Assembly: GCA_947455705.1 (NCBI GenBank)
Contig: CANGPO010000008.1
Span: 1-58,747 of the forward strand
Origin: Actinomycetota bacterium
GTDB lineage: Bacteria; Actinomycetota; Actinomycetes; S36-B12; CAIYMF01
Direction of reading: 5' to 3'
Length of the DNA stretch: 58,747 nucleotides
Every line of letters begins with the position of its first letter. Position 1 is the stretch's first letter. The translations under genes were made by a program, and so were the position numbers. The notes beneath the pieces were generated by a model. The model ran no database searches. It was given only the letters and a program-made list of their open reading frames with translations, and was not told the DNA's origin. Below, piece by piece: positions 1-58,747 of the stretch.

Positions 1-22
1 AGCCACCCCTGAGAGGGTGGCT
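1..22 (-). terminator. Hairpin terminator after the SHOCT gene
   Basis: Perfect 8-bp inverted repeat (AGCCACCC at 1-8 and GGGTGGCT at 15-22) with a 6-nt loop, 43 bp beyond the stop codon of the minus-strand SHOCT gene. The window edge hides any T-run, so the orientation is inferred from the gene. Confidence 0.6.
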
Positions 23-65
23 CACCGCCGTTGTAGTTCTCGTCGAGCTAGGTAAGACCTCGAGC

Positions 66-347
66 TTAGATACCGAGGGCCTTGGCCTTCGCTGCTGCGA
101 ATTCCTCGTCCGTGAGCAGGCCTTGCGAGTGCATCGCAGCCAACTTCTCGATCTGTGCGGTCTCGTCGTCAACCACAGGTGCGGCGGCCACTGGCATCGG
201 TGCGGGAGCGGCTGCTGCCGCGGCGGCCTGTGCCTGTGCTTGATCCTGCTGAGCGGCGGCTGCCTGACGACGGTTAACGCGACCTCCGACTGCGGATGCC
301 GTTCCTGAAATGACTGCGGTTGTTGCGGCGACTCGTAGAAGTCCCAT
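66..347 (-). CDS. SHOCT domain small protein
   Basis: A 93-residue protein. Residues 1-25 are small and hydrophobic, followed by a basic NRRQ patch, an Ala/Gln/Pro-rich low-complexity linker (about 29-58) and a C-terminal SHOCT module (about 62-93) with the motif GLLTDEEFAAAK. SHOCT modules are short helical C-terminal domains, often on membrane or oligomeric proteins; no enzymatic role is known. The ATG has AAGGA 6 nt upstream. It follows the DUF6325 gene on the same strand, a pairing often seen in Actinobacteria, and is followed by a hairpin at the window edge. The function is unknown; the family call is secure. Confidence 0.85.
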   Translation of the reverse strand: MGLLRVAATTAVISGTASAVGGRVNRRQAAAAQQDQAQAQAAAAAAAPAPMPVAAAPVVDDETAQIEKLAAMHSQGLLTDEEFAAAKAKALGI

Positions 348-413
348 GACATGTCCTTTCGGTAGATGAGGATGTTGAGCAACCGCGCGGGTGCACGGTC
401 AGCTAGCTGTCGA

Positions 414-824
414 TCAGGCCAAGAGTTCGGCGACGGCGGATGCTGGGATGCGGATCTGGTCGATCACTACCGCTTCGGCTTCCTGAATTGCGGCGACGAA
501 CTTCGCTGCCCAGACGTTCTCGAAAGCTACGAGAAGGGCAGAGCTGTTCGGGGGCAGGTCCTCGGCCAATTCGTGAGCGTCGTGCTCATCGAGTGCACCT
601 GGCATGAAGGTGTCTAGCTCCACCAGACCGGGCTGAAGGTCTGAGCCCAAGTCCTGGACGCGAAGTGCGCTGATGGTTCCAGCTTCATCGGTGCTCACGA
701 AAAGCAGGTCGATGATGCGGATCGTGTTGTTTTCGACGAGCTCTGCAATGGCTGGTGCGACCTTCCCGGTGAACTTATTGCCGGGGAAGCCAATGATGAC
801 GACGTCTACTGGGCCGGAAACCAC
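414..824 (-). CDS. DUF6325 family protein
   Basis: Soluble alpha/beta protein of 136 residues. It opens with GPVDVVIIGFPGNKF and continues with IAELVENNTIRIIDLLFV, both typical of DUF6325/DUF1269-like proteins. The GTG at 824 is chosen because AAGGAG lies 7 nt upstream and the family consensus begins there; an open frame continues upstream but has no family similarity. It has no signal peptide or membrane segment and an acidic C-terminal half. It lies directly upstream of the SHOCT gene (66 bp gap), probably cotranscribed. Such pairs are commonly linked to stress or membrane responses, but no biochemical function is established. Confidence 0.85.
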   Translation of the reverse strand: MVSGPVDVVIIGFPGNKFTGKVAPAIAELVENNTIRIIDLLFVSTDEAGTISALRVQDLGSDLQPGLVELDTFMPGALDEHDAHELAEDLPPNSSALLVAFENVWAAKFVAAIQEAEAVVIDQIRIPASAVAELLA

Positions 825-954
825 GGTGACTCTCCTTGTTGATTGCTCATGTTGGGTGGGTGTTTTGTGCATCGGTTCGTGCTCACTATCCCTCATCCGG
901 CGCACACGCGTCCATTATTCGGTGGATCGCCTGCTGGCTGCCGAAGGGCGAACG

Positions 955-1347
955 TTAGCGGCGAAGTGCGGGGTCGTTCTTGCGGAACGTCCGCCATGGA
1001 CCAGGAATGACCCAGATGAACATCGAGACGATCCAGATCAAAAGGGTCGAAAGCAGCCAGGTGCTCACACCATCGATGTTGAGGCCCTTGGTGATGACGG
1101 CGGTGGTGAAGAGGGCAAGGAATGTCGCCAACAGGCCGCTCAAAGCGATGAGAGAGCCGGCGTGACGCAGTAGGAACTTCAACGAGATCCACGTGAAGAT
1201 CAAGCTGAGCACGGCGAAGATAACGACGGCCCAGATAAATCCCATCGGGTACGACAGGCTGAAACCAGGGAAAATGATGTCGCAGAGGATGAGGGCGACT
1301 GCGTTGGCCCCAAGGCCGAGCAACCAAGCAAGAAGAAATTTAGGCAT
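955..1347 (-). CDS. Four-helix membrane protein, phage-holin-like family
   Basis: A 130-residue integral membrane protein with four hydrophobic segments (about 4-26, 33-55, 64-86, 94-114) and a basic C-terminal tail (FRKNDPALRR). The N-terminal pattern of Asn-Ala in helix 1 followed by FPGF resembles the Phage_holin_4_2 superfamily, which is widespread as chromosomal membrane proteins; nothing around it suggests a prophage. The start has no Shine-Dalgarno; instead a promoter -10 hexamer TAGTTT ends 6 nt before the ATG and a -35 TTGACG stands 17 nt further up, so the mRNA is probably leaderless. The role is unknown; membrane homeostasis is a guess. Confidence 0.8.
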   Translation of the reverse strand: MPKFLLAWLLGLGANAVALILCDIIFPGFSLSYPMGFIWAVVIFAVLSLIFTWISLKFLLRHAGSLIALSGLLATFLALFTTAVITKGLNIDGVSTWLLSTLLIWIVSMFIWVIPGPWRTFRKNDPALRR

Positions 1348-1353
1348 ATAGGA

Positions 1354-1382
1354 AAACTAGGTGCAAAGCACTTTCTCGTCAA
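1354..1382 (-). promoter_or_regulatory. Complete promoter giving a leaderless mRNA
   Basis: On the minus strand: -35 TTGACG (1377-1382), 17-nt spacer, -10 TAGTTT (1354-1359), then 6 nt to the ATG at 1347. Near-consensus spacing makes this the clearest promoter in the window and the reference case for the other leaderless starts. Confidence 0.75.
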
Positions 1383-1436
1383 AGGATTTCCACGAGATAG
1401 TCGTAATTACTGGTGACATGGTTCGAGGAGCACCTG

Positions 1437-3716
1437 TTAGCTCGCGGCTGCCCGCGTTACGAGTACTGAGTAGGTCTCACCATCTCCACCGGAGTCGTCC
1501 TGTTCAAGGATTTGGATGTCAATCCCGTCCATCGTGATGCTGTCGCGACCGGCCAAGCCTGCGGAGGCTAGGCCATGTCGATCGATGAGAAGGGAGATGA
1601 AGTCGTGATGACCGTCATTAAAAACTTGGATCGTTGGGCGGATTGCTGTGGTCGTGCTGACGGCGCTTGCCAGTAGATCTTCGATCCGGGCAGGGAGCGG
1701 CCGTGGATCAGCAGACGCGGCGATGGCTCGGACGGACACGGGAACTCCAAGACTGGCCGCGAGATCCACCACACGTTTGATCGATCGTGCGGCGCCGCCA
1801 GCCGTTGTGGGGTCAACTTGTACTGCGGCACGAATGCGCGCGTCAGCAGCTTCAAGTTCGCGACGAGCCTGTTCATCAAAAACTTTCCCGTCGGCGACTT
1901 CACTGAGTAGCCCGTTAGCTTGTTCGACTGCCACGTACAACTCGTCATTGAGGTCAGCGGCCGTGGCTGCTCGGCTAGCCTCAACAACTTCACGTATCCG
2001 CATCTTGTTCGTCCGCTCGGCTGCCCTGCGGTAGCTACGAACTCCCACGAATGCGGTAATCGCCGCGAGAGGCAAGATGAGCGCCGAGTTGGCTATCGCA
2101 AGTTTCACTGTGCTTTGGCACTCCACTGGGACTCGTTGCATTGTGAGGTTGGCCCCGATCACCCAGGTGAGTACGCCAGCGGCTCCCGGTATATAGCCCG
2201 TCCACATGGCGATGGCCACCATCGCGAACCCCGCAATGTTGATTGCAGCGGCAACGTTGGGCACGTTTGCACATGTGTACTCACTGGTTCGCAGGAACCA
2301 CGGCACAAGCGCCGGAATAAGTGTTAACCCGAGGCCGACCAGAAGGCCCGGCTGTCGACGTCGCGACGTCACCCACATCGCTATCAAACTACTTGCGATT
2401 CCGCAGATGATCGTCAACCAGAAATGTGCACCACCCGTGCTATCTAGTGGTCGTAACGAACCCATGATGATGAAGTAGATGATTCCCCACGTGGCCCCTG
2501 CGGCCAGAGGTAGTGAGAACAAGTAGCGTCCTTGGTCGAAGGACGTATCAGCTGTTTCGCGTGAGCGAAATGTGGGTTCAGCTGCCGTCGACGACACAGG
2601 AACGGTGATCGTTGCATCGACGCCACGATTCGCCGCTGCAGTCAGGCTTACTGTCCCGCCCACCGCGGTTAGGGCGTCGCGAATGACGTGCGTGGAACCA
2701 ATGCCAGGTTGCGATGTCTTGGTGAGGCCTGAGCCGTTGTCGATTGCGTGAATCGTTAACGTGCCGTCGTTCAGGGTGAACGTCGTGCGAAGTTCCGTGG
2801 CAGATCCGTGACGCACAGAGTTATGCGCAACCTCCACCAGAGCATTTCGGGTCGCTTCGAAAACCTCGGGTGTCATTTCGAATTCGTCGTAATCGGCTGG
2901 TAATCGCAGGATTTGTGCGGCCGCCGGATCGGTTAACATCTGGCTCAGTAGTAGCTCGGATGTCGCGATTCCACCGGCCTTGGCAATCTCCGGCGACAGC
3001 CTAGGCCGCGCTAGCTCATCGGACAGTCTCCGAAGATCAACCGTGGACGCTTCAAGCACATACCGGATCGTGTTGAGTAATGACTCGTGTACGCGGGACG
3101 CCGCTGTTCGCCACACACGCGCGCGCTCCTGCTCCCGCAGGGACTCGTCGGCTCGCCTTTCACGATCTCGGAAATCCTCATCAGAGGTACGAGCTGAGTT
3201 GAGAAGCGAGTTCCAGGCCCACCATGTGGCAAACGACGATGCGAGAACTTGCCCCGCCACGAGCCAACCTCCCCATAGGGCCATGGAATTACCGACGATG
3301 TTTGTGGGTTGCGCGAGCCAGACCACTTCAACGAGAAGTGGCCCTGCAAGGATCGAGGCAAGTCCGACCCGTCGGCCAACCAGAGTGATCGCGATGTAAG
3401 CGGCGTAGGAAGCTGCATTCGGCATCGGGATCCAAGCCGGCGATCCGTGTGGTGCCACCAGAGCGGTCATCGTCAGAGTCAAGACACCGGCCGAACAAAG
3501 CCAAAGGTACGACGGATGAGAGCCCAACATAGCGCCGCCGAGAACGAAGATGACGGCCGCGATGAGACCAACATGATCAACCAGCCGCAGCTGACTCCAC
3601 ATGGGAACCGCCCGCGATGATGCCACCGCGACAAGGACGAGTGCCAACATCGTCACCAGCCACCTACGAGTGGTGAACAGGGCTCTGGTTTCCGGGCCCG
3701 TTAACTCGTAGAGCAT
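1437..3716 (-). CDS. Sensor histidine kinase with a degenerate second kinase half
   Basis: A 759-residue membrane protein. Residues ~18-170 form a multi-helix membrane sensor, followed by a coiled segment with the phosphoacceptor motif VHESLLNTIR (His ~210) of the NarL-type HisKA_3 kind. The HATPase domain has N-box NALVEVAHNSVRHG (~291-304), G1 DNGSGL (~326) and G2 GIGSTHV (~338). A second membrane block (~400-563) then leads into another coil (AADLNDELYVAVEQANGLL) where Asn replaces the His, and a C-terminal domain lacking N and G boxes. The ATG at 3716 has AGGAG 5 nt upstream. It is divergent from the response regulator gene at 3782, its evident partner. About twice the usual length for this family. 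Confidence 0.9.
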   Translation of the reverse strand: MLYELTGPETRALFTTRRWLVTMLALVLVAVASSRAVPMWSQLRLVDHVGLIAAVIFVLGGAMLGSHPSYLWLCSAGVLTLTMTALVAPHGSPAWIPMPNAASYAAYIAITLVGRRVGLASILAGPLLVEVVWLAQPTNIVGNSMALWGGWLVAGQVLASSFATWWAWNSLLNSARTSDEDFRDRERRADESLREQERARVWRTAASRVHESLLNTIRYVLEASTVDLRRLSDELARPRLSPEIAKAGGIATSELLLSQMLTDPAAAQILRLPADYDEFEMTPEVFEATRNALVEVAHNSVRHGSATELRTTFTLNDGTLTIHAIDNGSGLTKTSQPGIGSTHVIRDALTAVGGTVSLTAAANRGVDATITVPVSSTAAEPTFRSRETADTSFDQGRYLFSLPLAAGATWGIIYFIIMGSLRPLDSTGGAHFWLTIICGIASSLIAMWVTSRRRQPGLLVGLGLTLIPALVPWFLRTSEYTCANVPNVAAAINIAGFAMVAIAMWTGYIPGAAGVLTWVIGANLTMQRVPVECQSTVKLAIANSALILPLAAITAFVGVRSYRRAAERTNKMRIREVVEASRAATAADLNDELYVAVEQANGLLSEVADGKVFDEQARRELEAADARIRAAVQVDPTTAGGAARSIKRVVDLAASLGVPVSVRAIAASADPRPLPARIEDLLASAVSTTTAIRPTIQVFNDGHHDFISLLIDRHGLASAGLAGRDSITMDGIDIQILEQDDSGGDGETYSVLVTRAAAS

Positions 3717-3781
3717 CGATTCTCCTGAAGCAGTGGCGTCGTGAGATTCCTGTAGTACGGTCTGATTGAGCTGGAGGTGCA

Positions 3782-4420
3782 GTGGTAAGCCAACCACGTT
3801 TCGTCATCCTTGAGGACCATCCACTGGTCCGGGAAGCTCTCGCGGAACGGCTTGTCCGCCATTTGGGGGACGTTGATTTCGTGTACACCGGAGACTCGGT
3901 GTCAGCGGCACTAACTGCGATCGAAGAGCGCGGCGTTGATGTCGTTGTTATGGATCTTGATCTCAACGATTCCGTATCGCCCGTCGTCAACGTGGTGAGT
4001 TTGGTTGAGACCGGAGCTCGCGTTCTTATCGTGAGTGCGCTGGGTGACGGAGTGACGATTCGCGCAGCGTTTACGGCCGGTGTCATCGGCTTTCTTTCAA
4101 AGAGCGCAGAGCCTGAAGAGTTTGTGGCCGCCATCGATGCCGCGCTTCGGGGTGAAAAGTACACATCGGCCGAAGCAGCAGCAGCGATGTTGGCCGATTC
4201 GGATTCGTTGGTTGACCTGTCAGATCAGGAACGACGGGCCATGGTCCTCTATGCGTCCGGTCTCAAAATGCGCGCTGTTGCTCGGCATATGGGTGTGAGT
4301 GAATCGACTGCGCGAGAATACATTCGGCGGTTGCGCGCTAAGTATGAGAAGGCCGGTGCCCCGCTGCCGAGTAAGACCGAGTTGTACCGCATGGCGCAGC
4401 GCGAAGGTATTCTTCCCTAG
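3782..4420 (+). CDS. NarL/LuxR-type response regulator
   Basis: A 212-residue two-domain regulator. The receiver domain (about 5-120) has the acidic pair E11/D12, the phosphoacceptor D58 (VVMDLDLN) and a conserved Lys in GFLSKS. The C-terminal helix-turn-helix (about 140-212: DLSDQERRAMVLYASG, MRAVARHMGVSESTAREYIRR) is LuxR-like but a little divergent. The GTG start has GGAGG 4-5 nt upstream. It is transcribed away from the sensor kinase with only 65 bp between starts, so both probably share a control region. Targets are unknown; the small envelope-type genes on either side are natural candidates (inference). Confidence 0.92.
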   Translation: MVSQPRFVILEDHPLVREALAERLVRHLGDVDFVYTGDSVSAALTAIEERGVDVVVMDLDLNDSVSPVVNVVSLVETGARVLIVSALGDGVTIRAAFTAGVIGFLSKSAEPEEFVAAIDAALRGEKYTSAEAAAAMLADSDSLVDLSDQERRAMVLYASGLKMRAVARHMGVSESTAREYIRRLRAKYEKAGAPLPSKTELYRMAQREGILP

Positions 4421-4430
4421 CCTTAGGGCC

Positions 4431-4537
4431 GTCGAGACTGTCGTTGGGGTCTAGCGCAAAGACTTGCTGCTCGCGGCCACTTCGTGTCCGCTGCGCTGCG
4501 CTTTTATTTGCGCCGCGACCCCTACGACACTCTCGAC
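4431..4537. repeat. Long imperfect palindrome between convergent genes
   Basis: The outer arms are 21 nt each (4431-4451 and 4517-4537) with two mismatches, beginning GTCGAGA and ending CTCTCGAC. A second nested pair, GCGCAAA (4454-4460) and TTTGCGC (4507-4513), continues the stem after 2-3 unpaired bases. The central ~46 nt are GC-rich with their own small repeats. It fills the gap between the convergent response regulator and GlsB-like genes and may act as a two-way terminator, though there is no clear T-run at the outer base. It could also be a copy of a mobile palindromic repeat. Confidence 0.6.
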
Positions 4538-4550
4538 TTCGTTTGGGCTG

Positions 4551-4829
4551 CTAGACGGTTGGTTTCTTGCCGAAAATTTTTGAGCCCAGCGCGACGGCAA
4601 TGATGGCGATAACGATTTGGATGCCATGGCGAATCCAGTCGAAGCCGCCGGTCTCCTTGACGCCGATCACACCTGAAAGCGCGTCTCCGGCGAACATCCC
4701 GACAATACCGGCCACGATGACTGACCAGAATGGAATGTGCTGACGGCCTGGCATCACAAGTCGAGCAACGATGCCAATGATCGCGCCGCCGATGACAATC
4801 CAAACCAGATTGCCGAGACTCCAATTCAT
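4551..4829 (-). CDS. GlsB/YeaQ/YmgE family membrane protein
   Basis: A 92-residue protein of the transglycosylase-associated/GlsB family. It has three hydrophobic segments (about 6-26, 32-52, 68-86), the family motif GGAIIGIVARLVMPG after helix 1 and the loop KETGGFDWIRHGIQ before helix 3. These small membrane proteins are usually linked to envelope or general stress responses; the molecular function is unknown. The ATG at 4829 has AGGAG 7 nt upstream. A longer relative lies at 54339-54767. Confidence 0.88.
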   Translation of the reverse strand: MNWSLGNLVWIVIGGAIIGIVARLVMPGRQHIPFWSVIVAGIVGMFAGDALSGVIGVKETGGFDWIRHGIQIVIAIIAVALGSKIFGKKPTV

Positions 4830-4990
4830 GTGCTGCTCCTGTAGTGGTTCGTCGCTTTCGACACGCACATTGTTTATGTGTCCACTAGTCAATCGGACTC
4901 CTTGGGAATTGTCATTAACGATCTTGTCGTCAGTGCATGTGACACAGCCTGTGAGTCTGTGAAATCGAGTCAAACCCGTCCACATGAAAC

Positions 4991-5029
4991 GACCCCAGTG
5001 TCACACCTTTTCGGCATGACACTGGGGTC
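4991..5029 (-). terminator. Strong hairpin terminator
   Basis: Perfect 13-bp stem: GACCCCAGTGTCA (4991-5003) pairs with TGACACTGGGGTC (5017-5029), loop 13 nt. It lies 34 bp beyond the stop of the minus-strand gene at 5064-5282 and probably terminates it; no strong T-run follows. Confidence 0.7.
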
Positions 5030-5063
5030 GATGTACAGTGCTAAAGCGTTGTGCCTAGTGGAA

Positions 5064-5282
5064 TTAGAACAGGCTCGAGATCTGGTCGGCGATGCCCTGA
5101 CGCTCTTCGAGGGACATGTTCAAGACCTTGTCCTTGAGCTCGCTGGCCTTTGCCAGGACCTGCTCCTTCTGGTCGTCGGACAGGGTGTCCCACTTCTCGC
5201 TTAGCTTGCCGATGATTTCCTGAGCCTGCTCTGGGTGTGCTTCTGCGAAGCCCTGAAGTGCTTCGATGATTGGCTGTGACAT
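5064..5282 (-). CDS. Small helical hypothetical protein
   Basis: A 72-residue, acidic, almost entirely helical soluble protein (for example EAHPEQAQEIIGKLSEKW and DDQKEQVLAKASELKDKV). No named domain is recognised. The ATG at 5282 is supported by GGAGG 5 nt upstream, which rules out a longer N-terminal extension. It stands alone and is followed by a strong hairpin. The abundance of Gln, Glu and Lys and the lack of Cys resemble small stress-induced proteins, but that is an impression only. Confidence 0.75.
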   Translation of the reverse strand: MSQPIIEALQGFAEAHPEQAQEIIGKLSEKWDTLSDDQKEQVLAKASELKDKVLNMSLEERQGIADQISSLF

Positions 5283-5507
5283 AGAGACCTCCGTTAGTGA
5301 CGTAGTTGTCGTCGACAAAGTAACCCGCTTGTGATGAAGGTGGGTAGTCGCCAATCTGAACGACACTAGATGCGGATGTGAAGGATTAGCCCCCGGCCAT
5401 CGCACCGAAAATGCGCAGTTCCTGATTGCCGCTCCGCCCTTTGCGAGTGCCAAGGAGAACTCGCGCTTGCGTCCGGGTTCCCCTCGTGTGGCTGATGAAG
5501 ACTTATC

Positions 5508-6644
5508 TCACATGCCGCCTAAGTCGTAGCAGCGTAACGCGTTCGTGCGCGCCATCATGTCGACGTAGCGCAGCGCATCGCGCTCGCCCAGGTAGTCGTC
5601 GTCCAGCCAACTTTGTAGAACTTGTGCGGTACATCGACGCCAGATCAATGCTCCGCAGTAATACAGCTCAGGCAATCCGAAAGCATCGGACGAAAACAGC
5701 ACCTTGCTGATCGGGGCAAGCTCTAGTGAATCGCGCACGAGTCGCACAGCTGACGGGCCTGTGTAGTTGAGGATCGCGCCGGTATCTAGCCACACGTGTG
5801 GATACACCTGGGCCAGAAATCCGGCTTCGCGAATGAATGGGTAGCAGTGAAGGAGAGTGATCTGGACACCGGTATCAACAGTTCGCCGGATGAACTCGGT
5901 CATCTGGGTTGGATCGCAGCGGTGCAGGTTGATATCGGAATCCCCGTACCCGACGTGAAACTGAATCGGCTTGTGGAATCCCACGGCCGTCCAGAGGATG
6001 TGGCGTAGTAGGACTGGGTGACTCAATCGAGCCCGACCGCTTACCTCGATGTCCGCGAGCCATTCACCTGCTGCATGATCGACCTCAGCATCGGTCGGCC
6101 GTTCGGGATCAAAGTCCAAACCGTATCGATAAGCGATGATTGACTTGAAACCGTGCGCACTTAATGCCCGTCGAGCTAGTTCGTCGGCAAACGCTTGGCG
6201 AAATCCTGCGGCGTCAGTGTGGCCTATGACCGATTCGGCAACACTCTCCAGCCGAACGATTTCCAATGTCCGCGCTCGAGCCACCTCACCCATTTCGTTG
6301 AGGTCCAAGATGTTCGTGCTCCGAAAGCCCGAGTCGATGATCAACGTATCGATACCAGTCATAGGCATGAGGAGTTTGCCAAGTTCGGCTTGTCCAACGG
6401 CCGCTCTTGCCTGCCAATACGTGTCGGCGTCGGCATGGCGATCAAGGCCAAGCAGCGGCGACACTTCGGCTCGGACTGTGATTCCAAACGGCGAATCGAA
6501 GATTGTTTGGCCCGGCGGTTCGACCCAATCGGACTCGGTTGCAAGTAGTTCGAAGTCCGCTCGTGAGAGATCAGAACGCATGAGTCCGTGGCAGTGATGG
6601 TCGATCAATTGCACGTTGTTCAATGCGTCGGCGATGACCGTCAT
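5508..6644 (-). CDS. Amidohydrolase-2 family protein (FluG N-terminal-like)
   Basis: A 378-residue TIM-barrel metal-dependent hydrolase. The metal-binding motif DHHCHG (H17, H19) is at the N-terminus; further conserved segments are QFHVGYGDSD, LLHCYPFIREAG and a late FSSDAFGLPE with the metal-ligand Asp. This arrangement matches the amidohydrolase half of fungal FluG and the bacterial stand-alone enzymes related to it. The ATG at 6644 has AAGGAG 5 nt upstream. It is divergent from a glutamine-synthetase-like gene at 6846 with a shared ~200-bp control region. A possible role is hydrolysis of a gamma-glutamylated or amide compound made or used by the neighbour (inference); the substrate is unknown. 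Confidence 0.85.
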   Translation of the reverse strand: MTVIADALNNVQLIDHHCHGLMRSDLSRADFELLATESDWVEPPGQTIFDSPFGITVRAEVSPLLGLDRHADADTYWQARAAVGQAELGKLLMPMTGIDTLIIDSGFRSTNILDLNEMGEVARARTLEIVRLESVAESVIGHTDAAGFRQAFADELARRALSAHGFKSIIAYRYGLDFDPERPTDAEVDHAAGEWLADIEVSGRARLSHPVLLRHILWTAVGFHKPIQFHVGYGDSDINLHRCDPTQMTEFIRRTVDTGVQITLLHCYPFIREAGFLAQVYPHVWLDTGAILNYTGPSAVRLVRDSLELAPISKVLFSSDAFGLPELYYCGALIWRRCTAQVLQSWLDDDYLGERDALRYVDMMARTNALRCYDLGGM

Positions 6645-6845
6645 GAAGTCTCCTTTGTATGCGAGCTCAGACCAGTTGCAGCACTGCTGAACTACTTCCC
6701 TGCGGAACCAACACATGCCACGCTAGGCAGGTGCAGTCCTTTGCACAAGACTCGAGATTCTATGAGTGTGACGGTGACGCCGCCGAGCTCGGCCGGACCG
6801 ATGTGATCAGGCAGTGCGGCTCGGCCGCAGCGCGAGAGGATGGGA

Positions 6846-8156
6846 ATGAGCGACGACGGTCTCGTCATGCTGGCATGGAGTGACTATGTCGGAGTCACCC
6901 GCTGTCGTGGGGTGTTGGCAAGCCAATTCAATGAGCGGCTGGAAACTGGTCTTGGTTGGGCTGTTGCGGGGCAAGCCCTCACTCCATTTGCTGACATCGC
7001 TCCAAATCCTTGGGGCCCGATGCTCGAAGTGCGTCAGGTTCCCGATCCAACCTCGCGAGTGACCGTCGACATCTGGCCCGATGCCCCGGCCCTTGACTTC
7101 GTCATGTGCGATTCACGTACGCCAGATGGCGAGCTATGGGACTGCTGTGCGCGCGGGTTCCTGCGCAAAGCCCTCGATGATCTTCTTGCCGAAACGGGCG
7201 TCGAACTGCTTGCCGCGTTCGAGCATGAGTTCACAGTGGTTCCGCAGACGGACGTCGCGCCGCCGTTCTCTCTGGCAGCGATGAGAGAGCAGGCTCAACT
7301 CACCCATGACATCGCTCGCGCTCTGACGGCCGCGGGTCTGATTCCCGAGACGGTGGAACCCGAGTATGGGTATTCCCAATATGAGGTCACGGTGTCCCCA
7401 TCGCAGGGTGTGTCAGCAGGGGATCACGCGATCGCCACGAGGGAAATCATCCGGGAATGTGCGCGAAGGCTGGGGTTGCAGGCGACGTTCTCTCCCAAGC
7501 CATTTCTCGATGGACCGGGCAACGGTGCACATGTGCACTTTAGTTTCGTCGCGCAGGATGGATCGAATGCGACGTATGACTCGGCGCATGAAACAGGTGC
7601 CAGTGCACTGGCCCGTTCGTTCATAGCCGGCGTAGTCCGTCACATGCCAGCAATGTGTGCCCTCGTTGCTCCGAGCCCGGTGTCGTATTACCGGCTGGGC
7701 CCGCATCACTGGAGTTGTGGCTATGCCTCATTTGGAATTCAGAATCGTGAAGCTGCGATCAGGATATGTCCGTCTACGTCCCGCGATCCGCAAGCCCAAT
7801 CGCGAGGCTTCAATCTTGAACTGCGCCCACCGGATCCAACGGCGAGCCCCTATCTCGTCCTCGGCGCCTTAGTTCGCGCCGGGCTTGAGGGAGTGCGCGC
7901 TGGACTTGAACTCCCACCAGCCTGCGTTACGGATCCGGCGGAACTTAGCGACGACGAACGCGCTTCGATGGGGATTGCGCCGCTGCCATCCACTCTTGCA
8001 GAAGCGATTGACGTTTTCCTCGCTGACGAGAAAGCGGTCGCATGGCTGCCCGACACCATGCGCGACTCGTATCTGGACGTTAAGCGGGTGGAGTTAACGT
8101 TGACTGATGGTGAGACGAACGAGGAAACGGCTGCTCGCTACCGAAAGGCGTACTAA
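6846..8156 (+). CDS. Glutamine-synthetase-like ligase (gamma-glutamyl ligase type)
   Basis: A 436-residue member of the GS superfamily. Catalytic-domain marks: EHEFTVV (metal/glutamate site), GNGAHVHFSF (the NGxHxH motif), QNREAAIRI and ELRPPDPTASPYLVLGAL. The N-terminal beta-grasp part is short and divergent. Sequence style is that of GS-III/PuuA/FluG-C relatives that join glutamate to amines, rather than of GlnA. Start: the ATG at 6846 has AGAGGA 5 nt upstream; an in-frame ATG at 6840 is possible. Together with the divergent amidohydrolase it forms a split FluG-like pair. A true GlnA is unlikely because the adenylylation loop is not recognisable. Confidence 0.87.
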   Translation: MSDDGLVMLAWSDYVGVTRCRGVLASQFNERLETGLGWAVAGQALTPFADIAPNPWGPMLEVRQVPDPTSRVTVDIWPDAPALDFVMCDSRTPDGELWDCCARGFLRKALDDLLAETGVELLAAFEHEFTVVPQTDVAPPFSLAAMREQAQLTHDIARALTAAGLIPETVEPEYGYSQYEVTVSPSQGVSAGDHAIATREIIRECARRLGLQATFSPKPFLDGPGNGAHVHFSFVAQDGSNATYDSAHETGASALARSFIAGVVRHMPAMCALVAPSPVSYYRLGPHHWSCGYASFGIQNREAAIRICPSTSRDPQAQSRGFNLELRPPDPTASPYLVLGALVRAGLEGVRAGLELPPACVTDPAELSDDERASMGIAPLPSTLAEAIDVFLADEKAVAWLPDTMRDSYLDVKRVELTLTDGETNEETAARYRKAY

Positions 8157-8190
8157 TCGTCACGACGGTGTTGCAATGTGCGAACCCGAA

Positions 8191-8595
8191 TTAGATGGCA
8201 CGCATTCGATTGTTACGTGGCTGATGCTCTAACTCTGCAAGACCGAGTTCTTCCATGAGCGGCGGAACATACATTCCGAAGCGGCCACGAAAGCCTTTCT
8301 TCAGCCCGTACCAGCCGCCGATCGGGTTGTCTGCTGCTCGACCCCACGCTTCGACGGTTCCATCCTTTGCGGGCTTCTGCTCATCTGCAGAACCAAGTTC
8401 GATCCAATCGCCGTGGGCGATCAGCATGGCCTTCAAGTCATCGAGGCATCGAGCGTCATAGAGCAGGACGGTTTTGCCCACGGTGCAGACGATCACCTCG
8501 ACGCCGTCCCGCGCACTGCGGTGCATGGTGTATTCGGACGTTCCTGGTGGCGTCTTCAATACCCACGGATCAGCTTCTGTACCTGTACCGCTCAT
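8191..8595 (-). CDS. Conserved hypothetical protein (DUF6855-like)
   Basis: A 134-residue soluble protein with no signal or membrane segment. Recognisable blocks are GTEADPWVLKTPPGTSEYTM, VGKTVLLYDARCLDDLKAML and the C-terminal DNPIGGWYGLKKGFRGRFGM. These match a small actinobacterial family of unknown function (DUF6855, recalled from memory). The ATG at 8595 follows a GGGGG stretch 4 nt upstream; an in-frame GTG at 8628 would add 11 residues that look atypical. It is convergent with the GS-like gene, 34 bp away, and divergent from the NlpC/P60 gene. No function can be given. Confidence 0.72.
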   Translation of the reverse strand: MSGTGTEADPWVLKTPPGTSEYTMHRSARDGVEVIVCTVGKTVLLYDARCLDDLKAMLIAHGDWIELGSADEQKPAKDGTVEAWGRAADNPIGGWYGLKKGFRGRFGMYVPPLMEELGLAELEHQPRNNRMRAI

Positions 8596-8720
8596 GGGAC
8601 CCCCATCGTGTGACTGCGTACTCGTCACACTCTCATGATCGAGGTCAGGATTGCTGGTTGACGCTTAAATTGAACGACTCCGCTCGGGTCATCGACCTGT
8701 GATTGGTGATGAAGATTCGC

Positions 8721-8734
8721 TCACAGATGTGTGA
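8721..8734. promoter_or_regulatory. Dyad TCACA-N4-TGTGA before the NlpC/P60 gene
   Basis: Perfect 5-bp inverted repeat with a 4-nt centre, ending 21 nt before the ATG at 8756. A second dyad, GTGTGAC (8608-8614) and GTCACAC (8624-8630), lies in the same divergent interval. Both carry a GTCACA-like half-site reminiscent of MtrA or CRP-type sites, but neither matches a consensus; an operator is possible, not shown. Confidence 0.3.
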
Positions 8735-8755
8735 TTGCGTCCGATAAGAATCGTG

Positions 8756-9967
8756 ATGACTACACAGGTGCAGACCCCGCCCGCGGGCTCCGATGCGCAG
8801 CGGCATGACGCGACCGGAAGAGGCACAGCGCGGTTGCGGGACGTACGTTGGCATTCAGCACTAGGTATGGCGGCTTTCGTCGCGGCTGCCGTCGTTGCGT
8901 CGCTGATTCCAACGCCGGCCCATGCTGACGACAACCTCGCGGCCCGGATCACGCAGGTGTCACAGCAACTGGATACTCTGGAGTACGAGCAGGTCAGTGC
9001 TGTTGATGCGTTGCAAGCAGCCGTTCATCAGCAGACTGAGCTAGATGCTCGATTAGTGGCCCTCAATGAGCAGATAGCCCAGACGCAGGAGTCACGCGAA
9101 CAGGCCACCCACCAGGTGAACTCGATCGCGGCCACTGCATATATGACGGGTCAAGTTTCCACCGCCATGAGCTTGGTTTTTGCCGATTCTCCGAGGCAGT
9201 TGATTGATGGCGCCTATGACCTCCAGTCGCTGTCAGCCACGACCAACCACATCTTGACTGAGGTGAAGAATAAGCAGCAGGACTTGGCGTTGCTGGCGGC
9301 TCAGGTCTCGACTACGCAGGCCGAGCAACGCAGCGTCGTAAAGTCTGCAGCCCGGCTTCGGGCTCAACTCGATACGAAAGTGGCGCAGGAGAAAGCGTTA
9401 CTCGCGTCATTGAAATCGGCGCAGCGCGCCGCACTCACCAAGGCTCTGGCTGCTCGGAAGGCTGCGATCAAGAAGGCAGCTGCGCAGCAGGCGGCGCGAG
9501 TCGAGGCCGCGCGTCGGGCTGCGGCCATGGTGGCCGTCACGGTTGCGCCGGGGCAGTCAGTCTTGTCGGCTTCAGCGACCGACGTAACGGCCACCGCGTG
9601 GGAAGACCGTTCGATGGTGGTGATCGCATATGCGCTCAGCCAGATTGGCAAGCCCTACTCGTTCGATGCACACCCGCCTACGAGTTGGGATTGCTCGAAG
9701 TTAACCTCAGCTGCGTGGGCCCAGGTGGGGGTGACGTTGGAAGCGTATTCATTTACTCAGTACAACCAGGCTCGTCACATCTCCCGCTCGGAATTGCTGC
9801 CGGGCGATCTGCTCTTCTTCTTCGAACGCGGCGCACATCACGTGGGGCTGTACCTTGGTCAGGGATTCATGGTTGACGCAGCGAATCCACGTGCCGGAGT
9901 TACGGTCAGCCGGCCCTTCGAAGGTTGGTACGCAGCTCATTACACGGGTGCAGCCCGGCCCTACTGA
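8756..9967 (+). CDS. Secreted NlpC/P60 peptidoglycan endopeptidase
   Basis: A 403-residue exported cell-wall hydrolase. A long signal peptide with a basic region and a hydrophobic core (MAAFVAAAVVASLI) ends at PTPAHA, about residue 57. A coiled-coil region (~60-255) rich in Ala/Gln/Lys follows, as in RipA-type enzymes. The C-terminal NlpC/P60 domain (~283-403) has catalytic Cys in SWDCSKLTSAAW (~313) and His in GAHHVGLYLG (~362); the usual third residue region reads MVDAANP. It probably cleaves stem-peptide bonds during division or wall turnover. Start choice is uncertain: no good Shine-Dalgarno, and a TTG at 8735 is also in frame. It is a single gene. Confidence 0.9.
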   Translation: MTTQVQTPPAGSDAQRHDATGRGTARLRDVRWHSALGMAAFVAAAVVASLIPTPAHADDNLAARITQVSQQLDTLEYEQVSAVDALQAAVHQQTELDARLVALNEQIAQTQESREQATHQVNSIAATAYMTGQVSTAMSLVFADSPRQLIDGAYDLQSLSATTNHILTEVKNKQQDLALLAAQVSTTQAEQRSVVKSAARLRAQLDTKVAQEKALLASLKSAQRAALTKALAARKAAIKKAAAQQAARVEAARRAAAMVAVTVAPGQSVLSASATDVTATAWEDRSMVVIAYALSQIGKPYSFDAHPPTSWDCSKLTSAAWAQVGVTLEAYSFTQYNQARHISRSELLPGDLLFFFERGAHHVGLYLGQGFMVDAANPRAGVTVSRPFEGWYAAHYTGAARPY

Positions 9968-10132
9968 GCCCACGCACCGATCGGCATGCGCAGCGTGGTC
10001 AGGTGGCATCGTAACTGCGTCAAGTCAAGCGCATGGATTGCTCAAATGTTCGCCAGACCTACCTAAAGACCGTGCATCACAGGACAACTTTCGACAGTCT
10101 TGTCCCACTAATCGTCTACGACAGGAGTGAAC

Positions 10133-10444
10133 ATGTCTGACTACACAGAAGACATCAACAAGTACACCAGCGGCGTCAACGACGCAGCGGTGAAGAGCAT
10201 CGTTTCGTACTGTGGCATCGCACTTCAGGGCGCTGACTCCTCACTCGTCGCGTCGACGGATCCATCGGAGATCGCGACCGTCCGTGAGGGCTTTGCAGCA
10301 AAGAAGCTTGGGCTTTCGGCTGAAGAGGCTGACGCTGGCATTGCCAAGGTCGTTGAGAAGATGAAGGACGAGCGCAACAAGCACCGCGTCACCTTCTACT
10401 ACCTCTTGGCCGAAGAGACCGGAACGCTCGACAAGTTGGCCTAA
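10133..10444 (+). CDS. DUF2853 family protein
   Basis: A 103-residue soluble, helical, acidic protein. It opens MSDYTEDINKYTSGVNDAAV and ends with HRVTFYYLLAEETGTL, both characteristic of DUF2853, a family of small cytosolic proteins with no assigned activity. The ATG has AGGAG 5 nt upstream; an in-frame GTG two codons earlier overlaps that site and is less likely. It stands alone between the NlpC/P60 gene and a strong bidirectional hairpin. Length matches the family norm. Confidence 0.85.
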   Translation: MSDYTEDINKYTSGVNDAAVKSIVSYCGIALQGADSSLVASTDPSEIATVREGFAAKKLGLSAEEADAGIAKVVEKMKDERNKHRVTFYYLLAEETGTLDKLA

Positions 10445-10498
10445 TTCCCCAGGCCGGCCCGCCAGCTGGCTGTCGCCGTGACATGAATTGCCTGAGTT

Positions 10499-10544
10499 AC
10501 ATACGTGAAGGGTAGGAGCCTTGGCTCTTACCCTTCACGTATGT
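10499..10544. terminator. Bidirectional terminator between convergent genes
   Basis: Perfect 16-bp arms (10499-10514 starting ACATACGTG; 10529-10544 ending CACGTATGT) extended by GGAGCC/GGCTC around a tiny loop. It lies 54 bp after the DUF2853 stop and 23 bp after the convergent P450 stop. Confidence 0.8.
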
Positions 10545-10567
10545 TTGCGTCGGTAGTTCCCCGCCGA

Positions 10568-11764
10568 CTACGAGTTCGGGAAAGCCCATAGCGAGGTCGG
10601 AGCGCGGAACTCCCAACCTTTGAAGTCAGCAGGGCGCGTGGGGTCGAGCCGAAGATTCGGATACCGACCGACGAGGACCTCCAACGCGATCCGCATTTGG
10701 TGTCGCGCGAAGGCGTGCCCCGAACAGAAATGCTTGCCGAATCCGAATGCTGCCTGTGAACCCCGAACTCTGTTGAGGTCTCGGTACAGATCGAATCGAT
10801 CGGGATCGGGGAACACATCCTCATCTCGATTGGCCGACGAAAGCAATGCCGACACCGGTGCTCCAGCGGGCACAGTCACACCGCCGAGTTCAACGTCCAC
10901 TCGGGCAACTCGAAATTGAGTTCCGATGGGGGCTACCCAGCGCATCCCTTCGTCTACCGCCCGCCCGATGAGAGATGGATCAGCGACAACGTCCTGCCAT
11001 TGGTCGGCCTGAAACAATCCGACCACCACGGAACCGCAACCATGTCCTGGTTCCTGCATTCCACCGAGGATCGCAACTTTGAGCGATGGTAAGACGAATT
11101 CGATTTCGCGCGGGTCGCCGTCTTCTCTACCCGAATGAAGCATGTGAGACATCGTCGAGTTGTCTGGGTTGTTGCGCAGCATGTCCATGCGAGGAATAAC
11201 GATGGCGTCGATCTCAGCGCATACCGCGTCACTGATTGCTTGTTTGGCTGGATCACGTTCGAAATTGGTGGCGCCGGCGTTCATACCTTTGAACCAGTGA
11301 CGCAGGGTGTCGGCATCAATATCGCCGAGCCCTAGCACCTGTCCGAGGCTCAGCACCGAGATGGGTTCGAAATATTCGGCCATCAGATCAACGTCGTCGC
11401 GGCCGTAGAGGCTTTCGATCGCAGTTTCGGCAAGCGGACGAACTAGATTCTCGATGTAACCGTCAACTTCTCGGGGCCGAAACTTCCCATCGAAACTACG
11501 CCGGAGCTCGTGATGCACCGGTCCGTCGACAGCGATGATCGCCGGAGTCCCAAACGACATCTCGGCAGGGGATGTCCCATTCTCAGCGGTGAAAGATGCG
11601 GTGTCCTCGGCAACTGTTGACACGTCGGCATGGGTAGTGACGAACCAGGTATCAACGCAGGGTACGTACGCGACGGGAGCTTCCTGCCGCATCCGTGCGT
11701 AGATCGGATAGGGATCTCGATCAAGGTCCTCGACAGTCACGTCCGCCAAGAAATCCGATGTCAT
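10568..11764 (-). CDS. Cytochrome P450
   Basis: A 398-residue soluble bacterial P450. The heme motif FGFGKHFCSG (340-349, axial Cys347) and the ExxR pair E272/R275 (EGMR) are intact. The I-helix reads ILGGMQEPGHG (232-242), so the usual acid-Thr pair (AGxDT/ET) is Glu-Pro here and the proton-relay Thr is missing. The ATG at 11764 has GGAGG 8 nt upstream. No ferredoxin or ferredoxin reductase is adjacent, so redox partners must lie elsewhere. It precedes the exopolysaccharide locus but shares nothing obvious with it. Substrate unknown. Confidence 0.93.
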   Translation of the reverse strand: MTSDFLADVTVEDLDRDPYPIYARMRQEAPVAYVPCVDTWFVTTHADVSTVAEDTASFTAENGTSPAEMSFGTPAIIAVDGPVHHELRRSFDGKFRPREVDGYIENLVRPLAETAIESLYGRDDVDLMAEYFEPISVLSLGQVLGLGDIDADTLRHWFKGMNAGATNFERDPAKQAISDAVCAEIDAIVIPRMDMLRNNPDNSTMSHMLHSGREDGDPREIEFVLPSLKVAILGGMQEPGHGCGSVVVGLFQADQWQDVVADPSLIGRAVDEGMRWVAPIGTQFRVARVDVELGGVTVPAGAPVSALLSSANRDEDVFPDPDRFDLYRDLNRVRGSQAAFGFGKHFCSGHAFARHQMRIALEVLVGRYPNLRLDPTRPADFKGWEFRAPTSLWAFPNS

Positions 11765-11885
11765 CGAAAACGCCTCCCGAGAAGATGGTGACGTCATCAT
11801 GTCGGATCAAGCAGATCTTGTCCGCACATTTCCGGGTGCGCCGCACGCCGCTAGAAAGCACCTGCTTTTGTGCCCCCCGAGATCG

Positions 11886-13292
11886 CTAATCGGTGAGGTC
11901 TTCTAAGATCCGTTCCGCATCATTACGCTGGCCCGCGAATCGGCGCACGGCAGCGGAGTCGCGCAGGTCGATTCGCCGACGGCCCTTTGGATCAGAGCCG
12001 GATCCGACGTCGCGCTTTCGGCGATCAACGGCTGGCCATGATGTGCCGTATGTTCTTGCGACATTGAATAGCCGGTCGAACACACTCACATACGCCCGTG
12101 ATTGTGGCTCCCAGTCGAGTTCAGCGGCGACTCGCTGGCGAGCGATCGTTCCGAGTTCCGCGCGACGCTCAGGTTCGTCGATGAGCGCGATGGTTTCACG
12201 GGCAAAGGCATCGACGTCTCCTGGCTCGACGTATACCGCGCAGTCTTCAGCGGAGTATCGGGTCTCGTGCAGATCGAACGTGACGACCGGAAGGGCGTAT
12301 GACATGTATTCCATGGTCTTGTTCATTGTCGAGATGTCATTGAGCGGATTCTTCGGATCGGGGCAAAGCCCCACCTCAGCGGCTGAAAGGTAGTCGGCGA
12401 TCTCGGGGGGAGAAACGCGGCCGGTGAAGGTTACGAATTCGTCGAGTTCGAGTTCGGTCGCTTGCTTCTTGAGATCCTCCAGGCAGTCGCCGAACCCCAT
12501 GAGGACGGCATGCACATCCTTACGGTCGTACTTGTGAACGATCAGATCCATCGCCTCGAGCACCAGATCGACACCATCTTGCGGTCCCATGATCCCGAGG
12601 TACGCAAGTACGTGCTTACCGTCAAACTGCTCAGCCACGTCGCTAACGACGGGTCTCATGGTGGAGGTGTTCGGCCCGGATCGGACGACTGTAACTTCCT
12701 GCGCTGACTTATGACCGCGCTCGCGGGCGATACGTGCGTAGGACTCGTTGGTTGAGATCACGTGATCGGCCGTGCGGTAGGTCATCCGCTCGAGCCAGCG
12801 CAAACCACCTAGTTGTGCCTTGCCCGCCATCGTCGTGGGCTCGCCGAAGCGAGATAGAAAGAGTTCAGGATTGAGGTCGTGCTGATCGAACACGAAGCGA
12901 GCGCCGAGCAATTTGAACGGAAGTGCAAGTGCCCAGTATGTGTCCGGTGGATTGCACGCCTGGATGACATCGAATGGTTGCCCGCGCCACTCGCGAATGG
13001 CTCGACGAGCCGTGGCAAACCAGCAGTAAGTAAATTCGACTGCGAATCCTGCGAAGCCTTCGGCGACTGGCGGCGGGTCATACTTATGAATGCGGATGCC
13101 GTCGAATTCATGAAAATCTGGGTCTCCCGGCCCTTTAGGGCAGATGACGGCGACGTCGTACCCGGCAGCCTTGAGCGCTTGGCATTCGAGCCAAACGCGG
13201 CGATCGAGTGGCACGGGCAAGTTCTGGACAATCACCAGAACCCGAGCGTTAACCGTTTGACCGTCGGCTGCAACTGAGCCGGCGCTAACCAT
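11886..13292 (-). CDS. Glycosyltransferase family 4
   Basis: A 468-residue GT-B fold enzyme. The N-terminal domain starts ARVLVIVQNLPVPLDRRVW, and the donor-binding domain has LGIMGPQDGVDLVLEAM and STMNKTMEYMSYALPVV (the E-x7-E region, E328), typical of GT4 retaining sugar transferases. A basic tail of ~60 residues follows the catalytic domains. The ATG has GGGGA 5 nt upstream. It is divergent from the asparagine-synthase-like gene across 179 bp and faces away from the exopolysaccharide operon, but it probably adds a sugar to the same polymer. Donor and acceptor unknown. Confidence 0.9.
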   Translation of the reverse strand: MVSAGSVAADGQTVNARVLVIVQNLPVPLDRRVWLECQALKAAGYDVAVICPKGPGDPDFHEFDGIRIHKYDPPPVAEGFAGFAVEFTYCWFATARRAIREWRGQPFDVIQACNPPDTYWALALPFKLLGARFVFDQHDLNPELFLSRFGEPTTMAGKAQLGGLRWLERMTYRTADHVISTNESYARIARERGHKSAQEVTVVRSGPNTSTMRPVVSDVAEQFDGKHVLAYLGIMGPQDGVDLVLEAMDLIVHKYDRKDVHAVLMGFGDCLEDLKKQATELELDEFVTFTGRVSPPEIADYLSAAEVGLCPDPKNPLNDISTMNKTMEYMSYALPVVTFDLHETRYSAEDCAVYVEPGDVDAFARETIALIDEPERRAELGTIARQRVAAELDWEPQSRAYVSVFDRLFNVARTYGTSWPAVDRRKRDVGSGSDPKGRRRIDLRDSAAVRRFAGQRNDAERILEDLTD

Positions 13293-13338
13293 CAGTGTCC
13301 CCTGTCGTCAATCCTGCGCTGAAGGCATGTTGTCTTTC

Positions 13339-13354
13339 ATGATCTGAAGATCAT
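13339..13354. promoter_or_regulatory. Operator-like palindrome ATGATCT-GA-AGATCAT
   Basis: Perfect 7-bp inverted repeat with a 2-nt centre in the divergent region between the GT4 gene (start 13292) and the asparagine-synthase-like gene (start 13472). A further short dyad TTGTAACAA lies about 10 bp downstream. Position suits a regulator controlling the exopolysaccharide locus; no known regulator is assigned. Confidence 0.35.
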
Positions 13355-13459
13355 TCAACGTTTGTAACAATAGGTTGTCATTGATGCCACTCGTATGGGC
13401 CGAAGGGATGAATCACCTATCTGTGGGTAACTGTTGAGGTTTATGCACCCCGACCTCGA

Positions 13460-13465
13460 TAGCAT
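13460..13465 (+). promoter_or_regulatory. -10 TAGCAT, leaderless start
   Basis: TAGCAT followed by 6 nt and ATG at 13472; no Shine-Dalgarno. A TTGAGG lies 20 nt upstream, longer than the usual spacer. Confidence 0.5.
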
Positions 13466-13471
13466 CAATGA

Positions 13472-15304
13472 ATGCGTCGCGTCTTCGTTCTTTCGATAGA
13501 CCCAGCAGTTGGGTTGGATCGGCGCGAACAACTCATCGCCCGCGCGTCGTCGGCGCTCATTGCCGTTGAGCGAGCAACTGGCCGTTCCGTTGAGCTTCTG
13601 CGCTTCGAATCCGGTGCGGAGGTCTTACTGGCGGTTCACGGTGATGATTCCGCCGACCAACTGCCCGACGTAGATGCGCGATTCGCCATTTTCTTGACCA
13701 AGGCCCCGTACACCACACTCGGTGAAACCGTTGGCGCGCATCGGTTTATGAATGAGGCGGGAGTCAGTGATAGCAGCCTGACTGAACTGGCAGCCCCCTT
13801 CGGGGCCGTCGTGCGGTCGAGTGCGTCGGCACCCATCGACGTCATCACCGATGTCAGTGGCTTGAGTCACATCTTTGTGCGATCGGGCAAGGGCTATGCG
13901 GCCGCGTCCAATTCACCGCAGGTGTTGTGGTCTTTGGACCCACGGTCCTTTGACGATGAGGCCCTGCAAGGATTCTCGATCATGGGTCACTTTGATAGTG
14001 ACCGAAGCGGGTTTGCCGATGTTTGGAAGATTCCTGCTGCCCATCGAGCCCGATTGCACAGTGGACTTCTCAGCGTCGTGCGGTACAGCACCGAAGACAT
14101 GATGCCGGCCGGTGGAACGGATCAGCAGCTGATTAAGGATGGCTCGGCCCTCCTACGTGATTTGGTAGGCGCGGCTGTTGCAACACATCCCGAACCATTG
14201 GTGCTCGAGCTCAGCGGTGGATTGGATAGCCGCGCGATTCTTGCTGCGATGACTCCCGAAATGCGTGCGAATACTCAGGCACTGACCTTGGGCCAGCCGG
14301 GAGAGACCGATTGGGAGTTGGCCACTGGCATTGCGAAGAAATATGGGATCCCTCATGAGTTCGTTGATCTGCGCGGGCTCAACGACCTAAGCCCGGAGCA
14401 GGCGTGGAACTTGGTGTACAGGTCGGCAATCAACCACGAAGGGCAGTCGCGACCCGTCACGAGTGCGGTGCTTGACTGGGTTGAGGCGCAACTCTCACAC
14501 GGCCCGCGTTTTAATGGCAACAATGGCGAGTACGCCTCTGGCAGGTACTACGCCTTCCAGCGGTCCGGCAAGGTGACGCGGGCGCGGGTTGAACGGCTTG
14601 CTCGCTGGTGGATCTTTGCCAACGATCTCGTGGACCCATGGATCTTTAAGTCCGGTGTTCTCGAACATGCCCGTGAATCAACGGTCAGTCGAATGGAGAC
14701 GGAGTTCCGTTCGTACGACGCTGATTGGTTCCGAGTAACCGACGACCACTACTTGTATGGCCGCATGCAGCGCTGGTGCGGATCGGACTTTTCCGTGTCG
14801 GCACATCAAAGGCCCATCCTTGCGCCGTTCTTCTGCGCTCCCTACTTGCAATGGGCCCGTCGACTCAGCCCAGATCAAAAGCGAATGGCGCGGATATTCA
14901 GCGGCATGATTCACGAGTTGAATCCAGAACTCGCAGACGTGTTCATCAAGACAGGTGCGGAAAAGCCGTGGATGACGCCGCGGGATTATTACGAACGCAA
15001 GGCAATCACGCGGGGCCGGATTGGTATGGAGTTCGTCACGGCGGTTTCTCGCAAGGGGTTGCAGCGGCTGCGTCCTGGAACGGACGTGCCACCGGCAGGT
15101 GGCCCATCCTTAACAGCACTAGTACGTCAACACTGGGTCGAAAACCCGAGCCTGCTTGAGCCGATCAGCCATATCGACTGGATTGATCACGATGCTACGT
15201 TGGCGATCATGACGGGAACTCGGACCCCGTCGACGTCAACAGTAAGTGTCCTTACGAATCTCATCGCGATGAGGAACATTCAGACGAGTTGCGGGAACTC
15301 CTAG
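13472..15304 (+). CDS. Asparagine-synthase-like protein of the polysaccharide locus
   Basis: A 610-residue protein. The synthetase half carries the PP-loop SGGLDS (248-253), the ATP-pyrophosphatase signature that adenylates a carboxylate. The N-terminal ~200 residues resemble the glutaminase fold only loosely, and there is no Cys2 (it begins MRRVFVLSID), so it cannot release ammonia from glutamine in the usual way. Such proteins recur in exopolysaccharide loci and may amidate uronic acids or peptides (inference). They also occur as lasso-peptide cyclases, but no RRE or protease partner is nearby. Probably a leaderless mRNA. It is 176 bp upstream of the priming transferase. Confidence 0.8.
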   Translation: MRRVFVLSIDPAVGLDRREQLIARASSALIAVERATGRSVELLRFESGAEVLLAVHGDDSADQLPDVDARFAIFLTKAPYTTLGETVGAHRFMNEAGVSDSSLTELAAPFGAVVRSSASAPIDVITDVSGLSHIFVRSGKGYAAASNSPQVLWSLDPRSFDDEALQGFSIMGHFDSDRSGFADVWKIPAAHRARLHSGLLSVVRYSTEDMMPAGGTDQQLIKDGSALLRDLVGAAVATHPEPLVLELSGGLDSRAILAAMTPEMRANTQALTLGQPGETDWELATGIAKKYGIPHEFVDLRGLNDLSPEQAWNLVYRSAINHEGQSRPVTSAVLDWVEAQLSHGPRFNGNNGEYASGRYYAFQRSGKVTRARVERLARWWIFANDLVDPWIFKSGVLEHARESTVSRMETEFRSYDADWFRVTDDHYLYGRMQRWCGSDFSVSAHQRPILAPFFCAPYLQWARRLSPDQKRMARIFSGMIHELNPELADVFIKTGAEKPWMTPRDYYERKAITRGRIGMEFVTAVSRKGLQRLRPGTDVPPAGGPSLTALVRQHWVENPSLLEPISHIDWIDHDATLAIMTGTRTPSTSTVSVLTNLIAMRNIQTSCGNS

Positions 15305-15379
15305 TTAACGTCCCGTGAAGACAGCGTTACGTGTTGTGACGCTTGCGACATTTCCAATGTTCCTTTGGGATTTCCTGCC

Positions 15380-15436
15380 CTTCTCGTGAACTTCTCGTGA
15401 GTTGGCAACCCTAATTTTTGATCTAAGTAATTACTT
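15380..15436. promoter_or_regulatory. Tandem 11-bp repeat and palindrome before the priming transferase
   Basis: CTTCTCGTGA occurs at 15380-15389 and again at 15391-15400, an 11-bp period (one helical turn). The perfect palindrome AAGTAATTACTT follows at 15425-15436, 44 bp before the ATG at 15481, in an AT-rich stretch. Candidate control region for the exopolysaccharide operon. Confidence 0.4.
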
Positions 15437-15480
15437 CCAATCACTCTGAACGGCGCGAAAGCGAAACAAACGGGGGCACG

Positions 15481-17064
15481 ATGTCAGACACGACGCAGTC
15501 GCGGCGAGGAGTAGAGCCGCCACCGTCCGTTGCCCCGAAGTTCCGTCGGATCGATTTCGTCGAGGCACTTGAAGGCTACGTTCCAAGCCCACGGGCGCCG
15601 CGCACCCACGACATCGCTCAGGTCCCGCCACCGGTCGAGCAAACGTCACCTGCGATTGAGCGTCCTAGGGTTGACTGGGCGAACGAAGGTCTCTGGCAGC
15701 ACCAACTCGCCGTTCGGGCCTTCGTCGGAGATGCGCTGATCGGGCTCGTGTTCACCGTGCTCATCGAACTACGTAACGGTGTTGTTATTCCGGCTGCGAT
15801 CGCATCACTGATTGCGTGGCCCGCTGCCATCTGGGCCTCCCGCGGTTACGAATACAAATTCCTCGGGATCGGCCCGGAAGAGTTCCGTCGCATTGCCGTC
15901 GCTGGCCTTTCACTACTGTGTGCAGTCTCGGTCGCCGGTGTGCTCTTGAAGTGGCAGTCGGCGCGTGGGGTGGTGCTGTGCTTGATGGCAGCCACTGTCG
16001 TCACGCTGCTTTGGCGTTATGCGCTGCGCCGCATACTTCATCGCGAACGACGTGACGGTAGGAACATGCACCGCGTTCTTGCGGTGGGCCATGAGTTGGC
16101 GGTTGAAGAACTTGTGCGCGAATTGCGTCGCGATTCGCACCATGGCCTCGACGTCATCGGAGCGTGCATTCCTGGTGGGCCGCGTAAGGCCCATCCGGGG
16201 ACCTTGGCTTCGGAGTTGGCCCTTGGCTCATTCGACGATATTGATCGTGTTGTAGCCGATTACGGAGTTGATACGGTCGCGGTGCTGTCATGTCCGGAGA
16301 TGGACTACAACGCTTTCCGTCGCCTGGTGTGGGAGCTTGAGCCTCGTAACGTCGATCTCTTAGTTGCGCCTGGCACTATCGAAGTGACGGGTCCGCGGCT
16401 GAGCGTTCGTCCGGCGGCCGGTCTTCCGCTTCTGCATCTAGAAGCGCCCGAGCTCACAGGTGGACGTCGCGTACTTAAAGAGTGTGGCGATCGCTTGAGT
16501 GCGGCCCTTGGTTTGTTGGTGTTGCTACCGATTTTTGCGATCGTGGCCCTTGCGGTCCGGTTGGATTCGCCCGGTCCGATTGTCTTCCGGCAGAAGCGGG
16601 TTGGCCTTAACGGTGATGAATTCACGATGTTCAAATTCCGCTCGATGTACGCCGATGCGGAGGCGAGGTTGGCCGAGATTGCCCACCTCGACGAGCATGG
16701 CACTGGGCAGTTGTTCAAGGTTAAGGATGATCCGCGCATCACGCGGGTAGGCGCGTTCATCCGCCGCTATTCCGTGGATGAACTACCTCAACTGTTCAAC
16801 GTTGTGCGTGGAGAAATGTCCCTCGTTGGTCCGCGTCCGCCGCTACCCCGTGAGGTGGCTGCCTATGCAGAGGTTGCCATGCCACGGCTGAAGGTTAAGC
16901 CTGGTTTGACGGGGCTGTGGCAGGTCAGTGGTCGTTCAGATCTCTCCGTCGAAGAATCGGTGCGCCTTGATCTGCGTTATGTCGAAAACTGGTCGTTGAC
17001 GATGGACGCGATGATTCTGTGGAAGACGGCGCGCGCGGTGTTCGGTAAAGCTGGGGCCTACTGA
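15481..17064 (+). CDS. Priming sugar-phosphate transferase (exopolysaccharide)
   Basis: A 527-residue polyprenyl-phosphate sugar-1-phosphate transferase that would load the first sugar on undecaprenyl phosphate. It has a cytosolic N-terminus, about four membrane helices (~75-185), a nucleotide-binding-like middle domain (~190-310), one more hydrophobic segment (LSAALGLLVLLPIFAIVALA), then the catalytic bacterial sugar transferase domain: RQKRVGLNGDEFTMFKFRSM, YSVDELPQLFNVVRGEMSLV, GPRPPLPREV and KPGLTGLWQVSGRS. The ATG has GGGGG 4 nt upstream. Full length for WbaP/CpsE-type enzymes. It starts the main polysaccharide gene run. Confidence 0.95.
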   Translation: MSDTTQSRRGVEPPPSVAPKFRRIDFVEALEGYVPSPRAPRTHDIAQVPPPVEQTSPAIERPRVDWANEGLWQHQLAVRAFVGDALIGLVFTVLIELRNGVVIPAAIASLIAWPAAIWASRGYEYKFLGIGPEEFRRIAVAGLSLLCAVSVAGVLLKWQSARGVVLCLMAATVVTLLWRYALRRILHRERRDGRNMHRVLAVGHELAVEELVRELRRDSHHGLDVIGACIPGGPRKAHPGTLASELALGSFDDIDRVVADYGVDTVAVLSCPEMDYNAFRRLVWELEPRNVDLLVAPGTIEVTGPRLSVRPAAGLPLLHLEAPELTGGRRVLKECGDRLSAALGLLVLLPIFAIVALAVRLDSPGPIVFRQKRVGLNGDEFTMFKFRSMYADAEARLAEIAHLDEHGTGQLFKVKDDPRITRVGAFIRRYSVDELPQLFNVVRGEMSLVGPRPPLPREVAAYAEVAMPRLKVKPGLTGLWQVSGRSDLSVEESVRLDLRYVENWSLTMDAMILWKTARAVFGKAGAY

Positions 17065-17249
17065 GCCTTCAAAGGTGGGCGTCGCTCTGCGTTCCGGTGA
17101 GTGAGACTGCACCTTCATGCGCAATCGCAGCAGTGCCTGCAAGACATAGACGCCCGATCTCTGGTGTCATTACAGGTGTGCCGTTGTTGCGGTGGGTGTG
17201 CAATGCCGACCGTCGGCTTTGCCTGGTGGACGTGGAGAGCTAAGAGTCG

Positions 17250-18797
17250 ATGAGTTCGCAGGACCCACGCCTGTCGACTGACCCTGTCGGCCCCCCTGAT
17301 GGGGACGTCAGGGGTATTCAGGGTGGCCTACGCGGCCAAGTTCTTAAGGGCTTGGTGTGGGGAGCGGGTGCTCGGGTAGCTGGCCTGATAATCCAGATGA
17401 TGGGGACGGTCGTCCTCGCCCGACTCATCGCACCGAGTGAATTCGGACTCTTCGCCATCGCGGCTGTCTTCTACGGCTTTGGTGGGCTGGCGGGAAACCT
17501 CGGACTTGGTACGGCAATCATCCAGCGACCGCGCATCACCGAGGCTCATCTGTCGACTGCCTTCTGGTTCAACGCTGTGATCGGTGTGGGCCTGACCCTC
17601 CTGCAGATCGCATTGGCACCTTTGCTTGCCGGGTGGTTGCACCAGCCTTCGGTGACGCCACTCATACAGCTAGTCGCGCTCGCTTACACACTTTCCCTTT
17701 CCACCGTTCCGATGGCCATTCTCGAGCGATCGATGAAGTTTCGGACGGTTGCTATCGTCGAGATGTTCTCGTCGTGGACCGCACTTGCGTGTGCGGTGGT
17801 CGGCGCGTTCATGGGCTTTGGTGCCTATGCCCTTATCGGCCAGATCCTGATCTTCAATGTGTTGCTCAGTGCGAGCGCCCTACTCGCTGCACGGTGGTGG
17901 CCGCGAGTCCGTCCGACGGCCGCAGCGCTCAAAGACCTGTGGTCGGTCAGCATTTGGTTCACTCTTGGCAATCTCATTGGTTATTGGGGCCAAAGTGCCG
18001 ACACACTCGCCCTAGGTCGCACCCAGTCGACGGCGCAGGTGGGCTACTACAACCGCGGTATCAACTTGATGCAACTTCCGATGCGTCACCTCGGCGGGGT
18101 TTTGACTCGTGTTACCACGCCGGCGCTGTCGTACATGCAGTCGGATGTTGAACGGAGCAAGGCAGCATGGTTGCGATCGGCGACGCTTATGGGTCTGGTG
18201 TCATTTCCGGTGTGCTTAGGTATGGCGGCAGCGGCCCCCGCACTTGTCCGCACTCTGTGGGGTGCAACCTGGATTCCGGTGGTGCCTCTCCTGCAGGTTT
18301 TATCGCTGGCCGGCATTGCGTGGAGCTTGGTAGTTGCCGCTGAAGGTTTGTTGATGGCTCGAGGTCGGGCCAAGACGTTCTTCTGGCTATCGATTGTGAG
18401 CAGTGTTGTCACGATTGCTCTGGTGCTCTTTGGTGTCAGATACGGTGCGATCGGTGTCGCGTACGCGATCCTTGCTCGCGGTTGCCTTCTGTTACCTGTC
18501 TACATTCGGGTTTGTCTCAGCGAAATCCATGTAACCGTCCTCGACGTCATGAGCGCTATTTGGAAGCCATTGGTCGCCGCTGTTGTCATGGGTGGCGTCG
18601 TTTGGGGTGCCGGTAAGGGGCTTAACTCGTTGTCCGCAGTGTTACTCCTTGTGATTCAAGTCTTTGTCGGAGTCTGCGTCATGTGGGTGATGCTCAGAAT
18701 TCTGGCTCCCGAGCTGCTACGAGAGGCGCGGGCCGTGATGCGACGTGGTTCCGATAGCAGCAACGACGATTCGTTGAGTGCCGGGGCCGCAAACTAA
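17250..18797 (+). CDS. Wzx-type polysaccharide flippase
   Basis: A 515-residue polytopic membrane protein (roughly 12-14 helices) of the MOP/WzxC superfamily that moves lipid-linked repeat units across the membrane. Typical segments: GLVWGAGARVAGLIIQMMGT, LARLIAPSEFGLFAIAAVFY and YYNRGINLMQLPMRHLGGVL. The tail (~490-515) is hydrophilic. The ATG at 17250 has only a weak AAGAG upstream. It sits 185 bp after the priming transferase; the gap ends in a small GC hairpin. It pairs with the Wzy-like polymerase at 22419. Confidence 0.92.
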   Translation: MSSQDPRLSTDPVGPPDGDVRGIQGGLRGQVLKGLVWGAGARVAGLIIQMMGTVVLARLIAPSEFGLFAIAAVFYGFGGLAGNLGLGTAIIQRPRITEAHLSTAFWFNAVIGVGLTLLQIALAPLLAGWLHQPSVTPLIQLVALAYTLSLSTVPMAILERSMKFRTVAIVEMFSSWTALACAVVGAFMGFGAYALIGQILIFNVLLSASALLAARWWPRVRPTAAALKDLWSVSIWFTLGNLIGYWGQSADTLALGRTQSTAQVGYYNRGINLMQLPMRHLGGVLTRVTTPALSYMQSDVERSKAAWLRSATLMGLVSFPVCLGMAAAAPALVRTLWGATWIPVVPLLQVLSLAGIAWSLVVAAEGLLMARGRAKTFFWLSIVSSVVTIALVLFGVRYGAIGVAYAILARGCLLLPVYIRVCLSEIHVTVLDVMSAIWKPLVAAVVMGGVVWGAGKGLNSLSAVLLLVIQVFVGVCVMWVMLRILAPELLREARAVMRRGSDSSNDDSLSAGAAN

Positions 18798-18921
18798 CGA
18801 CCTGCTCAATACGTACCGTGATCGGCGTCACCCGTTCAGCCTGCGCAGCAGGAGTCAACAGCATGGTCCGTGACATGATCCAAGAGCAGTAACTGGCGAC
18901 CTGTGAGGGGATCGACGAATC

Positions 18922-19689
18922 GTGTCAGGCAAGGACGTCCTATCGACGCTCTGGAACGCGACGGATCGTCTCACCCCGCAGGCGCGCGGTCAGGCGAAAA
19001 TCGTTGTTAACTCTGTCGCCGCGCCATTTCTTGGATCAATCAACGGTGCCGGTTCTGCCGGCCAGGTATCGATTACCTTTGACGATGGTCCGGAGCCCAC
19101 TGTTACCCCGCAGCTACTTGAGCTGCTTCGAGAACGTGGCGTCAAACTCACCTTCTTCGTTCTGCTCACCCAATGCCGTCGTTATCCTGAACTTCTTCAA
19201 GCGATTGTTGCCGACGGACACGAGATCGCCCTTCACGGTGTCGATCATCGACGTATCACCGAACTACCGTATGGCCTTGCGGTTGACTACTTAGCCGGTG
19301 CCAAGCGGGAGTTGGAAGAGCTAACAGGTCAGCGAATAGACCTGTACCGGCCGCCCTTTGGATCCCAATCACTGAGCTCGTGGAGTGCGGTGCGCAAGGC
19401 GGGAATGCAGGTCGTGGCGTGGAGTTGTGACGGCGCTGATTGGGTTGATCGCGATGTCGATTCGGTGGTTACCGATTCGATGGCCAGGTTGAGCAGCGGT
19501 GGGATTTTGCTGCTTCACGAACGGTTAGAGCCAGATCCCAAACGCGATGCTCCGAAAACGTCATTCGATCGCGTAGACATGACCTTTCGTCTGCTGGATC
19601 AGGTGTCTGCAAAGGGATGGACTCCGACGACGGTCGGCAACATGGTTGCTGAGTCAGGTGCGCGGCGCACGATGTGGTTTAGGCCATGA
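18922..19689 (+). CDS. Polysaccharide deacetylase (NodB domain)
   Basis: A 255-residue carbohydrate esterase family 4 protein. Motif 1 TFDDGP (52-57) gives the catalytic base and metal Asp (D54/D55), motif 2 HGVDH (H105, H109) the metal histidines, and motif 3 YRPPFGS (142-148) follows. There is no clear signal peptide, so it may act in the cytoplasm on lipid-linked intermediates or be anchored otherwise. The GTG start has GAGGGG about 11 nt upstream, a long spacing. In this context it probably removes N-acetyl or O-acetyl groups from the polymer's sugars. Confidence 0.9.
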   Translation: MSGKDVLSTLWNATDRLTPQARGQAKIVVNSVAAPFLGSINGAGSAGQVSITFDDGPEPTVTPQLLELLRERGVKLTFFVLLTQCRRYPELLQAIVADGHEIALHGVDHRRITELPYGLAVDYLAGAKRELEELTGQRIDLYRPPFGSQSLSSWSAVRKAGMQVVAWSCDGADWVDRDVDSVVTDSMARLSSGGILLLHERLEPDPKRDAPKTSFDRVDMTFRLLDQVSAKGWTPTTVGNMVAESGARRTMWFRP

Positions 19690-19743
19690 GTAGCTGCGAT
19701 CGAAACATGTTGCACAAGCCCATCTTCCGTCGCGGGCGTTGAC

Positions 19744-20604
19744 ATGGCGAACAGCGGTCCTATCGCCAGCATCGTCATCCCAGCCCACAACGAGCAGGCT
19801 GTGATCGCCCGGACTCTGACAACGCTGCTTGCCGGCGCATATAACGGTGAGTTTGAGGTCGTGGTGGTCTGCAACGGCTGTACGGATTCGACCGCCTCGG
19901 TGAGTGAGACGTTCGCCGATCGTGGAGTTCGCACACTTTCGATCGAAACTCCCTCAAAGATCGCCGCACTCAATGCTGGTGATCAGGCCGTTTCAATATT
20001 CCCGCGCGTGTATCTCGATGCGGACGTCCGCGTTTCTACCGAATCGATTCGCAAACTTGTGGCAACTCTCAACACTGGTGCGCTCGCAGCTGCGCCACGC
20101 GCACAGTTGGATCTGAACGATTGCTCGATGTTAGTGCGCGCATACTTTTCCGTCTGGTCTCGACTCGGCCATGTGAACCGTGGTCTCGGTTCCGGGGTGT
20201 ATGCGTTGTCGGCGCAGGGGCGTGAAAGATTCGCTGAATTCCCCGACGTCCTTGCTGATGACTTCTACGTGTACTGCCTTGTTGGTGGCGAGAATCGGGT
20301 AAGCCCGAGCGATGCCTATTCGATCGTTGATCAACCGCGCACTCTGTCTGATCTGGCTAAGCGTCGATTGCGAATTGAAAAGGGCAACGCTGAACTACGT
20401 CGGCAGGGGCTAACCGCTTCGGCAGGTGGTGCAGGACTCGTCGACGTTGTACGCAAGGAACCGCGCCTCCTGCCGAATGCGGCTCTGTACGCGGGTTTGC
20501 ATGCGTGGGCGCGTCAACGGGTGAGTCGCATGTCTGTAACCGAGGTTGGGTGGCAGCGCGCTGAATCTTCTCGACTCAACGTCAATGGGGGTGAGCAGTT
20601 GTGA
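19744..20604 (+). CDS. Glycosyltransferase family 2
   Basis: A 286-residue GT-A inverting enzyme. The N-terminal core ASIVIPAHNEQAVIARTL is the nucleotide-binding strand, LDADVRV is the metal-binding DxD, and DVLADDFYVYCLVGGE (E/D base region) plus an Arg-rich helix follow. No membrane segments. The start has a poor Shine-Dalgarno. The stop overlaps the next GT2 gene by 4 nt, indicating translational coupling. One of four sugar-adding enzymes in the locus; donor unknown. Confidence 0.9.
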   Translation: MANSGPIASIVIPAHNEQAVIARTLTTLLAGAYNGEFEVVVVCNGCTDSTASVSETFADRGVRTLSIETPSKIAALNAGDQAVSIFPRVYLDADVRVSTESIRKLVATLNTGALAAAPRAQLDLNDCSMLVRAYFSVWSRLGHVNRGLGSGVYALSAQGRERFAEFPDVLADDFYVYCLVGGENRVSPSDAYSIVDQPRTLSDLAKRRLRIEKGNAELRRQGLTASAGGAGLVDVVRKEPRLLPNAALYAGLHAWARQRVSRMSVTEVGWQRAESSRLNVNGGEQL

Positions 20605-21530
20605 ATGACCCAGGACTCGTATCCATCGTGATGGTCACCTACAACAGTGCCGATTGGCTTGACTCGTCAATCGGAACGATCGATCGCGGTGCGCAAGACG
20701 TTCCCTACGAAGTCATCGCTGTAGACAATGCGTCGGCCGACGATACCGTCCATCAACTGACCACGCGATTCCCGCAGGTTCGCCTCATTGCGAACTCGAC
20801 GAATGAGGGTTTCGCGCGCGCAGTGAATCGAGGGGCGGCAGCGGCCGCGGGCGACTGGATCCTGCTGTTGAATCCGGACACTGAGGTTGAGAGCGGTGCG
20901 ATAGCAGCACTGGTCTCCTTCGCCATCGCACACCCGGGCCATGGCATTTATGGTGGAAGAACTGTGACTCCAGAAGGCGACGTCGATCCAGCGTCCTGCT
21001 GGGGTCTTCCCAGCGTTTGGAGTACTGCATGTTTCGGACTTGGCTTGTCGACGGCCTTCAAGAAGTCGCTGCTCTTTGATCCGGAATCACTGGGCCGCTG
21101 GCAGCGAGACTCAGTTCGCGAGGTGGGTTTCGTGTCAGGAAGTTTGCTGCTTATGCCGCGTTCCGTCTGGGCAGAGCTGCGCGGTTTTGATGAGCGATTC
21201 TTCGTTTACGGGGAAGATGCTGACTTGGGAGCCCGCGCTCATGCCTTGGGCTACCGACCGATCGTGACGCCTGAGGCCACAATCGTCCATGCGGTTGGGG
21301 CTTCGTCAACCAGGGTGAACAAACTGGTACTTCTATTTGCGGGTAAGGCCACGTATGCCGAGACACATTTCCACGGGTTGGGACGTCCGCTCAGCAAGAT
21401 AATGCTGCAATCTGGTGTCGGTATTCGAGCGATGCTTTCTCGCGCAACAAAGCGAGAAACTGGCTGGGCTGGTGCGTGGGAACGACGACGTGAATGGCGT
21501 GACGGGTTTCCACTCCGGACGCAGGGTTGA
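20601..21530 (+). CDS. Glycosyltransferase family 2 (rhamnosyltransferase-like)
   Basis: A 309-residue GT2 of the WbbL-like group. It begins GLVSIVMVTYNSADWLDSSI, has LLNPDTEVESGAIAALV (DxD-type metal site) and the family's FDERFFVYGEDADLGARAHA motif with the ED(A)D base region. Enzymes with that last motif often use dTDP-L-rhamnose, which the nearby rfbBDAC genes would supply (inference). The GTG start overlaps the preceding stop by 4 nt with GGGGGTGAG upstream. A 185-bp gap with AT-rich sequence separates it from the Wzz-like gene. Confidence 0.91.
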   Translation: MNDPGLVSIVMVTYNSADWLDSSIGTIDRGAQDVPYEVIAVDNASADDTVHQLTTRFPQVRLIANSTNEGFARAVNRGAAAAAGDWILLLNPDTEVESGAIAALVSFAIAHPGHGIYGGRTVTPEGDVDPASCWGLPSVWSTACFGLGLSTAFKKSLLFDPESLGRWQRDSVREVGFVSGSLLLMPRSVWAELRGFDERFFVYGEDADLGARAHALGYRPIVTPEATIVHAVGASSTRVNKLVLLFAGKATYAETHFHGLGRPLSKIMLQSGVGIRAMLSRATKRETGWAGAWERRREWRDGFPLRTQG

Positions 21531-21715
21531 CCGCTGAGTTCGTGACGTTGACCGTGATCGAGGACGTAGTAGAGATGACGGTAAATCATTCGTGAATAAC
21601 CCGTTTAGCCCATCTTCTCGGCTACATCGAGTGGGGATCGGCGTACTCCCAATGGCATACTCAATAGGAAGCGTTAAATACCCCAAGTAGCCAAAAGCGA
21701 AATGGATGGCACGTT

Positions 21716-22417
21716 ATGGACTTCTGGACTGGTGTCCAGGTACTCAAGCGGCAGTGGAAGGTGTGGCTTGCAGGCCTGCTGATCACTGTGCTCGCTGCTG
21801 CGGGCGCCTTTTTGCTTGTGAAGCCAAAGTACGTAGCCAACTCTGACAACTTGATGCTGCTTCCTACGCAGTCGGGAATCAACGTTCAGCCGTATCAGGC
21901 CAATCCCTACCTGAACATTTCCTCCGGCTTGACCGTCACCGCTGAAACGATGATTCAGGCAATGAATGGTGACGCCACTCTTGATGCGTTAAAGCAAGAA
22001 GGTGCGGTCGGTAAGTTCTCGGCGGTCGGCTTCCTTGGTAATGCGCCAATGGTCACCCTGGAGGTTGAAGCCGGCAGCGATAGTGAAGCCATGTCGGGTC
22101 TCAATCTTTATGGGGAGCAATTGCGCAAGCAGTTGGCGCAGTTGCAGCAGCAGGCACAGGTCCCGCCGGAGCAGGTGATTTCTGCGGTTGCGATTCGCTA
22201 CCCCGTCGCTGCCACAAAGGATTCTGGCAGCCGAATTCGCGCGCTTATTGGCATTGTTGCTGTTGGCGTGATCCTGTCGATCTTTGCAGCGTTCTTGGCC
22301 GAACAGCGTCGACGCAATCGCATCCGGTCAGACGCCATGAACCGTTCCGCGGCCGCGGACGGGCCGACGAATGCTGAGCACCTCCTGATCTCAGACGGTA
22401 AGTCTGCTCAGAATTGA
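21716..22417 (+). CDS. Wzz-like chain-length determinant without kinase domain
   Basis: A 233-residue membrane protein of the Wzz/CapA type. It has a TM helix at ~15-36, an extracytoplasmic domain (~37-172) with QAQVPPEQVISAV just before TM2 (~175-196), and a short basic cytosolic tail. There is no Walker box, so the BY-kinase half usually fused or adjacent in Gram-positive systems is absent here. It probably sets polymer length together with the Wzy protein, whose gene starts 1 nt downstream. Confidence 0.82.
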   Translation: MDFWTGVQVLKRQWKVWLAGLLITVLAAAGAFLLVKPKYVANSDNLMLLPTQSGINVQPYQANPYLNISSGLTVTAETMIQAMNGDATLDALKQEGAVGKFSAVGFLGNAPMVTLEVEAGSDSEAMSGLNLYGEQLRKQLAQLQQQAQVPPEQVISAVAIRYPVAATKDSGSRIRALIGIVAVGVILSIFAAFLAEQRRRNRIRSDAMNRSAAADGPTNAEHLLISDGKSAQN

Positions 22418-22418
22418 A

Positions 22419-23795
22419 ATGAGCATTCAGGAACTCGAGACCGCGGACGCGTTCGCGATACCGGACGTGTCTAAGCCGGCACCCGATGCGCGGCCACTTC
22501 TCGTCGTATTCCTATTCCTGCTCTTTTTAATCCCGGCCGGTCTTGTGGTCGGAGCAATGGGGGCGCCGGGCGCACCGGCCGCTCTGTTCTCACTCCTGCT
22601 TTTGGTGTGGTGGCTGGCCGGTCAGATCATGTACCACGAATGGAATGCACCCGGCCGCCATCCCATCCGATTAATGGTCATGGTCTTTTTTGTGTCTGCC
22701 ATGCTGTCGTTCGTCGTGGGCAACATTCTTGGACTTCATGATCTTGAAGCCTCCGGCGCCGATCGTGGGATGTTGAGCATCCTTGGTTGGGTCGGATTGA
22801 CTCTTGTGGCGTGCGACATGCTGCGGAGCCGCGAGAGTATCGACCGACTCCTTCAAACACTGACGTATCTGGTCACCTTTGTGGCCTTTCTCGGCATCGT
22901 GCAGTTTGTCACGCACATCGATATCGCAAACATGATCAGCATTCCTGGGCTCACCCCGAACGGAAACTTGAACGGCTCGTTCAATCGCTCGGGCTTTCTG
23001 CGTGTGTCTGCGACCACCTCACATCCGATTGAATTCGGCGTCATGGTGGCGTCGACGTATCCACTGGCGCTGCACTATGCACTCGATGATCCGCGTGCGT
23101 CGAAATTCGTCCGATGGCTTGTCGTGGTTATCTTGACGATCGCCGTCCCACTTTCAGTGTCCCGTTCCGCCATTCTTGGACTCGCCGTCGGAATGGTTGT
23201 TCTGTTGGTGTCGTGGCCGGCTCCACGACGTTGGTTCGCCGTGATGGTGTCACCGCTGATTTTGATCGGAATGCGCGTCGTCATGCCCGGCCTATTGGGA
23301 ACGCTGTTTTCCGGCTTTACACATCAGGACGACAGCATCAAGGGGCGTACGGACGATTACGCGGTAATCGGCACGTACATTGATCGGTCTCCGTTTGTGG
23401 GTACGGGATTCGGCACGTTCATCCCGAAGAAGTTCATCATCCTTGATAACCAGTATCTCGGCTCGGCCGTCGAAATGGGCTACGTCGGTTGCGCCGTGTT
23501 GGTCCTGTTGATGGTCGTGGGATTCGCGACGGCACGTGGTGTCGTTCGTCGCGCCGCTGATTCGCAGACTCGGTCGCTCGGGGTTTCGCTATCTGCGTCG
23601 ATCCTGGTGCTCGCCGTCACCTTTGTGACCTTCGACGGATTGGGCTTTCCCATCGCTGCGGGGATGTTGTTTCTCTTCCTCGGGGTGATCGGAGCTCTAT
23701 GGCGTGTAGTCGGAGGGCCGTCCGGAGTGCAGCGTGTTCCTAAGTTGAAGAAGCGCCGCGGATCACGCCTTTCCGTTGGTACTCAGCGGGTTTGA
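22419..23795 (+). CDS. O-antigen ligase/polymerase-like protein (Wzy)
   Basis: A 458-residue polytopic protein with about 11-12 membrane helices and one large loop (~265-330) holding HQDDSIKGRTDDYAVI and GTGFGTFIPK, the pattern of the O-antigen ligase/Wzy_C family. It would join lipid-linked repeat units outside the membrane. The ATG is separated from the Wzz-like stop by a single base, so the two are cotranslated. The C-terminus is basic (KKRRGSRL). Ligase versus polymerase cannot be told from sequence; the Wzx/Wzz neighbours favour polymerase. Confidence 0.88.
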   Translation: MSIQELETADAFAIPDVSKPAPDARPLLVVFLFLLFLIPAGLVVGAMGAPGAPAALFSLLLLVWWLAGQIMYHEWNAPGRHPIRLMVMVFFVSAMLSFVVGNILGLHDLEASGADRGMLSILGWVGLTLVACDMLRSRESIDRLLQTLTYLVTFVAFLGIVQFVTHIDIANMISIPGLTPNGNLNGSFNRSGFLRVSATTSHPIEFGVMVASTYPLALHYALDDPRASKFVRWLVVVILTIAVPLSVSRSAILGLAVGMVVLLVSWPAPRRWFAVMVSPLILIGMRVVMPGLLGTLFSGFTHQDDSIKGRTDDYAVIGTYIDRSPFVGTGFGTFIPKKFIILDNQYLGSAVEMGYVGCAVLVLLMVVGFATARGVVRRAADSQTRSLGVSLSASILVLAVTFVTFDGLGFPIAAGMLFLFLGVIGALWRVVGGPSGVQRVPKLKKRRGSRLSVGTQRV

Positions 23796-23813
23796 GAGCG
23801 TAGAGACGAAGAC

Positions 23814-24938
23814 ATGAATCGCCTGGGCTTTGCGTGTAAATGGGACATTGATCCGAGGACTACCTGGTCAGGTACCAATTGGGCTTTGATAACTGCCCTA
23901 CAAGCCCGCATTGACACTGTTGATGTAGGGACTCACCTGTCCCCATTGAGGCGACGAGCGTGGCAAGCCCGCGGCCTTCGCCGCAAGGATGGTGCGTGGA
24001 TCACACGCTGGGAGAACACTCCGCCGTGGGAGAAGTACCTACTCAACGACGTACAAAGAAACGTCACCGCTAGTGGGTGTGATGCCGTCCTTGAGATTCA
24101 GGATGTTGGCGTTGTAGATCGGCCATTCTTTATCTACCAAGACTTGAGTTACGACGTGTTAGCCCGCGAACTCGAATCATCGGATGAGGGTGTGACGCAC
24201 TTTTTCAGAGGTTTGGATCGCGAACTGCTCGAGCGACGACGAGCTCGCCAACATGAGGTCTTTGCCAAGGCGGCCGGAGTGCTGGCCATGAGTGCCTCGT
24301 ACGCGGACAGTTTGGTTCGTGAATCGGGATTACCACCGGACAAGGTGCATGTTGCGTATCCGGGTGCGACCTCTTTGGCAGGGGCCTTGTCGGCTGCGCC
24401 GCGCCGAGACCGAACAGCGCCGCGTACAAAGCTTCTCTTCGTCGGCACGACCTTCTTGGTGAAATCCGGTGACGTTGTGCTCAAGGCTTTTGAGCTACTC
24501 CGGCAACAAGATCGTTCGCTGACGCTGACCATTGTCGGCCCGGCGATATGGCCGATGGATGGTCCTGTGCCCGACGGAGTTGACTTCCGCGGCCGCGTTC
24601 CACGCTCCGAGATAGCCACGATCATGGACGAGCATGACCTCTTCGTTATGCCATCTCGCCTCGAGGGCTTCGGAATGGTGTTCGTCGAGGCGTTGGCCCG
24701 TGGCTTGCCCTGCATTGGTCGTCGAGCGTTTGCGATGCCCGAACTGATTGAAGACGGCGTAACCGGTGCCATTGTCGACACTCTGGATACGAACCTACTA
24801 GCCGAGGCGATCGTCAAAGCGCTCGCGGACGATTCAATCTATGAAGCGACCAGCGCACGTGCTGCCTCAGCGGCGGAGCTGTTTAGTTGGGATCGGACAG
24901 CGTCCACGATGATTGACTTCATGAAATCAAAACTCTGA
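23814..24938 (+). CDS. Glycosyltransferase family 4
   Basis: A 374-residue GT-B enzyme. The C-terminal donor domain has LLFVGTTFLVKSGDVVLKAF, the RVPRSEIATIM segment and SRLEGFGMVFVEALARGLPC (E-x7-E motif of GT4), followed by AMPELIEDG. The N-terminal domain is less typical (GFACKWDIDPRTTWSGTNWA). The start is 18 bp after the polymerase stop; no strong Shine-Dalgarno, and a TAGAGA sits 7 nt before the ATG. Probably adds a sugar of the repeat unit. Confidence 0.9.
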   Translation: MNRLGFACKWDIDPRTTWSGTNWALITALQARIDTVDVGTHLSPLRRRAWQARGLRRKDGAWITRWENTPPWEKYLLNDVQRNVTASGCDAVLEIQDVGVVDRPFFIYQDLSYDVLARELESSDEGVTHFFRGLDRELLERRRARQHEVFAKAAGVLAMSASYADSLVRESGLPPDKVHVAYPGATSLAGALSAAPRRDRTAPRTKLLFVGTTFLVKSGDVVLKAFELLRQQDRSLTLTIVGPAIWPMDGPVPDGVDFRGRVPRSEIATIMDEHDLFVMPSRLEGFGMVFVEALARGLPCIGRRAFAMPELIEDGVTGAIVDTLDTNLLAEAIVKALADDSIYEATSARAASAAELFSWDRTASTMIDFMKSKL

Positions 24939-24992
24939 TCCAATGCACCCCTGCGGGTGATGCAGAGCAGGCGAGCGTCAACGCCGATCCAC

Positions 24993-24998
24993 TATCCT
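24993..24998 (+). promoter_or_regulatory. -10 TATCCT, leaderless rfbB start
   Basis: TATCCT, 6 nt, then ATG at 25005; no Shine-Dalgarno. This supports the internal ATG over upstream in-frame starts. No clear -35. Confidence 0.5.
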
Positions 24999-25004
24999 TG
25001 GCGT

Positions 25005-25994
25005 ATGCGATATCTCGTTACGGGTGGAGCGGGATTCATCGGTTCCCATTACGTCCGCTCCGTGTTGACCTCTGGTTGGACTTCTGCCGATGTCACGTCC
25101 GTTACCGTTCTGGATTCCCTCACGTATGCAGGGAATCGGGCAAATCTGGATCCCGTCGCAGACGACCCTCGCCTGACGTTCGTGCACGGTGATATCTGTG
25201 ACGCCGACCTCGTCGATGGGCTGATCGCTGATGCTGATGCGGTTGTTCATTTCGCCGCCGAGTCGCATGTGGATCGCTCGATTGATGGTGCGCGAGTTTT
25301 CGTACATACCAATGTGATTGGTACGCAAACATTGCTCGAGGCAGCACTTCGTCATCGAACCGGGCGCTTCGTTCACGTTTCGACTGACGAGGTCTACGGT
25401 TCGATCGATGAGGGCTCGTGGACTGAAGATGCCCCGGTCGCGCCGAATTCACCGTATTCAGCCTCGAAGGCGTCAAGTGATTTGATCGCACTCGCCTATG
25501 CCCGTACACATGGCCTGGACATCGTCGTCACTCGTTGCTCAAACAACTACGGCCCGTACCAGTTCCCCGAGAAGGTCATCCCACTGTTCGTGACGAATCT
25601 GCTCGACGGATTCAATGTGCCGCTGTATGGCGATGGTGACAACGTCCGGGATTGGCTTCACGTTGACGATCACTGCCGCGGGATCGACCTCGTCCTTCAT
25701 GGCGGTCGTCCAGCCGAGGTGTACAACATCGGCGGCGGTACAGAGTTATCCAACAAAGAGCTCACAGCACTTCTTCTCGATGCTTGTGGTGCGGACTGGT
25801 CACGGGTCGATCGGGTCGCAGACCGCAAGGGGCATGATCGTCGTTATTCGGTTGATATCACTCGTATTCAAGAGGAACTCGGTTACGAGCCGAAAACCGA
25901 ATTCGCGACCGGGTTGGCTGACGCGGTTGATTGGTATCGCACCAAGCGTGACTGGTGGGAGCCGCTCAAGTCGCGTGCGGCTCTATCGAAATGA
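25005..25994 (+). CDS. rfbB: dTDP-glucose 4,6-dehydratase
   Basis: A 329-residue extended SDR. The N-terminal NAD motif is GGAGFIGSHYV, the catalytic segment STDEVYG (Thr-Asp-Glu triad), then the YSASK Tyr-Lys pair and NNYGPYQFPEKVIPLF, all diagnostic of RfbB/RmlB. It converts dTDP-glucose to dTDP-4-keto-6-deoxyglucose, step two of dTDP-L-rhamnose synthesis. The ATG at 25005 matches the family N-terminus; upstream in-frame codons from 24957 would add 16 unlikely residues. It overlaps rfbD by 4 nt (ATGA). Confidence 0.96.
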   Translation: MRYLVTGGAGFIGSHYVRSVLTSGWTSADVTSVTVLDSLTYAGNRANLDPVADDPRLTFVHGDICDADLVDGLIADADAVVHFAAESHVDRSIDGARVFVHTNVIGTQTLLEAALRHRTGRFVHVSTDEVYGSIDEGSWTEDAPVAPNSPYSASKASSDLIALAYARTHGLDIVVTRCSNNYGPYQFPEKVIPLFVTNLLDGFNVPLYGDGDNVRDWLHVDDHCRGIDLVLHGGRPAEVYNIGGGTELSNKELTALLLDACGADWSRVDRVADRKGHDRRYSVDITRIQEELGYEPKTEFATGLADAVDWYRTKRDWWEPLKSRAALSK

Positions 25995-26851
25995 GCCAAA
26001 CAGATCTGCGCTGGGCAGTTGTTGGTGCAGGCGGAATGCTGGCTGCGGATGTGATTCCCCTGCTTGGTGGTCGTGACGTTCGAACCTTCACCCGGCAGCA
26101 ACTGGACATCTGTGACCCTGCTGCCGTGCGAACGGCGCTGGCTGAGGTGGACGTGGTCGTTAACTGTGCTGCATACACGGCCGTCGATGATGCCGAAACC
26201 CATGAAGATGAGGCGTTGGCCATCAACGCACAAGGCGCTGGCAATCTTGCAGCGACGTGCGCTGCCGCTGGTGCCAAACTCGTGCACCTCTCAACCGACT
26301 ACGTCTTTGCGGGGGATGCCGCCGACCCGTATTCGGAGTCGTCGCCACGCGATCCCAAGACTGCCTACGGCCGAACCAAGGCTGCAGGCGAGATAGCTGT
26401 TCAAGCGGTGCTGGCGGAGTCGTCGTGGATTATTCGTACCGCGTGGCTTTACGGAAGTCACGGCCCCAATTTTGTTTCCACGATGAAGCGTCTCGAGAGT
26501 GAGCGAGACACCATTGACGTGGTTGACGATCAGCGCGGACAGCCGACGTGGACGAAGGATCTGGCCGAGCGGATCGTTGAGACAGTGGATCGTGATCTAC
26601 CGCCCGGTATCTATCACGCAACTAATTCGGGGTCAGCCTCGTGGTACGAATTGGCGCGAGCTGTCTTCGAGCTACTTGGTGCGGATCCTGCACGGGTTCG
26701 CCCCACGACAACGGACATGTTTCCTCGTCCCGCGCAGCGCCCGGCCTTCAGCGTCCTTGGTCATGACGGCTGGATTGCGGCAGGTATGCCGCCCATGCGT
26801 CCATGGCAGGAAGCACTAGTGGCTGCGGCGCCAGAACTGTTAGATCGGTAG
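25991..26851 (+). CDS. rfbD: dTDP-4-dehydrorhamnose reductase
   Basis: A 286-residue SDR-type reductase for the last step of dTDP-L-rhamnose synthesis. Marks: GAGGMLAADV (nucleotide loop), NCAAYTAVDDAE, STDYVFAGD, and YGRTKAAGE with the Tyr-Lys pair; the substrate loop WLYGSHGPNFV and QRGQPTWT are also as in RmlD. The ATG overlaps the rfbB stop (ATGA). Its TAG stop is the first half of the -10 hexamer of rfbA. Normal length. Confidence 0.95.
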   Translation: MSQTDLRWAVVGAGGMLAADVIPLLGGRDVRTFTRQQLDICDPAAVRTALAEVDVVVNCAAYTAVDDAETHEDEALAINAQGAGNLAATCAAAGAKLVHLSTDYVFAGDAADPYSESSPRDPKTAYGRTKAAGEIAVQAVLAESSWIIRTAWLYGSHGPNFVSTMKRLESERDTIDVVDDQRGQPTWTKDLAERIVETVDRDLPPGIYHATNSGSASWYELARAVFELLGADPARVRPTTTDMFPRPAQRPAFSVLGHDGWIAAGMPPMRPWQEALVAAAPELLDR

Positions 26852-26854
26852 CAT
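26849..26854 (+). promoter_or_regulatory. -10 TAGCAT overlapping the rfbD stop codon
   Basis: TAGCAT, 6 nt, ATG at 26861 (rfbA). The TAG is at the same time the stop codon of rfbD. No Shine-Dalgarno before rfbA, so a separate leaderless message is likely in addition to read-through. Confidence 0.5.
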
Positions 26855-26860
26855 CGGTCT

Positions 26861-27730
26861 ATGCGGGGAATTATTTTGGCAGGCGGGTCTGGAACTCGAC
26901 TCCATCCACTTACGCGAAGTGTTAGTAAGCAACTCCTGCCGGTCTATGACAAGCCAATGATCTATTACCCCTTGTCGACCCTGTTGTTGGCCGGTGTTCG
27001 CGAGGTTCTTGTCATCACTACCCCCGAAGATGCCGCTGCATTCGAGCGACTCTTGGGCGATGGCTCTGACATAGGTGTCTCGATTTCGTACGCGACACAG
27101 CCACGCCCCGAGGGACTCGCTCAGGCATTCATCATTGGTGCGGACTTCATCGGAGATGAATCGGTCTGTTTGGTGCTCGGCGACAACATCTTCTACGGAA
27201 CTGGCCTCGGCACCGCTTTGGCGTCGCATACAAACCCCGATGGCGGCCAAGTGTTCGCCTATCACGTTCGCAATCCGCAGGACTATGGCGTCGTTGAATT
27301 CAGTGCAGATGGAACGGTGATCTCCATTGAAGAAAAGCCGAAGCAACCTAAAAGCAATTACGCGGTGCCCGGCTTGTACTTCTATGACAACGACGTCGTG
27401 GACATCGCCAAGGGAATCCGTCCCAGCGCGCGAGGCGAGCTTGAGATCACCGACATCAATGACCATTACCTGAAGCGAGGGAAGCTGCGGGTCACCGTAC
27501 TCGATCGGGGTACTGCGTGGCTTGATACGGGCACCTTCGGCGCATTGATGGCTGCAGGTGAATTCGTTCAGGTTGTTGAAGAGCGGCAAGGTTTGAAGAT
27601 TGGGTGCATAGAGGAGATCGCCTGGCGGGCGGGTTATATCGACGACGCCCAACTTGAGAGCCTGGGCCATTCGTTGGTCAAGAGTGGTTATGGTGCGTAC
27701 CTTCTTGGACTGTTGGCGGAGCGGCGATGA
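26861..27730 (+). CDS. rfbA: Glucose-1-phosphate thymidylyltransferase
   Basis: A 289-residue nucleotidyltransferase making dTDP-glucose, the entry step of dTDP-L-rhamnose synthesis. It carries [11 protein letters not shown] with [28 protein letters not shown] (metal Asp), [19 protein letters not shown] and WLDTGT, all standard for RmlA. Start defined by the family and by the leaderless -10. It overlaps rfbC by 4 nt. Probably feedback-inhibited by dTDP-L-rhamnose as in other RmlA enzymes (family knowledge). Confidence 0.96.
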
Positions 27731-28329
27731 CGTTGCGGGCACTGTCCATCAGTGGCGCGTTCGAGTTCACCCCGCGTCAGTTTGGGGATGAACGAGGGAC
27801 TTTCATGGAATGGTTCAAGTCAGATGCCCTGGCTGACGCAATCGGGCACCGACTTGAACTGGCGCAAGCGAATTGTTCTGTCTCTAGCCGCGGTGTCTTG
27901 CGTGGGATTCACTTCTCTGACGTTCCACCTGGTCAGGCAAAGTACGTCACATGTGTTCGGGGCTCGGTGCTTGACGTGGTCGTTGATACTCGCGTTGGCT
28001 CGCCGACCTTTGGCTCGTATGAGTTCATCAGACTCGATGACGTAGATCGTCGTGCGGTGTACTTGTCTGAGGGTCTGGGTCATGGCTTCATCGCACTCGA
28101 AGATGATGCAACCGTCATGTACCTGTGCAGTACGGGCTACGCACCGGACCGTGAGCATGGGATCCACCCGCTGGACCCTGCGTTGGCTATTGAGTGGCCA
28201 GAGGGGCTCGAGCCGATTCTTTCGGCGAAGGATTCCGCTGCCCCGTCACTTGCGCAGGCGCAGGCGCAAGGGCTACTTCCGACGTTCGCTGCTACTGAGT
28301 CGTATCTCGCGGTATTGAACGCGCGGTAG
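27727..28329 (+). CDS. rfbC: dTDP-4-dehydrorhamnose 3,5-epimerase
   Basis: A 200-residue cupin-fold epimerase, third enzyme of the dTDP-L-rhamnose set. Visible marks: [19 protein letters not shown] with catalytic His62, [16 protein letters not shown], and the [16 protein letters not shown] block containing the catalytic Tyr. The ATG overlaps the rfbA stop (ATGA). The C-terminal 30 residues are Ala/Gln-rich and longer than needed. It ends the polysaccharide gene run, convergent with the hydrolase at 28335 with a 5-bp gap. Confidence 0.95.
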
Positions 28330-28334
28330 GACGT

Positions 28335-29129
28335 TCACCGCCGAACTCCTCGAGTGAGTGAGGTGGCCAGTGCCGCGAATACTTCTGCCTCATGGCTGTC
28401 ATGGGTGACGCCCGGGAGTATGCGCAGAACTACGTTGCCATCGATGTCGTAGTGGATCGCAACCTCCGGATTGCATACCGGATTGTTGATCAATAGCGGT
28501 CCGAGCGCAGCGATGGATGTGTACGTCCGATAGGTCGGGTCGTCCGCCCCAAGAACAACGCAGAAGTTTGTTTGGTATCGGGGTGGAACGTGATCCCATT
28601 GCGGATCGAACGTGAACGTTCGTTGCTGATTCGCCGGCCGCGGCTGCCAGGTGTGTGGGTCTGGGGCTGTTCGGACGAGCCCGAGCCATCCCAACTGATT
28701 CTCCGGATGCTGTCGGTTCCACTCCATGCCCAAGAGCGCCGCCATCACGCCACCTTGGGATTCACCCACAAGGGCAACGCTTTCAGCGCCATCACGATCG
28801 ACCAACATGGTGAGTTGATCCCAGAGCGATGCATGCGATGCGTCATGAGAGACCCAGGGTGAGTACATAACGTCGTAGACGTCAGAGAGCTCGGCATAAT
28901 CCACGCCCTGCGGCACCAGCGCACTGTTGTCAGTGGCGTAGCGAAACCAACTTGATGCGCCATCGGGATTGAATGGATCGCGTCGAGTGTCGCCGGCCGG
29001 TGCCAGCGGTGTGTACACGTCGGCCGTCACACCTGCATTGCTCAGTGCCTGGGTCAATGTTGCGTGCGAGGGCTCACCTGGTGATGTGTATCCGTGCAGG
29101 AAAAGCATGCTGGTGGGTGGACTACCCAC
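28335..29129 (-). CDS. Alpha/beta hydrolase (carboxylesterase-like)
   Basis: A 264-residue alpha/beta hydrolase fold protein: MLFLHGYTSPGEP with the oxyanion HG near the N-terminus, nucleophile elbow GESQGG in the middle and a late His in GVTHDSHE. Substrate unknown. The GTG at 29129 is chosen because GGAG lies 6 nt upstream and it overlaps the hutD stop by 8 nt; an ATG at 29108 is the alternative. Last gene of the hutF-hutD unit, so it may act on a related formyl or ester compound (inference). No signal peptide. Confidence 0.78.
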   Translation of the reverse strand: MGSPPTSMLFLHGYTSPGEPSHATLTQALSNAGVTADVYTPLAPAGDTRRDPFNPDGASSWFRYATDNSALVPQGVDYAELSDVYDVMYSPWVSHDASHASLWDQLTMLVDRDGAESVALVGESQGGVMAALLGMEWNRQHPENQLGWLGLVRTAPDPHTWQPRPANQQRTFTFDPQWDHVPPRYQTNFCVVLGADDPTYRTYTSIAALGPLLINNPVCNPEVAIHYDIDGNVVLRILPGVTHDSHEAEVFAALATSLTRGVRR

Positions 29130-29706
29130 GGGTGTCTCCGAGATCAGTGATGTCGATACGAGCAATCGTTGCGTTGCCCATGATCGTGGTGTTGTCGTGA
29201 AGGAAGAGCACATCGCGAACGCTAAGCCCTTCGCCGTCGACGAGGTCTAGGGTGCCGGCTAGAACTACGACAACGGTGTTGCTCTGACTCTGCGGTTCAA
29301 GATTCACGACACCGTCGATCGTCTGGACCGTAACGACCCCGGTGCAACGTCCCCTTCGCGTCATGACGTTGAGGTCAGTGATCGGGCCATCGACTAACTC
29401 GGCTCGAACATCGTCGTCACCTGAAAAGTGACGAGGTTCGTGGCGTCTGCTGAGAACCTCGTTGTCGTTAATCAACAGCGTGAGATCACCAGGACCAAGA
29501 ACGGTGAGAACTCGATCGACTCCTGAGAATGTCGAAAACGGCCCAGATTCACGTACTTCAGCCATGGAGATGCGCCAATTGAACGAGGTGAAATCGGCAC
29601 CGGCAGGTGAACTTGCGACCTCGAACGTGATGCCGCCACCGTTCGCCCACGGCATCGCGGTGTGTTCGGACGATCGTTGGATTCGATTCATGGTGTGGTC
29701 ACTCAT
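29122..29706 (-). CDS. hutD: HutD family protein
   Basis: A 194-residue bicupin protein: PWANGGGITFEVASSP, WRISMAEVRESGPFSTFSGV and DRVLTVLGPGDLTLL are the HutD signature. HutD occurs in many histidine-utilisation operons; it is not an enzyme of the pathway and is thought to tune it by binding an intermediate such as formylglutamate or urocanate. The ATG is 4 bp after the hutF stop, with AAGG upstream. An open frame continues upstream through hutF but is not meaningful. Confidence 0.9.
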   Translation of the reverse strand: MSDHTMNRIQRSSEHTAMPWANGGGITFEVASSPAGADFTSFNWRISMAEVRESGPFSTFSGVDRVLTVLGPGDLTLLINDNEVLSRRHEPRHFSGDDDVRAELVDGPITDLNVMTRRGRCTGVVTVQTIDGVVNLEPQSQSNTVVVVLAGTLDLVDGEGLSVRDVLFLHDNTTIMGNATIARIDITDLGDTRG

Positions 29707-29710
29707 GGTT

Positions 29711-31048
29711 CTAGGCCTTGACCCGAGACCACAGGTGACTGATGTGATCAACGAGTTCGCGCTCGACGTCGATGGAAACGTGCTGTCCAGCGGAAACTCG
29801 CACCCGACCATCGATGACGACGGTATCGATATCGGCGGCGAAAGCGCTGAGCACGATTTGGCCAGGATCCGAGCCAGCAGTTCGGACGGTATCGGTTCGA
29901 ATCGCGACGAGGTCTGCACGTTGCCCAACAGCGATTCGTCCGATGTCACTCCAGCCAAGTGATTCGTGGCCGGCGTTGGTCAATGCGGTGACGATGTCAG
30001 CAGGTTGAATTCGACCACGCTCGTTGGTCTCGAGGCGTTCATGCATCTCCAAAGCACGAGCCTCTTCCAAGAGATCAATGACGGCATGTTGGTCTGAACC
30101 AAGACACAGTGGGGAGCCGGCCGAGGCGAGCGCCGTAGCCGGACCGATCCCGTCGGCAAGATCTCTCTCGGTGGTTGGGCAAAAACAACTAAAGGTGTGA
30201 CTACTTCCGAGAAGTGCAATGTCGTTGTCAGTGAGGTGGGTGGCGTGGACGGCAGTGGTGCGGGTTGATAGCGCACCTGCAGATGCGAGCAATTCTGTTG
30301 GTGTGCACCCATAAGCCTCGACGCATGCAGCATTCTCTGCAGGTTGCTCTGACACGTGGATATGAAGTGGCCATGACGATGAGGCATCGACCACAACGGG
30401 GATGGCATCGAGAGGGACGGCGCGTACGGAATGAATCGCAGCCCCAACACGAACGGTCGAACTCTCTGTTAACTGGCTAACCCTGCTCGCCCACGCTTGT
30501 ACGGATCCATCGCTAAACCTTCGCTGTTCTGGTGCTAGCGCGAGGTGTTGACCAGCCTCTAACCCCCCTGCGAGGTAGCAGGTGTCGAGCAGAGTTATGC
30601 GAAGACCTGCATCGCTGGCCGCACTGATCAGAGCGTGGCCCATCGCATTAGCGTCGGCGTAGGGCGTGCCGTCGGGTGCGTGATGTACGTAATGAAATTC
30701 ACCCACGCTCGTGACCCCGGCAAGCACCATCTCCCCGTAGACCGCTCGGGCAAGTGCGTAGTACGAATCGGGAGTTAGGGATGCGGCCGCCTGATACATG
30801 CCCTGACGCCACGTCCAGAACGTTCCGCCATCTGCGTGTGTACGGCCACGTAATGCGCGGTGGAAGGCATGCGAATGTGCATTCGCGAAACCTGGATACA
30901 CAACGCCTGGCAGATCGACGACATCGTCCTGCACGGGTTCGTGGGATGCGGTGATCGCATCGATGAAACCCGACGGCCCAACATGGATGTCAACGTTGAA
31001 CCTGATGGTGTTATCGATCCAAGCTGCCTTCGCTCTAAAGATGGTCAT
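29711..31048 (-). CDS. hutF: Formimidoylglutamate deiminase
   Basis: A 445-residue amidohydrolase that turns N-formimidoyl-glutamate into N-formylglutamate plus ammonia in the five-step histidine pathway. Metal motif NAHSHAFHRALRGR (H58, H60), the HutF-typical FWTWRQGMYQ, the late metal His in LHIHVSEQPAEN and the metal Asp in LGSDQHAVIDLLEEAR are all present. Length matches HutF. The ATG overlaps the stop of the M20 gene by 4 nt. hutH, hutU and hutI are not in the window. Confidence 0.93.
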   Translation of the reverse strand: MTIFRAKAAWIDNTIRFNVDIHVGPSGFIDAITASHEPVQDDVVDLPGVVYPGFANAHSHAFHRALRGRTHADGGTFWTWRQGMYQAAASLTPDSYYALARAVYGEMVLAGVTSVGEFHYVHHAPDGTPYADANAMGHALISAASDAGLRITLLDTCYLAGGLEAGQHLALAPEQRRFSDGSVQAWASRVSQLTESSTVRVGAAIHSVRAVPLDAIPVVVDASSSWPLHIHVSEQPAENAACVEAYGCTPTELLASAGALSTRTTAVHATHLTDNDIALLGSSHTFSCFCPTTERDLADGIGPATALASAGSPLCLGSDQHAVIDLLEEARALEMHERLETNERGRIQPADIVTALTNAGHESLGWSDIGRIAVGQRADLVAIRTDTVRTAGSDPGQIVLSAFAADIDTVVIDGRVRVSAGQHVSIDVERELVDHISHLWSRVKA

Positions 31049-32277
31049 GACAGTAAACCTGTGACTGCCGCTGCCAGTGCTCGCACGCCCATCTCGCAGT
31101 CAGCCTGTTCAGCGTGCTCGTCAGGTGAATGTGAAACTCCGGTTGGGTTTCGGACAAAGATCATCGCCGTTGGAACACCGGCGCCAGCAAGAATGCCTGC
31201 GTCGTGACCTGCGGCCGTCGGTAAAACGGGTACGTCGTCGATGCCGAGGGCTGCGCCAATCGAGGCGGCGACGTGACGTTGCAACTCGTGATCGAAGTCC
31301 AAAACGCCAGTCACCGATTCAGGGGTGAACTCGATGGTTGTGCCGGTTGTCGTTGCGGCTGTTTGCGCAGCAGTACGAATCTGCTCGACTAACTCGTTCA
31401 ACTCAGCTTCGGTCGACGCCCGTGCGTCCAGCCATGCCCGAACTACGGACGGAACGGCGTTCGTGCCGTTGGGCTCCACTTCCATCCGGCCGAAGGTTGC
31501 CCGCTGCGAAGACTCCGAGGCGGCGTCAAAGGCGCGCAATGCTGTGTGTGCGTAGGCAATCATGGGATCGCGACGGTCCTGCATCCGAGTCGTGCCCGCG
31601 TGGTCTGCGGTGCCGCAAAATGTGAATCGGTAGCGACCGTGGGGCCAGATACATTCAGCAACGCCCACGGGTGTCGACAGGTCGACGAGGCCCTTGCCCT
31701 GTTCGACGTGGAGTTCGACGAACTGGCCGATGCGCGCGATCCGCTCTGTATCCAAGCCAAGCGATGCAGGATTAAAGCCGTTGTCACGCATGGCCTGCGC
31801 CATGGTTGGTCCATCTCGACCAACGAGCCCGCGCGCCTTGTCGGGGTCGAGTGCGCCAGTCATAAGTCGCGAGCCAGCACATGCGATTCCGAACCGCGCG
31901 CCCTCCTCGTCGGCGAATGCCACGATTGCGATGGGGCGATCAGGTTGCACTCCGGCGGCACGAAGCTGATCGAACGCAGCGAATGCAGAGACAACTCCCA
32001 GGGGTCCGTCGAATGCGCCACCATCGGGTACTGAATCCAGATGTGATCCGATCACAAGCGCTTTGGTGTTCGGGTCGACGCCAGGGGGGATCCACCACGC
32101 CCACAGGTTCGTGTTGCGGTCTAGCTCGACGTCGAGTCCGCGCGCCGTTGCCGTGCTGGTGAACCATTCGCGACACTGGAGTTCAGCATCGTTGAATACG
32201 TAGCGACGGTAGCCACCCGTGTGGGAATCACGCCCAATGGTTTCAAGCTCAGTCCACAACGATGCGAAGGTGCTCAT
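31045..32277 (-). CDS. M20 family amidohydrolase (allantoate/N-carbamoyl type)
   Basis: A 410-residue di-metal hydrolase of the AllC/HyuC group. Metal ligands: H79 and D90 in GSHLDSVPDGGAFDGPLG, the catalytic pair E124/E125 in DEEGARF, the His in ELHVEQG and the C-terminal His in GVSHSPDEH. These enzymes cleave N-carbamoyl or allantoate-type bonds. In actinobacterial hut clusters a gene annotated like this often sits where the N-formylglutamate hydrolase HutG would be, which suggests it deformylates N-formylglutamate (inference). Leaderless start; the stop overlaps hutF. Confidence 0.9.
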   Translation of the reverse strand: MSTFASLWTELETIGRDSHTGGYRRYVFNDAELQCREWFTSTATARGLDVELDRNTNLWAWWIPPGVDPNTKALVIGSHLDSVPDGGAFDGPLGVVSAFAAFDQLRAAGVQPDRPIAIVAFADEEGARFGIACAGSRLMTGALDPDKARGLVGRDGPTMAQAMRDNGFNPASLGLDTERIARIGQFVELHVEQGKGLVDLSTPVGVAECIWPHGRYRFTFCGTADHAGTTRMQDRRDPMIAYAHTALRAFDAASESSQRATFGRMEVEPNGTNAVPSVVRAWLDARASTEAELNELVEQIRTAAQTAATTTGTTIEFTPESVTGVLDFDHELQRHVAASIGAALGIDDVPVLPTAAGHDAGILAGAGVPTAMIFVRNPTGVSHSPDEHAEQADCEMGVRALAAAVTGLLS

Positions 32278-32283
32278 GGTGAA

Positions 32284-32289
32284 ACTCTA
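32284..32289 (-). promoter_or_regulatory. -10 TAGAGT overlapping the PhyH stop codon
   Basis: On the minus strand TAGAGT, 6 nt, ATG at 32277. The TAG is the stop codon of the upstream PhyH gene. No Shine-Dalgarno. Likely promoter of the M20-hutF-hutD-hydrolase unit. Confidence 0.5.
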
Positions 32290-33108
32290 GAGGCCACGCA
32301 GTATAGGAAAGAGCGGATGGTCCAAAGGAGAGCCGGCGGGCAGTTCGTCAGCCAAGCCCTCGAATGGGGGAGAGGTACGCCATGGTCGGGGGGCGTGCAC
32401 GATGTCGTCACCGGTGAAGCGCAGTGAGAAGGCACGCCGCCGGTTCGATCCTGACACTCCATATGCATGGTGCAACGTGACCATGTGAAAGAACACGACG
32501 TCGCCGGGTTCGAGCGCCCATCGCTTGATGTCGTAGTCAGATCGGCTGGCTTCGATATCTGGCAGTTCATTGAGTGAACCCTCGGGGAACCACTTTGCTT
32601 GCGCGTCCATGAACGTGCGTGGAAGTAGCCAACCCTGTTTGTGCGACCCAGCCAGAAACTCGAGCGTGGACTCTTCAGCAACGGGATCCACCGGCATCCA
32701 CATCGAGCAGTTCTGGAATCCGTCGATGTTGTAATACGGCTGGTCCTGATGCCATGGAGTTGATTGCCGCGTTCCGGGCTCCTTCACCAACACGTGGTCG
32801 TGATAGAGCCGGACGGTTGTTGACCCCATGAGCGCAGCAGCGACATCAGCAGCCTTTGATGTCATGGCAATCGTGCGGAATTCATCGATACGTTGCCAAT
32901 TGCAGAAGTCTTCGACGAACGAGCCGGGATCGTCTGAGTTGCTGGCGACGATGAACAACGGGCTCGGCTCTGCGAGGTTTCTCTCGATCCCTCGTTCAAC
33001 GGCGGCAACCTCTTCGGGGCTAAACAGGCCTCGAATAACGACTGCACCATCACGCTGGTACGCGTCAATGGTTGCTTGGTCGATGACGGTGATGTCTTCT
33101 GTGGTCAC
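32287..33108 (-). CDS. Phytanoyl-CoA dioxygenase (PhyH) family protein
   Basis: A 273-residue Fe(II)/2-oxoglutarate-dependent oxygenase. The iron triad is visible as H120 and D122 in PWHQDQPYY and a distal His (213/214) in TLHHAYG; the co-substrate Arg lies in RRRAFSLRF. N-terminal FxxDGAVVIRGLFSPEEV is typical of the family. The GTG at 33108 is preceded by TAGCCT 6 nt upstream and no Shine-Dalgarno. It lies upstream of the M20-hutF unit. Substrate unknown; small amino-acid-like molecules are common in this family. Confidence 0.88.
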   Translation of the reverse strand: MTTEDITVIDQATIDAYQRDGAVVIRGLFSPEEVAAVERGIERNLAEPSPLFIVASNSDDPGSFVEDFCNWQRIDEFRTIAMTSKAADVAAALMGSTTVRLYHDHVLVKEPGTRQSTPWHQDQPYYNIDGFQNCSMWMPVDPVAEESTLEFLAGSHKQGWLLPRTFMDAQAKWFPEGSLNELPDIEASRSDYDIKRWALEPGDVVFFHMVTLHHAYGVSGSNRRRAFSLRFTGDDIVHAPRPWRTSPPFEGLADELPAGSPLDHPLFPILRGL

Positions 33109-33114
33109 GAAAGA

Positions 33115-33120
33115 AGGCTA
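33115..33120 (-). promoter_or_regulatory. -10 TAGCCT, leaderless PhyH start
   Basis: On the minus strand TAGCCT, 6 nt, GTG at 33108; no ribosome-binding site. No clear -35. Confidence 0.45.
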
Positions 33121-33204
33121 GCGTCACGATGATCGAATGGGCAGTGCCTAGGTGCTCTGAGGCCGATAACCTCCGCGGTCGTCTGCTCGTGAGCGGTTTG
33201 CCGA

Positions 33205-33987
33205 TCAGCTGCCCTTGATTTCCTGAATGATGTTGCCACCGTCCACGACGAAGGGTTGGCCGGTCACATACGATGCCTCGTCGCTGGCCAGGAATCCGAC
33301 GACGGCGGCTACTTCGTCTGGTCGAGCTGCGCGGCCGATGGGCGTGTGTTGTGCGGCTGCCAATTCGTCGAGATCAGATGAGCCAGTGTGAATCCAACCT
33401 GGTGCCACTGAGTTGCAGGTGATGCCCGCGGGGCCTTCCTCGATTGCGATCGCCCGCATCATTCCGTCCATCCCACCCTTAGCGGCGGAGTAGGCACTGC
33501 TACCGGATGCGGATACAAGTGGACCGGTGACGCTTGAAACCATGACGATTCGGCCGTACTTCTGAGCGCGCATGACGGGAATCGCTGACCGAGTTAGATT
33601 CACTGCCGTCATCAACGTGATGTCCAATTGGCGAGCCCAATCATCGGCCGGTTGATCGGCCATGGTGCCGCGTTCAATCTCTAGCCCGGTCTGAACCATG
33701 CCGGCATTGTTGACCAGAATATCGAGTCGACCCACGTGGTTGATGGTTGCGGCGACGAGGGCTGCGGCTTGGTCACGGTCCGTCAGGTCCGCGGTCAGCC
33801 CGTGTACGTCGAAGCCTTCATCGCGCAGTTCGACTGCACGCTGCATGATTCGATCGCTGGTTGCCGAGACGACGACAGTCGCACCCTGTCGCGCTAGAAA
33901 TCGTGCGGTTGCGAAACCGATCCCGGATTCGGATCCAGCGCCTGTGACGAGCGCGGTGCGTCCTTGCAGTGAGAATGGCTGACTCAT
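33205..33987 (-). CDS. Short-chain dehydrogenase/reductase
   Basis: A 260-residue classical SDR. NAD(P) loop TGAGSESGIG, NNAG after strand 4, catalytic Ser in VMVSSVTG, and YSAAK; it ends with GQPFVVDGGN. The nucleotide loop is slightly longer than TGxxxGIG because of an inserted Ser-Glu. Closest in style to 3-oxoacyl-ACP or sugar-alcohol dehydrogenases; the substrate cannot be told. Start: ATG at 33987 with TACGGT 6 nt upstream. It lies between the EamA exporter and the PhyH gene, same strand. Confidence 0.9.
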   Translation of the reverse strand: MSQPFSLQGRTALVTGAGSESGIGFATARFLARQGATVVVSATSDRIMQRAVELRDEGFDVHGLTADLTDRDQAAALVAATINHVGRLDILVNNAGMVQTGLEIERGTMADQPADDWARQLDITLMTAVNLTRSAIPVMRAQKYGRIVMVSSVTGPLVSASGSSAYSAAKGGMDGMMRAIAIEEGPAGITCNSVAPGWIHTGSSDLDELAAAQHTPIGRAARPDEVAAVVGFLASDEASYVTGQPFVVDGGNIIQEIKGS

Positions 33988-33993
33988 GCACGC

Positions 33994-33999
33994 ACCGTA
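33994..33999 (-). promoter_or_regulatory. -10 TACGGT, leaderless SDR start
   Basis: On the minus strand TACGGT, 6 nt, ATG at 33987; no Shine-Dalgarno. Confidence 0.45.
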
Positions 34000-34053
34000 G
34001 CGGTTATGTGTTTGGGAACGCCATCATCCGGTGTGCGCGATCGCTCGCGACGG

Positions 34054-34935
34054 CTAACGGACTCGCTCACGTACAAGCAGCACGCCCAATGAACTTACCG
34101 CCAAGCCGATGAGCGCCACGGGAGGTAGATGTTCGCCAAAGAGTAGGTAGGCCATAACGGCAGTGACGGGTGGAACGAGGAAGTAGAGGCTGGAAAAGCT
34201 GGCAGCCGTTCCACGTCGCAGGAGCCAGAACATCAGCAGAACGGCACCGATGGATAGGGCGCCGATCATCCACGCGAGAATCCCGACAAACGCAGGTGTC
34301 CAGTTAATGTTGAAGTTTTCGAACATGGCGGCCGCGATCACCAGCACAACTGCCGCCGCGGCGTACTGGACGGAGGTTCCGGCCAACATCGGAATTGAAG
34401 CCCCGAAACGTTTTTGCATGATCGTTGCTGCCGTTGTCGACAAGAGAGAAACGATCGCCGCGATAACGGCACCAGCCGTGTATGTGGTTGTGCTGTGGTG
34501 GGTGAGTCCGGGTGTCAGCACGATGATGACGCCCATGAAGCCAAGTGCTACCCCGATCCACTGTCGGGTAATGAGCCGCTCTCCGAGAATGGGGCCGGAC
34601 AGAGCCGCGACGAGGACCGGCTGCAGTGACACGACAAGAGCGGAGACGCTCACGGGAAGTCCGAGATTGACCGCGACGAACGTGCCGCCAAGATAGCCCG
34701 CGTGCAGCAGAATTCCGATGATGGCCGATCGACGGTAGTCCTGACTGCGGTTCGGCCACGACGACCGAAATGCCACTGTGAGTAGGGCCAGTGCACACGA
34801 GGCGATGGCTAGTCGAAGTGCCAAAACTGTGAAGGGTGCTGCGTAGCGAGTTCCAATGCGTGCGCCAATGAAACCGGTGCTCCACACCAGAACAAACACC
34901 AGCGGGGCGAGACGATCGAGCCAACCTGACTTCAC
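34054..34935 (-). CDS. EamA/DMT family transporter
   Basis: A 293-residue membrane protein with ten predicted helices in two EamA repeats (first starting FVLVWSTGFIGARIGTRYAAP, second after residue ~145). Typical of drug/metabolite exporters; the substrate is unknown. The GTG at 34935 is chosen because TAGCGT sits 7 nt upstream and the family begins here; longer in-frame extensions up to 35121 run into the operators of the divergent iclR gene. Divergent from that IclR regulator (152 bp between starts), which may control it. Confidence 0.88.
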   Translation of the reverse strand: MKSGWLDRLAPLVFVLVWSTGFIGARIGTRYAAPFTVLALRLAIASCALALLTVAFRSSWPNRSQDYRRSAIIGILLHAGYLGGTFVAVNLGLPVSVSALVVSLQPVLVAALSGPILGERLITRQWIGVALGFMGVIIVLTPGLTHHSTTTYTAGAVIAAIVSLLSTTAATIMQKRFGASIPMLAGTSVQYAAAAVVLVIAAAMFENFNINWTPAFVGILAWMIGALSIGAVLLMFWLLRRGTAASFSSLYFLVPPVTAVMAYLLFGEHLPPVALIGLAVSSLGVLLVRERVR

Positions 34936-34942
34936 TAACGCG

Positions 34943-34948
34943 ACGCTA
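34943..34948 (-). promoter_or_regulatory. -10 TAGCGT, leaderless EamA start
   Basis: On the minus strand TAGCGT, 7 nt, GTG at 34935; no Shine-Dalgarno. Confidence 0.4.
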
Positions 34949-35043
34949 CGGCCCGCAAGTGTTGAACGCGAGTAGCCACGGCATCGGACCGGTATCAATG
35001 TGAGAAAAGTCGTTGACATCACGTCCCACAGGTGCAAGATTGC

Positions 35044-35078
35044 GTTCGCACATACGAACCGAGTTCGCATATACGAAC
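35044..35078. promoter_or_regulatory. Twin operator for the IclR regulator
   Basis: Two 16-bp palindromes, GTTCGCACATACGAAC (35044-35059) and GTTCGCATATACGAAC (35063-35078), differing at one central base, 19 bp centre to centre, ending 10 bp before the iclR GTG. They lie between iclR and the divergent EamA gene. IclR proteins typically bind tandem palindromes of this size, so autoregulation and control of the downstream operon are likely. Confidence 0.7.
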
Positions 35079-35087
35079 GGAACACAC

Positions 35088-35897
35088 GTGGCCTCGACGA
35101 ACAACAGTGTCGACCGAGCACTCGATCTCTTGAAGGTCGTAGCCCGGTCTCGCGGTCCTGTGCGCTTCACCGATTTGGTCACCATCACCGGAATCCCGAA
35201 GGGAACCCTGCACTCGCTGTTGGCGAGTTTGGAAGCAGCGCAGTTCCTCGACCGCTCCGGTGAGGGGTATCGCGTTGGGATCGGTGCCTTTGAGGTTGGT
35301 ACATCAATGCCTCTCCCTGCCTCATTACGTGAGGCGGTCGCGCCGGCATTGGATCAGTTGGCCAGTAAGACTCATGAGGCGTGTCACCTAGGCATGCTGG
35401 TTGGCTCCGATGTCGTATACCTCGACCGTCGCGATACTGGTGAAGGCTTGAGATTTGCATCGCGTATCGGTCAGCGATTGCCAGCCCACGCCACCGGGCT
35501 CGGCAAGGCGATGCTTGCGCTCCTCGATGATGAAGAGATCGCGGCTCGTTGTCCAAAGGAGCTTCCGCGCGTGACACCACGCACCGTGGGTACTCGTGCG
35601 GATTTGATGAAGCTGATAGACCACGTTCGGACTCGCGGGTACTCGTTGGAGAGCGAGGAATCGACTCCTGGAGTGTGCTGTATTGGCGTCGCGGTTCTGG
35701 GGCCAGACGGCCCCCTTGGGCTCAGCATCACTGTTCCAGTGCAGCGCGCTCACGTCGATGAGTTGTCGCGCTACCTTCCTGATCTTCAAGATGCGCTCGC
35801 ACGCATTCACGACGTAGCCGTTGCGCGGCAATGGTTCGGCTCGGCAACCGGAGCGATTCGCTCTGATGCTCATACAGATGGAGCGGTGAATCTATGA
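35088..35897 (+). CDS. IclR family transcriptional regulator
   Basis: A 269-residue regulator: winged helix (about 8-65; RALDLLKVVARSRGPVRFTD, ITGIPKGTLHSLLASLE) and IclR effector domain (~75-250; HLGMLVGSDVVYLDRR, RLPAHATGLGKAMLALL, VCCIGVAVLGPDG). The GTG at 35088 is preferred because the family N-terminus starts here and earlier codons lie across the twin palindromic operators. The stop overlaps the zinc dehydrogenase by 4 nt, so the regulator is part of the operon it probably represses; the inducer is likely a sugar acid or pathway intermediate (inference). Confidence 0.9.
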   Translation: MASTNNSVDRALDLLKVVARSRGPVRFTDLVTITGIPKGTLHSLLASLEAAQFLDRSGEGYRVGIGAFEVGTSMPLPASLREAVAPALDQLASKTHEACHLGMLVGSDVVYLDRRDTGEGLRFASRIGQRLPAHATGLGKAMLALLDDEEIAARCPKELPRVTPRTVGTRADLMKLIDHVRTRGYSLESEESTPGVCCIGVAVLGPDGPLGLSITVPVQRAHVDELSRYLPDLQDALARIHDVAVARQWFGSATGAIRSDAHTDGAVNL

Positions 35898-36973
35898 CGA
35901 TGACTGACCGACCGGAGACGACGGGGTCGACACTGGCTGACATGGACGCACTCGTCTACGACGCGCCGCGTGTCATGACCATGCATCGAGTTCCTGTTCC
36001 GATGTGTGGACCGCGCGATGTCCTCGTCCGAGTTGCCTATTCGGGAATCTGCGGCTCGGAGCTCAGCGGGTATCTCGGACAGAGCAGTATTCGTCGACCA
36101 CCACTGGTTTTTGGTCATGAGGTCTCCGGCTATGTCGAGGCCGTTGGTTCCGAAGTAGAGCCGGTTGGCGCCTGTGCGATCGGTACCGCCGTGACGGTCA
36201 ACCCACTAGTTTCATGCGGTGACTGCTCGTATTGCGTGACGGGTCGGCAGCAACTCTGCGCAAAGCGACTGTTACTTGGTGCATCGCTGCCTGGCTGCAA
36301 CGCTGAATTCGTTCGGGTGCCCGCTAGTGCCGTGCTGGCAGTACCGGCCGGTCTGGACATTACCGACGCATCGATGGTTGAGCCGGCGGCATTCGCCATG
36401 CGTGCGGTTGAACTTAGCGGCGTAAAACCCACCTCCTCTGTTCTGGTTATTGGCGCGGGCGCAATTGGCCTGTTTCTCCTTCAGGTTCTCGGAGAATGGG
36501 GAGTGAAGAACCGGTACGTCGCTGAGAAGAACCCGGCGCGGTTGAAGATGGCTACCGACCTCGGCTGCATCCCGATCGATCCGGCTGATTCCAGTGTGAG
36601 TGCGGTTCTTCGGGGTGAAACCGGTGGCGAGGGTGTCGACGTTGCGTTCGATGCAGTTGGCAGTGGATCTACTCGCCGCGAGTGCCTGATGAGCCTGACG
36701 GTGGGTGGGACGCTCGTTTTAGTGGGGCTTCACTCAGACGAAACTGAGTTGCCACTCAATACCGTCATTCGGTCCGAGATCAAGATCACCGGCGCCTTTG
36801 CCTACTCCGTTACGAACTTCCGAAATGGCTTGGAATGGCTTGCAACTGGTCGGATCGGGCTTAAGTCGGGTGTGGTCGTAGCTCCGCTTTCATCGGGGGC
36901 CGACTGGTATCAACGACTGGTCGACGGCGATCCCGCCGCCAAGGTTCTTCTTCGCCCTGGAGGTGTGTCATGA
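35894..36973 (+). CDS. Zinc-dependent alcohol/sugar dehydrogenase
   Basis: A 359-residue MDR-superfamily enzyme. Catalytic zinc ligands C53 (GICGSE), H75/E76 (GHEVSG) and E163 (VEPAAFAMRAVE); structural zinc cysteines C108, C111, C114, C122; NAD loop GAGAIG (187-192). Resembles sorbitol/threonine dehydrogenases. In this operon it would oxidise a sugar or polyol, or an intermediate of the same route (inference). Overlaps iclR and the next gene by 4 nt on each side, a tightly coupled operon. Confidence 0.9.
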   Translation: MTMTDRPETTGSTLADMDALVYDAPRVMTMHRVPVPMCGPRDVLVRVAYSGICGSELSGYLGQSSIRRPPLVFGHEVSGYVEAVGSEVEPVGACAIGTAVTVNPLVSCGDCSYCVTGRQQLCAKRLLLGASLPGCNAEFVRVPASAVLAVPAGLDITDASMVEPAAFAMRAVELSGVKPTSSVLVIGAGAIGLFLLQVLGEWGVKNRYVAEKNPARLKMATDLGCIPIDPADSSVSAVLRGETGGEGVDVAFDAVGSGSTRRECLMSLTVGGTLVLVGLHSDETELPLNTVIRSEIKITGAFAYSVTNFRNGLEWLATGRIGLKSGVVVAPLSSGADWYQRLVDGDPAAKVLLRPGGVS

Positions 36974-38160
36974 AGATCGATAGCGTCGACATGTTCTATC
37001 TCGCGATGCCAGAGGTTCTCGACATCGGTGATGGCAGCCAGGACATGGTCTTGGTGCGAGTTCGCGCTGGAGATTGGACAGGTTGGGGCGAATGTGAAGC
37101 ATCGCCGCTGCCCACCATCGCTAGCTTGGTTGGGCCGATGTCACATAGTGCGTGTCACCCCGTGATTGATTCGGTTCTCGGTCAAAGGCTCGGCACAATC
37201 GCAGATATTGGTCGGATTTCGGACGAGGTTCGCGCCCGCAGCTTGGATGTTCTGCAAACTGATCACGCATTGTCCGGTATTGAAATTGCGCTATGGGATT
37301 TGTTCGGAAAATCTGTCGAACAGCCGGTGTACGAGTTGCTCGGCGCCTGGGGTTCAGGTGTTCCCGTGGGTAAGACGCCATACGCTTCAGCGCTTTTTGG
37401 TGACACAGCCGCTGAGACGTTTGAGAAGGCGCGCACCGCAATGGTCCAAGGATTTCGAGCTGTAAAGTTCGGCTGGGGACCCTATGGGCGCAGTACCGTC
37501 GCTGCGGATGCCGATCAGATACATGCGGCTCGTGAGGGTCTAGGGCCTGATGGCATCTTGCTCGTTGACGCAGGGACCGTCTGGGAAGACGACGTATCGA
37601 TGGCCGAGCCGCGTATTCCGGCTTTGGTAGAAGCCGATGCACTGTGGCTAGAAGAGCCTTTCGTCTCAGGTGCGTTGCAGTCCTATGCCAATTTGGCCGC
37701 AAAATCGGGCAGTGTGAAACTGGCTGGGGGGGAAGGTGCTCACACTCGTTTCATGGCTGAGCACATGATTGATCACGGTGGCGTCGGCTTCATCCAAATC
37801 GACACAGGTCGCATCGGTGGAATTGGCCCTGCCCACGAGGTGTGGAAGTACGCCCATGCGCGTGGAGTTCAGTTCGTGAATCACACGTTCACCTCGCACC
37901 TCGCCTTGAGCGCTTCATTGCAACCATACGCAGGTTCATCAAGTGACTGGCTTTGTGAGTATCCAGTGGAGTTAAAGCCACTCGCCCGCAATCTGACGTC
38001 CAATCACATTGACCTTGACACCGATGGCACGGTGCGACCACCGGCCGCACCAGGACTTGGCATGGATCTTGATCTCGATGCTGTTCGCGAATATCTCGTG
38101 GATGTCGAGATCACCGTGGCCGGCACGATGCTTTATCGCACACCTGAACTGACCCAGTAG
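36970..38160 (+). CDS. Enolase-superfamily sugar-acid dehydratase (MR/MLE type)
   Basis: A 396-residue mandelate racemase/muconate lactonizing enzyme relative. N-terminal capping domain to ~125, then the barrel with K166 (AVKFGWGPYG), metal ligands D200 (LLVDAGTVW), E228/E229 (WLEEPF) and E255 (LAGGEGAHT), D278 (IQIDTGRIGG) and H305 (FVNHTFTSH) as a His-Asp dyad. The KxK motif is K-F-G, so the second Lys is missing. Probably dehydrates an aldonic acid such as a fuconate or rhamnonate relative. The GGAGG Shine-Dalgarno is good; the start overlaps the previous stop. Confidence 0.88.
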   Translation: MKIDSVDMFYLAMPEVLDIGDGSQDMVLVRVRAGDWTGWGECEASPLPTIASLVGPMSHSACHPVIDSVLGQRLGTIADIGRISDEVRARSLDVLQTDHALSGIEIALWDLFGKSVEQPVYELLGAWGSGVPVGKTPYASALFGDTAAETFEKARTAMVQGFRAVKFGWGPYGRSTVAADADQIHAAREGLGPDGILLVDAGTVWEDDVSMAEPRIPALVEADALWLEEPFVSGALQSYANLAAKSGSVKLAGGEGAHTRFMAEHMIDHGGVGFIQIDTGRIGGIGPAHEVWKYAHARGVQFVNHTFTSHLALSASLQPYAGSSSDWLCEYPVELKPLARNLTSNHIDLDTDGTVRPPAAPGLGMDLDLDAVREYLVDVEITVAGTMLYRTPELTQ

Positions 38161-38180
38161 TTACAGATCCGCACGGATAC

Positions 38181-38206
38181 CTCGCACCACGCACTCGCAC
38201 CACGCT
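38181..38206. repeat. 13-bp direct repeat before the sugar-binding protein gene
   Basis: CTCGCACCACGCA (38181-38193) and CTCGCACCACGCT (38194-38206) in tandem, with a weaker third copy (CGACACCACGTAC) directly after. They lie in the 112-bp gap between the dehydratase stop and the binding-protein start; function unknown. Confidence 0.45.
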
Positions 38207-38272
38207 CGACACCACGTACGGCGCGATCCAAGGGCAAGACACGTAGTTCGTCCACCACATAAGGAGTAACGC

Positions 38273-39643
38273 ATGCGAAAGACAATCAAGGCAGCGGCTC
38301 TGCTCGGCGTTGCCGCGCTAACCCTGGCCGCATGTTCGTCTGGAGGTGGTGGCGGGGCCTCGTCACCAAGTGCCAGCGGCGGCTCGACGGCACCGTCACC
38401 CACGTCCACCGAACCCATCACGCTCACGATGCACTGGTGGGGTGACCAAGAAGCACCAGGTGCCAAGAAGTGGCTCGACGCCGCGATCACGGCCTACCAG
38501 ACTGCCCACCCGAACATCACGATCAAGGAAACCCTTGAAACCACTGATGGTTTGATTCCTAACTTCGAGGCGGCCGCGGCTGCTAAGACTCCACTGGATA
38601 TCCAGTACTTCTGGGGTGGCATTTACGCCCAGCAGCCACATTGGGCCGGCAACACTGCTGCCATCTCTGACTTCCTTCCCGCGGATGAACTAGCTCACTA
38701 CACCAATGCGCAGATGGAAGACTCGTACCAGGGCAAGATCGTGTCTGCCCCCTGGTACGTCAACCCGTCATTCCCTGTTCTGGTCAACAAGGACCTGCTT
38801 TCCAAGAACGGTCTTACTGTTCCCACGACATGGACCGATTTCCTCAAGACCTGTGACACCTTGTCCGCCAAGGGCATCCCGACCATCGCCGGTGGTGTGA
38901 AGGATGGCTGGTTCGGTGGTTGGCTGTACTCGATCCTGGGTGCACAGTCCGTCACTAGCCAGAAGCAGGTTCTGGATGCGGTTGTGGGCAACGCCAAGTT
39001 CACCGACCCAGCACTTGGTGACTGGTGGACGCGATTGGAAGAGTCGCAAAAGCACAAGTGCTGGAACAGTGACATCAACTCACAAGAGCTCTACCAAGCC
39101 CAGCAAATGTTCGTTGATCAGAAGGCCGCGATGACGGTTACCGCTGGACCGGATGCGCCAAACTTTGCGACAAAGGCAGGTGGCCCCGACAAGATCGAGG
39201 TCATGGCCATGCCTGCATGGTCGAATGGTCCGTTAGCTGGCAAGATCGCCAGTTCGTCGCAGACCCTGGGAATTCCGTCGTGGAGCGAGCACAAGGCCGA
39301 AGCCGCTGATTTCATCAAGTTCTTGCATTCAGCAGATCAGTTGCAGGCCTGGTACGACATAACGGGCTCCCTGCCGGCCGATGATCGTTTCGACCTCACG
39401 CAGGTGACAGATCCCATCAAGAAGTCGCTCTTTGCCGGTGGAACCGACAACGTCCCCTACATGGAGAACTTCATTCCAGCACAGCTTGACTCGGATGCCG
39501 TCTTCAAGAACGTCCAATTGGTCTTGAAGGGCTCAGAGACGGGTGCCGCTGCCGCTGCAGACATGCAGGCGCAAATGGAACGGTTGCGTACAACAGATCG
39601 TGAACTGGTTACTAACTTCACGAACTGGGCAAGCGGTCAGTGA
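38273..39643 (+). CDS. CUT1 sugar ABC transporter, substrate-binding lipoprotein
   Basis: A 456-residue extracellular solute-binding protein (family 1). Lipoprotein signal peptide with lipobox LAAC (Cys21), then a Gly/Ser/Pro-rich linker and the binding domain starting near residue 45 (ITLTMHWWGDQEAPG). The ATG has AAGGAG 6 nt upstream. It overlaps the first permease gene by 4 nt. Given the surrounding dehydrogenase/dehydratase genes, the ligand is probably a (deoxy)sugar fed into that pathway (inference). Confidence 0.92.
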   Translation: MRKTIKAAALLGVAALTLAACSSGGGGGASSPSASGGSTAPSPTSTEPITLTMHWWGDQEAPGAKKWLDAAITAYQTAHPNITIKETLETTDGLIPNFEAAAAAKTPLDIQYFWGGIYAQQPHWAGNTAAISDFLPADELAHYTNAQMEDSYQGKIVSAPWYVNPSFPVLVNKDLLSKNGLTVPTTWTDFLKTCDTLSAKGIPTIAGGVKDGWFGGWLYSILGAQSVTSQKQVLDAVVGNAKFTDPALGDWWTRLEESQKHKCWNSDINSQELYQAQQMFVDQKAAMTVTAGPDAPNFATKAGGPDKIEVMAMPAWSNGPLAGKIASSSQTLGIPSWSEHKAEAADFIKFLHSADQLQAWYDITGSLPADDRFDLTQVTDPIKKSLFAGGTDNVPYMENFIPAQLDSDAVFKNVQLVLKGSETGAAAAADMQAQMERLRTTDRELVTNFTNWASGQ

Positions 39644-40572
39644 CCGATGCGACTATGACGACCACCCGGGGGCCTGCGCCCTCGGGTGGTCGTCGCAGTT
39701 CGCGTAGGCCAGGTCCGTGGCATGCCGCGCTTTGGATTGCCCCGGCAGCGATTGCGATTGTGTTCGTATTCGCCTATGCGATCTATCAATTGGTTGTGCA
39801 GTCCTTCAAGTACAAGGGTGCATGGACTGGATGGGACAACTTTCGTATCGTCCTGACCGATCCGCTTTTTCTAACCGCGCTGAAGCACAATATGGAACTG
39901 CTGCTGTGCGTACCGGTGCTGATCGCGATCGCGCTGTTGCTTGCGATTGTTCTGTCAGAAACCATTCGCGGTCACACATTCTTCCGCGGTGTGCTGTTCT
40001 TCCCCTACATCCTGCCCGTGACGGTTGTCGGTGTGGTGTTAGGCCAACTGCTTACCCTCAACGGACCGGTCAATACCGCGCTGAATGGTGTGGGCTTAGG
40101 GAAACTTGCTGCCGACTGGTTGGGCGACCCCAACATCGCACTCTGGACCATGGGTGCGGTGATTGTGTGGAAGGAGGTAGGTTTCGGCATTGTCCTGTTC
40201 TTGGCTCGCATTCTTAGCCTTCCAACCGAAACCTACGAGGCCGCCGCACTCGATGGCGCCGGCTTCTGGCGTAAGCACTGGTCGATCACACTGCCGCAGA
40301 TGACGGGAGTCATCGCGTTCTACGCGGTGACCGAAGCCATCGTCATGGTTTCCTGGGTGTTCAACTACGTCTACATCATGACGAACGGTCAGGGCGGGCC
40401 TGGCGACTCCACCGTCGTCACCGAGCTATACATCTACCGCATGGCTTTCCAGAATCAGCAGATTGAACTTGCCGCCGCAGCTGCCGTCATCCTGTTCCTG
40501 ATCACGCTGCTCCTCGTCGTAATCTTCTTCCGCCTTCAGCGCAAGTCGCTACTGGCAGTGGTGGGTGAGTAG
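39640..40572 (+). CDS. CUT1 sugar ABC transporter permease 1
   Basis: A 310-residue MalF-type permease with six membrane helices after a Pro/Arg-rich cytosolic N-terminus. The EAA loop for the ATPase reads TYEAAALDGAGFWRKHWSIT. The GTG start overlaps the binding-protein stop by 4 nt, the stop overlaps the second permease start. No ATPase gene follows. Confidence 0.93.
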   Translation: MTDATMTTTRGPAPSGGRRSSRRPGPWHAALWIAPAAIAIVFVFAYAIYQLVVQSFKYKGAWTGWDNFRIVLTDPLFLTALKHNMELLLCVPVLIAIALLLAIVLSETIRGHTFFRGVLFFPYILPVTVVGVVLGQLLTLNGPVNTALNGVGLGKLAADWLGDPNIALWTMGAVIVWKEVGFGIVLFLARILSLPTETYEAAALDGAGFWRKHWSITLPQMTGVIAFYAVTEAIVMVSWVFNYVYIMTNGQGGPGDSTVVTELYIYRMAFQNQQIELAAAAAVILFLITLLLVVIFFRLQRKSLLAVVGE

Positions 40573-41414
40573 TGGCCAAGGTAACCAGTCCGATGGGACG
40601 CGTTGGCAGCTTTAGCCGATACGTCTTGCTCGTTGCCTGCACACTGGGCGCCCTACTTCCCGGGTACATCATGCTTACGGGGGCGTTCAAGACTCAATCT
40701 GAATTCCTCAGCTCGCCGTGGAGTCTGCCGGCCAATCCGACGTTCAAGGCGTTCGGCGAATCGTGGTCCGCGGGACTGCCGTCGTGGTTCGTCAACACCA
40801 TCTTGGTGACGGCAGGTGCCGTCGTTGGGGTGATGGTTCTCTCGGCTCTTGCAGGTTGGGGTTTCGCCTATTGGCAATTCAAAGGTCGTGAGACGCTGCT
40901 CGGCATCATCGTCAGCCTCATGGTCGTGCCACCAGTGGTATTGCTCATTCCACTGTTCCAATTTGGTGCGCAGCTTGGTTGGATCTCAACGTTCAGAATC
41001 CTGATCCTGATCTACATCGGTCTGATGCTGCCGTTCTCGATCTACCTACTTGCCAACTTCTTCTCTGCGATTCCACACTCACTGCTCGAAGCTGCCCAGA
41101 TTGACGGTGCGTCCACAGGAGCCATTTTCCGTCGCATCGTTCTTCCCCTGTCGGGGCCGCCGATTGCAACGTTGGCCGTCGTGAACATCCTGTGGGCGTG
41201 GAATGAACTCCTGCTTGCGCTCGTCTTCCTACAGGATCCCGAGAAGCACACGTTGATGGTTGGCATCGCTGGATTCCGTGGCCGCTACAGCCTCGACATT
41301 CCTACGGTGATGGCCGGCCTAACCCTCGTGACGCTCCCTCTGGTGATCGCGTACCTTGTCGGTCAACGGTTCTTCATTCAGGGGCTCACGGCTGGAGGTA
41401 TCAAGGGTGAGTGA
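40572..41414 (+). CDS. CUT1 sugar ABC transporter permease 2
   Basis: A 280-residue MalG-type permease with six helices and EAA loop LLEAAQIDGASTGAIFRRIV. The GTG shares its first base with the end of the previous stop (TAGTG). Its end overlaps the SDR start by 8 nt. Works with the binding protein at 38273 and the permease at 39640; the ATPase must be supplied from elsewhere. Confidence 0.93.
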   Translation: MAKVTSPMGRVGSFSRYVLLVACTLGALLPGYIMLTGAFKTQSEFLSSPWSLPANPTFKAFGESWSAGLPSWFVNTILVTAGAVVGVMVLSALAGWGFAYWQFKGRETLLGIIVSLMVVPPVVLLIPLFQFGAQLGWISTFRILILIYIGLMLPFSIYLLANFFSAIPHSLLEAAQIDGASTGAIFRRIVLPLSGPPIATLAVVNILWAWNELLLALVFLQDPEKHTLMVGIAGFRGRYSLDIPTVMAGLTLVTLPLVIAYLVGQRFFIQGLTAGGIKGE

Positions 41415-42171
41415 CTTCCAGGGTTCTGCGGTACCCGGCACATTTTCGGGACGTCGGGCTATCGTCACTGGCGGAGCCAACGGAATCGGCGCTGCCATCG
41501 TTGACCGTCTGGTTACCTTAGGCGCGCGCGTGTGTGTGCTCGACATCGAAGACGCCTCGGCTGGTGAATCGTACGTTCATGTTGATCTGACGGATCTTGC
41601 GGCCGTGCCAACTGCTGCGACGCAGGCGATCGACGCTTTGGGCGGAGTTGACGTCTTAGTCAATTGTGCAGGGATCTCCGACTCGTTCGATCTGCGTGAG
41701 CTGGAACTCGCTCGTTACCAGCGCGTTCTGAACGTGAATCTTCATTCGCCCATCATCTTGATGAGCACATGTGGCCGGGTGATGGCCGGTCAAGGTTATG
41801 GACGAATCGTTAACGTCACGAGCGTTCATGGGCTTGTGAGTGAACCCGGATGTATTGCCTATGACACGTCCAAAGGTGGTCTGAACTCAGCGACTCGCGT
41901 TGCGTCCATCGACTTGGCTGATGGCGGCGTTCTGGTAAACGCAGTCGCCCCAGGGTTTGTCGACACGCGGATGGCGGTTGCCGATGGTGTGAATGAGCTC
42001 GAGTCGACGTGGTTCAAGAACATCTACGTCGACAATGCAGAGATCCCGCTACGCCGTGCGGCACACGCACATGAAATTGCTCGAACAGTCGCGTGGCTTG
42101 CCAGTGAGGACAACACCTATCTGACTGGTCAAGTGATCACAGTTGACGGCGGTATGGCTGCACGCATGTAG
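41407..42171 (+). CDS. Short-chain dehydrogenase (possible deoxy-keto-acid dehydrogenase)
   Basis: A 254-residue classical SDR: TGGANGIGAA nucleotide loop, NCAGIS, Ser in VTSVHG, YDTSKGG, ending QVITVDGGM. The GTG at 41407 is chosen because GGAGG precedes it and it overlaps the permease stop by 8 nt. Placed between the dehydratase/importer and the FAH hydrolase, it fits the step that oxidises a 2-keto-3-deoxy acid to its 2,4-diketo form in the non-phosphorylative L-fucose/L-rhamnose routes (inference). Confidence 0.88.
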   Translation: MSDFQGSAVPGTFSGRRAIVTGGANGIGAAIVDRLVTLGARVCVLDIEDASAGESYVHVDLTDLAAVPTAATQAIDALGGVDVLVNCAGISDSFDLRELELARYQRVLNVNLHSPIILMSTCGRVMAGQGYGRIVNVTSVHGLVSEPGCIAYDTSKGGLNSATRVASIDLADGGVLVNAVAPGFVDTRMAVADGVNELESTWFKNIYVDNAEIPLRRAAHAHEIARTVAWLASEDNTYLTGQVITVDGGMAARM

Positions 42172-42249
42172 TCGCTCGTACGCTCCGAGCAATGTGCTCC
42201 GAGCGAACTTAGAACATGAAGTAAAACGATTTAATGAAAGGTTGCCCCG

Positions 42250-43104
42250 GTGTATATCGCGCGATTCGGTTCAGTTGGTAACGAAAAGCCGGCGGTCGGC
42301 TCTGGAGATGGACGTTGGTTTGACCCAACGGGGATCACGGGTTTCGACGTACACGATCTCGTCGACGTTGATGGCATTGCCAAAGTAGCTGCCGTACTTG
42401 CCGCAGGTGGTCTGCCGGAACTCAGCGTTGACGGACTGCGCATCGGCGCGCCTATCCCTCGCCCCGGAAGCATTATCTGCATTGGGCTGAATTATGCCGA
42501 CCATGCTGCCGAGTCAGGCATGCCGATCCCAGCCGAACCGATCGTCTTCATGAAGAAGTCCAATACTCTCATCGGCCCGAACGACACCGTGCACATTCCG
42601 CGGACCTCAGTTAAGGCCGATTGGGAAGTTGAGTTGGGCATCGTGATTGGCAAGACCACGCGGTACCTGAGCAGTCCTGCCGAAAGTGCTGACTACATCG
42701 CGGGTTACGTGGTCTCCAACGATGTGTCCGAGCGTGAGTTCCAACTCGAGCGGGGCGGTCAGTGGGACAAGGGTAAGTCATGCGAGACGTTCAATCCGTG
42801 TGGGCCTTGGCTGGCCACGGCTGATGAACTTGGCGACATTCTTGAACTCGACATGTGGTTGGACGTCAACGGAGTTCGTCGTCAGACCGGCTCGACCGCG
42901 ACGATGATTTTCGATCCGTTCTTCCTCGTTCACTACCTGAGTCAGTTCATGGTTCTCGAACCGGGTGACCTCATCAGCACTGGTACTCCGCCGGGCGTCG
43001 GCATGGGCATGAAGCCGCCGACGTACTTGGCAGACGGGGACGTCATGGAGTTAGGTATCGCCGGCCTTGGCTCCCAGCGGCAAGAGGTTATCGACGCGCC
43101 CTAA
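42250..43104 (+). CDS. Fumarylacetoacetate hydrolase family protein
   Basis: A 284-residue FAH-fold metal enzyme. Metal ligands E126 and E128 (WEVELGIVIG) and D158 (SNDVSEREFQ); other marks are CIGLNYADHAAESG, KGKSCETFNPCGPW and STGTPPGVGMG. These match the group including 2,4-diketo-3-deoxy-L-fuconate hydrolase and ureidoglycolate lyase-like enzymes. With the upstream SDR it would split a 2,4-diketo acid to pyruvate plus lactate (inference). The GTG start has GAAAGG upstream; 78 bp from the SDR. Last gene of the operon. Confidence 0.9.
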   Translation: MYIARFGSVGNEKPAVGSGDGRWFDPTGITGFDVHDLVDVDGIAKVAAVLAAGGLPELSVDGLRIGAPIPRPGSIICIGLNYADHAAESGMPIPAEPIVFMKKSNTLIGPNDTVHIPRTSVKADWEVELGIVIGKTTRYLSSPAESADYIAGYVVSNDVSEREFQLERGGQWDKGKSCETFNPCGPWLATADELGDILELDMWLDVNGVRRQTGSTATMIFDPFFLVHYLSQFMVLEPGDLISTGTPPGVGMGMKPPTYLADGDVMELGIAGLGSQRQEVIDAP

Positions 43105-43127
43105 TGTCGCAACTTTCCGCGGCGAAT

Positions 43128-44621
43128 CTACGAAGACTCACGTACAACTCGTACTCGGGACATATCCGTCTCGAGTGCACCGCGAGCGTGACCGAATGGT
43201 GCAGCTGCGGTCTTTTGTAGGAAGTCAAGGTTCTCCGCCGTGATCTCCTCACCTGGCATGAGGTTGGGTATGCCAGGTGGGTAGGCCGCAACGCTGTCCG
43301 CTGAGATACGTCCGATGGCGGCTGCTGAGTCAATGATCTCCGACGCAGCAAAGTAGGCCTCGCGCACTGTCATGCGCCGAGGGCCAGCCTCGGGCAGAGC
43401 GATGATGTCTGCATGACCAGATTCCGTGCGGGGAAGTGCTAACAGGGCGTCAGCGAGTGCGTCTGCGTCCAGGGCGACGCCTGCGCCGATGATCGCGACG
43501 ACCACACTGTCGGTTGACAGTTCAAGGTGATGTCCATGCTCTGCGTAGAGAAGATGCCGGGCCTCGTGTCCGCTAATGCCGCCACTTCGTGTGTCGATGA
43601 CGATGCGCAAAGGGTCGATATCAATGACTGATGGGTACGACAGAATCCGCTCGGTCGCATCCACGAAACGGCCATCGCTTGTGATGCGCTCGCGTAGTCG
43701 GGAAGCGGAAGCGAGGCTGTGTGGAATCCTCTCGTGGCCATGTGCGGCGATCTGTCGACGTGCGATATCCAGCGATGCAAGCAGCAAGGTGGATTCAGAA
43801 GTGGAAGCAGTGGTTCGCAAAGACTTTACGACGAATGGTTCAAGCTCCTGGGCACGTGGTCCGTGGCCGAGATGCAGCAGCGCCGTTTGGCCCAGTGATC
43901 CACCGAGCTTGTGCATTGACGCAACGACCAAATCGGCTCCAAGCCGTACCGCATTCATGGGCAGTCCAGGGTCAAAGCCCAAGTGAGCACCCCATGCCTC
44001 ATCGACGATCAGCGCTGCATTGTGACGATGGGCAACCTCTGCCAGCGCCGCCACGTCAGCGCACGCACCGAAGTAAGACGGTGTGACCACGATTGCGGCA
44101 CGGGCAGTTGGGTTTTCTGTCAGGACAGCGTCGAGGCGAGCGGGTGTAACGGTATGTGAGATGCCCAGTTCGAGGTCAACGTCTGGAGCCACGAAGGTAG
44201 CGTCGAGGCCTGAGAGTGCAAGGGCATCGATAACTGATGAGTGGACACTTCGCTGCGCGACCAGACTGCCTCGAAGGCCGGCGATTGCCAGGCCCGCCGT
44301 TATGTTTCCCTGGCTCGAACCATTGGTGAGGAACCACGTTCTTTTTGCACCCCACGCTTCGGCGGCGAGGGCCAGTGACTTGTCCAGTGCGTTGTCAGGC
44401 CCGATGTCGATGCCATCAATCATTGTTTGGAAATCGCGGCGTAGGGCGATGTCGCCGAGATAGTCGGCGAGCATCGGCTGCGCCTCACGACTGCCCTGAT
44501 GGCCGGGGATACCCCACCGAGCCCGATCAATGTCTACGAATTCAACAAGCGCGTCGATATAGGGGGAGGCGTCTTGTCGTTGACGATCGATGTCATGGAC
44601 GCGGGGCGGTGGAGTGGTCAT
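43128..44621 (-). CDS. PLP-dependent Orn/Lys/Arg decarboxylase family protein
   Basis: A 497-residue fold-type I PLP enzyme of the SpeA/LdcC-like (group III decarboxylase) family. PGHQG (39-43) near the N-terminus, TNGSSQGN cofactor phosphate site (~99-106), D207 in LIVDEAWGAHLG, and PLP-Lys K238 in SMHKLGGSLGQ; the C-terminal domain has YPPGIPNLMPGE. Could make cadaverine, putrescine or agmatine; which one cannot be decided. The ATG has GAGAGGA 7 nt upstream. Convergent with the FAH gene and divergent from the second sugar importer. A polyamine-type importer is 5 kb away. Confidence 0.9.
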   Translation of the reverse strand: MTTPPPRVHDIDRQRQDASPYIDALVEFVDIDRARWGIPGHQGSREAQPMLADYLGDIALRRDFQTMIDGIDIGPDNALDKSLALAAEAWGAKRTWFLTNGSSQGNITAGLAIAGLRGSLVAQRSVHSSVIDALALSGLDATFVAPDVDLELGISHTVTPARLDAVLTENPTARAAIVVTPSYFGACADVAALAEVAHRHNAALIVDEAWGAHLGFDPGLPMNAVRLGADLVVASMHKLGGSLGQTALLHLGHGPRAQELEPFVVKSLRTTASTSESTLLLASLDIARRQIAAHGHERIPHSLASASRLRERITSDGRFVDATERILSYPSVIDIDPLRIVIDTRSGGISGHEARHLLYAEHGHHLELSTDSVVVAIIGAGVALDADALADALLALPRTESGHADIIALPEAGPRRMTVREAYFAASEIIDSAAAIGRISADSVAAYPPGIPNLMPGEEITAENLDFLQKTAAAPFGHARGALETDMSRVRVVRESS

Positions 44622-44744
44622 GGAGTGATCCTCTCACTACGCGAAAAAGTTCCGATAACAACCTGATCACATCCCCTGACCAGATGATTCGTTCCGAGTA
44701 GGGTGGTCTAAACCAGTTCATCGTGAGGGTTACCGGGAGTTCTC

Positions 44745-46037
44745 ATGCGCTTGTCTCGTCTGGCCTCAGTAGTCGCCGCAGTTGGTGCAGCCACCCTGCT
44801 ACTTGCGGGCTGCAGCAGTTCATCAGGTGGCGGAGGTGAAGCCTCGGCTAGCCCATCCGATCAGGTGCTGCGCATCGCAATGACCGAACCGGGCGCCGAC
44901 CTCGAAAAGGTCTGGCAGCAGGTGAAGACTGAGTATGAGGCAGCACATCCTGGCTGGACGGTGCAGTACAACTTTCAGAATGACGACATTTACTCGACCG
45001 TCGGCCTTCCGAGTTTGTTGAGTGGCGGGAATGCTCCGGATATCTACTTTGAGTGGAGCGGCAATCGGCTCCAAACCCGTTATGCGGACGGCTATGCGGC
45101 CAGTATTGGCGATCAGCTGAAGGCCAAGGGCGTCAACGATCGCTACGTTGACGGGGCCTTCGGTGGCACGTCTGTTGACGGTAAGACCGTCATGTTCCCG
45201 ATTGGCAAAGATGTATCCAATGTCATTTGGTACAACACGGATCTCTTCACCAAGCTCGGCCTCACGGCCCCGACGACCTGGGCCGAACTTGATGCGGTGA
45301 ACGCCAAGTTGAAGGCCGCAGGCGTTACGCCATATGCCATGGGCAACAAGGATCTTTGGCCTGCGGGCAACTGGAACGGCCATGTGCTTTCCCGCATTGT
45401 GGGTGAGCAGGCATATGCCGACGCGCTCAACATGAAGTCGCCACTCGACAGCCCTGAATGGGTTGCCGCGATGGATCAGATGAAGAAGATCCACGACTCG
45501 AGTTGGATCAATGACAGCGTGAACAGTGTGAGCGACAACGAGGGCTACACGCTCTTCTTCACCGGCAAAGCTGCGATGACGCCGATTGGAAGTTGGTTGG
45601 TCGACGTTCGCAACGAGCAGGCTCCGAAGTTCAACATGGACTGGTTCAACCTCCCGGCCATCGACGGGGGTAAGGGTAATCAACAAAGCGTGCTTGGAGT
45701 ATCGACCGGGCTGGTCGTGAATGCTAAGAGCGCGAAGATTGATCAGGCCGTGGATTACCTCGACATCTTGTCCGGAGACGATATTCAAAAGGCATTCGTG
45801 GCAGCCGGATCCTCATCACTTTCTAAGGCTGGTGCTGCGACGGGATTGAATCCGCTGTCGGAGCGTCTCCTCACGCTCATTGAGACAGCACCGGAGATCG
45901 TGGCGCCACCGGACACCGGCTACAACCTGAAGGTTGCCGATGCACTCAACACTGCTACGTCAGCTGTGCTCGGCGGAGCGATGTCATCTCAAGACGCGCT
46001 TACTCAGGCTCAGCAGAAGATCGACGCTCTGAAGTAG
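44745..46037 (+). CDS. Second CUT1 sugar ABC transporter, substrate-binding lipoprotein
   Basis: A 430-residue solute-binding lipoprotein. Lipobox LLAGC with Cys23, Ser/Gly-rich linker, then VLRIAMTEPGADLEKVWQQV; conserved IGKDVSNVIWYNTDLFTKLG and GKAAMTPIGSW. The ATG has GGGAG 5 nt upstream. It heads a three-gene importer unit (two permeases follow), divergent from the decarboxylase. Distinct from the importer at 38273, so probably a different sugar. Confidence 0.92.
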   Translation: MRLSRLASVVAAVGAATLLLAGCSSSSGGGGEASASPSDQVLRIAMTEPGADLEKVWQQVKTEYEAAHPGWTVQYNFQNDDIYSTVGLPSLLSGGNAPDIYFEWSGNRLQTRYADGYAASIGDQLKAKGVNDRYVDGAFGGTSVDGKTVMFPIGKDVSNVIWYNTDLFTKLGLTAPTTWAELDAVNAKLKAAGVTPYAMGNKDLWPAGNWNGHVLSRIVGEQAYADALNMKSPLDSPEWVAAMDQMKKIHDSSWINDSVNSVSDNEGYTLFFTGKAAMTPIGSWLVDVRNEQAPKFNMDWFNLPAIDGGKGNQQSVLGVSTGLVVNAKSAKIDQAVDYLDILSGDDIQKAFVAAGSSSLSKAGAATGLNPLSERLLTLIETAPEIVAPPDTGYNLKVADALNTATSAVLGGAMSSQDALTQAQQKIDALK

Positions 46038-46048
46038 CGTTCTCTCGT

Positions 46049-46060
46049 ACGAACGTTCGT
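46049..46060. promoter_or_regulatory. Palindrome ACGAACGTTCGT between importer genes
   Basis: Perfect 12-bp palindrome 11 bp after the binding-protein stop, flanked by CTCGTAC repeats on both sides. It may form a small hairpin that lowers expression of the permeases relative to the binding protein, or be an operator; undecided. Confidence 0.35.
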
Positions 46061-46093
46061 CTCGTACTTCACCCGACTTCGGGAGCAGAGTTA

Positions 46094-46969
46094 GTGAAAC
46101 CGAATCGCGGTTGGACGCCGTACCTATTTGTCCTGCCTGCGTTCGCGGTCTTTGCGATCTCGATTCTTCTCCCGGTCATCGCGACTTTTGGCTTAAGTTT
46201 CACCCGCTGGGACGGCAGTGGGCCGCTTAAGTTCAAGGGCTTCGCTAACTACATTCGGGCGTTTCACGACTCGGTGTACGTATCGTCCTACTGGCACGTA
46301 CTGGTCTATGTGGTTGCGACGATCATTCTTGAGGTCTTGGCCGGACTACTCCTAGCAGGAGCGGTGTCGGCCCGTCCCGGAACGACGTTTTACCGGGTCG
46401 CCTTCTTCGTCCCGGTTATGTTGCCGCTCGTGGTGATTGCTGTGCTGTGGAGCTTCGTGCTCAACCCAGACTTCGGATTGTTGAACGCGGGCCTAGACGC
46501 CGTGGGGCTCAGCAGTTGGAAACGGGTGTGGCTCGGCGATCCGAATACCGCGCTGCTTGCCATTTCAGTGATTTCTGGCTGGATATTCGCCGGCTTCTAC
46601 ATGGCCATTTTCTACGCCGGCTTTGCTCGGATCCCTAAAGACATCATCGAAAGTGCTCGGCTTGACGGCGCCGGCGAATGGACGATCTTTCGTCGCATGA
46701 AAGTTCCGTTGGTACGTGGCATCACGGAGATTGCGATTCTGCTGTGCGTTACCGGCGGAGTTCAAGTCTTCGATCTCGTTTTCGTGCTCACCAACGGGGG
46801 CCCGTACAACACCACTGAAGTGCCAACGACCTATCTGGTTAAGACAGTGTTCAGAGATCAAGAGGTTGGCTACGGAGCTGCACTAGCGGTGATTCTCACT
46901 GTGGTCATCGCGTTGATCGGCTTGCTCTACTCCCGACTGCGTCGTAAGACGGCGGATGTGGAGTTCTGA
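46094..46969 (+). CDS. Second CUT1 importer, permease 1
   Basis: A 291-residue MalF/UgpA-type permease with six helices. EAA-type loop IIESARLDGAGEWTIFRRMK. The GTG has GGGAG upstream. The stop and the next start share one base (TGATG). No ATPase in the unit. Confidence 0.93.
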   Translation: MKPNRGWTPYLFVLPAFAVFAISILLPVIATFGLSFTRWDGSGPLKFKGFANYIRAFHDSVYVSSYWHVLVYVVATIILEVLAGLLLAGAVSARPGTTFYRVAFFVPVMLPLVVIAVLWSFVLNPDFGLLNAGLDAVGLSSWKRVWLGDPNTALLAISVISGWIFAGFYMAIFYAGFARIPKDIIESARLDGAGEWTIFRRMKVPLVRGITEIAILLCVTGGVQVFDLVFVLTNGGPYNTTEVPTTYLVKTVFRDQEVGYGAALAVILTVVIALIGLLYSRLRRKTADVEF

Positions 46970-47850
46970 TGACGACGTTTGACTCCACCCACGTCTCAAG
47001 CCCCGATGTGCACCAGGCGGGGCGCAAGAAGGGCTTGAAGCCGTCGGATTTGTTGTTCCACGTCGTGATGACGGTGTACGCGATGCTGTTCTTCTTACCT
47101 TTGCTGTGGATGGCGATGTCATCCTTCAAGACCAATGGTGAGATCTTTCAAACGCCATTCGCTCTGCCCACTTCGTGGGACTGGTCTGTGTTCGCCACTG
47201 CCTGGGCCGATGGCGGGATTGGTCGCTATGCGATCAACAGCTTCATTGTCACGGCCGTGTCGACGATCGCGATCCTTGGCTTTGGCTCCATGGCGGCTTT
47301 TGCGTTCTCTCGAATGAGGTTTCGAGGATCAGGACTTCTACTCACGCTGTTTACCCTGGGGCTGCTGCTCCCCATCCAGTCGTACTTCATCGCCCAGAAT
47401 TCGCTGTTCGAGTACCTCCACTTGAAAGACACTCGCTGGGCGCTGATCATCCCCTACACCGCGATGGGTCTTCCACTTGCGATCTGGCTGCTGAAGGCGT
47501 ACCTCGACTCTCTACCAAAAGAACTTTTTGAAGCAGCCCGCATTGATGGCGCTGGGGATCTGCGCATCTATTGGAGCGTGGTCTTACCGCTTGTGCGCTC
47601 TGGGATGGCGACGGTCGCGATCTTCAGCGCATTAGCGGCGTGGAACGAGTTCCTACTCGCACTTCTCTACATTCAAAATGATGAGCTAAAGACGATTCCT
47701 GTTGGCCTGCTCGCCTTCTCGACGAAGTACATCACCGACTATCACTTACTTTTCGCCGCGCTCACCATTGTTACAATTCCGATGATCGTGATTTATGTAC
47801 TTTTCCACCGACGCATTGCTCAGGGATTGACCGAGGGGTCGCTGAAGTAG
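46969..47850 (+). CDS. Second CUT1 importer, permease 2
   Basis: A 293-residue MalG/UgpE-type permease, six helices after a ~30-residue cytosolic N-terminus; EAA loop LFEAARIDGAGDLRIYWSVV. The ATG has GGAG 5 nt upstream within the previous gene. Convergent with the GlcG/HbpS gene, 7-bp gap, with no terminator visible. Confidence 0.93.
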   Translation: MTTFDSTHVSSPDVHQAGRKKGLKPSDLLFHVVMTVYAMLFFLPLLWMAMSSFKTNGEIFQTPFALPTSWDWSVFATAWADGGIGRYAINSFIVTAVSTIAILGFGSMAAFAFSRMRFRGSGLLLTLFTLGLLLPIQSYFIAQNSLFEYLHLKDTRWALIIPYTAMGLPLAIWLLKAYLDSLPKELFEAARIDGAGDLRIYWSVVLPLVRSGMATVAIFSALAAWNEFLLALLYIQNDELKTIPVGLLAFSTKYITDYHLLFAALTIVTIPMIVIYVLFHRRIAQGLTEGSLK

Positions 47851-47857
47851 CTCAGAC

Positions 47858-48286
47858 TCAACTAAGTACGGCGGTGATGGCCGTTTGAGCGCATTCAGCA
47901 TCCTGTGCGCCGGTGCCGCCGCTTACCCCGACTGCACCTGCCAGCCCGGTGTCGGCAAAAACCGGCAGTCCGCCTTCGTACACCACGATCCTGCCACCTT
48001 CAGTAGACGTGACGCCCCAGTCGTCGCCACCTGGTTGCGATGACAACCGCAAGTCACCCGAAGGAATCTGCCACAGTGTGGCGGTGTACGCCTTGTCCGT
48101 TGCCAGACGCATGGCACCCAGCGGAGCATCGTCCATGCGTGCGGACGCGATGACATTTCCTGCTCCGTCAGCCACGACAACGCAGATGGCGATACCGATC
48201 GTCGATGCGTGGGTGACAGCAGCCGCAATCAATTCTTGAGCGCTGGCAAGGGAAATTTGCGAACGGCTTACGAAACTGTCTGTCAT
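47858..48286 (-). CDS. GlcG/HbpS family heme-binding-like protein
   Basis: A 142-residue protein of the GlcG/HbpS (DUF336) family: IAICVVVADGAGNVIASARM in the first half and the C-terminal GLPVFADTGLAGAVGVSGGT. HbpS binds heme in Streptomyces; GlcG-like members occur beside glycolate or diol genes and their function is unclear. No signal peptide. AAGGAG precedes the ATG. Just downstream of the lipoprotein gene on the same strand (39 bp), so it may be the end of that operon. Confidence 0.87.
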   Translation of the reverse strand: MTDSFVSRSQISLASAQELIAAAVTHASTIGIAICVVVADGAGNVIASARMDDAPLGAMRLATDKAYTATLWQIPSGDLRLSSQPGGDDWGVTSTEGGRIVVYEGGLPVFADTGLAGAVGVSGGTGAQDAECAQTAITAVLS

Positions 48287-48325
48287 GACGAGCTCCTTCG
48301 TGGTTCGTAGCCATCGTGGATTCGA

Positions 48326-48919
48326 CTACTCATGGGTTGGTTGGCGCAGGACTTCTTGAAGACGTTCTTTTGTGGCTAGGGGTCCGTTGATGGTTACCCA
48401 ACTCAGATGCGGCCCATCTGTAAGCACCGCAGTGAGAACGGGGTTTGCCCCGTGGCAGGCGCATTCAGGTGGGAGGAAAAGGGAGCCTGTTCGTGATCCG
48501 TGTACCAGCGTGCTTACGCCGGTGGCCTCGCCGAAGTAGGCAGTGGCATGTGACCGGACGAAATTGAGGTACGTAGTGGCACCTTCGGCGGAGGCAAAGA
48601 GTAGTTCGCGATCTCTGACCAGTGTCAGGTCTTTTGATGGTCCTTGAAATGTTCGCTGGCGTCCGGCCACGAATCCTGCAGAGATCAACTCGTTCGCCAC
48701 ACCTTTCACGGTTCCCTCATGTTCAAGAGATTGTGGCGTGACATCGACCGTGGTGGCCGCAAGCCCAGGTGTTGGGGAGCTCTGCAAAAGCCGTATCGGG
48801 GCTAGGGCGGACCCCGATGCCGATGCCGACGTCGCTGTCTGGGCTGGCTGCGCGCATGCACTGCTCATCATCACGCTAAGCGTGACGATGACGCAGGCAC
48901 TGACGCGTGAAAGATGCAT
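48326..48919 (-). CDS. Putative secreted lipoprotein, terminal gene of the Pot-like operon
   Basis: A 197-residue exported protein with a hydrophobic leader ending in MMSSAC (Cys22); the -3 residue is Ser rather than Leu, so lipidation is uncertain. The mature part has two further Cys in PPECACHG and no recognised domain. The start ATG overlaps the ATPase stop (TAATG), so it is translated with the importer genes. It may be an accessory of that importer, but nothing in its sequence shows this. In-frame codons upstream of 48919 lie inside the ATPase gene. Confidence 0.7.
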   Translation of the reverse strand: MHLSRVSACVIVTLSVMMSSACAQPAQTATSASASGSALAPIRLLQSSPTPGLAATTVDVTPQSLEHEGTVKGVANELISAGFVAGRQRTFQGPSKDLTLVRDRELLFASAEGATTYLNFVRSHATAYFGEATGVSTLVHGSRTGSLFLPPECACHGANPVLTAVLTDGPHLSWVTINGPLATKERLQEVLRQPTHE

Positions 48920-50007
48920 TAGCTGGTTTCGGGGAGTACCCGCAGCGCCCAATCGGGAAGGTGAACAGACACGCTGTTGCCCGCGGCCCACGTCGGATCG
49001 TCGCCGGCCTGCGAGTTTTGCACCAGTGCGGTCAGAGTTTGACCGTTAGCAAGTAACAGGCTGACCTGCGTTCCCGATCCGTGGTAGACCGATCGCTGTA
49101 CCAGTGCGGACACTCGGTTCGGTCCGTGCGTGTTTGCCGGCTCTATGCCGATGCGCTCCGGCCGGATCACGACCTTGACGGGGCCACGGGCCGAGATGTG
49201 GCCCGATGCAGCGCGCAGTGATAGCCCGTGCGCCAGTTCAATCGTGACGCCGTCTCCGTCAGGTGCCACTGCCGTGGCGTCCATAGTGTTCGAAACCCCG
49301 AGAAAGTCAGCTACGTAGGCTGACGCCGGCTCGTCGTACATCTCGCGCGGTGGTGATACTTGCTCAACTTTGCCGTGGTTCATGACGGCGATTCGGTCGC
49401 TCATCGTGAGCGCTTCCTCTTGATCATGCGTGACGTATACGAACGTAATGCTGACCTGCTCTTGAAGTGACTTCAGTTCTACTTGCAACTGACGACGAAG
49501 TTTCGCGTCCAGTGCACCCAACGGCTCGTCGAGTAGCAGCACTGACGGCTTCATCACGAGTGCTCGTGCGAGTGCTACTCGCTGCTGTTGACCACCCGAT
49601 AGCTGTGCCGGCTTGCGGTGGGCCATGGACTGCATCTGAACTAATTCAAGTGCCTCGGTGACCCGTCGTTTCACCTCGTCGCCAGCAACCTTGGCGCGCT
49701 TCAATCCGAAGGCAACGTTGTCTGCCACCTTCATGTGCGGAAATAGCGCGTAGCTTTGAAAGACCGTGTGAACGTTGCGCTTACTGGCGGGAGTTCCAGC
49801 CATGTCGACCCCGTCGAGGCGTACCTCTCCGGACGTTGGCTGTTCGAAGCCGGCGATCATGCGCAACGAGGTTGTCTTACCGCATCCTGAAGGACCGAGT
49901 AGCGAAAAGAATTCGCCGGCAGGGATGAGTAGGTCGATGCCGTCAACTGCGGTGAAGTTGTCGAACTTCTTCACCAGAGAAACGAGCTGAACCTCGCCAG
50001 TAGACAC
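48919..50007 (-). CDS. PotA-like ABC importer ATPase
   Basis: A 362-residue ABC ATPase: Walker A GPSGCGKTT, signature LSGGQQQRVALARA, Walker B VLLLDEPLGALD, switch His in YVTHDQEEA, and a C-terminal TOBE domain (~280-360). Matches spermidine/putrescine and iron(III)-type importers. The GTG has GGAG 5 nt upstream. Second-last in the order binding protein, PotB-like, PotC-like, ATPase, lipoprotein. The only transport ATPase in the window. Confidence 0.94.
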   Translation of the reverse strand: MSTGEVQLVSLVKKFDNFTAVDGIDLLIPAGEFFSLLGPSGCGKTTSLRMIAGFEQPTSGEVRLDGVDMAGTPASKRNVHTVFQSYALFPHMKVADNVAFGLKRAKVAGDEVKRRVTEALELVQMQSMAHRKPAQLSGGQQQRVALARALVMKPSVLLLDEPLGALDAKLRRQLQVELKSLQEQVSITFVYVTHDQEEALTMSDRIAVMNHGKVEQVSPPREMYDEPASAYVADFLGVSNTMDATAVAPDGDGVTIELAHGLSLRAASGHISARGPVKVVIRPERIGIEPANTHGPNRVSALVQRSVYHGSGTQVSLLLANGQTLTALVQNSQAGDDPTWAAGNSVSVHLPDWALRVLPETS

Positions 50008-50015
50008 GGTGACTC

Positions 50016-50867
50016 CTAAGTTGTTACGAGAGTGTCGTTGGTGGACACGTCGACGTTTGCCTTGTTACGACCTTCGATGCGGCGCTCAGCCCAGCGGCGT
50101 CCCAGTTCGGAAAGGCCCACGATGAGAAGCGAAATCACGATGACGAGCGTGCCAATCGCGATGAGCTGCGGCAGGATCGCCGGACTTCTCGCACCTCCGT
50201 AGAGGAAGACCGGATAGGTCGGCTGTCCAGAAGGATAGAGGAACGATGCGATCGCGAATTCGTCGAAGCTCGTGCTGAAACAGATGATGAAACTAGATAG
50301 CAATGCAGGAAGCAACAGTGGGAACGTGACGAGTCTGAACGCAGCGAAGTCACTGGCTCCCAGATCGCGCGCGGCTTCATTGAGTGATCCATCGAGTGAA
50401 CGTAGCCGAGGAAGAATCACCAGCAGGGCGAATGGCAGTGCGATGACGGCGTGACCCAGCGCGATTTCCCACAGTGCGTTCTTGAACTTAAGCGCCTGAA
50501 GCAGGATCAGCATCCCAACAGCAAGTGAAATGTAGGGGACGACCAGAGGTAGTAGTAAAGCGCCGATTGCAACCGGTTCACCAGGTACTCGCTTTGCGTT
50601 GAGACCGATGGCAGCCATGATCCCCAGAGCCGTTGCGACCACGGAGGCGAGAATGCCGATAGCCGCACTGCGGACCAACGCGGAGGTCAGGTCTGTATTG
50701 CTAAACGCGTCGGTGAACCACTTCGTTGTAAAACCCTGAATCGGCAACGTTGGTGTCATGCCCGAGTTGAATGCAAACAGCACCAAGATCACGAGCGGTA
50801 AGAACAGGAACGCAACCATAAAGACGAAGTAGACCCATAACAGGGAACTTCCCAGACGACTGTTCAT
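50016..50867 (-). CDS. PotC-like ABC importer permease
   Basis: A 283-residue permease with six helices; EAA loop LNEAARDLGASDFAAFRLVT. The ATG at 50867 overlaps the PotB-like stop by 4 nt (ATGA); an open frame continues upstream inside the PotB-like gene but is spurious. It lies 8 bp before the ATPase gene. Confidence 0.93.
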   Translation of the reverse strand: MNSRLGSSLLWVYFVFMVAFLFLPLVILVLFAFNSGMTPTLPIQGFTTKWFTDAFSNTDLTSALVRSAAIGILASVVATALGIMAAIGLNAKRVPGEPVAIGALLLPLVVPYISLAVGMLILLQALKFKNALWEIALGHAVIALPFALLVILPRLRSLDGSLNEAARDLGASDFAAFRLVTFPLLLPALLSSFIICFSTSFDEFAIASFLYPSGQPTYPVFLYGGARSPAILPQLIAIGTLVIVISLLIVGLSELGRRWAERRIEGRNKANVDVSTNDTLVTT

Positions 50868-51757
50868 GCGCCCTCCGTTGACGGGCGACGAAGGTCTGCG
50901 GAAAGGAATCGTCCGAAGACCAGCATCAAAATCAGCACCAAGAGGATCAGTGTCATAGCCAAAACCGAGCCGTAGTTCCAGTCTGGCGAATCGCTGAAGA
51001 ACGATTGGATCTGATTGCCAAACAGCTGACTTTCCGGTCCACCCACCAAGAGCGGAGTGATGAACTCGCCGGTGGTGGGAATCAGTACGAAGACGAAGCC
51101 AGCGATGATCCCTGGGATGCTCAGCGGCAGAGTCACCTTGAGGAATGAGGTGAGCCGGCTCGCACCAAGATCCTCTGCGGCTTCCAGTAGGCGTCGATCC
51201 ATGTTTTCCATGACGACGAACATCGGTAACGCAACGAATGGAATCCATGAATAGAACAGCACGAGGGCCACGGAGAAGTTGCTGTAGATCAACCAGGTAA
51301 CCGAATCGCCCTGTGGACGAAGGTGTGCCCACCAAAGGAACGAGTTCACGACGCCGTTTTCGTTCAAAATGATCTGCCAGGCGATCACTCGCAGCAAGAA
51401 ACTCGTAAAGAACGGCGCCAAAACCAAGAGCAGCAGCGTGTAGCGATTCTTGCGAGCGACGAACGACAGGAAGTAGGCCAGTGGGTAGGCCGCGATTGTT
51501 ACGGCCACTGAGACGAGCACAGTGATCAACAGCGAATGCCAGAACAGATTTCGGAATGGGTTGTTCTCACCGAACAGGAAGTCTTTCCAGTTGCTCAGGT
51601 CGAAAGCTGTTTTGGTCCCAGGGATGTTGCTCCGAAGGCCAACGCTGAACAGCGCGATGTAGACCAATGGCACGACAACCAAGACGAGCACGAACGCGAC
51701 GGGGGGCCAGGCCCAAAGGCCCTGCCCCCCGAAGCGACGTGAGGTTGATCGGCTCAT
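50864..51757 (-). CDS. PotB-like ABC importer permease
   Basis: A 297-residue permease with six helices and EAA loop LLEAAEDLGASRLTSFLKVT; the N-terminus is short and basic. Good length for PotB. The ATG is preceded by GGTGGA. It follows the binding-protein gene by 40 bp and overlaps the PotC-like gene by 4 nt. Confidence 0.93.
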   Translation of the reverse strand: MSRSTSRRFGGQGLWAWPPVAFVLVLVVVPLVYIALFSVGLRSNIPGTKTAFDLSNWKDFLFGENNPFRNLFWHSLLITVLVSVAVTIAAYPLAYFLSFVARKNRYTLLLLVLAPFFTSFLLRVIAWQIILNENGVVNSFLWWAHLRPQGDSVTWLIYSNFSVALVLFYSWIPFVALPMFVVMENMDRRLLEAAEDLGASRLTSFLKVTLPLSIPGIIAGFVFVLIPTTGEFITPLLVGGPESQLFGNQIQSFFSDSPDWNYGSVLAMTLILLVLILMLVFGRFLSADLRRPSTEGA

Positions 51758-51797
51758 TCCACCGGGCGCAATCCTTGATGTAACAAGACCGAGGCGC

Positions 51798-52976
51798 CTA
51801 TGAAGCCTTGACTTGCTGCCAGGCCGTAAGGACCTTCGCGCGGTCTGGGTTGTACGACTGCAGGTGAACCGATGGACCGGTCAGTGCGCCGAGATCGTCA
51901 ATGTGCAGACTCGTTGCGAGTTCCTTATCGGTGATGTCTGCACTGGTTACCTTTGAGTTCGATGTGCCGTATGCGTAGGCATTCGTCATCTGGGCGCAGG
52001 CTGCCTTGTTCAGGAATGATTCGACGTACTCGTGTGCGTGGTAGTAGTTCTGCGTGTCCTTGCCGAGCATGAAGCCACAGAACCACGCAATGCGACCCTG
52101 GCTTGGGTCGAGGTAAGCGACGGGAACACCGGCTGACTTCATCGACACCAGGGTGTCTTGCCACGAGTACGCGATCCACACCGTGCCCGACTTGATTGCC
52201 GGCTGCATCTGGCCGTACTCGCTGTCCCAGTAGAACTTGTTCAGAGGCTTTTGCTTGATCAAGTCCTGCTTGCACGTCTCGAGTTGATCGGGAGTTAGGT
52301 GATCCATGTCCTGGATCCCATTCTTAATGGCGGCAATCTCGAAGTTCGTTGAGGCCCCACCCCACAGGGAGATGCGGCCTGCGTACTTCGGGTTCCACGC
52401 CAGTTCCCATCCGGTGGCGTCCGCCGCGTCGACGTGATCGGTGCGGTACGTGAGGCTGCCGTAACCCCAGTCCCACGGGAGCATGTAGGTCTGGCCGTCC
52501 TTCGTACCCTTTGCCAGTAGGCCAGGGTCGATATCTGCTGCGCTTGGGATCAGGTTCAGATCCCACGGCTGCACGAGATCGCGATCGACGTAATCCTGGA
52601 AGTTCTCGAAACATGGGTGAAGCACGTCGAACCCGCCGCTGGCAGTTGCCTTCTGCAGGGCTTGGTCATCGTTCTCGATGTACGTGTAGGTGACGGAGTC
52701 TGGTCCGTACTTCTTGATGTAGTCAGAGCCAGCGACCGTCATACCGGCGGTCTGAGCCTTGGTCCCGGCTGCCTCGTACCCCGCCCATTCCAGGAGCGAC
52801 ATTTTGCCGGGCTCGGAAGCAATCGGTGGACGTGACTTGGATGGTGCCGTTGATGGTGAGGCTGAGGCGCCGCCGCCAGCGTCGGGACTCCCACAAGCCG
52901 CCAATGCGCCAGCTCCGGCAGCTACGCCCAGTGCGCCACCCAAGAACTGTCGGCGATTCATATTCGAGTCAGTCAC
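51798..52976 (-). CDS. PotD-like substrate-binding protein with Tat lipoprotein signal
   Basis: A 392-residue periplasmic-binding-type protein. The leader has a twin-arginine motif (NRRQFLGG) followed by a hydrophobic stretch and lipobox LAAC, so Tat export and lipidation are likely. Mature part: LLEWAGYEAAGT, LHPCFENFQDYVDRDLVQPW, MLPWDWGYGSLTYRTD, all PotD/PotF-like. Whether the ligand is a polyamine, another amine or an organic acid is open. The GTG at 52976 has GGAGG 5 nt upstream. First gene of the importer operon. Confidence 0.92.
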   Translation of the reverse strand: MTDSNMNRRQFLGGALGVAAGAGALAACGSPDAGGGASASPSTAPSKSRPPIASEPGKMSLLEWAGYEAAGTKAQTAGMTVAGSDYIKKYGPDSVTYTYIENDDQALQKATASGGFDVLHPCFENFQDYVDRDLVQPWDLNLIPSAADIDPGLLAKGTKDGQTYMLPWDWGYGSLTYRTDHVDAADATGWELAWNPKYAGRISLWGGASTNFEIAAIKNGIQDMDHLTPDQLETCKQDLIKQKPLNKFYWDSEYGQMQPAIKSGTVWIAYSWQDTLVSMKSAGVPVAYLDPSQGRIAWFCGFMLGKDTQNYYHAHEYVESFLNKAACAQMTNAYAYGTSNSKVTSADITDKELATSLHIDDLGALTGPSVHLQSYNPDRAKVLTAWQQVKAS

Positions 52977-53071
52977 AACTACCTCCGCGGAGTTTCACAT
53001 GCAGCGACATTGCCGCATGTTGTCTGACCTGCACCTTAGGGGGTTCCGCCTCGATTAATCAGCATGTTCAC

Positions 53072-53085
53072 TACATCGGTATGTA
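53072..53085. promoter_or_regulatory. Dyad TACAT-N4-ATGTA upstream of the Pot-like operon
   Basis: Perfect 5-bp inverted repeat, about 95 bp before the GTG of the binding-protein gene; a wider dyad ACATGC (52997-53002)/GCATGT (53015-53020) lies closer to the start. Possible operators (GntR-like spacing); not assigned. Confidence 0.35.
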
Positions 53086-53155
53086 ATCGTTTCGATGGGC
53101 TATCTTCACGGCCCGGACCGGCGTTGGTGTGGATCTTGTGTCTGGCTTCAGTCGG

Positions 53156-54262
53156 TCAGAGCAGGTCGCCGCTCAGGTCCTCGATCGCGGTAGCGCCCAG
53201 GAGTGCCATGGCCATTTCGAGTTCTGTGCGCAGGATGTCGACCGCATGGGTGACGCCGGCAGCACCATACGTCGTCAGGCCCCAGATGATTGGTCGACCA
53301 ATCAGTACAGCCGATGCTCCGAGGCACAGGGCGGTGGCGATATCAGTTCCGCGCCTGATCCCACCGTCGACGAAAACTGGCACGGCGCCAGTCACCTCGG
53401 CAACGATCTCGGATAGCACCTGGGCCGTGGCCGGGGCGGTGTCGAGATTTCGTCCGCCATGGTTACTGACGATGACCCCGGATGCACCCGCGTCGACGGC
53501 GCGACGCGCATCGTCTGGACGCAGGATTCCCTTGACGAGAACAGGAACCTGGTAGCGATGGGTCAGATCCGTAATGTCAGCGGCGGTGACGTTGTTGGCG
53601 AGGTGCGGATTCCAGATGCGCCTATGGGTAGGAGTCGAATCGGCCTCGACGGTGTGCGCGGGCACGTTGGGGAAGGTGACTCCAGTTGGCGCTCCGAACG
53701 GGTTGCGCTTATCGCGGTCGCGAGCACCTAGCGAGGGAGTGTCGACGGTGACGACTAGGGCGCCGGCTCCGGCTTCCACAGCCTGATCGAGCAGGTCATA
53801 TGTGAGCGAGCGATCTCGCTGTAGGTAGACCTGCATCCACCATCGTCCATTCACGTCGACGGCATGAGCCCCGATATCGGCCACTGGGAGTGAGGCCAAG
53901 GTGCTCATCGTTGCGATCGCTTGCGCGTGAGCAGCGCCGCTCAAGGTGGCACGCTCACCATCGGGGTGATAGCGCGAATGGCTGGCTGTGGGAGCAATCA
54001 AAATGGGATGTGCACGCTTCTCGCCGAACAGGCTGACGCTGGTATCCAACGAACTCACGTCCGTCATCACATGCGGCCGCAATCGATGACGTGACCATGC
54101 CGCTAGGTTGTCGTGAAGTGTGACTTCATTTCCTGCACCACCGCGGACGTAATCCCAGGTTTGTGGATCCATCCGTTCACTAGCCCACGACTCGGCTTGA
54201 TGTAGAGCGACCCAGCCATCGGCAACCGGATCTCCTGAGCAGCGCGGCGTCCAGGTGGTCAT
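53156..54262 (-). CDS. FMN-dependent alpha-hydroxy-acid dehydrogenase/oxidase
   Basis: A 368-residue TIM-barrel flavoprotein of the lactate oxidase/monooxygenase family. Tyr in WDYVRGGAG (Y38), WMQVYLQRD, VTVDTPSLGARDRDKRN, K244 in LVKGILRP, catalytic His268 in VSNHGGRNLD and FVDGGIRRGTD are present. Oxidises L-lactate or a similar 2-hydroxy acid to the 2-keto acid; electron acceptor unknown. It could use lactate released by the FAH-containing pathway at 35-43 kb (inference). TAGCCT lies 7 nt before the ATG, suggesting a leaderless message. Confidence 0.9.
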   Translation of the reverse strand: MTTWTPRCSGDPVADGWVALHQAESWASERMDPQTWDYVRGGAGNEVTLHDNLAAWSRHRLRPHVMTDVSSLDTSVSLFGEKRAHPILIAPTASHSRYHPDGERATLSGAAHAQAIATMSTLASLPVADIGAHAVDVNGRWWMQVYLQRDRSLTYDLLDQAVEAGAGALVVTVDTPSLGARDRDKRNPFGAPTGVTFPNVPAHTVEADSTPTHRRIWNPHLANNVTAADITDLTHRYQVPVLVKGILRPDDARRAVDAGASGVIVSNHGGRNLDTAPATAQVLSEIVAEVTGAVPVFVDGGIRRGTDIATALCLGASAVLIGRPIIWGLTTYGAAGVTHAVDILRTELEMAMALLGATAIEDLSGDLL

Positions 54263-54269
54263 GAGTTAC

Positions 54270-54275
54270 AGGCTA
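54270..54275 (-). promoter_or_regulatory. -10 TAGCCT before the FMN enzyme
   Basis: On the minus strand TAGCCT, 7 nt, ATG at 54262; no Shine-Dalgarno. Confidence 0.4.
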
Positions 54276-54338
54276 GCGATAAGCCCGCGGTATCAGAGAC
54301 CTATCACGAACAGTGAGATCGCTCGTCGATGAATTCGA

Positions 54339-54767
54339 CTAGTTCGACTCTGCTGGCGGTTCGATGATGTCCGACGGAATTGCGGGCTTGTTTGCGGTGG
54401 GTGGGATCGCCGTGACGTTGCTCGGTGGATTAGACACAATCCCAGAGCCCCCGCGATTGATGTTGCTCTGCTCAAGATGAGTCTTGAGCCGGTTCGTTGC
54501 GCGGCGCCGGTAGAGAGCTGACGTGGCGGCCACCGCCCCGGCGGCCACGAGGAATTGCAGCGCGTGGCGAATCCAGTCGATGCCCCCAGTGTCTCGAACA
54601 CCGAGCAAACTGGCCAACCAGTTGCCGAGAAGCATTCCAGCGATGCCAGAGCCGATCGTGGCCCACACGGGCAGGTACTGGCGGCCGGGCACGAGCAATC
54701 TAGCGATGATGCCGATGAAAGTTCCGCCGATGAGAATCCAGATGAGATTGAAAAAGCCGGCGATCAT
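54339..54767 (-). CDS. GlsB/YeaQ/YmgE-like membrane protein with a long tail
   Basis: A 142-residue protein. Residues 1-85 are a normal GlsB-family three-helix unit (GGTFIGIIARLLVPG, RDTGGIDWIRHALQ) close to the shorter gene at 4551. Residues ~86-142 form a hydrophilic Pro/Ser/Asn-rich tail not seen in the paralogue. GGAGGA lies upstream of the ATG. Single gene between the FMN enzyme and the Ddn-like gene. Function unknown, probably envelope stress. Confidence 0.85.
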   Translation of the reverse strand: MIAGFFNLIWILIGGTFIGIIARLLVPGRQYLPVWATIGSGIAGMLLGNWLASLLGVRDTGGIDWIRHALQFLVAAGAVAATSALYRRRATNRLKTHLEQSNINRGGSGIVSNPPSNVTAIPPTANKPAIPSDIIEPPAESN

Positions 54768-54888
54768 CGTTCATTCCTCCGTCGTGATGCACATTGCTGT
54801 GACTTGATGAGATGAGTGAATCAGGTTTTTGGCGTGGCGTCCCAGCCTGTCGATGAACAACTGTTAACAAAGAATTGGCCGCGACATC

Positions 54889-55431
54889 TCACGCATGCGG
54901 AACAAGTCGAAACATGCGCGGTACGAGATCGCCGCGCCGTTCGAGGTAGTTCTCGTAGCCGGGGTAGATCTCGACGAATCTCGGGAACAGCGCGCCCCAT
55001 TCGTCGTCGCTGATGCTCGTGGCCGTCACTTTCAGACTGTGTGGGCCGATGTCGATCTGCGCTTCGGGATGTGCAAGCAGATTCGCGGTCCAGCCAGGGT
55101 GCTTTGGCTGACCAAAGTTTGTTCCGAGCAAGACGACATCATCCGCGTCGCGAGCGTAGAGCAAAGGTGACGTTCGAGGCTGGCCGCTCTTAGCTCCAAC
55201 GGTGTGCAGCATGAGCATGGGAAATCCGTACACGGTGGCCATGAGTCGGCCGTCAGCGATGGGTGCTAGCCGTGGATCAACCACCGGTCCGATTCGTCGG
55301 TAAAGCGCGGCAAAACCGCGGGTGCGCCCGAGCCGCTTCGCGGCATGTGTGAGCAGCCCCGTTCGAACGCTGTCTTCGTAACGTCGAACCTGAGCCAAGG
55401 TGGCACGCCACGAATCGGTTTGCTCAACCAT
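54889..55431 (-). CDS. Nitroreductase/deazaflavin (F420)-dependent oxidoreductase, Ddn-like
   Basis: A 180-residue split-beta-barrel protein of the DUF385/Ddn family: LHTVGAKSGQPRTSPLLYARDADD and LLGTNFGQPKHPGWTANLLAHP are the family blocks. Relatives use F420 (or FMN) to reduce quinones or nitro compounds. Many carry an actinobacterial F420 link, in line with the host. Start: ATG with TAACCT 6 nt upstream; that hexamer begins with the stop codon of the PemK-like gene. No membrane segment. Confidence 0.88.
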   Translation of the reverse strand: MVEQTDSWRATLAQVRRYEDSVRTGLLTHAAKRLGRTRGFAALYRRIGPVVDPRLAPIADGRLMATVYGFPMLMLHTVGAKSGQPRTSPLLYARDADDVVLLGTNFGQPKHPGWTANLLAHPEAQIDIGPHSLKVTATSISDDEWGALFPRFVEIYPGYENYLERRGDLVPRMFRLVPHA

Positions 55432-55437
55432 GGAGGC

Positions 55438-55443
55438 AGGTTA
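55438..55443 (-). promoter_or_regulatory. -10 TAACCT overlapping the PemK-like stop codon
   Basis: On the minus strand TAACCT, 6 nt, ATG at 55431. The TAA is the stop of the upstream PemK-like gene. The 6 nt contain no convincing Shine-Dalgarno. Confidence 0.45.
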
Positions 55444-55971
55444 CTGCTTCGGACGCAGTCGATCCCACAACCGGGCCAACCACGAACTCGATGCTGCGGT
55501 AGTCGGCGACGTGTTGGTGGGCGCCTGGGTGGTTGCTGGTTTGGTGGGCTTAGCGACACTTCCCGGGCCGCGCACCGCGTGCTCTACAAGTTCGAGGAAG
55601 GTGGCCTTGTCCAGGACACCGCCTTCACGTCTCATCGCATGTTCGGTGACGGCCAGAGGGCGATCAATGCGCGCCCAACTGGGCCTGCGTTCAGAGTCCC
55701 AGCCACCCGTTCCTACTGGATGCCAATTGCGATCGTCATCGTGGTCTTTGCTCGACAACATGAGACAGACCAACGTCTCTGGCTTGCCTACCTCGCGGCC
55801 GATGACAATCAACGGCCGATCTTTGCCTTGGGAGTGATCCTCCTCGAAGGGGACCCACGCCCACACAACTTCGCCAGGATCCGGATCGCCATCGCGGTGC
55901 GGTGCGTAATCGGGCTCGAGTCGGCCACGGAAGTCGACGGCTCCGCCGCGTTCTGGAATAGGAACGGTCAC
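55441..55971 (-). CDS. PemK/MazF-like family protein
   Basis: A 176-residue protein with the actinobacterial PemK-like fold: DPGEVVWAWVPFEEDHSQGK, KDRPLIVIGREV, VCLMLSSKDHDD and RPSWARIDRPLAV. MazF/PemK relatives are RNases, but this longer chromosomal subfamily usually lacks an antitoxin, as here. A Thr/Pro/Ser-rich tail (~135-160) leads to WLARLWDRLRPK, an amphipathic end that may bind membrane. The GTG at 55971 is chosen because TACTGT lies 6 nt upstream and the family start fits; upstream in-frame codons are unlikely. Toxicity is doubtful. Confidence 0.82.
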   Translation of the reverse strand: MTVPIPERGGAVDFRGRLEPDYAPHRDGDPDPGEVVWAWVPFEEDHSQGKDRPLIVIGREVGKPETLVCLMLSSKDHDDDRNWHPVGTGGWDSERRPSWARIDRPLAVTEHAMRREGGVLDKATFLELVEHAVRGPGSVAKPTKPATTQAPTNTSPTTAASSSWLARLWDRLRPKQ

Positions 55972-55977
55972 GGCAAA

Positions 55978-55983
55978 ACAGTA
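55978..55983 (-). promoter_or_regulatory. -10 TACTGT, leaderless PemK-like start
   Basis: On the minus strand TACTGT, 6 nt, GTG at 55971; no Shine-Dalgarno. Confidence 0.45.
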
Positions 55984-56057
55984 GGTGAAAGCAGTGAGCG
56001 GCGTCACCGTGTCGTGTCATCACTTCGTGGAAACGATGCGGCATCCTAGGAAAAGTT

Positions 56058-56092
56058 GAAGGCCCCTCCGTGTATGAAACGGAGGGGCCTTC
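56058..56092 (-). terminator. Strong intrinsic terminator
   Basis: Perfect 14-bp stem: GAAGGCCCCTCCGT (56058-56071) with ACGGAGGGGCCTTC (56079-56092), 7-nt loop. On the minus strand it is followed by AACTTTTCC. It lies 65 bp after the non-coding, GNAA-rich segment and about 87 bp before the PemK-like start, so something is transcribed on the minus strand through 56100-56560. Confidence 0.8.
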
Positions 56093-56100
56093 GTGCACAT

Positions 56101-56560
56101 CAGCGTTGTTGATTCGGGTTTCCCCACCTCACCAGTCTGACGTGCTGCACTGTGTTCCCGCTCGACCCGATCGGCTCACGGTCTCCCGGTTGCCGCTCGT
56201 GGAGTTGCCTCCCGGCCGTGCAGTCCTATCAGTGCGTGCGTCCGAATCTCGATCCAACGCGACTGTTCTGGGTTTCCCGTTCCCATTCGCTGGGGTTGCC
56301 CCCGGACCGTCAATCCGTTCGCTCCCACCGGCTCGTCGGTTTGCGCTCACAGACGTCAGATTGGTTGCCCGCTCTGTCGTCAGCCGAGGGTGGCCTCGGC
56401 AAGTGCATTCCATCGTTCTCGGTGGCGCCTAGACATCCATCGGATCTTCGGAGTCCGCGGCTACGAGTTTCTGGTTTCCCAGATCCCGTCGCAGGGATTG
56501 TCTCCATCGATCCGCCGATCGTTCTTGGCGTGAGAGAGTTCTAACGCTGTTTGCCCCACG
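56101..56560 (-). ncRNA. Candidate structured non-coding RNA
   Basis: No convincing protein in either strand across ~460 bp. The minus strand is dense in short stems capped by GNAA-type loops: CTGGGAAACCAG (near 56480), GGGCAACC (56370), GGGGCAACCCC (56302), GGGAAACCC (56278), GAGGCAACTC (56211), GCGGCAACCG (56196) and GGGGAAACCC (56124). It also has GCCGAGG(N4)CCTCGGC (56400-56383) and ATCCC/GGGAT (56498-56483). AAC cores between 56366 and 56274 recur every 22-25 nt. A strong terminator follows on the same strand. It lacks RNase P and tmRNA landmarks. An alternative is a decayed gene. Ends are approximate. Confidence 0.4.
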
Positions 56561-56632
56561 GGCACAAGGGGTTTGGCAAAAGTCTTTCGTGATTTTTCGA
56601 AGTATTTTTTGCATGCACATGATGTGCACATG

Positions 56633-56685
56633 TTGTCCGCCGAATAGGCGAACTCATCCCCATGTTGTCCCCAGACTTATACACA
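56633..56685. promoter_or_regulatory. Cluster of DnaA-box-like 9-mers beside an AT-rich tract
   Basis: On the plus strand, all in one orientation: TTGTCCGCC (56633), TCATCCCCA (56654), TTGTCCCCA (56665) and TTATACACA (56677). The last fits the TTATNCACA DnaA-box consensus; the others are 2-3 changes away from TTGTCCACA or TTATCCACA. Start-to-start distances are 21, 11 and 12 bp, close to helical repeats. An AT-rich tract (56581-56610) and the dyad GCACAT-G-ATGTGC precede it. It may bind DnaA (titration, gene control) or be a relic origin; no dnaA or dnaN gene is near. Confidence 0.45.
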
Positions 56686-56696
56686 GGCGATGGAGG

Positions 56697-56852
56697 CTAG
56701 GCCGAGCGAGGATCAGACCACCCTGGTCCGCACAGATCTCCGCCGTCGCAACAGGGCTGCAAGTAAAAGCACTGTGGACACTGGTCTTTGCCACCTTTGC
56801 GAACAAGATCGGCGCTCTCGCATGCGGGGCATTGTCCGGGACTTTGAAACAT
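56697..56852 (-). CDS. Small zinc-ribbon protein (51 residues)
   Basis: MFQSPGQCPACESADLVRKG starts the protein, followed by KDQCPQCFYLQPCCDGGDLC. Two CPxC knuckles (C8/C11 and C25/C28) form a plausible zinc ribbon; C34, C35 and C41 follow. It lies 49 bp downstream of the Gfo/Idh/MocA gene on the same strand. The start was chosen because TACCGT sits 6 nt before the ATG, like the other leaderless genes here. Longer open frame upstream overlaps the oxidoreductase and is unlikely. Seems to belong to a small conserved actinobacterial group (recollection only); function unknown. Confidence 0.68.
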   Translation of the reverse strand: MFQSPGQCPACESADLVRKGGKDQCPQCFYLQPCCDGGDLCGPGWSDPRSA

Positions 56853-56858
56853 GTCATG

Positions 56859-56864
56859 ACGGTA
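56859..56864 (-). promoter_or_regulatory. -10 TACCGT, leaderless zinc-ribbon gene
   Basis: On the minus strand TACCGT, 6 nt, ATG at 56852, no Shine-Dalgarno. Confidence 0.45.
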
Positions 56865-56901
56865 GAACTTCGCGGCTCGGAGTTCACCGCGACACGCTGG
56901 G

Positions 56902-57933
56902 TTAGGGTGCCGATGGCGTACGCGGTGGGTAATGCAGTCCAATTTGCCGACCGACTTCATCGATCGTTTCCAGGATGGAAATCGTTTGTGCGAGAGGAAG
57001 AATTGGCGATTCGGTCAGCCCCAAACGCAAGCATCGTCCGACCTCGGCAGCTTGATGGCGAAGACCATTACCAACGTGGGGGATCTCAATGCGCTCGCGT
57101 TCGCCGGTTCCGGCTGTGACGACGGTGAAGGACGTGGGTCGGAAAAACTCTGGCTCGATTTCAATGCGGCCCAGAGTTCCCGTCACATTCGCGCCATTGG
57201 GGGTGCCGGCGAGCATGGTGGTGTTCACAATGGCGTGAGCTCCAGACTCGTGACGCAGGATCACTGATGTCGTCACGTCCACGCCGCCGTCTGACAAATC
57301 TGCTGAGGCGATGATCTCGCTTGGCTGGCCCAACAACATGGCGGAGAACGAAATCGGATATATGCCAATATCGAGTAGGGCGCCGCCACCCTCGTCAAGA
57401 ATGAACGCGCGTGGGCTCTCGTCGCCGAACTGCTCTCCGAATTCCGCTGTGACAGTGATGATGTCGCCGATACGTCCTGACTCAATCACCTCGCGGATCC
57501 GAACAATGTGCGGCAGGAACCTCGTCCACATTGCCTCCATGAGGAAGGTGCCGCGTGCTCGGGCTGCCTCAGCAAGGAGCCGTGAGTCAGCGGCATTCAT
57601 GGTGAAGGGCTTCTCGACCAGAACTGCCTTGCCTGCCTCGATCGCTAGCATCGCTGCATCGAAATGATGTGGATGGGGCGTTGCGACGTAGACGACGTCA
57701 ACATCCGGGTCGTTGACGACGTCGGCGTACGAATCGTGACGATGGGGGATGTTGAATCGGTCTGCGAATTCGGTGTTGGTGCCCGACTTTCGAGCGCCGA
57801 CTGCGACAACGGCGTGATCGGGAAGATGCGCCAGATCAGAGCAAAACTCTGCCGCGATACCCCCTGCTCCGATGACGCCCCATCGAATGGTTTTGTAGCG
57901 GTCGCGCGTCGCGGACGTCAGGTCAGAGTTCAT
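56902..57933 (-). CDS. Gfo/Idh/MocA family oxidoreductase
   Basis: A 343-residue NAD(P)-dependent dehydrogenase. Rossmann loop GVIGAGGIAAEF (~19-30), VYVATPHPHHFDAAMLAIEAG, the EKPF catalytic Lys motif and a C-terminal alpha/beta domain with GGGALLDIGIYPISF. Closest in style to trans-dihydrodiol or sugar dehydrogenases; substrate open. The ATG at 57933 has TTAGAT 6 nt upstream (a weaker -10) and GGGAAC directly before it. Longer in-frame extension upstream has no family similarity. It lies 53 bp after the pirin gene on the same strand. Confidence 0.9.
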   Translation of the reverse strand: MNSDLTSATRDRYKTIRWGVIGAGGIAAEFCSDLAHLPDHAVVAVGARKSGTNTEFADRFNIPHRHDSYADVVNDPDVDVVYVATPHPHHFDAAMLAIEAGKAVLVEKPFTMNAADSRLLAEAARARGTFLMEAMWTRFLPHIVRIREVIESGRIGDIITVTAEFGEQFGDESPRAFILDEGGGALLDIGIYPISFSAMLLGQPSEIIASADLSDGGVDVTTSVILRHESGAHAIVNTTMLAGTPNGANVTGTLGRIEIEPEFFRPTSFTVVTAGTGERERIEIPHVGNGLRHQAAEVGRCLRLGLTESPILPLAQTISILETIDEVGRQIGLHYPPRTPSAP

Positions 57934-57986
57934 GTTCCCATCTAACCGCTCGGGCAGACAGATACGAACACATCGAAAAAGGTGGT

Positions 57987-58747
57987 TTAGCCACGGAAGG
58001 GTTGAATGCCACCAGCCGGGATGTGGCCAAATCGACCGGACTGGAAGTCTGCGACGGCCTGATGGAGTTCTTGCTGGGTGTTCATGACGAACGGTCCCAT
58101 CCACGCGATGGGCTCGCGCAATGGCTCGCCTCCCAGAATCACCACGTCGAGGGCGGGTGTGCGGCTGTCCTGCGCTTGATCGGCAGCGATGGTGATCGAT
58201 CCACCGTTGCCGAATACTGCGAGCTGGCCGGTGCTCAGCGGTCGACGTTCCTCACCCACGCTGCCTCGGCCGGCGAGACCGTAGACGAGTGCGTTGAAAT
58301 CCTGGCGCCACGGGATAGTCATGGACGCGCCCGGTTGCAGGGTGGCGTGGATCATCGTCATCGGTGTGAATGTCGATCCCGGACCGACGTGCCCGGCGAG
58401 ATCGCCGGCGATGACGCGAATGAGTGCACCGCCATCATCGGATGTCAGCAGAAGAACATCCGATGCTCGCACGTCCTGGTAACGAGGGGCGTTCATCTTT
58501 CCGCGGGCCGGCAGGTTTACCCATAGTTGTAGCCCGTGGAAGAGCCCGCCAGACATGACGAGTGCCTCGGGTGGAGTCTCAATATGCAAAAGGCCTGAGC
58601 CAGCGGTCATCCACTGTGTATCACCGTTGGTGATAACGCCGCCTCCGCCATGCGAGTCTTGATGGATGAAGGTGCCGTCGATGATGTACGTGACGGTTTC
58701 AAATCCGCGGTGGGGATGCCATGAGGTGCCCTTCGGCTCGCCCGCGG
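57987..58747 (-). CDS. Pirin family protein (5' end outside the window)
   Basis: At least 252 residues of a bicupin pirin; the first codons lie beyond the window end. The visible N-terminal part WHPHRGFETVTYIIDGTFIH contains the metal-binding His pair of the family, followed by DSHGGGGVITNGDTQWMTAG, SGLLHIETPP and LHGLQLWVNLP-like text (FHGLQLWVNLP), then the C-terminal cupin (MTIPWRQDFNALVYGLAGRG). Pirins bind Fe(II); some act as quercetinases or transcription cofactors. Upstream of the oxidoreductase, likely in the same direction of transcription. Confidence 0.92.
   Translation of the reverse strand, partial: AGEPKGTSWHPHRGFETVTYIIDGTFIHQDSHGGGGVITNGDTQWMTAGSGLLHIETPPEALVMSGGLFHGLQLWVNLPARGKMNAPRYQDVRASDVLLLTSDDGGALIRVIAGDLAGHVGPGSTFTPMTMIHATLQPGASMTIPWRQDFNALVYGLAGRGSVGEERRPLSTGQLAVFGNGGSITIAADQAQDSRTPALDVVILGGEPLREPIAWMGPFVMNTQQELHQAVADFQSGRFGHIPAGGIQPFRG

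Follow-up and report, generated by a model that had tools for sequence, protein, structure and literature searches.

A candidate new family of structured non-coding RNA in Actinomycetes, transcribed from beside a row of DnaA-box-like repeats

We describe a structured non-coding RNA gene on the minus strand of a 58,747-nucleotide stretch of DNA from an Actinomycetota bacterium (hereafter the window, meaning that whole stretch), with a predicted transcript running from about position 56531 to position 56058. The gene plan is fixed: helically phased DnaA-box-like repeats come first, then a promoter-like element, then the GNRA-capped hairpins that form the body, and last a terminator hairpin. The RNA most likely represents a new family with DnaA-responsive transcription, and the placement of the promoter beside a row of DnaA-box-like repeats hints that the RNA is tied to the replication cycle. 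On balance we lean towards a fuller reading: these large structured RNAs form a new non-coding family, DnaA tunes their transcription, and they serve in trans as multivalent scaffolds or sponges.

Fold, ends and coding potential of the window RNA

A preliminary description of this DNA, made from its letters, had proposed a novel ornate non-coding RNA on the minus strand at 56101-56560. That proposal is supported by the fold relative to shuffled sequences, by covariation among relatives and by the lack of a credible match in Rfam 15. The minus strand of the interval folded at -195.8 kcal/mol (z -5.31), with none of 100 shuffles equally good, against z -2.07 and 2 equally good shuffles for the plus strand, so the strand had been called correctly. 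The ends had been placed less well. The interval does fall on the predicted RNA, but it takes in part of the promoter (56537-56560) and omits the terminator, and the RNA more likely spans the coordinates given in Table 1. When the terminator was removed, the remaining body gave z -7.2 (antisense -1.6). The promoter, the DnaA-box-like array and a second copy of the gene, all three absent from the preliminary description, turned up in the present analysis.

The predicted fold is made of many short hairpins, with no single long hairpin carrying a central bubble. The stems with GAAA or GCAA loops that had been pointed out on the minus strand were recovered, as four GNRA hairpins with stems of at least 4 bp where 0.3 were expected. 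In the single-sequence fold, the hairpin at the 5' end competes with an alternative pairing. Two finer details of the preliminary description fared less well. A regular beat of AAC cores corresponds to an excess, both of the triplet (17 against 9.9 expected) and of pairs 22-25 nt apart (4 against 0.83 expected; 7 of 1000 shuffles were as high), but it is weak and was noticed post hoc. The letters of a proposed long-range pair between CACGG (56220) and CCGTG are present, but in the minimum-energy fold CACGG is instead paired with 56161-56165, which leaves the proposed pair unsupported.

Table 1. Predicted features of the RNA gene and its surroundings (positions in the window)
Feature	Position	Strand	Remarks
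Structured non-coding RNA gene	56058..56531	-	About 474 nt; 5' end predicted from the -10 element, 3' end from the terminator hairpin
Promoter-like element, AAACCCCTTGTGC-N18-TAGAACT	56537..56574	-	TTGTGC at 56567-56562, TAGAACT at 56543-56537
DnaA-box-like 9-mer array upstream of the promoter	56622..56685	-	Five boxes, imperfect relative to TGTGGA[CT]AA
Boxes with 1 mismatch each	56685-56677, 56673-56665	-	
Boxes with 2 mismatches each	56662-56654, 56641-56633, 56630-56622	-	
5' hairpin, CGCC-AAGAACGATC-GGCG	56513..56530	-	Four inner pairs in 6/6 window-type sequences; outer pairs vary
GNRA hairpin TCTGGGAAACCAGA	56470..56483	-	GAAA loop; from the fold; pairing retained through changes in the six-sequence alignment
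GNRA hairpin GGGGGCAACCCC	56292..56303	-	GCAA loop; from the fold; disrupted in some relatives
GNRA hairpin GGAGGCAACTCC	56201..56212	-	GCAA loop; from the fold
Short GNRA hairpin CGGGAGACCG	56179..56188	-	GAGA loop, 3 bp; from the fold
GNRA hairpin TGGGGAAACCCG	56115..56126	-	GAAA loop; from the fold
Terminator hairpin	56058..56092	-	14 perfect pairs; 7-nt loop TTCATAC (56072-56078)
Upstream neighbour, GFO/IDH/MocA oxidoreductase gene	56902..57936	-	Context; relatives at L002, L017
Downstream neighbour, PemK/MazF-like protein gene	55441..56007	-	Context; relatives at L002, L006

The two halves of the promoter-like element, TTGTGC and TAGAACT, are invariant in an alignment of six sequences; the 18-nt spacer between them keeps its length while its letters vary. 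The -10 of this element differs from the canonical TANNNT hexamer. At the other end of the gene, the strong terminator that had been reported downstream proved to be a perfect 14-bp hairpin. Most groups have CTCATAC as its loop; the window has TTCATAC, and CCCTTAC or TGCCTAG occurs in some groups. In 59 terminators chosen by their CTCATAC loop, the closing pairs vary yet stay paired. Because the loop list behind the set of 80 RNAs described below selects for known loops, the strongest hairpin with a 7-nt loop was also taken irrespective of its letters: 31 loci gave CTCATAC 18 times, CCCTTAC 5 times, TGCCTAG 3 times, TTCATAC twice and other loops 3 times, and 8 further locus entries yielded no hairpin.

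The terminator pattern occurred in 67 of 296 genomes and a reversed control pattern in 15, once each. Hairpins with a CTCATAC loop are not exclusive to the family: among 17 listed at loci without a promoter match, 8 appeared member-like by eye and 9 came after other sequence. Terminator-like CTCATAC hairpins following other, mostly coding-looking sequence were seen at L170, L171, L172, L174, L176, L177, L178, L179 and L187. We also observed that the CTCATAC loop resembles an anticodon loop with the anticodon CAU, and that ARAGORN called a pseudo-tRNA-Met at two loci, L004 and L050, overlapping the terminator.

Open reading frames of 94-130 aa are present in the region, and stop-free runs are long, for instance 138 of 138 codons in a GC-rich relative (L017). 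However, of the 28 indels separating the window from its nearest relative, 25 have lengths that would shift a reading frame, and the substitutions are spread evenly over the codon phases (22, 21 and 24). We therefore disfavor a protein reading, in agreement with the preliminary description, which had seen no plausible protein here.

Relatives and copies across the class

A DNA search of 99 related genomes returned one full-length relative (G007, 77%) together with partial ones; in a looser comparison, five loci (L002, L003, L004, L006 and L017) span most of the element. Body-only alignments were scored by alifold against column shuffles, with 150 shuffles per group. The z value was -3.0 for the window type (6 sequences), -9.5 for the second-copy type (7 sequences), -11.0 for the g72-like group (15 sequences) and -15.6 for the f19/f14-like group (13 sequences), with no shuffle equally good in any of these four, and -2.7 for the g74-like group (10 sequences), where 1 of 150 shuffles was equally good. 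Three loci in which the regular expression found no body (L196, L132 and L033) were left out of the column-shuffle sets, L132 being added later by hand, and L055 was left out of one later alignment (A4). A terminator alignment (A6) with wrong stretches at four or more loci was set aside.

Covariation, which the preliminary description had named as a check, is present in the orthologs of the window RNA and in related groups. RNAalifold pairs changed on both sides number 23 of 57 in the window-type alignment, and 23 of 58 and 19 of 36 in two related-group alignments. The covariation term is modest in all three and smallest in the six-sequence window type (-0.44 of -48.2 kcal/mol), and many cells of the alignments are broken. 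Bodies from different groups fail to align with one another; their common descent therefore rests on the promoter, the 5' end, the style of the hairpins and the terminator.

The exact promoter pattern recovered six stretches from GTDB genomes, five from uncultured actinobacteria and one from Nocardioides silvaticus. With a cut-off of E<=0.01, a sequence-only model built from nine sequences (R1) matched 83 of 296 genomes in the class, some of these matches being to the upstream block alone. A larger model, built from 31 sequences (R2), gave matches at E<=0.001 in 90 of 394 genomes, again of the class, and a subset of these matches was inspected. R2 matches fall in 20 family labels besides f9 (the family of G100), in which the single match looks like coding sequence. 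Weak matches were all that f9 gave, in 8 of 201 genomes, and those inspected (L227, L228, L229, L235 and G348, as distinct from G804, G870, G724 and G725) lack a member-like promoter plus terminator. A sample of the phylum, whose make-up is known for the listed rows, gave 2 matching genomes of 296 at E<=1e-4, both of them class members.

A promoter model (R3) was built from 22 sequences that include no member of the window's family, f1; it is not fully independent, as its training sequences had been found with R1. R3 matched the window at E 2.8e-13 and gave 15 matches in 16 loci of the window's family. Within the window's own genome it found exactly two sites at E<=1, that of the window (E 1.3e-11) and a second one (E 4.3e-9). 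In both cases an RNA-like body comes next and then a hairpin of the CTCATAC type. This is one of several genomes with two copies; its second copy lies at C5:54817-54960 (locus L128, G000:C5:51300-58500), with its RNA-like body and CTCATAC hairpin. This copy is flanked by an arginase-family gene and a xanthine/uracil permease gene, and the same permease family also adjoins the second copy in L129 and L131.

The length from promoter to terminator ranges from 137 to 880 nt across one set of members. In addition, a miniature member at about 1513-1640 of L224 (G143:C1) comprises the promoter, a body of ~70 nt with two hairpins and a CTCATAC terminator. The 880-nt member (L032, 2733-3650) has many repeated hairpins, 16 of the GNRA kind against 0.5 expected. 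Promoter and terminator patterns together defined a set of 80 RNAs. Their fold z averaged -4.1 (antisense -1.8), and 64 of the 80 lay below -2. These RNAs hold 225 GNRA hairpins with stems of at least 4 bp (18.6 expected) and 39 UNCG hairpins (5.6 expected).

Within the genus, some neighboring genes are shared: an F420-type gene lies downstream in L002, L003, L004 and L017, the oxidoreductase gene upstream in L002 and L017, and the PemK-like gene is found in L002 and L006. From group to group, the downstream neighbor changes and may be a permease, an ORF of GNAT size, a Pol IV-like gene or others. These differences speak against the RNA being the leader of one particular gene.

The upstream array and a possible role for DnaA

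Upstream of the promoter, the alignment of six sequences shows TGTG and GGGGACAA repeats in a conserved block. The five boxes that the window holds here start 12, 11, 21 and 11 nt from one another; the row has the character of a DnaA-box cluster, that is, of clustered and phased 9-mers near TGTGGA[CT]AA, its boxes carrying 1-2 mismatches. Across the 80 loci, the 110 nt upstream contain 232 DnaA-box-like 9-mers with at most one mismatch against 8.1 expected, a count biased upward because models R1 and R2 contain the block and because the script gave preference to candidate promoters preceded by TGTG; the opening 110 nt of the RNA bodies contain none. Two or more boxes are present at 60 of the 80 loci. 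Spacings between boxes concentrate at 11-12, 20-23, 32-33 and 42-45 nt; of 316 such spacings, 243 lie at or within 1 nt of 11, 22 or 33, or at 44, a count inflated by kinship among the sequences. No box was found at 11 of the 80 loci, members of f6 from the same order included, and control by DnaA is therefore not universal in the family.

In 19 genomes, R1 matched the upstream block without a promoter. In 10 of the 19 genomes the block-only match lies past the DnaA C-terminal domain, 153-731 bp downstream of it; in the other 9 it lies elsewhere. The region just downstream of dnaA is the usual place of oriC. Because more than half of the block-only matches fall beside dnaA, we regard the upstream block as behaving like a DnaA-box cluster. 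A further phased cluster of TGTGGA/TGGGGACAA repeats was observed 24-42 kb from dnaA on the same contig at L212 (G288), L213 (G257) and L214 (G202), and the same at L215 (G108), L216 (G265) and L217 (G207). By eye, it adjoins an apparent MATE-type transporter gene or the gene for ribosomal protein L9, and no member RNA was seen at these six clusters.

From the likeness of the repeats to DnaA boxes, we propose that the initiator DnaA binds the array at 56622-56685 and thereby tunes transcription of the RNA, whose level would then follow replication initiation or growth. The RNA itself may act in trans as a scaffold or sponge, its repeated hairpins holding several copies of one protein. A role of this kind would explain why the number of hairpins and the length of the RNA vary so much among species, and variable hairpin number probably fits a sponge or scaffold better than it fits an enzyme-like fold.

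A more ambitious version would make this the first structured non-coding RNA to take part in controlling replication initiation in bacteria. Through the phased boxes, DnaA would drive or repress the RNA, and the RNA or a protein it holds would feed back, either on replication or on ribosome or RNA-polymerase output; such a circuit would be conserved across many families of Actinomycetes. We offer this version tentatively and consider it rather doubtful.

Alternative readings and comparison with known systems

Searched with the 4227 models of Rfam 15, as the preliminary description had suggested, the window gave no match at gathering score and two sub-threshold matches near the element (E about 1, far under the cut-offs); 20 homologous loci gave none at E<=0.5. 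Membership of GOLLD, ROOL, OLE, HEARO, 6S, RNase P and tmRNA was set aside on the lack of a gathering-score covariance-model match in the window. ARAGORN found no tRNA or tmRNA there either, and the earlier statement that the element is neither RNase P nor tmRNA was right. A separate scan returned one ordinary tRNA. The open-access literature, which was the scope of our search, yielded no paper describing the RNA family.

The main rival reading has RNA polymerase as the partner. The RNA would then be a diverged, strongly transcribed binder of the 6S, Ms1 or CoRP type, acting on core or holoenzyme, which we judge unlikely. Such RNAs do exist in actinobacteria: published accounts describe Ms1 (MTS2823, scr3559) as about 300 nt long (PMC4191392, PMC9130861) and CoRP of Corynebacterium as a structured RNA of 516 nt between tRNA-Gln and tRNA-Glu genes (PMC11077062). 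Like Ms1, the window RNA is a stand-alone structured actinobacterial RNA whose promoter resembles the sigma-A type and whose terminator is intrinsic (PMC4191392, PMC9130861); like CoRP, it is structured, actinobacterial and about 500 nt, a size within the CoRP range (PMC11077062). Ms1 is described as being recognized by a neighboring HAD-IB hydrolase gene, with oxidoreductase among its neighbor words (PMC9130861). An oxidoreductase gene does lie upstream of the window RNA, but the neighbors differ in other groups. In all 10 RNA-bearing genomes considered, the HAD-IB hydrolase gene sits either on a different contig or no less than 449 kb from the RNA (a figure from the single-contig genome G224), the RNA promoter gave chance-level matches only at 11 loci near HAD-IB genes, and no Ms1 gene was identified in these RNA-bearing genomes. 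Ms1 is one long hairpin with a central bubble resembling an open promoter, whereas consensus folds here show several short hairpins, many of them GNRA-capped. The 8 weak matches in f9, of which those inspected are non-members, also count against a polymerase binder. As for CoRP, tRNA-Glu or tRNA-Gln neighbors are absent at all 80 loci; ARAGORN made calls at 9 of the 80, none of them Gln or Glu, and two of the nine overlap the terminator hairpin. The comparison with CoRP covered these tRNA neighbors.

Less probable still is that the DNA site does the work, as a datA-like array that titrates or inactivates DnaA, with transcription away from it setting its occupancy and the RNA accumulating as a stable by-product. 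The phased boxes and the resemblance to oriC would suit such a site, and transcription is reported to affect datA in E. coli (PMC10950094). However, compensatory changes and the excess of GNRA hairpins point to selection on the RNA itself, and members without boxes keep the same RNA plan. The array shares with datA and other DnaA-box clusters its clustered DnaA-box-like repeats away from oriC; unlike them, it precedes a conserved RNA promoter by a constant distance.

Large ornate RNAs such as GOLLD and ROOL are elaborate molecules with many tetraloops. The many GNRA loops of the present RNAs, and variants of up to 880 nt, would allow a cage- or oligomer-forming RNA of this sort, its loops making RNA-RNA contacts, yet we find this improbable: some members are very short, and, unlike GOLLD and ROOL, neither the window RNA nor its 20 relatives matched Rfam at the thresholds given above. 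The window RNA was not found in phage and plasmid records, and one exact terminator pattern, which would miss the window's own loop, had no match in viral contigs. Least credible is a decayed protein gene, or a leader of the PemK/MazF-like gene downstream, given the non-triplet indels and even substitution phases that accompany the long stop-free runs, the strong terminator ahead of the next gene and the different downstream genes of other groups.

If the preferred reading of a DnaA-tuned scaffold or sponge is true, an RNA family outside Rfam 15 and present in 90 of 394 class genomes has been overlooked, and with the array a direct test of the link between replication and an RNA regulator would become possible in cultivated organisms, among them Nocardioides silvaticus, which probably carries two copies. 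The promoter-plus-terminator recipe offers a way to search for the rest of the family. In its way of working, the RNA would resemble the CsrB/RsmZ-type sponges, which consist of repeated short hairpins in variable number. This likeness does not extend to membership: the repeats here are GNRA loops rather than GGA in loops, with no Rfam match. Because no known family accounts for its plan, we count the RNA family as new, set apart from Ms1 by the distant HAD-IB hydrolase gene and by its fold, and from CoRP by the absence of tRNA-Glu or tRNA-Gln neighbors.
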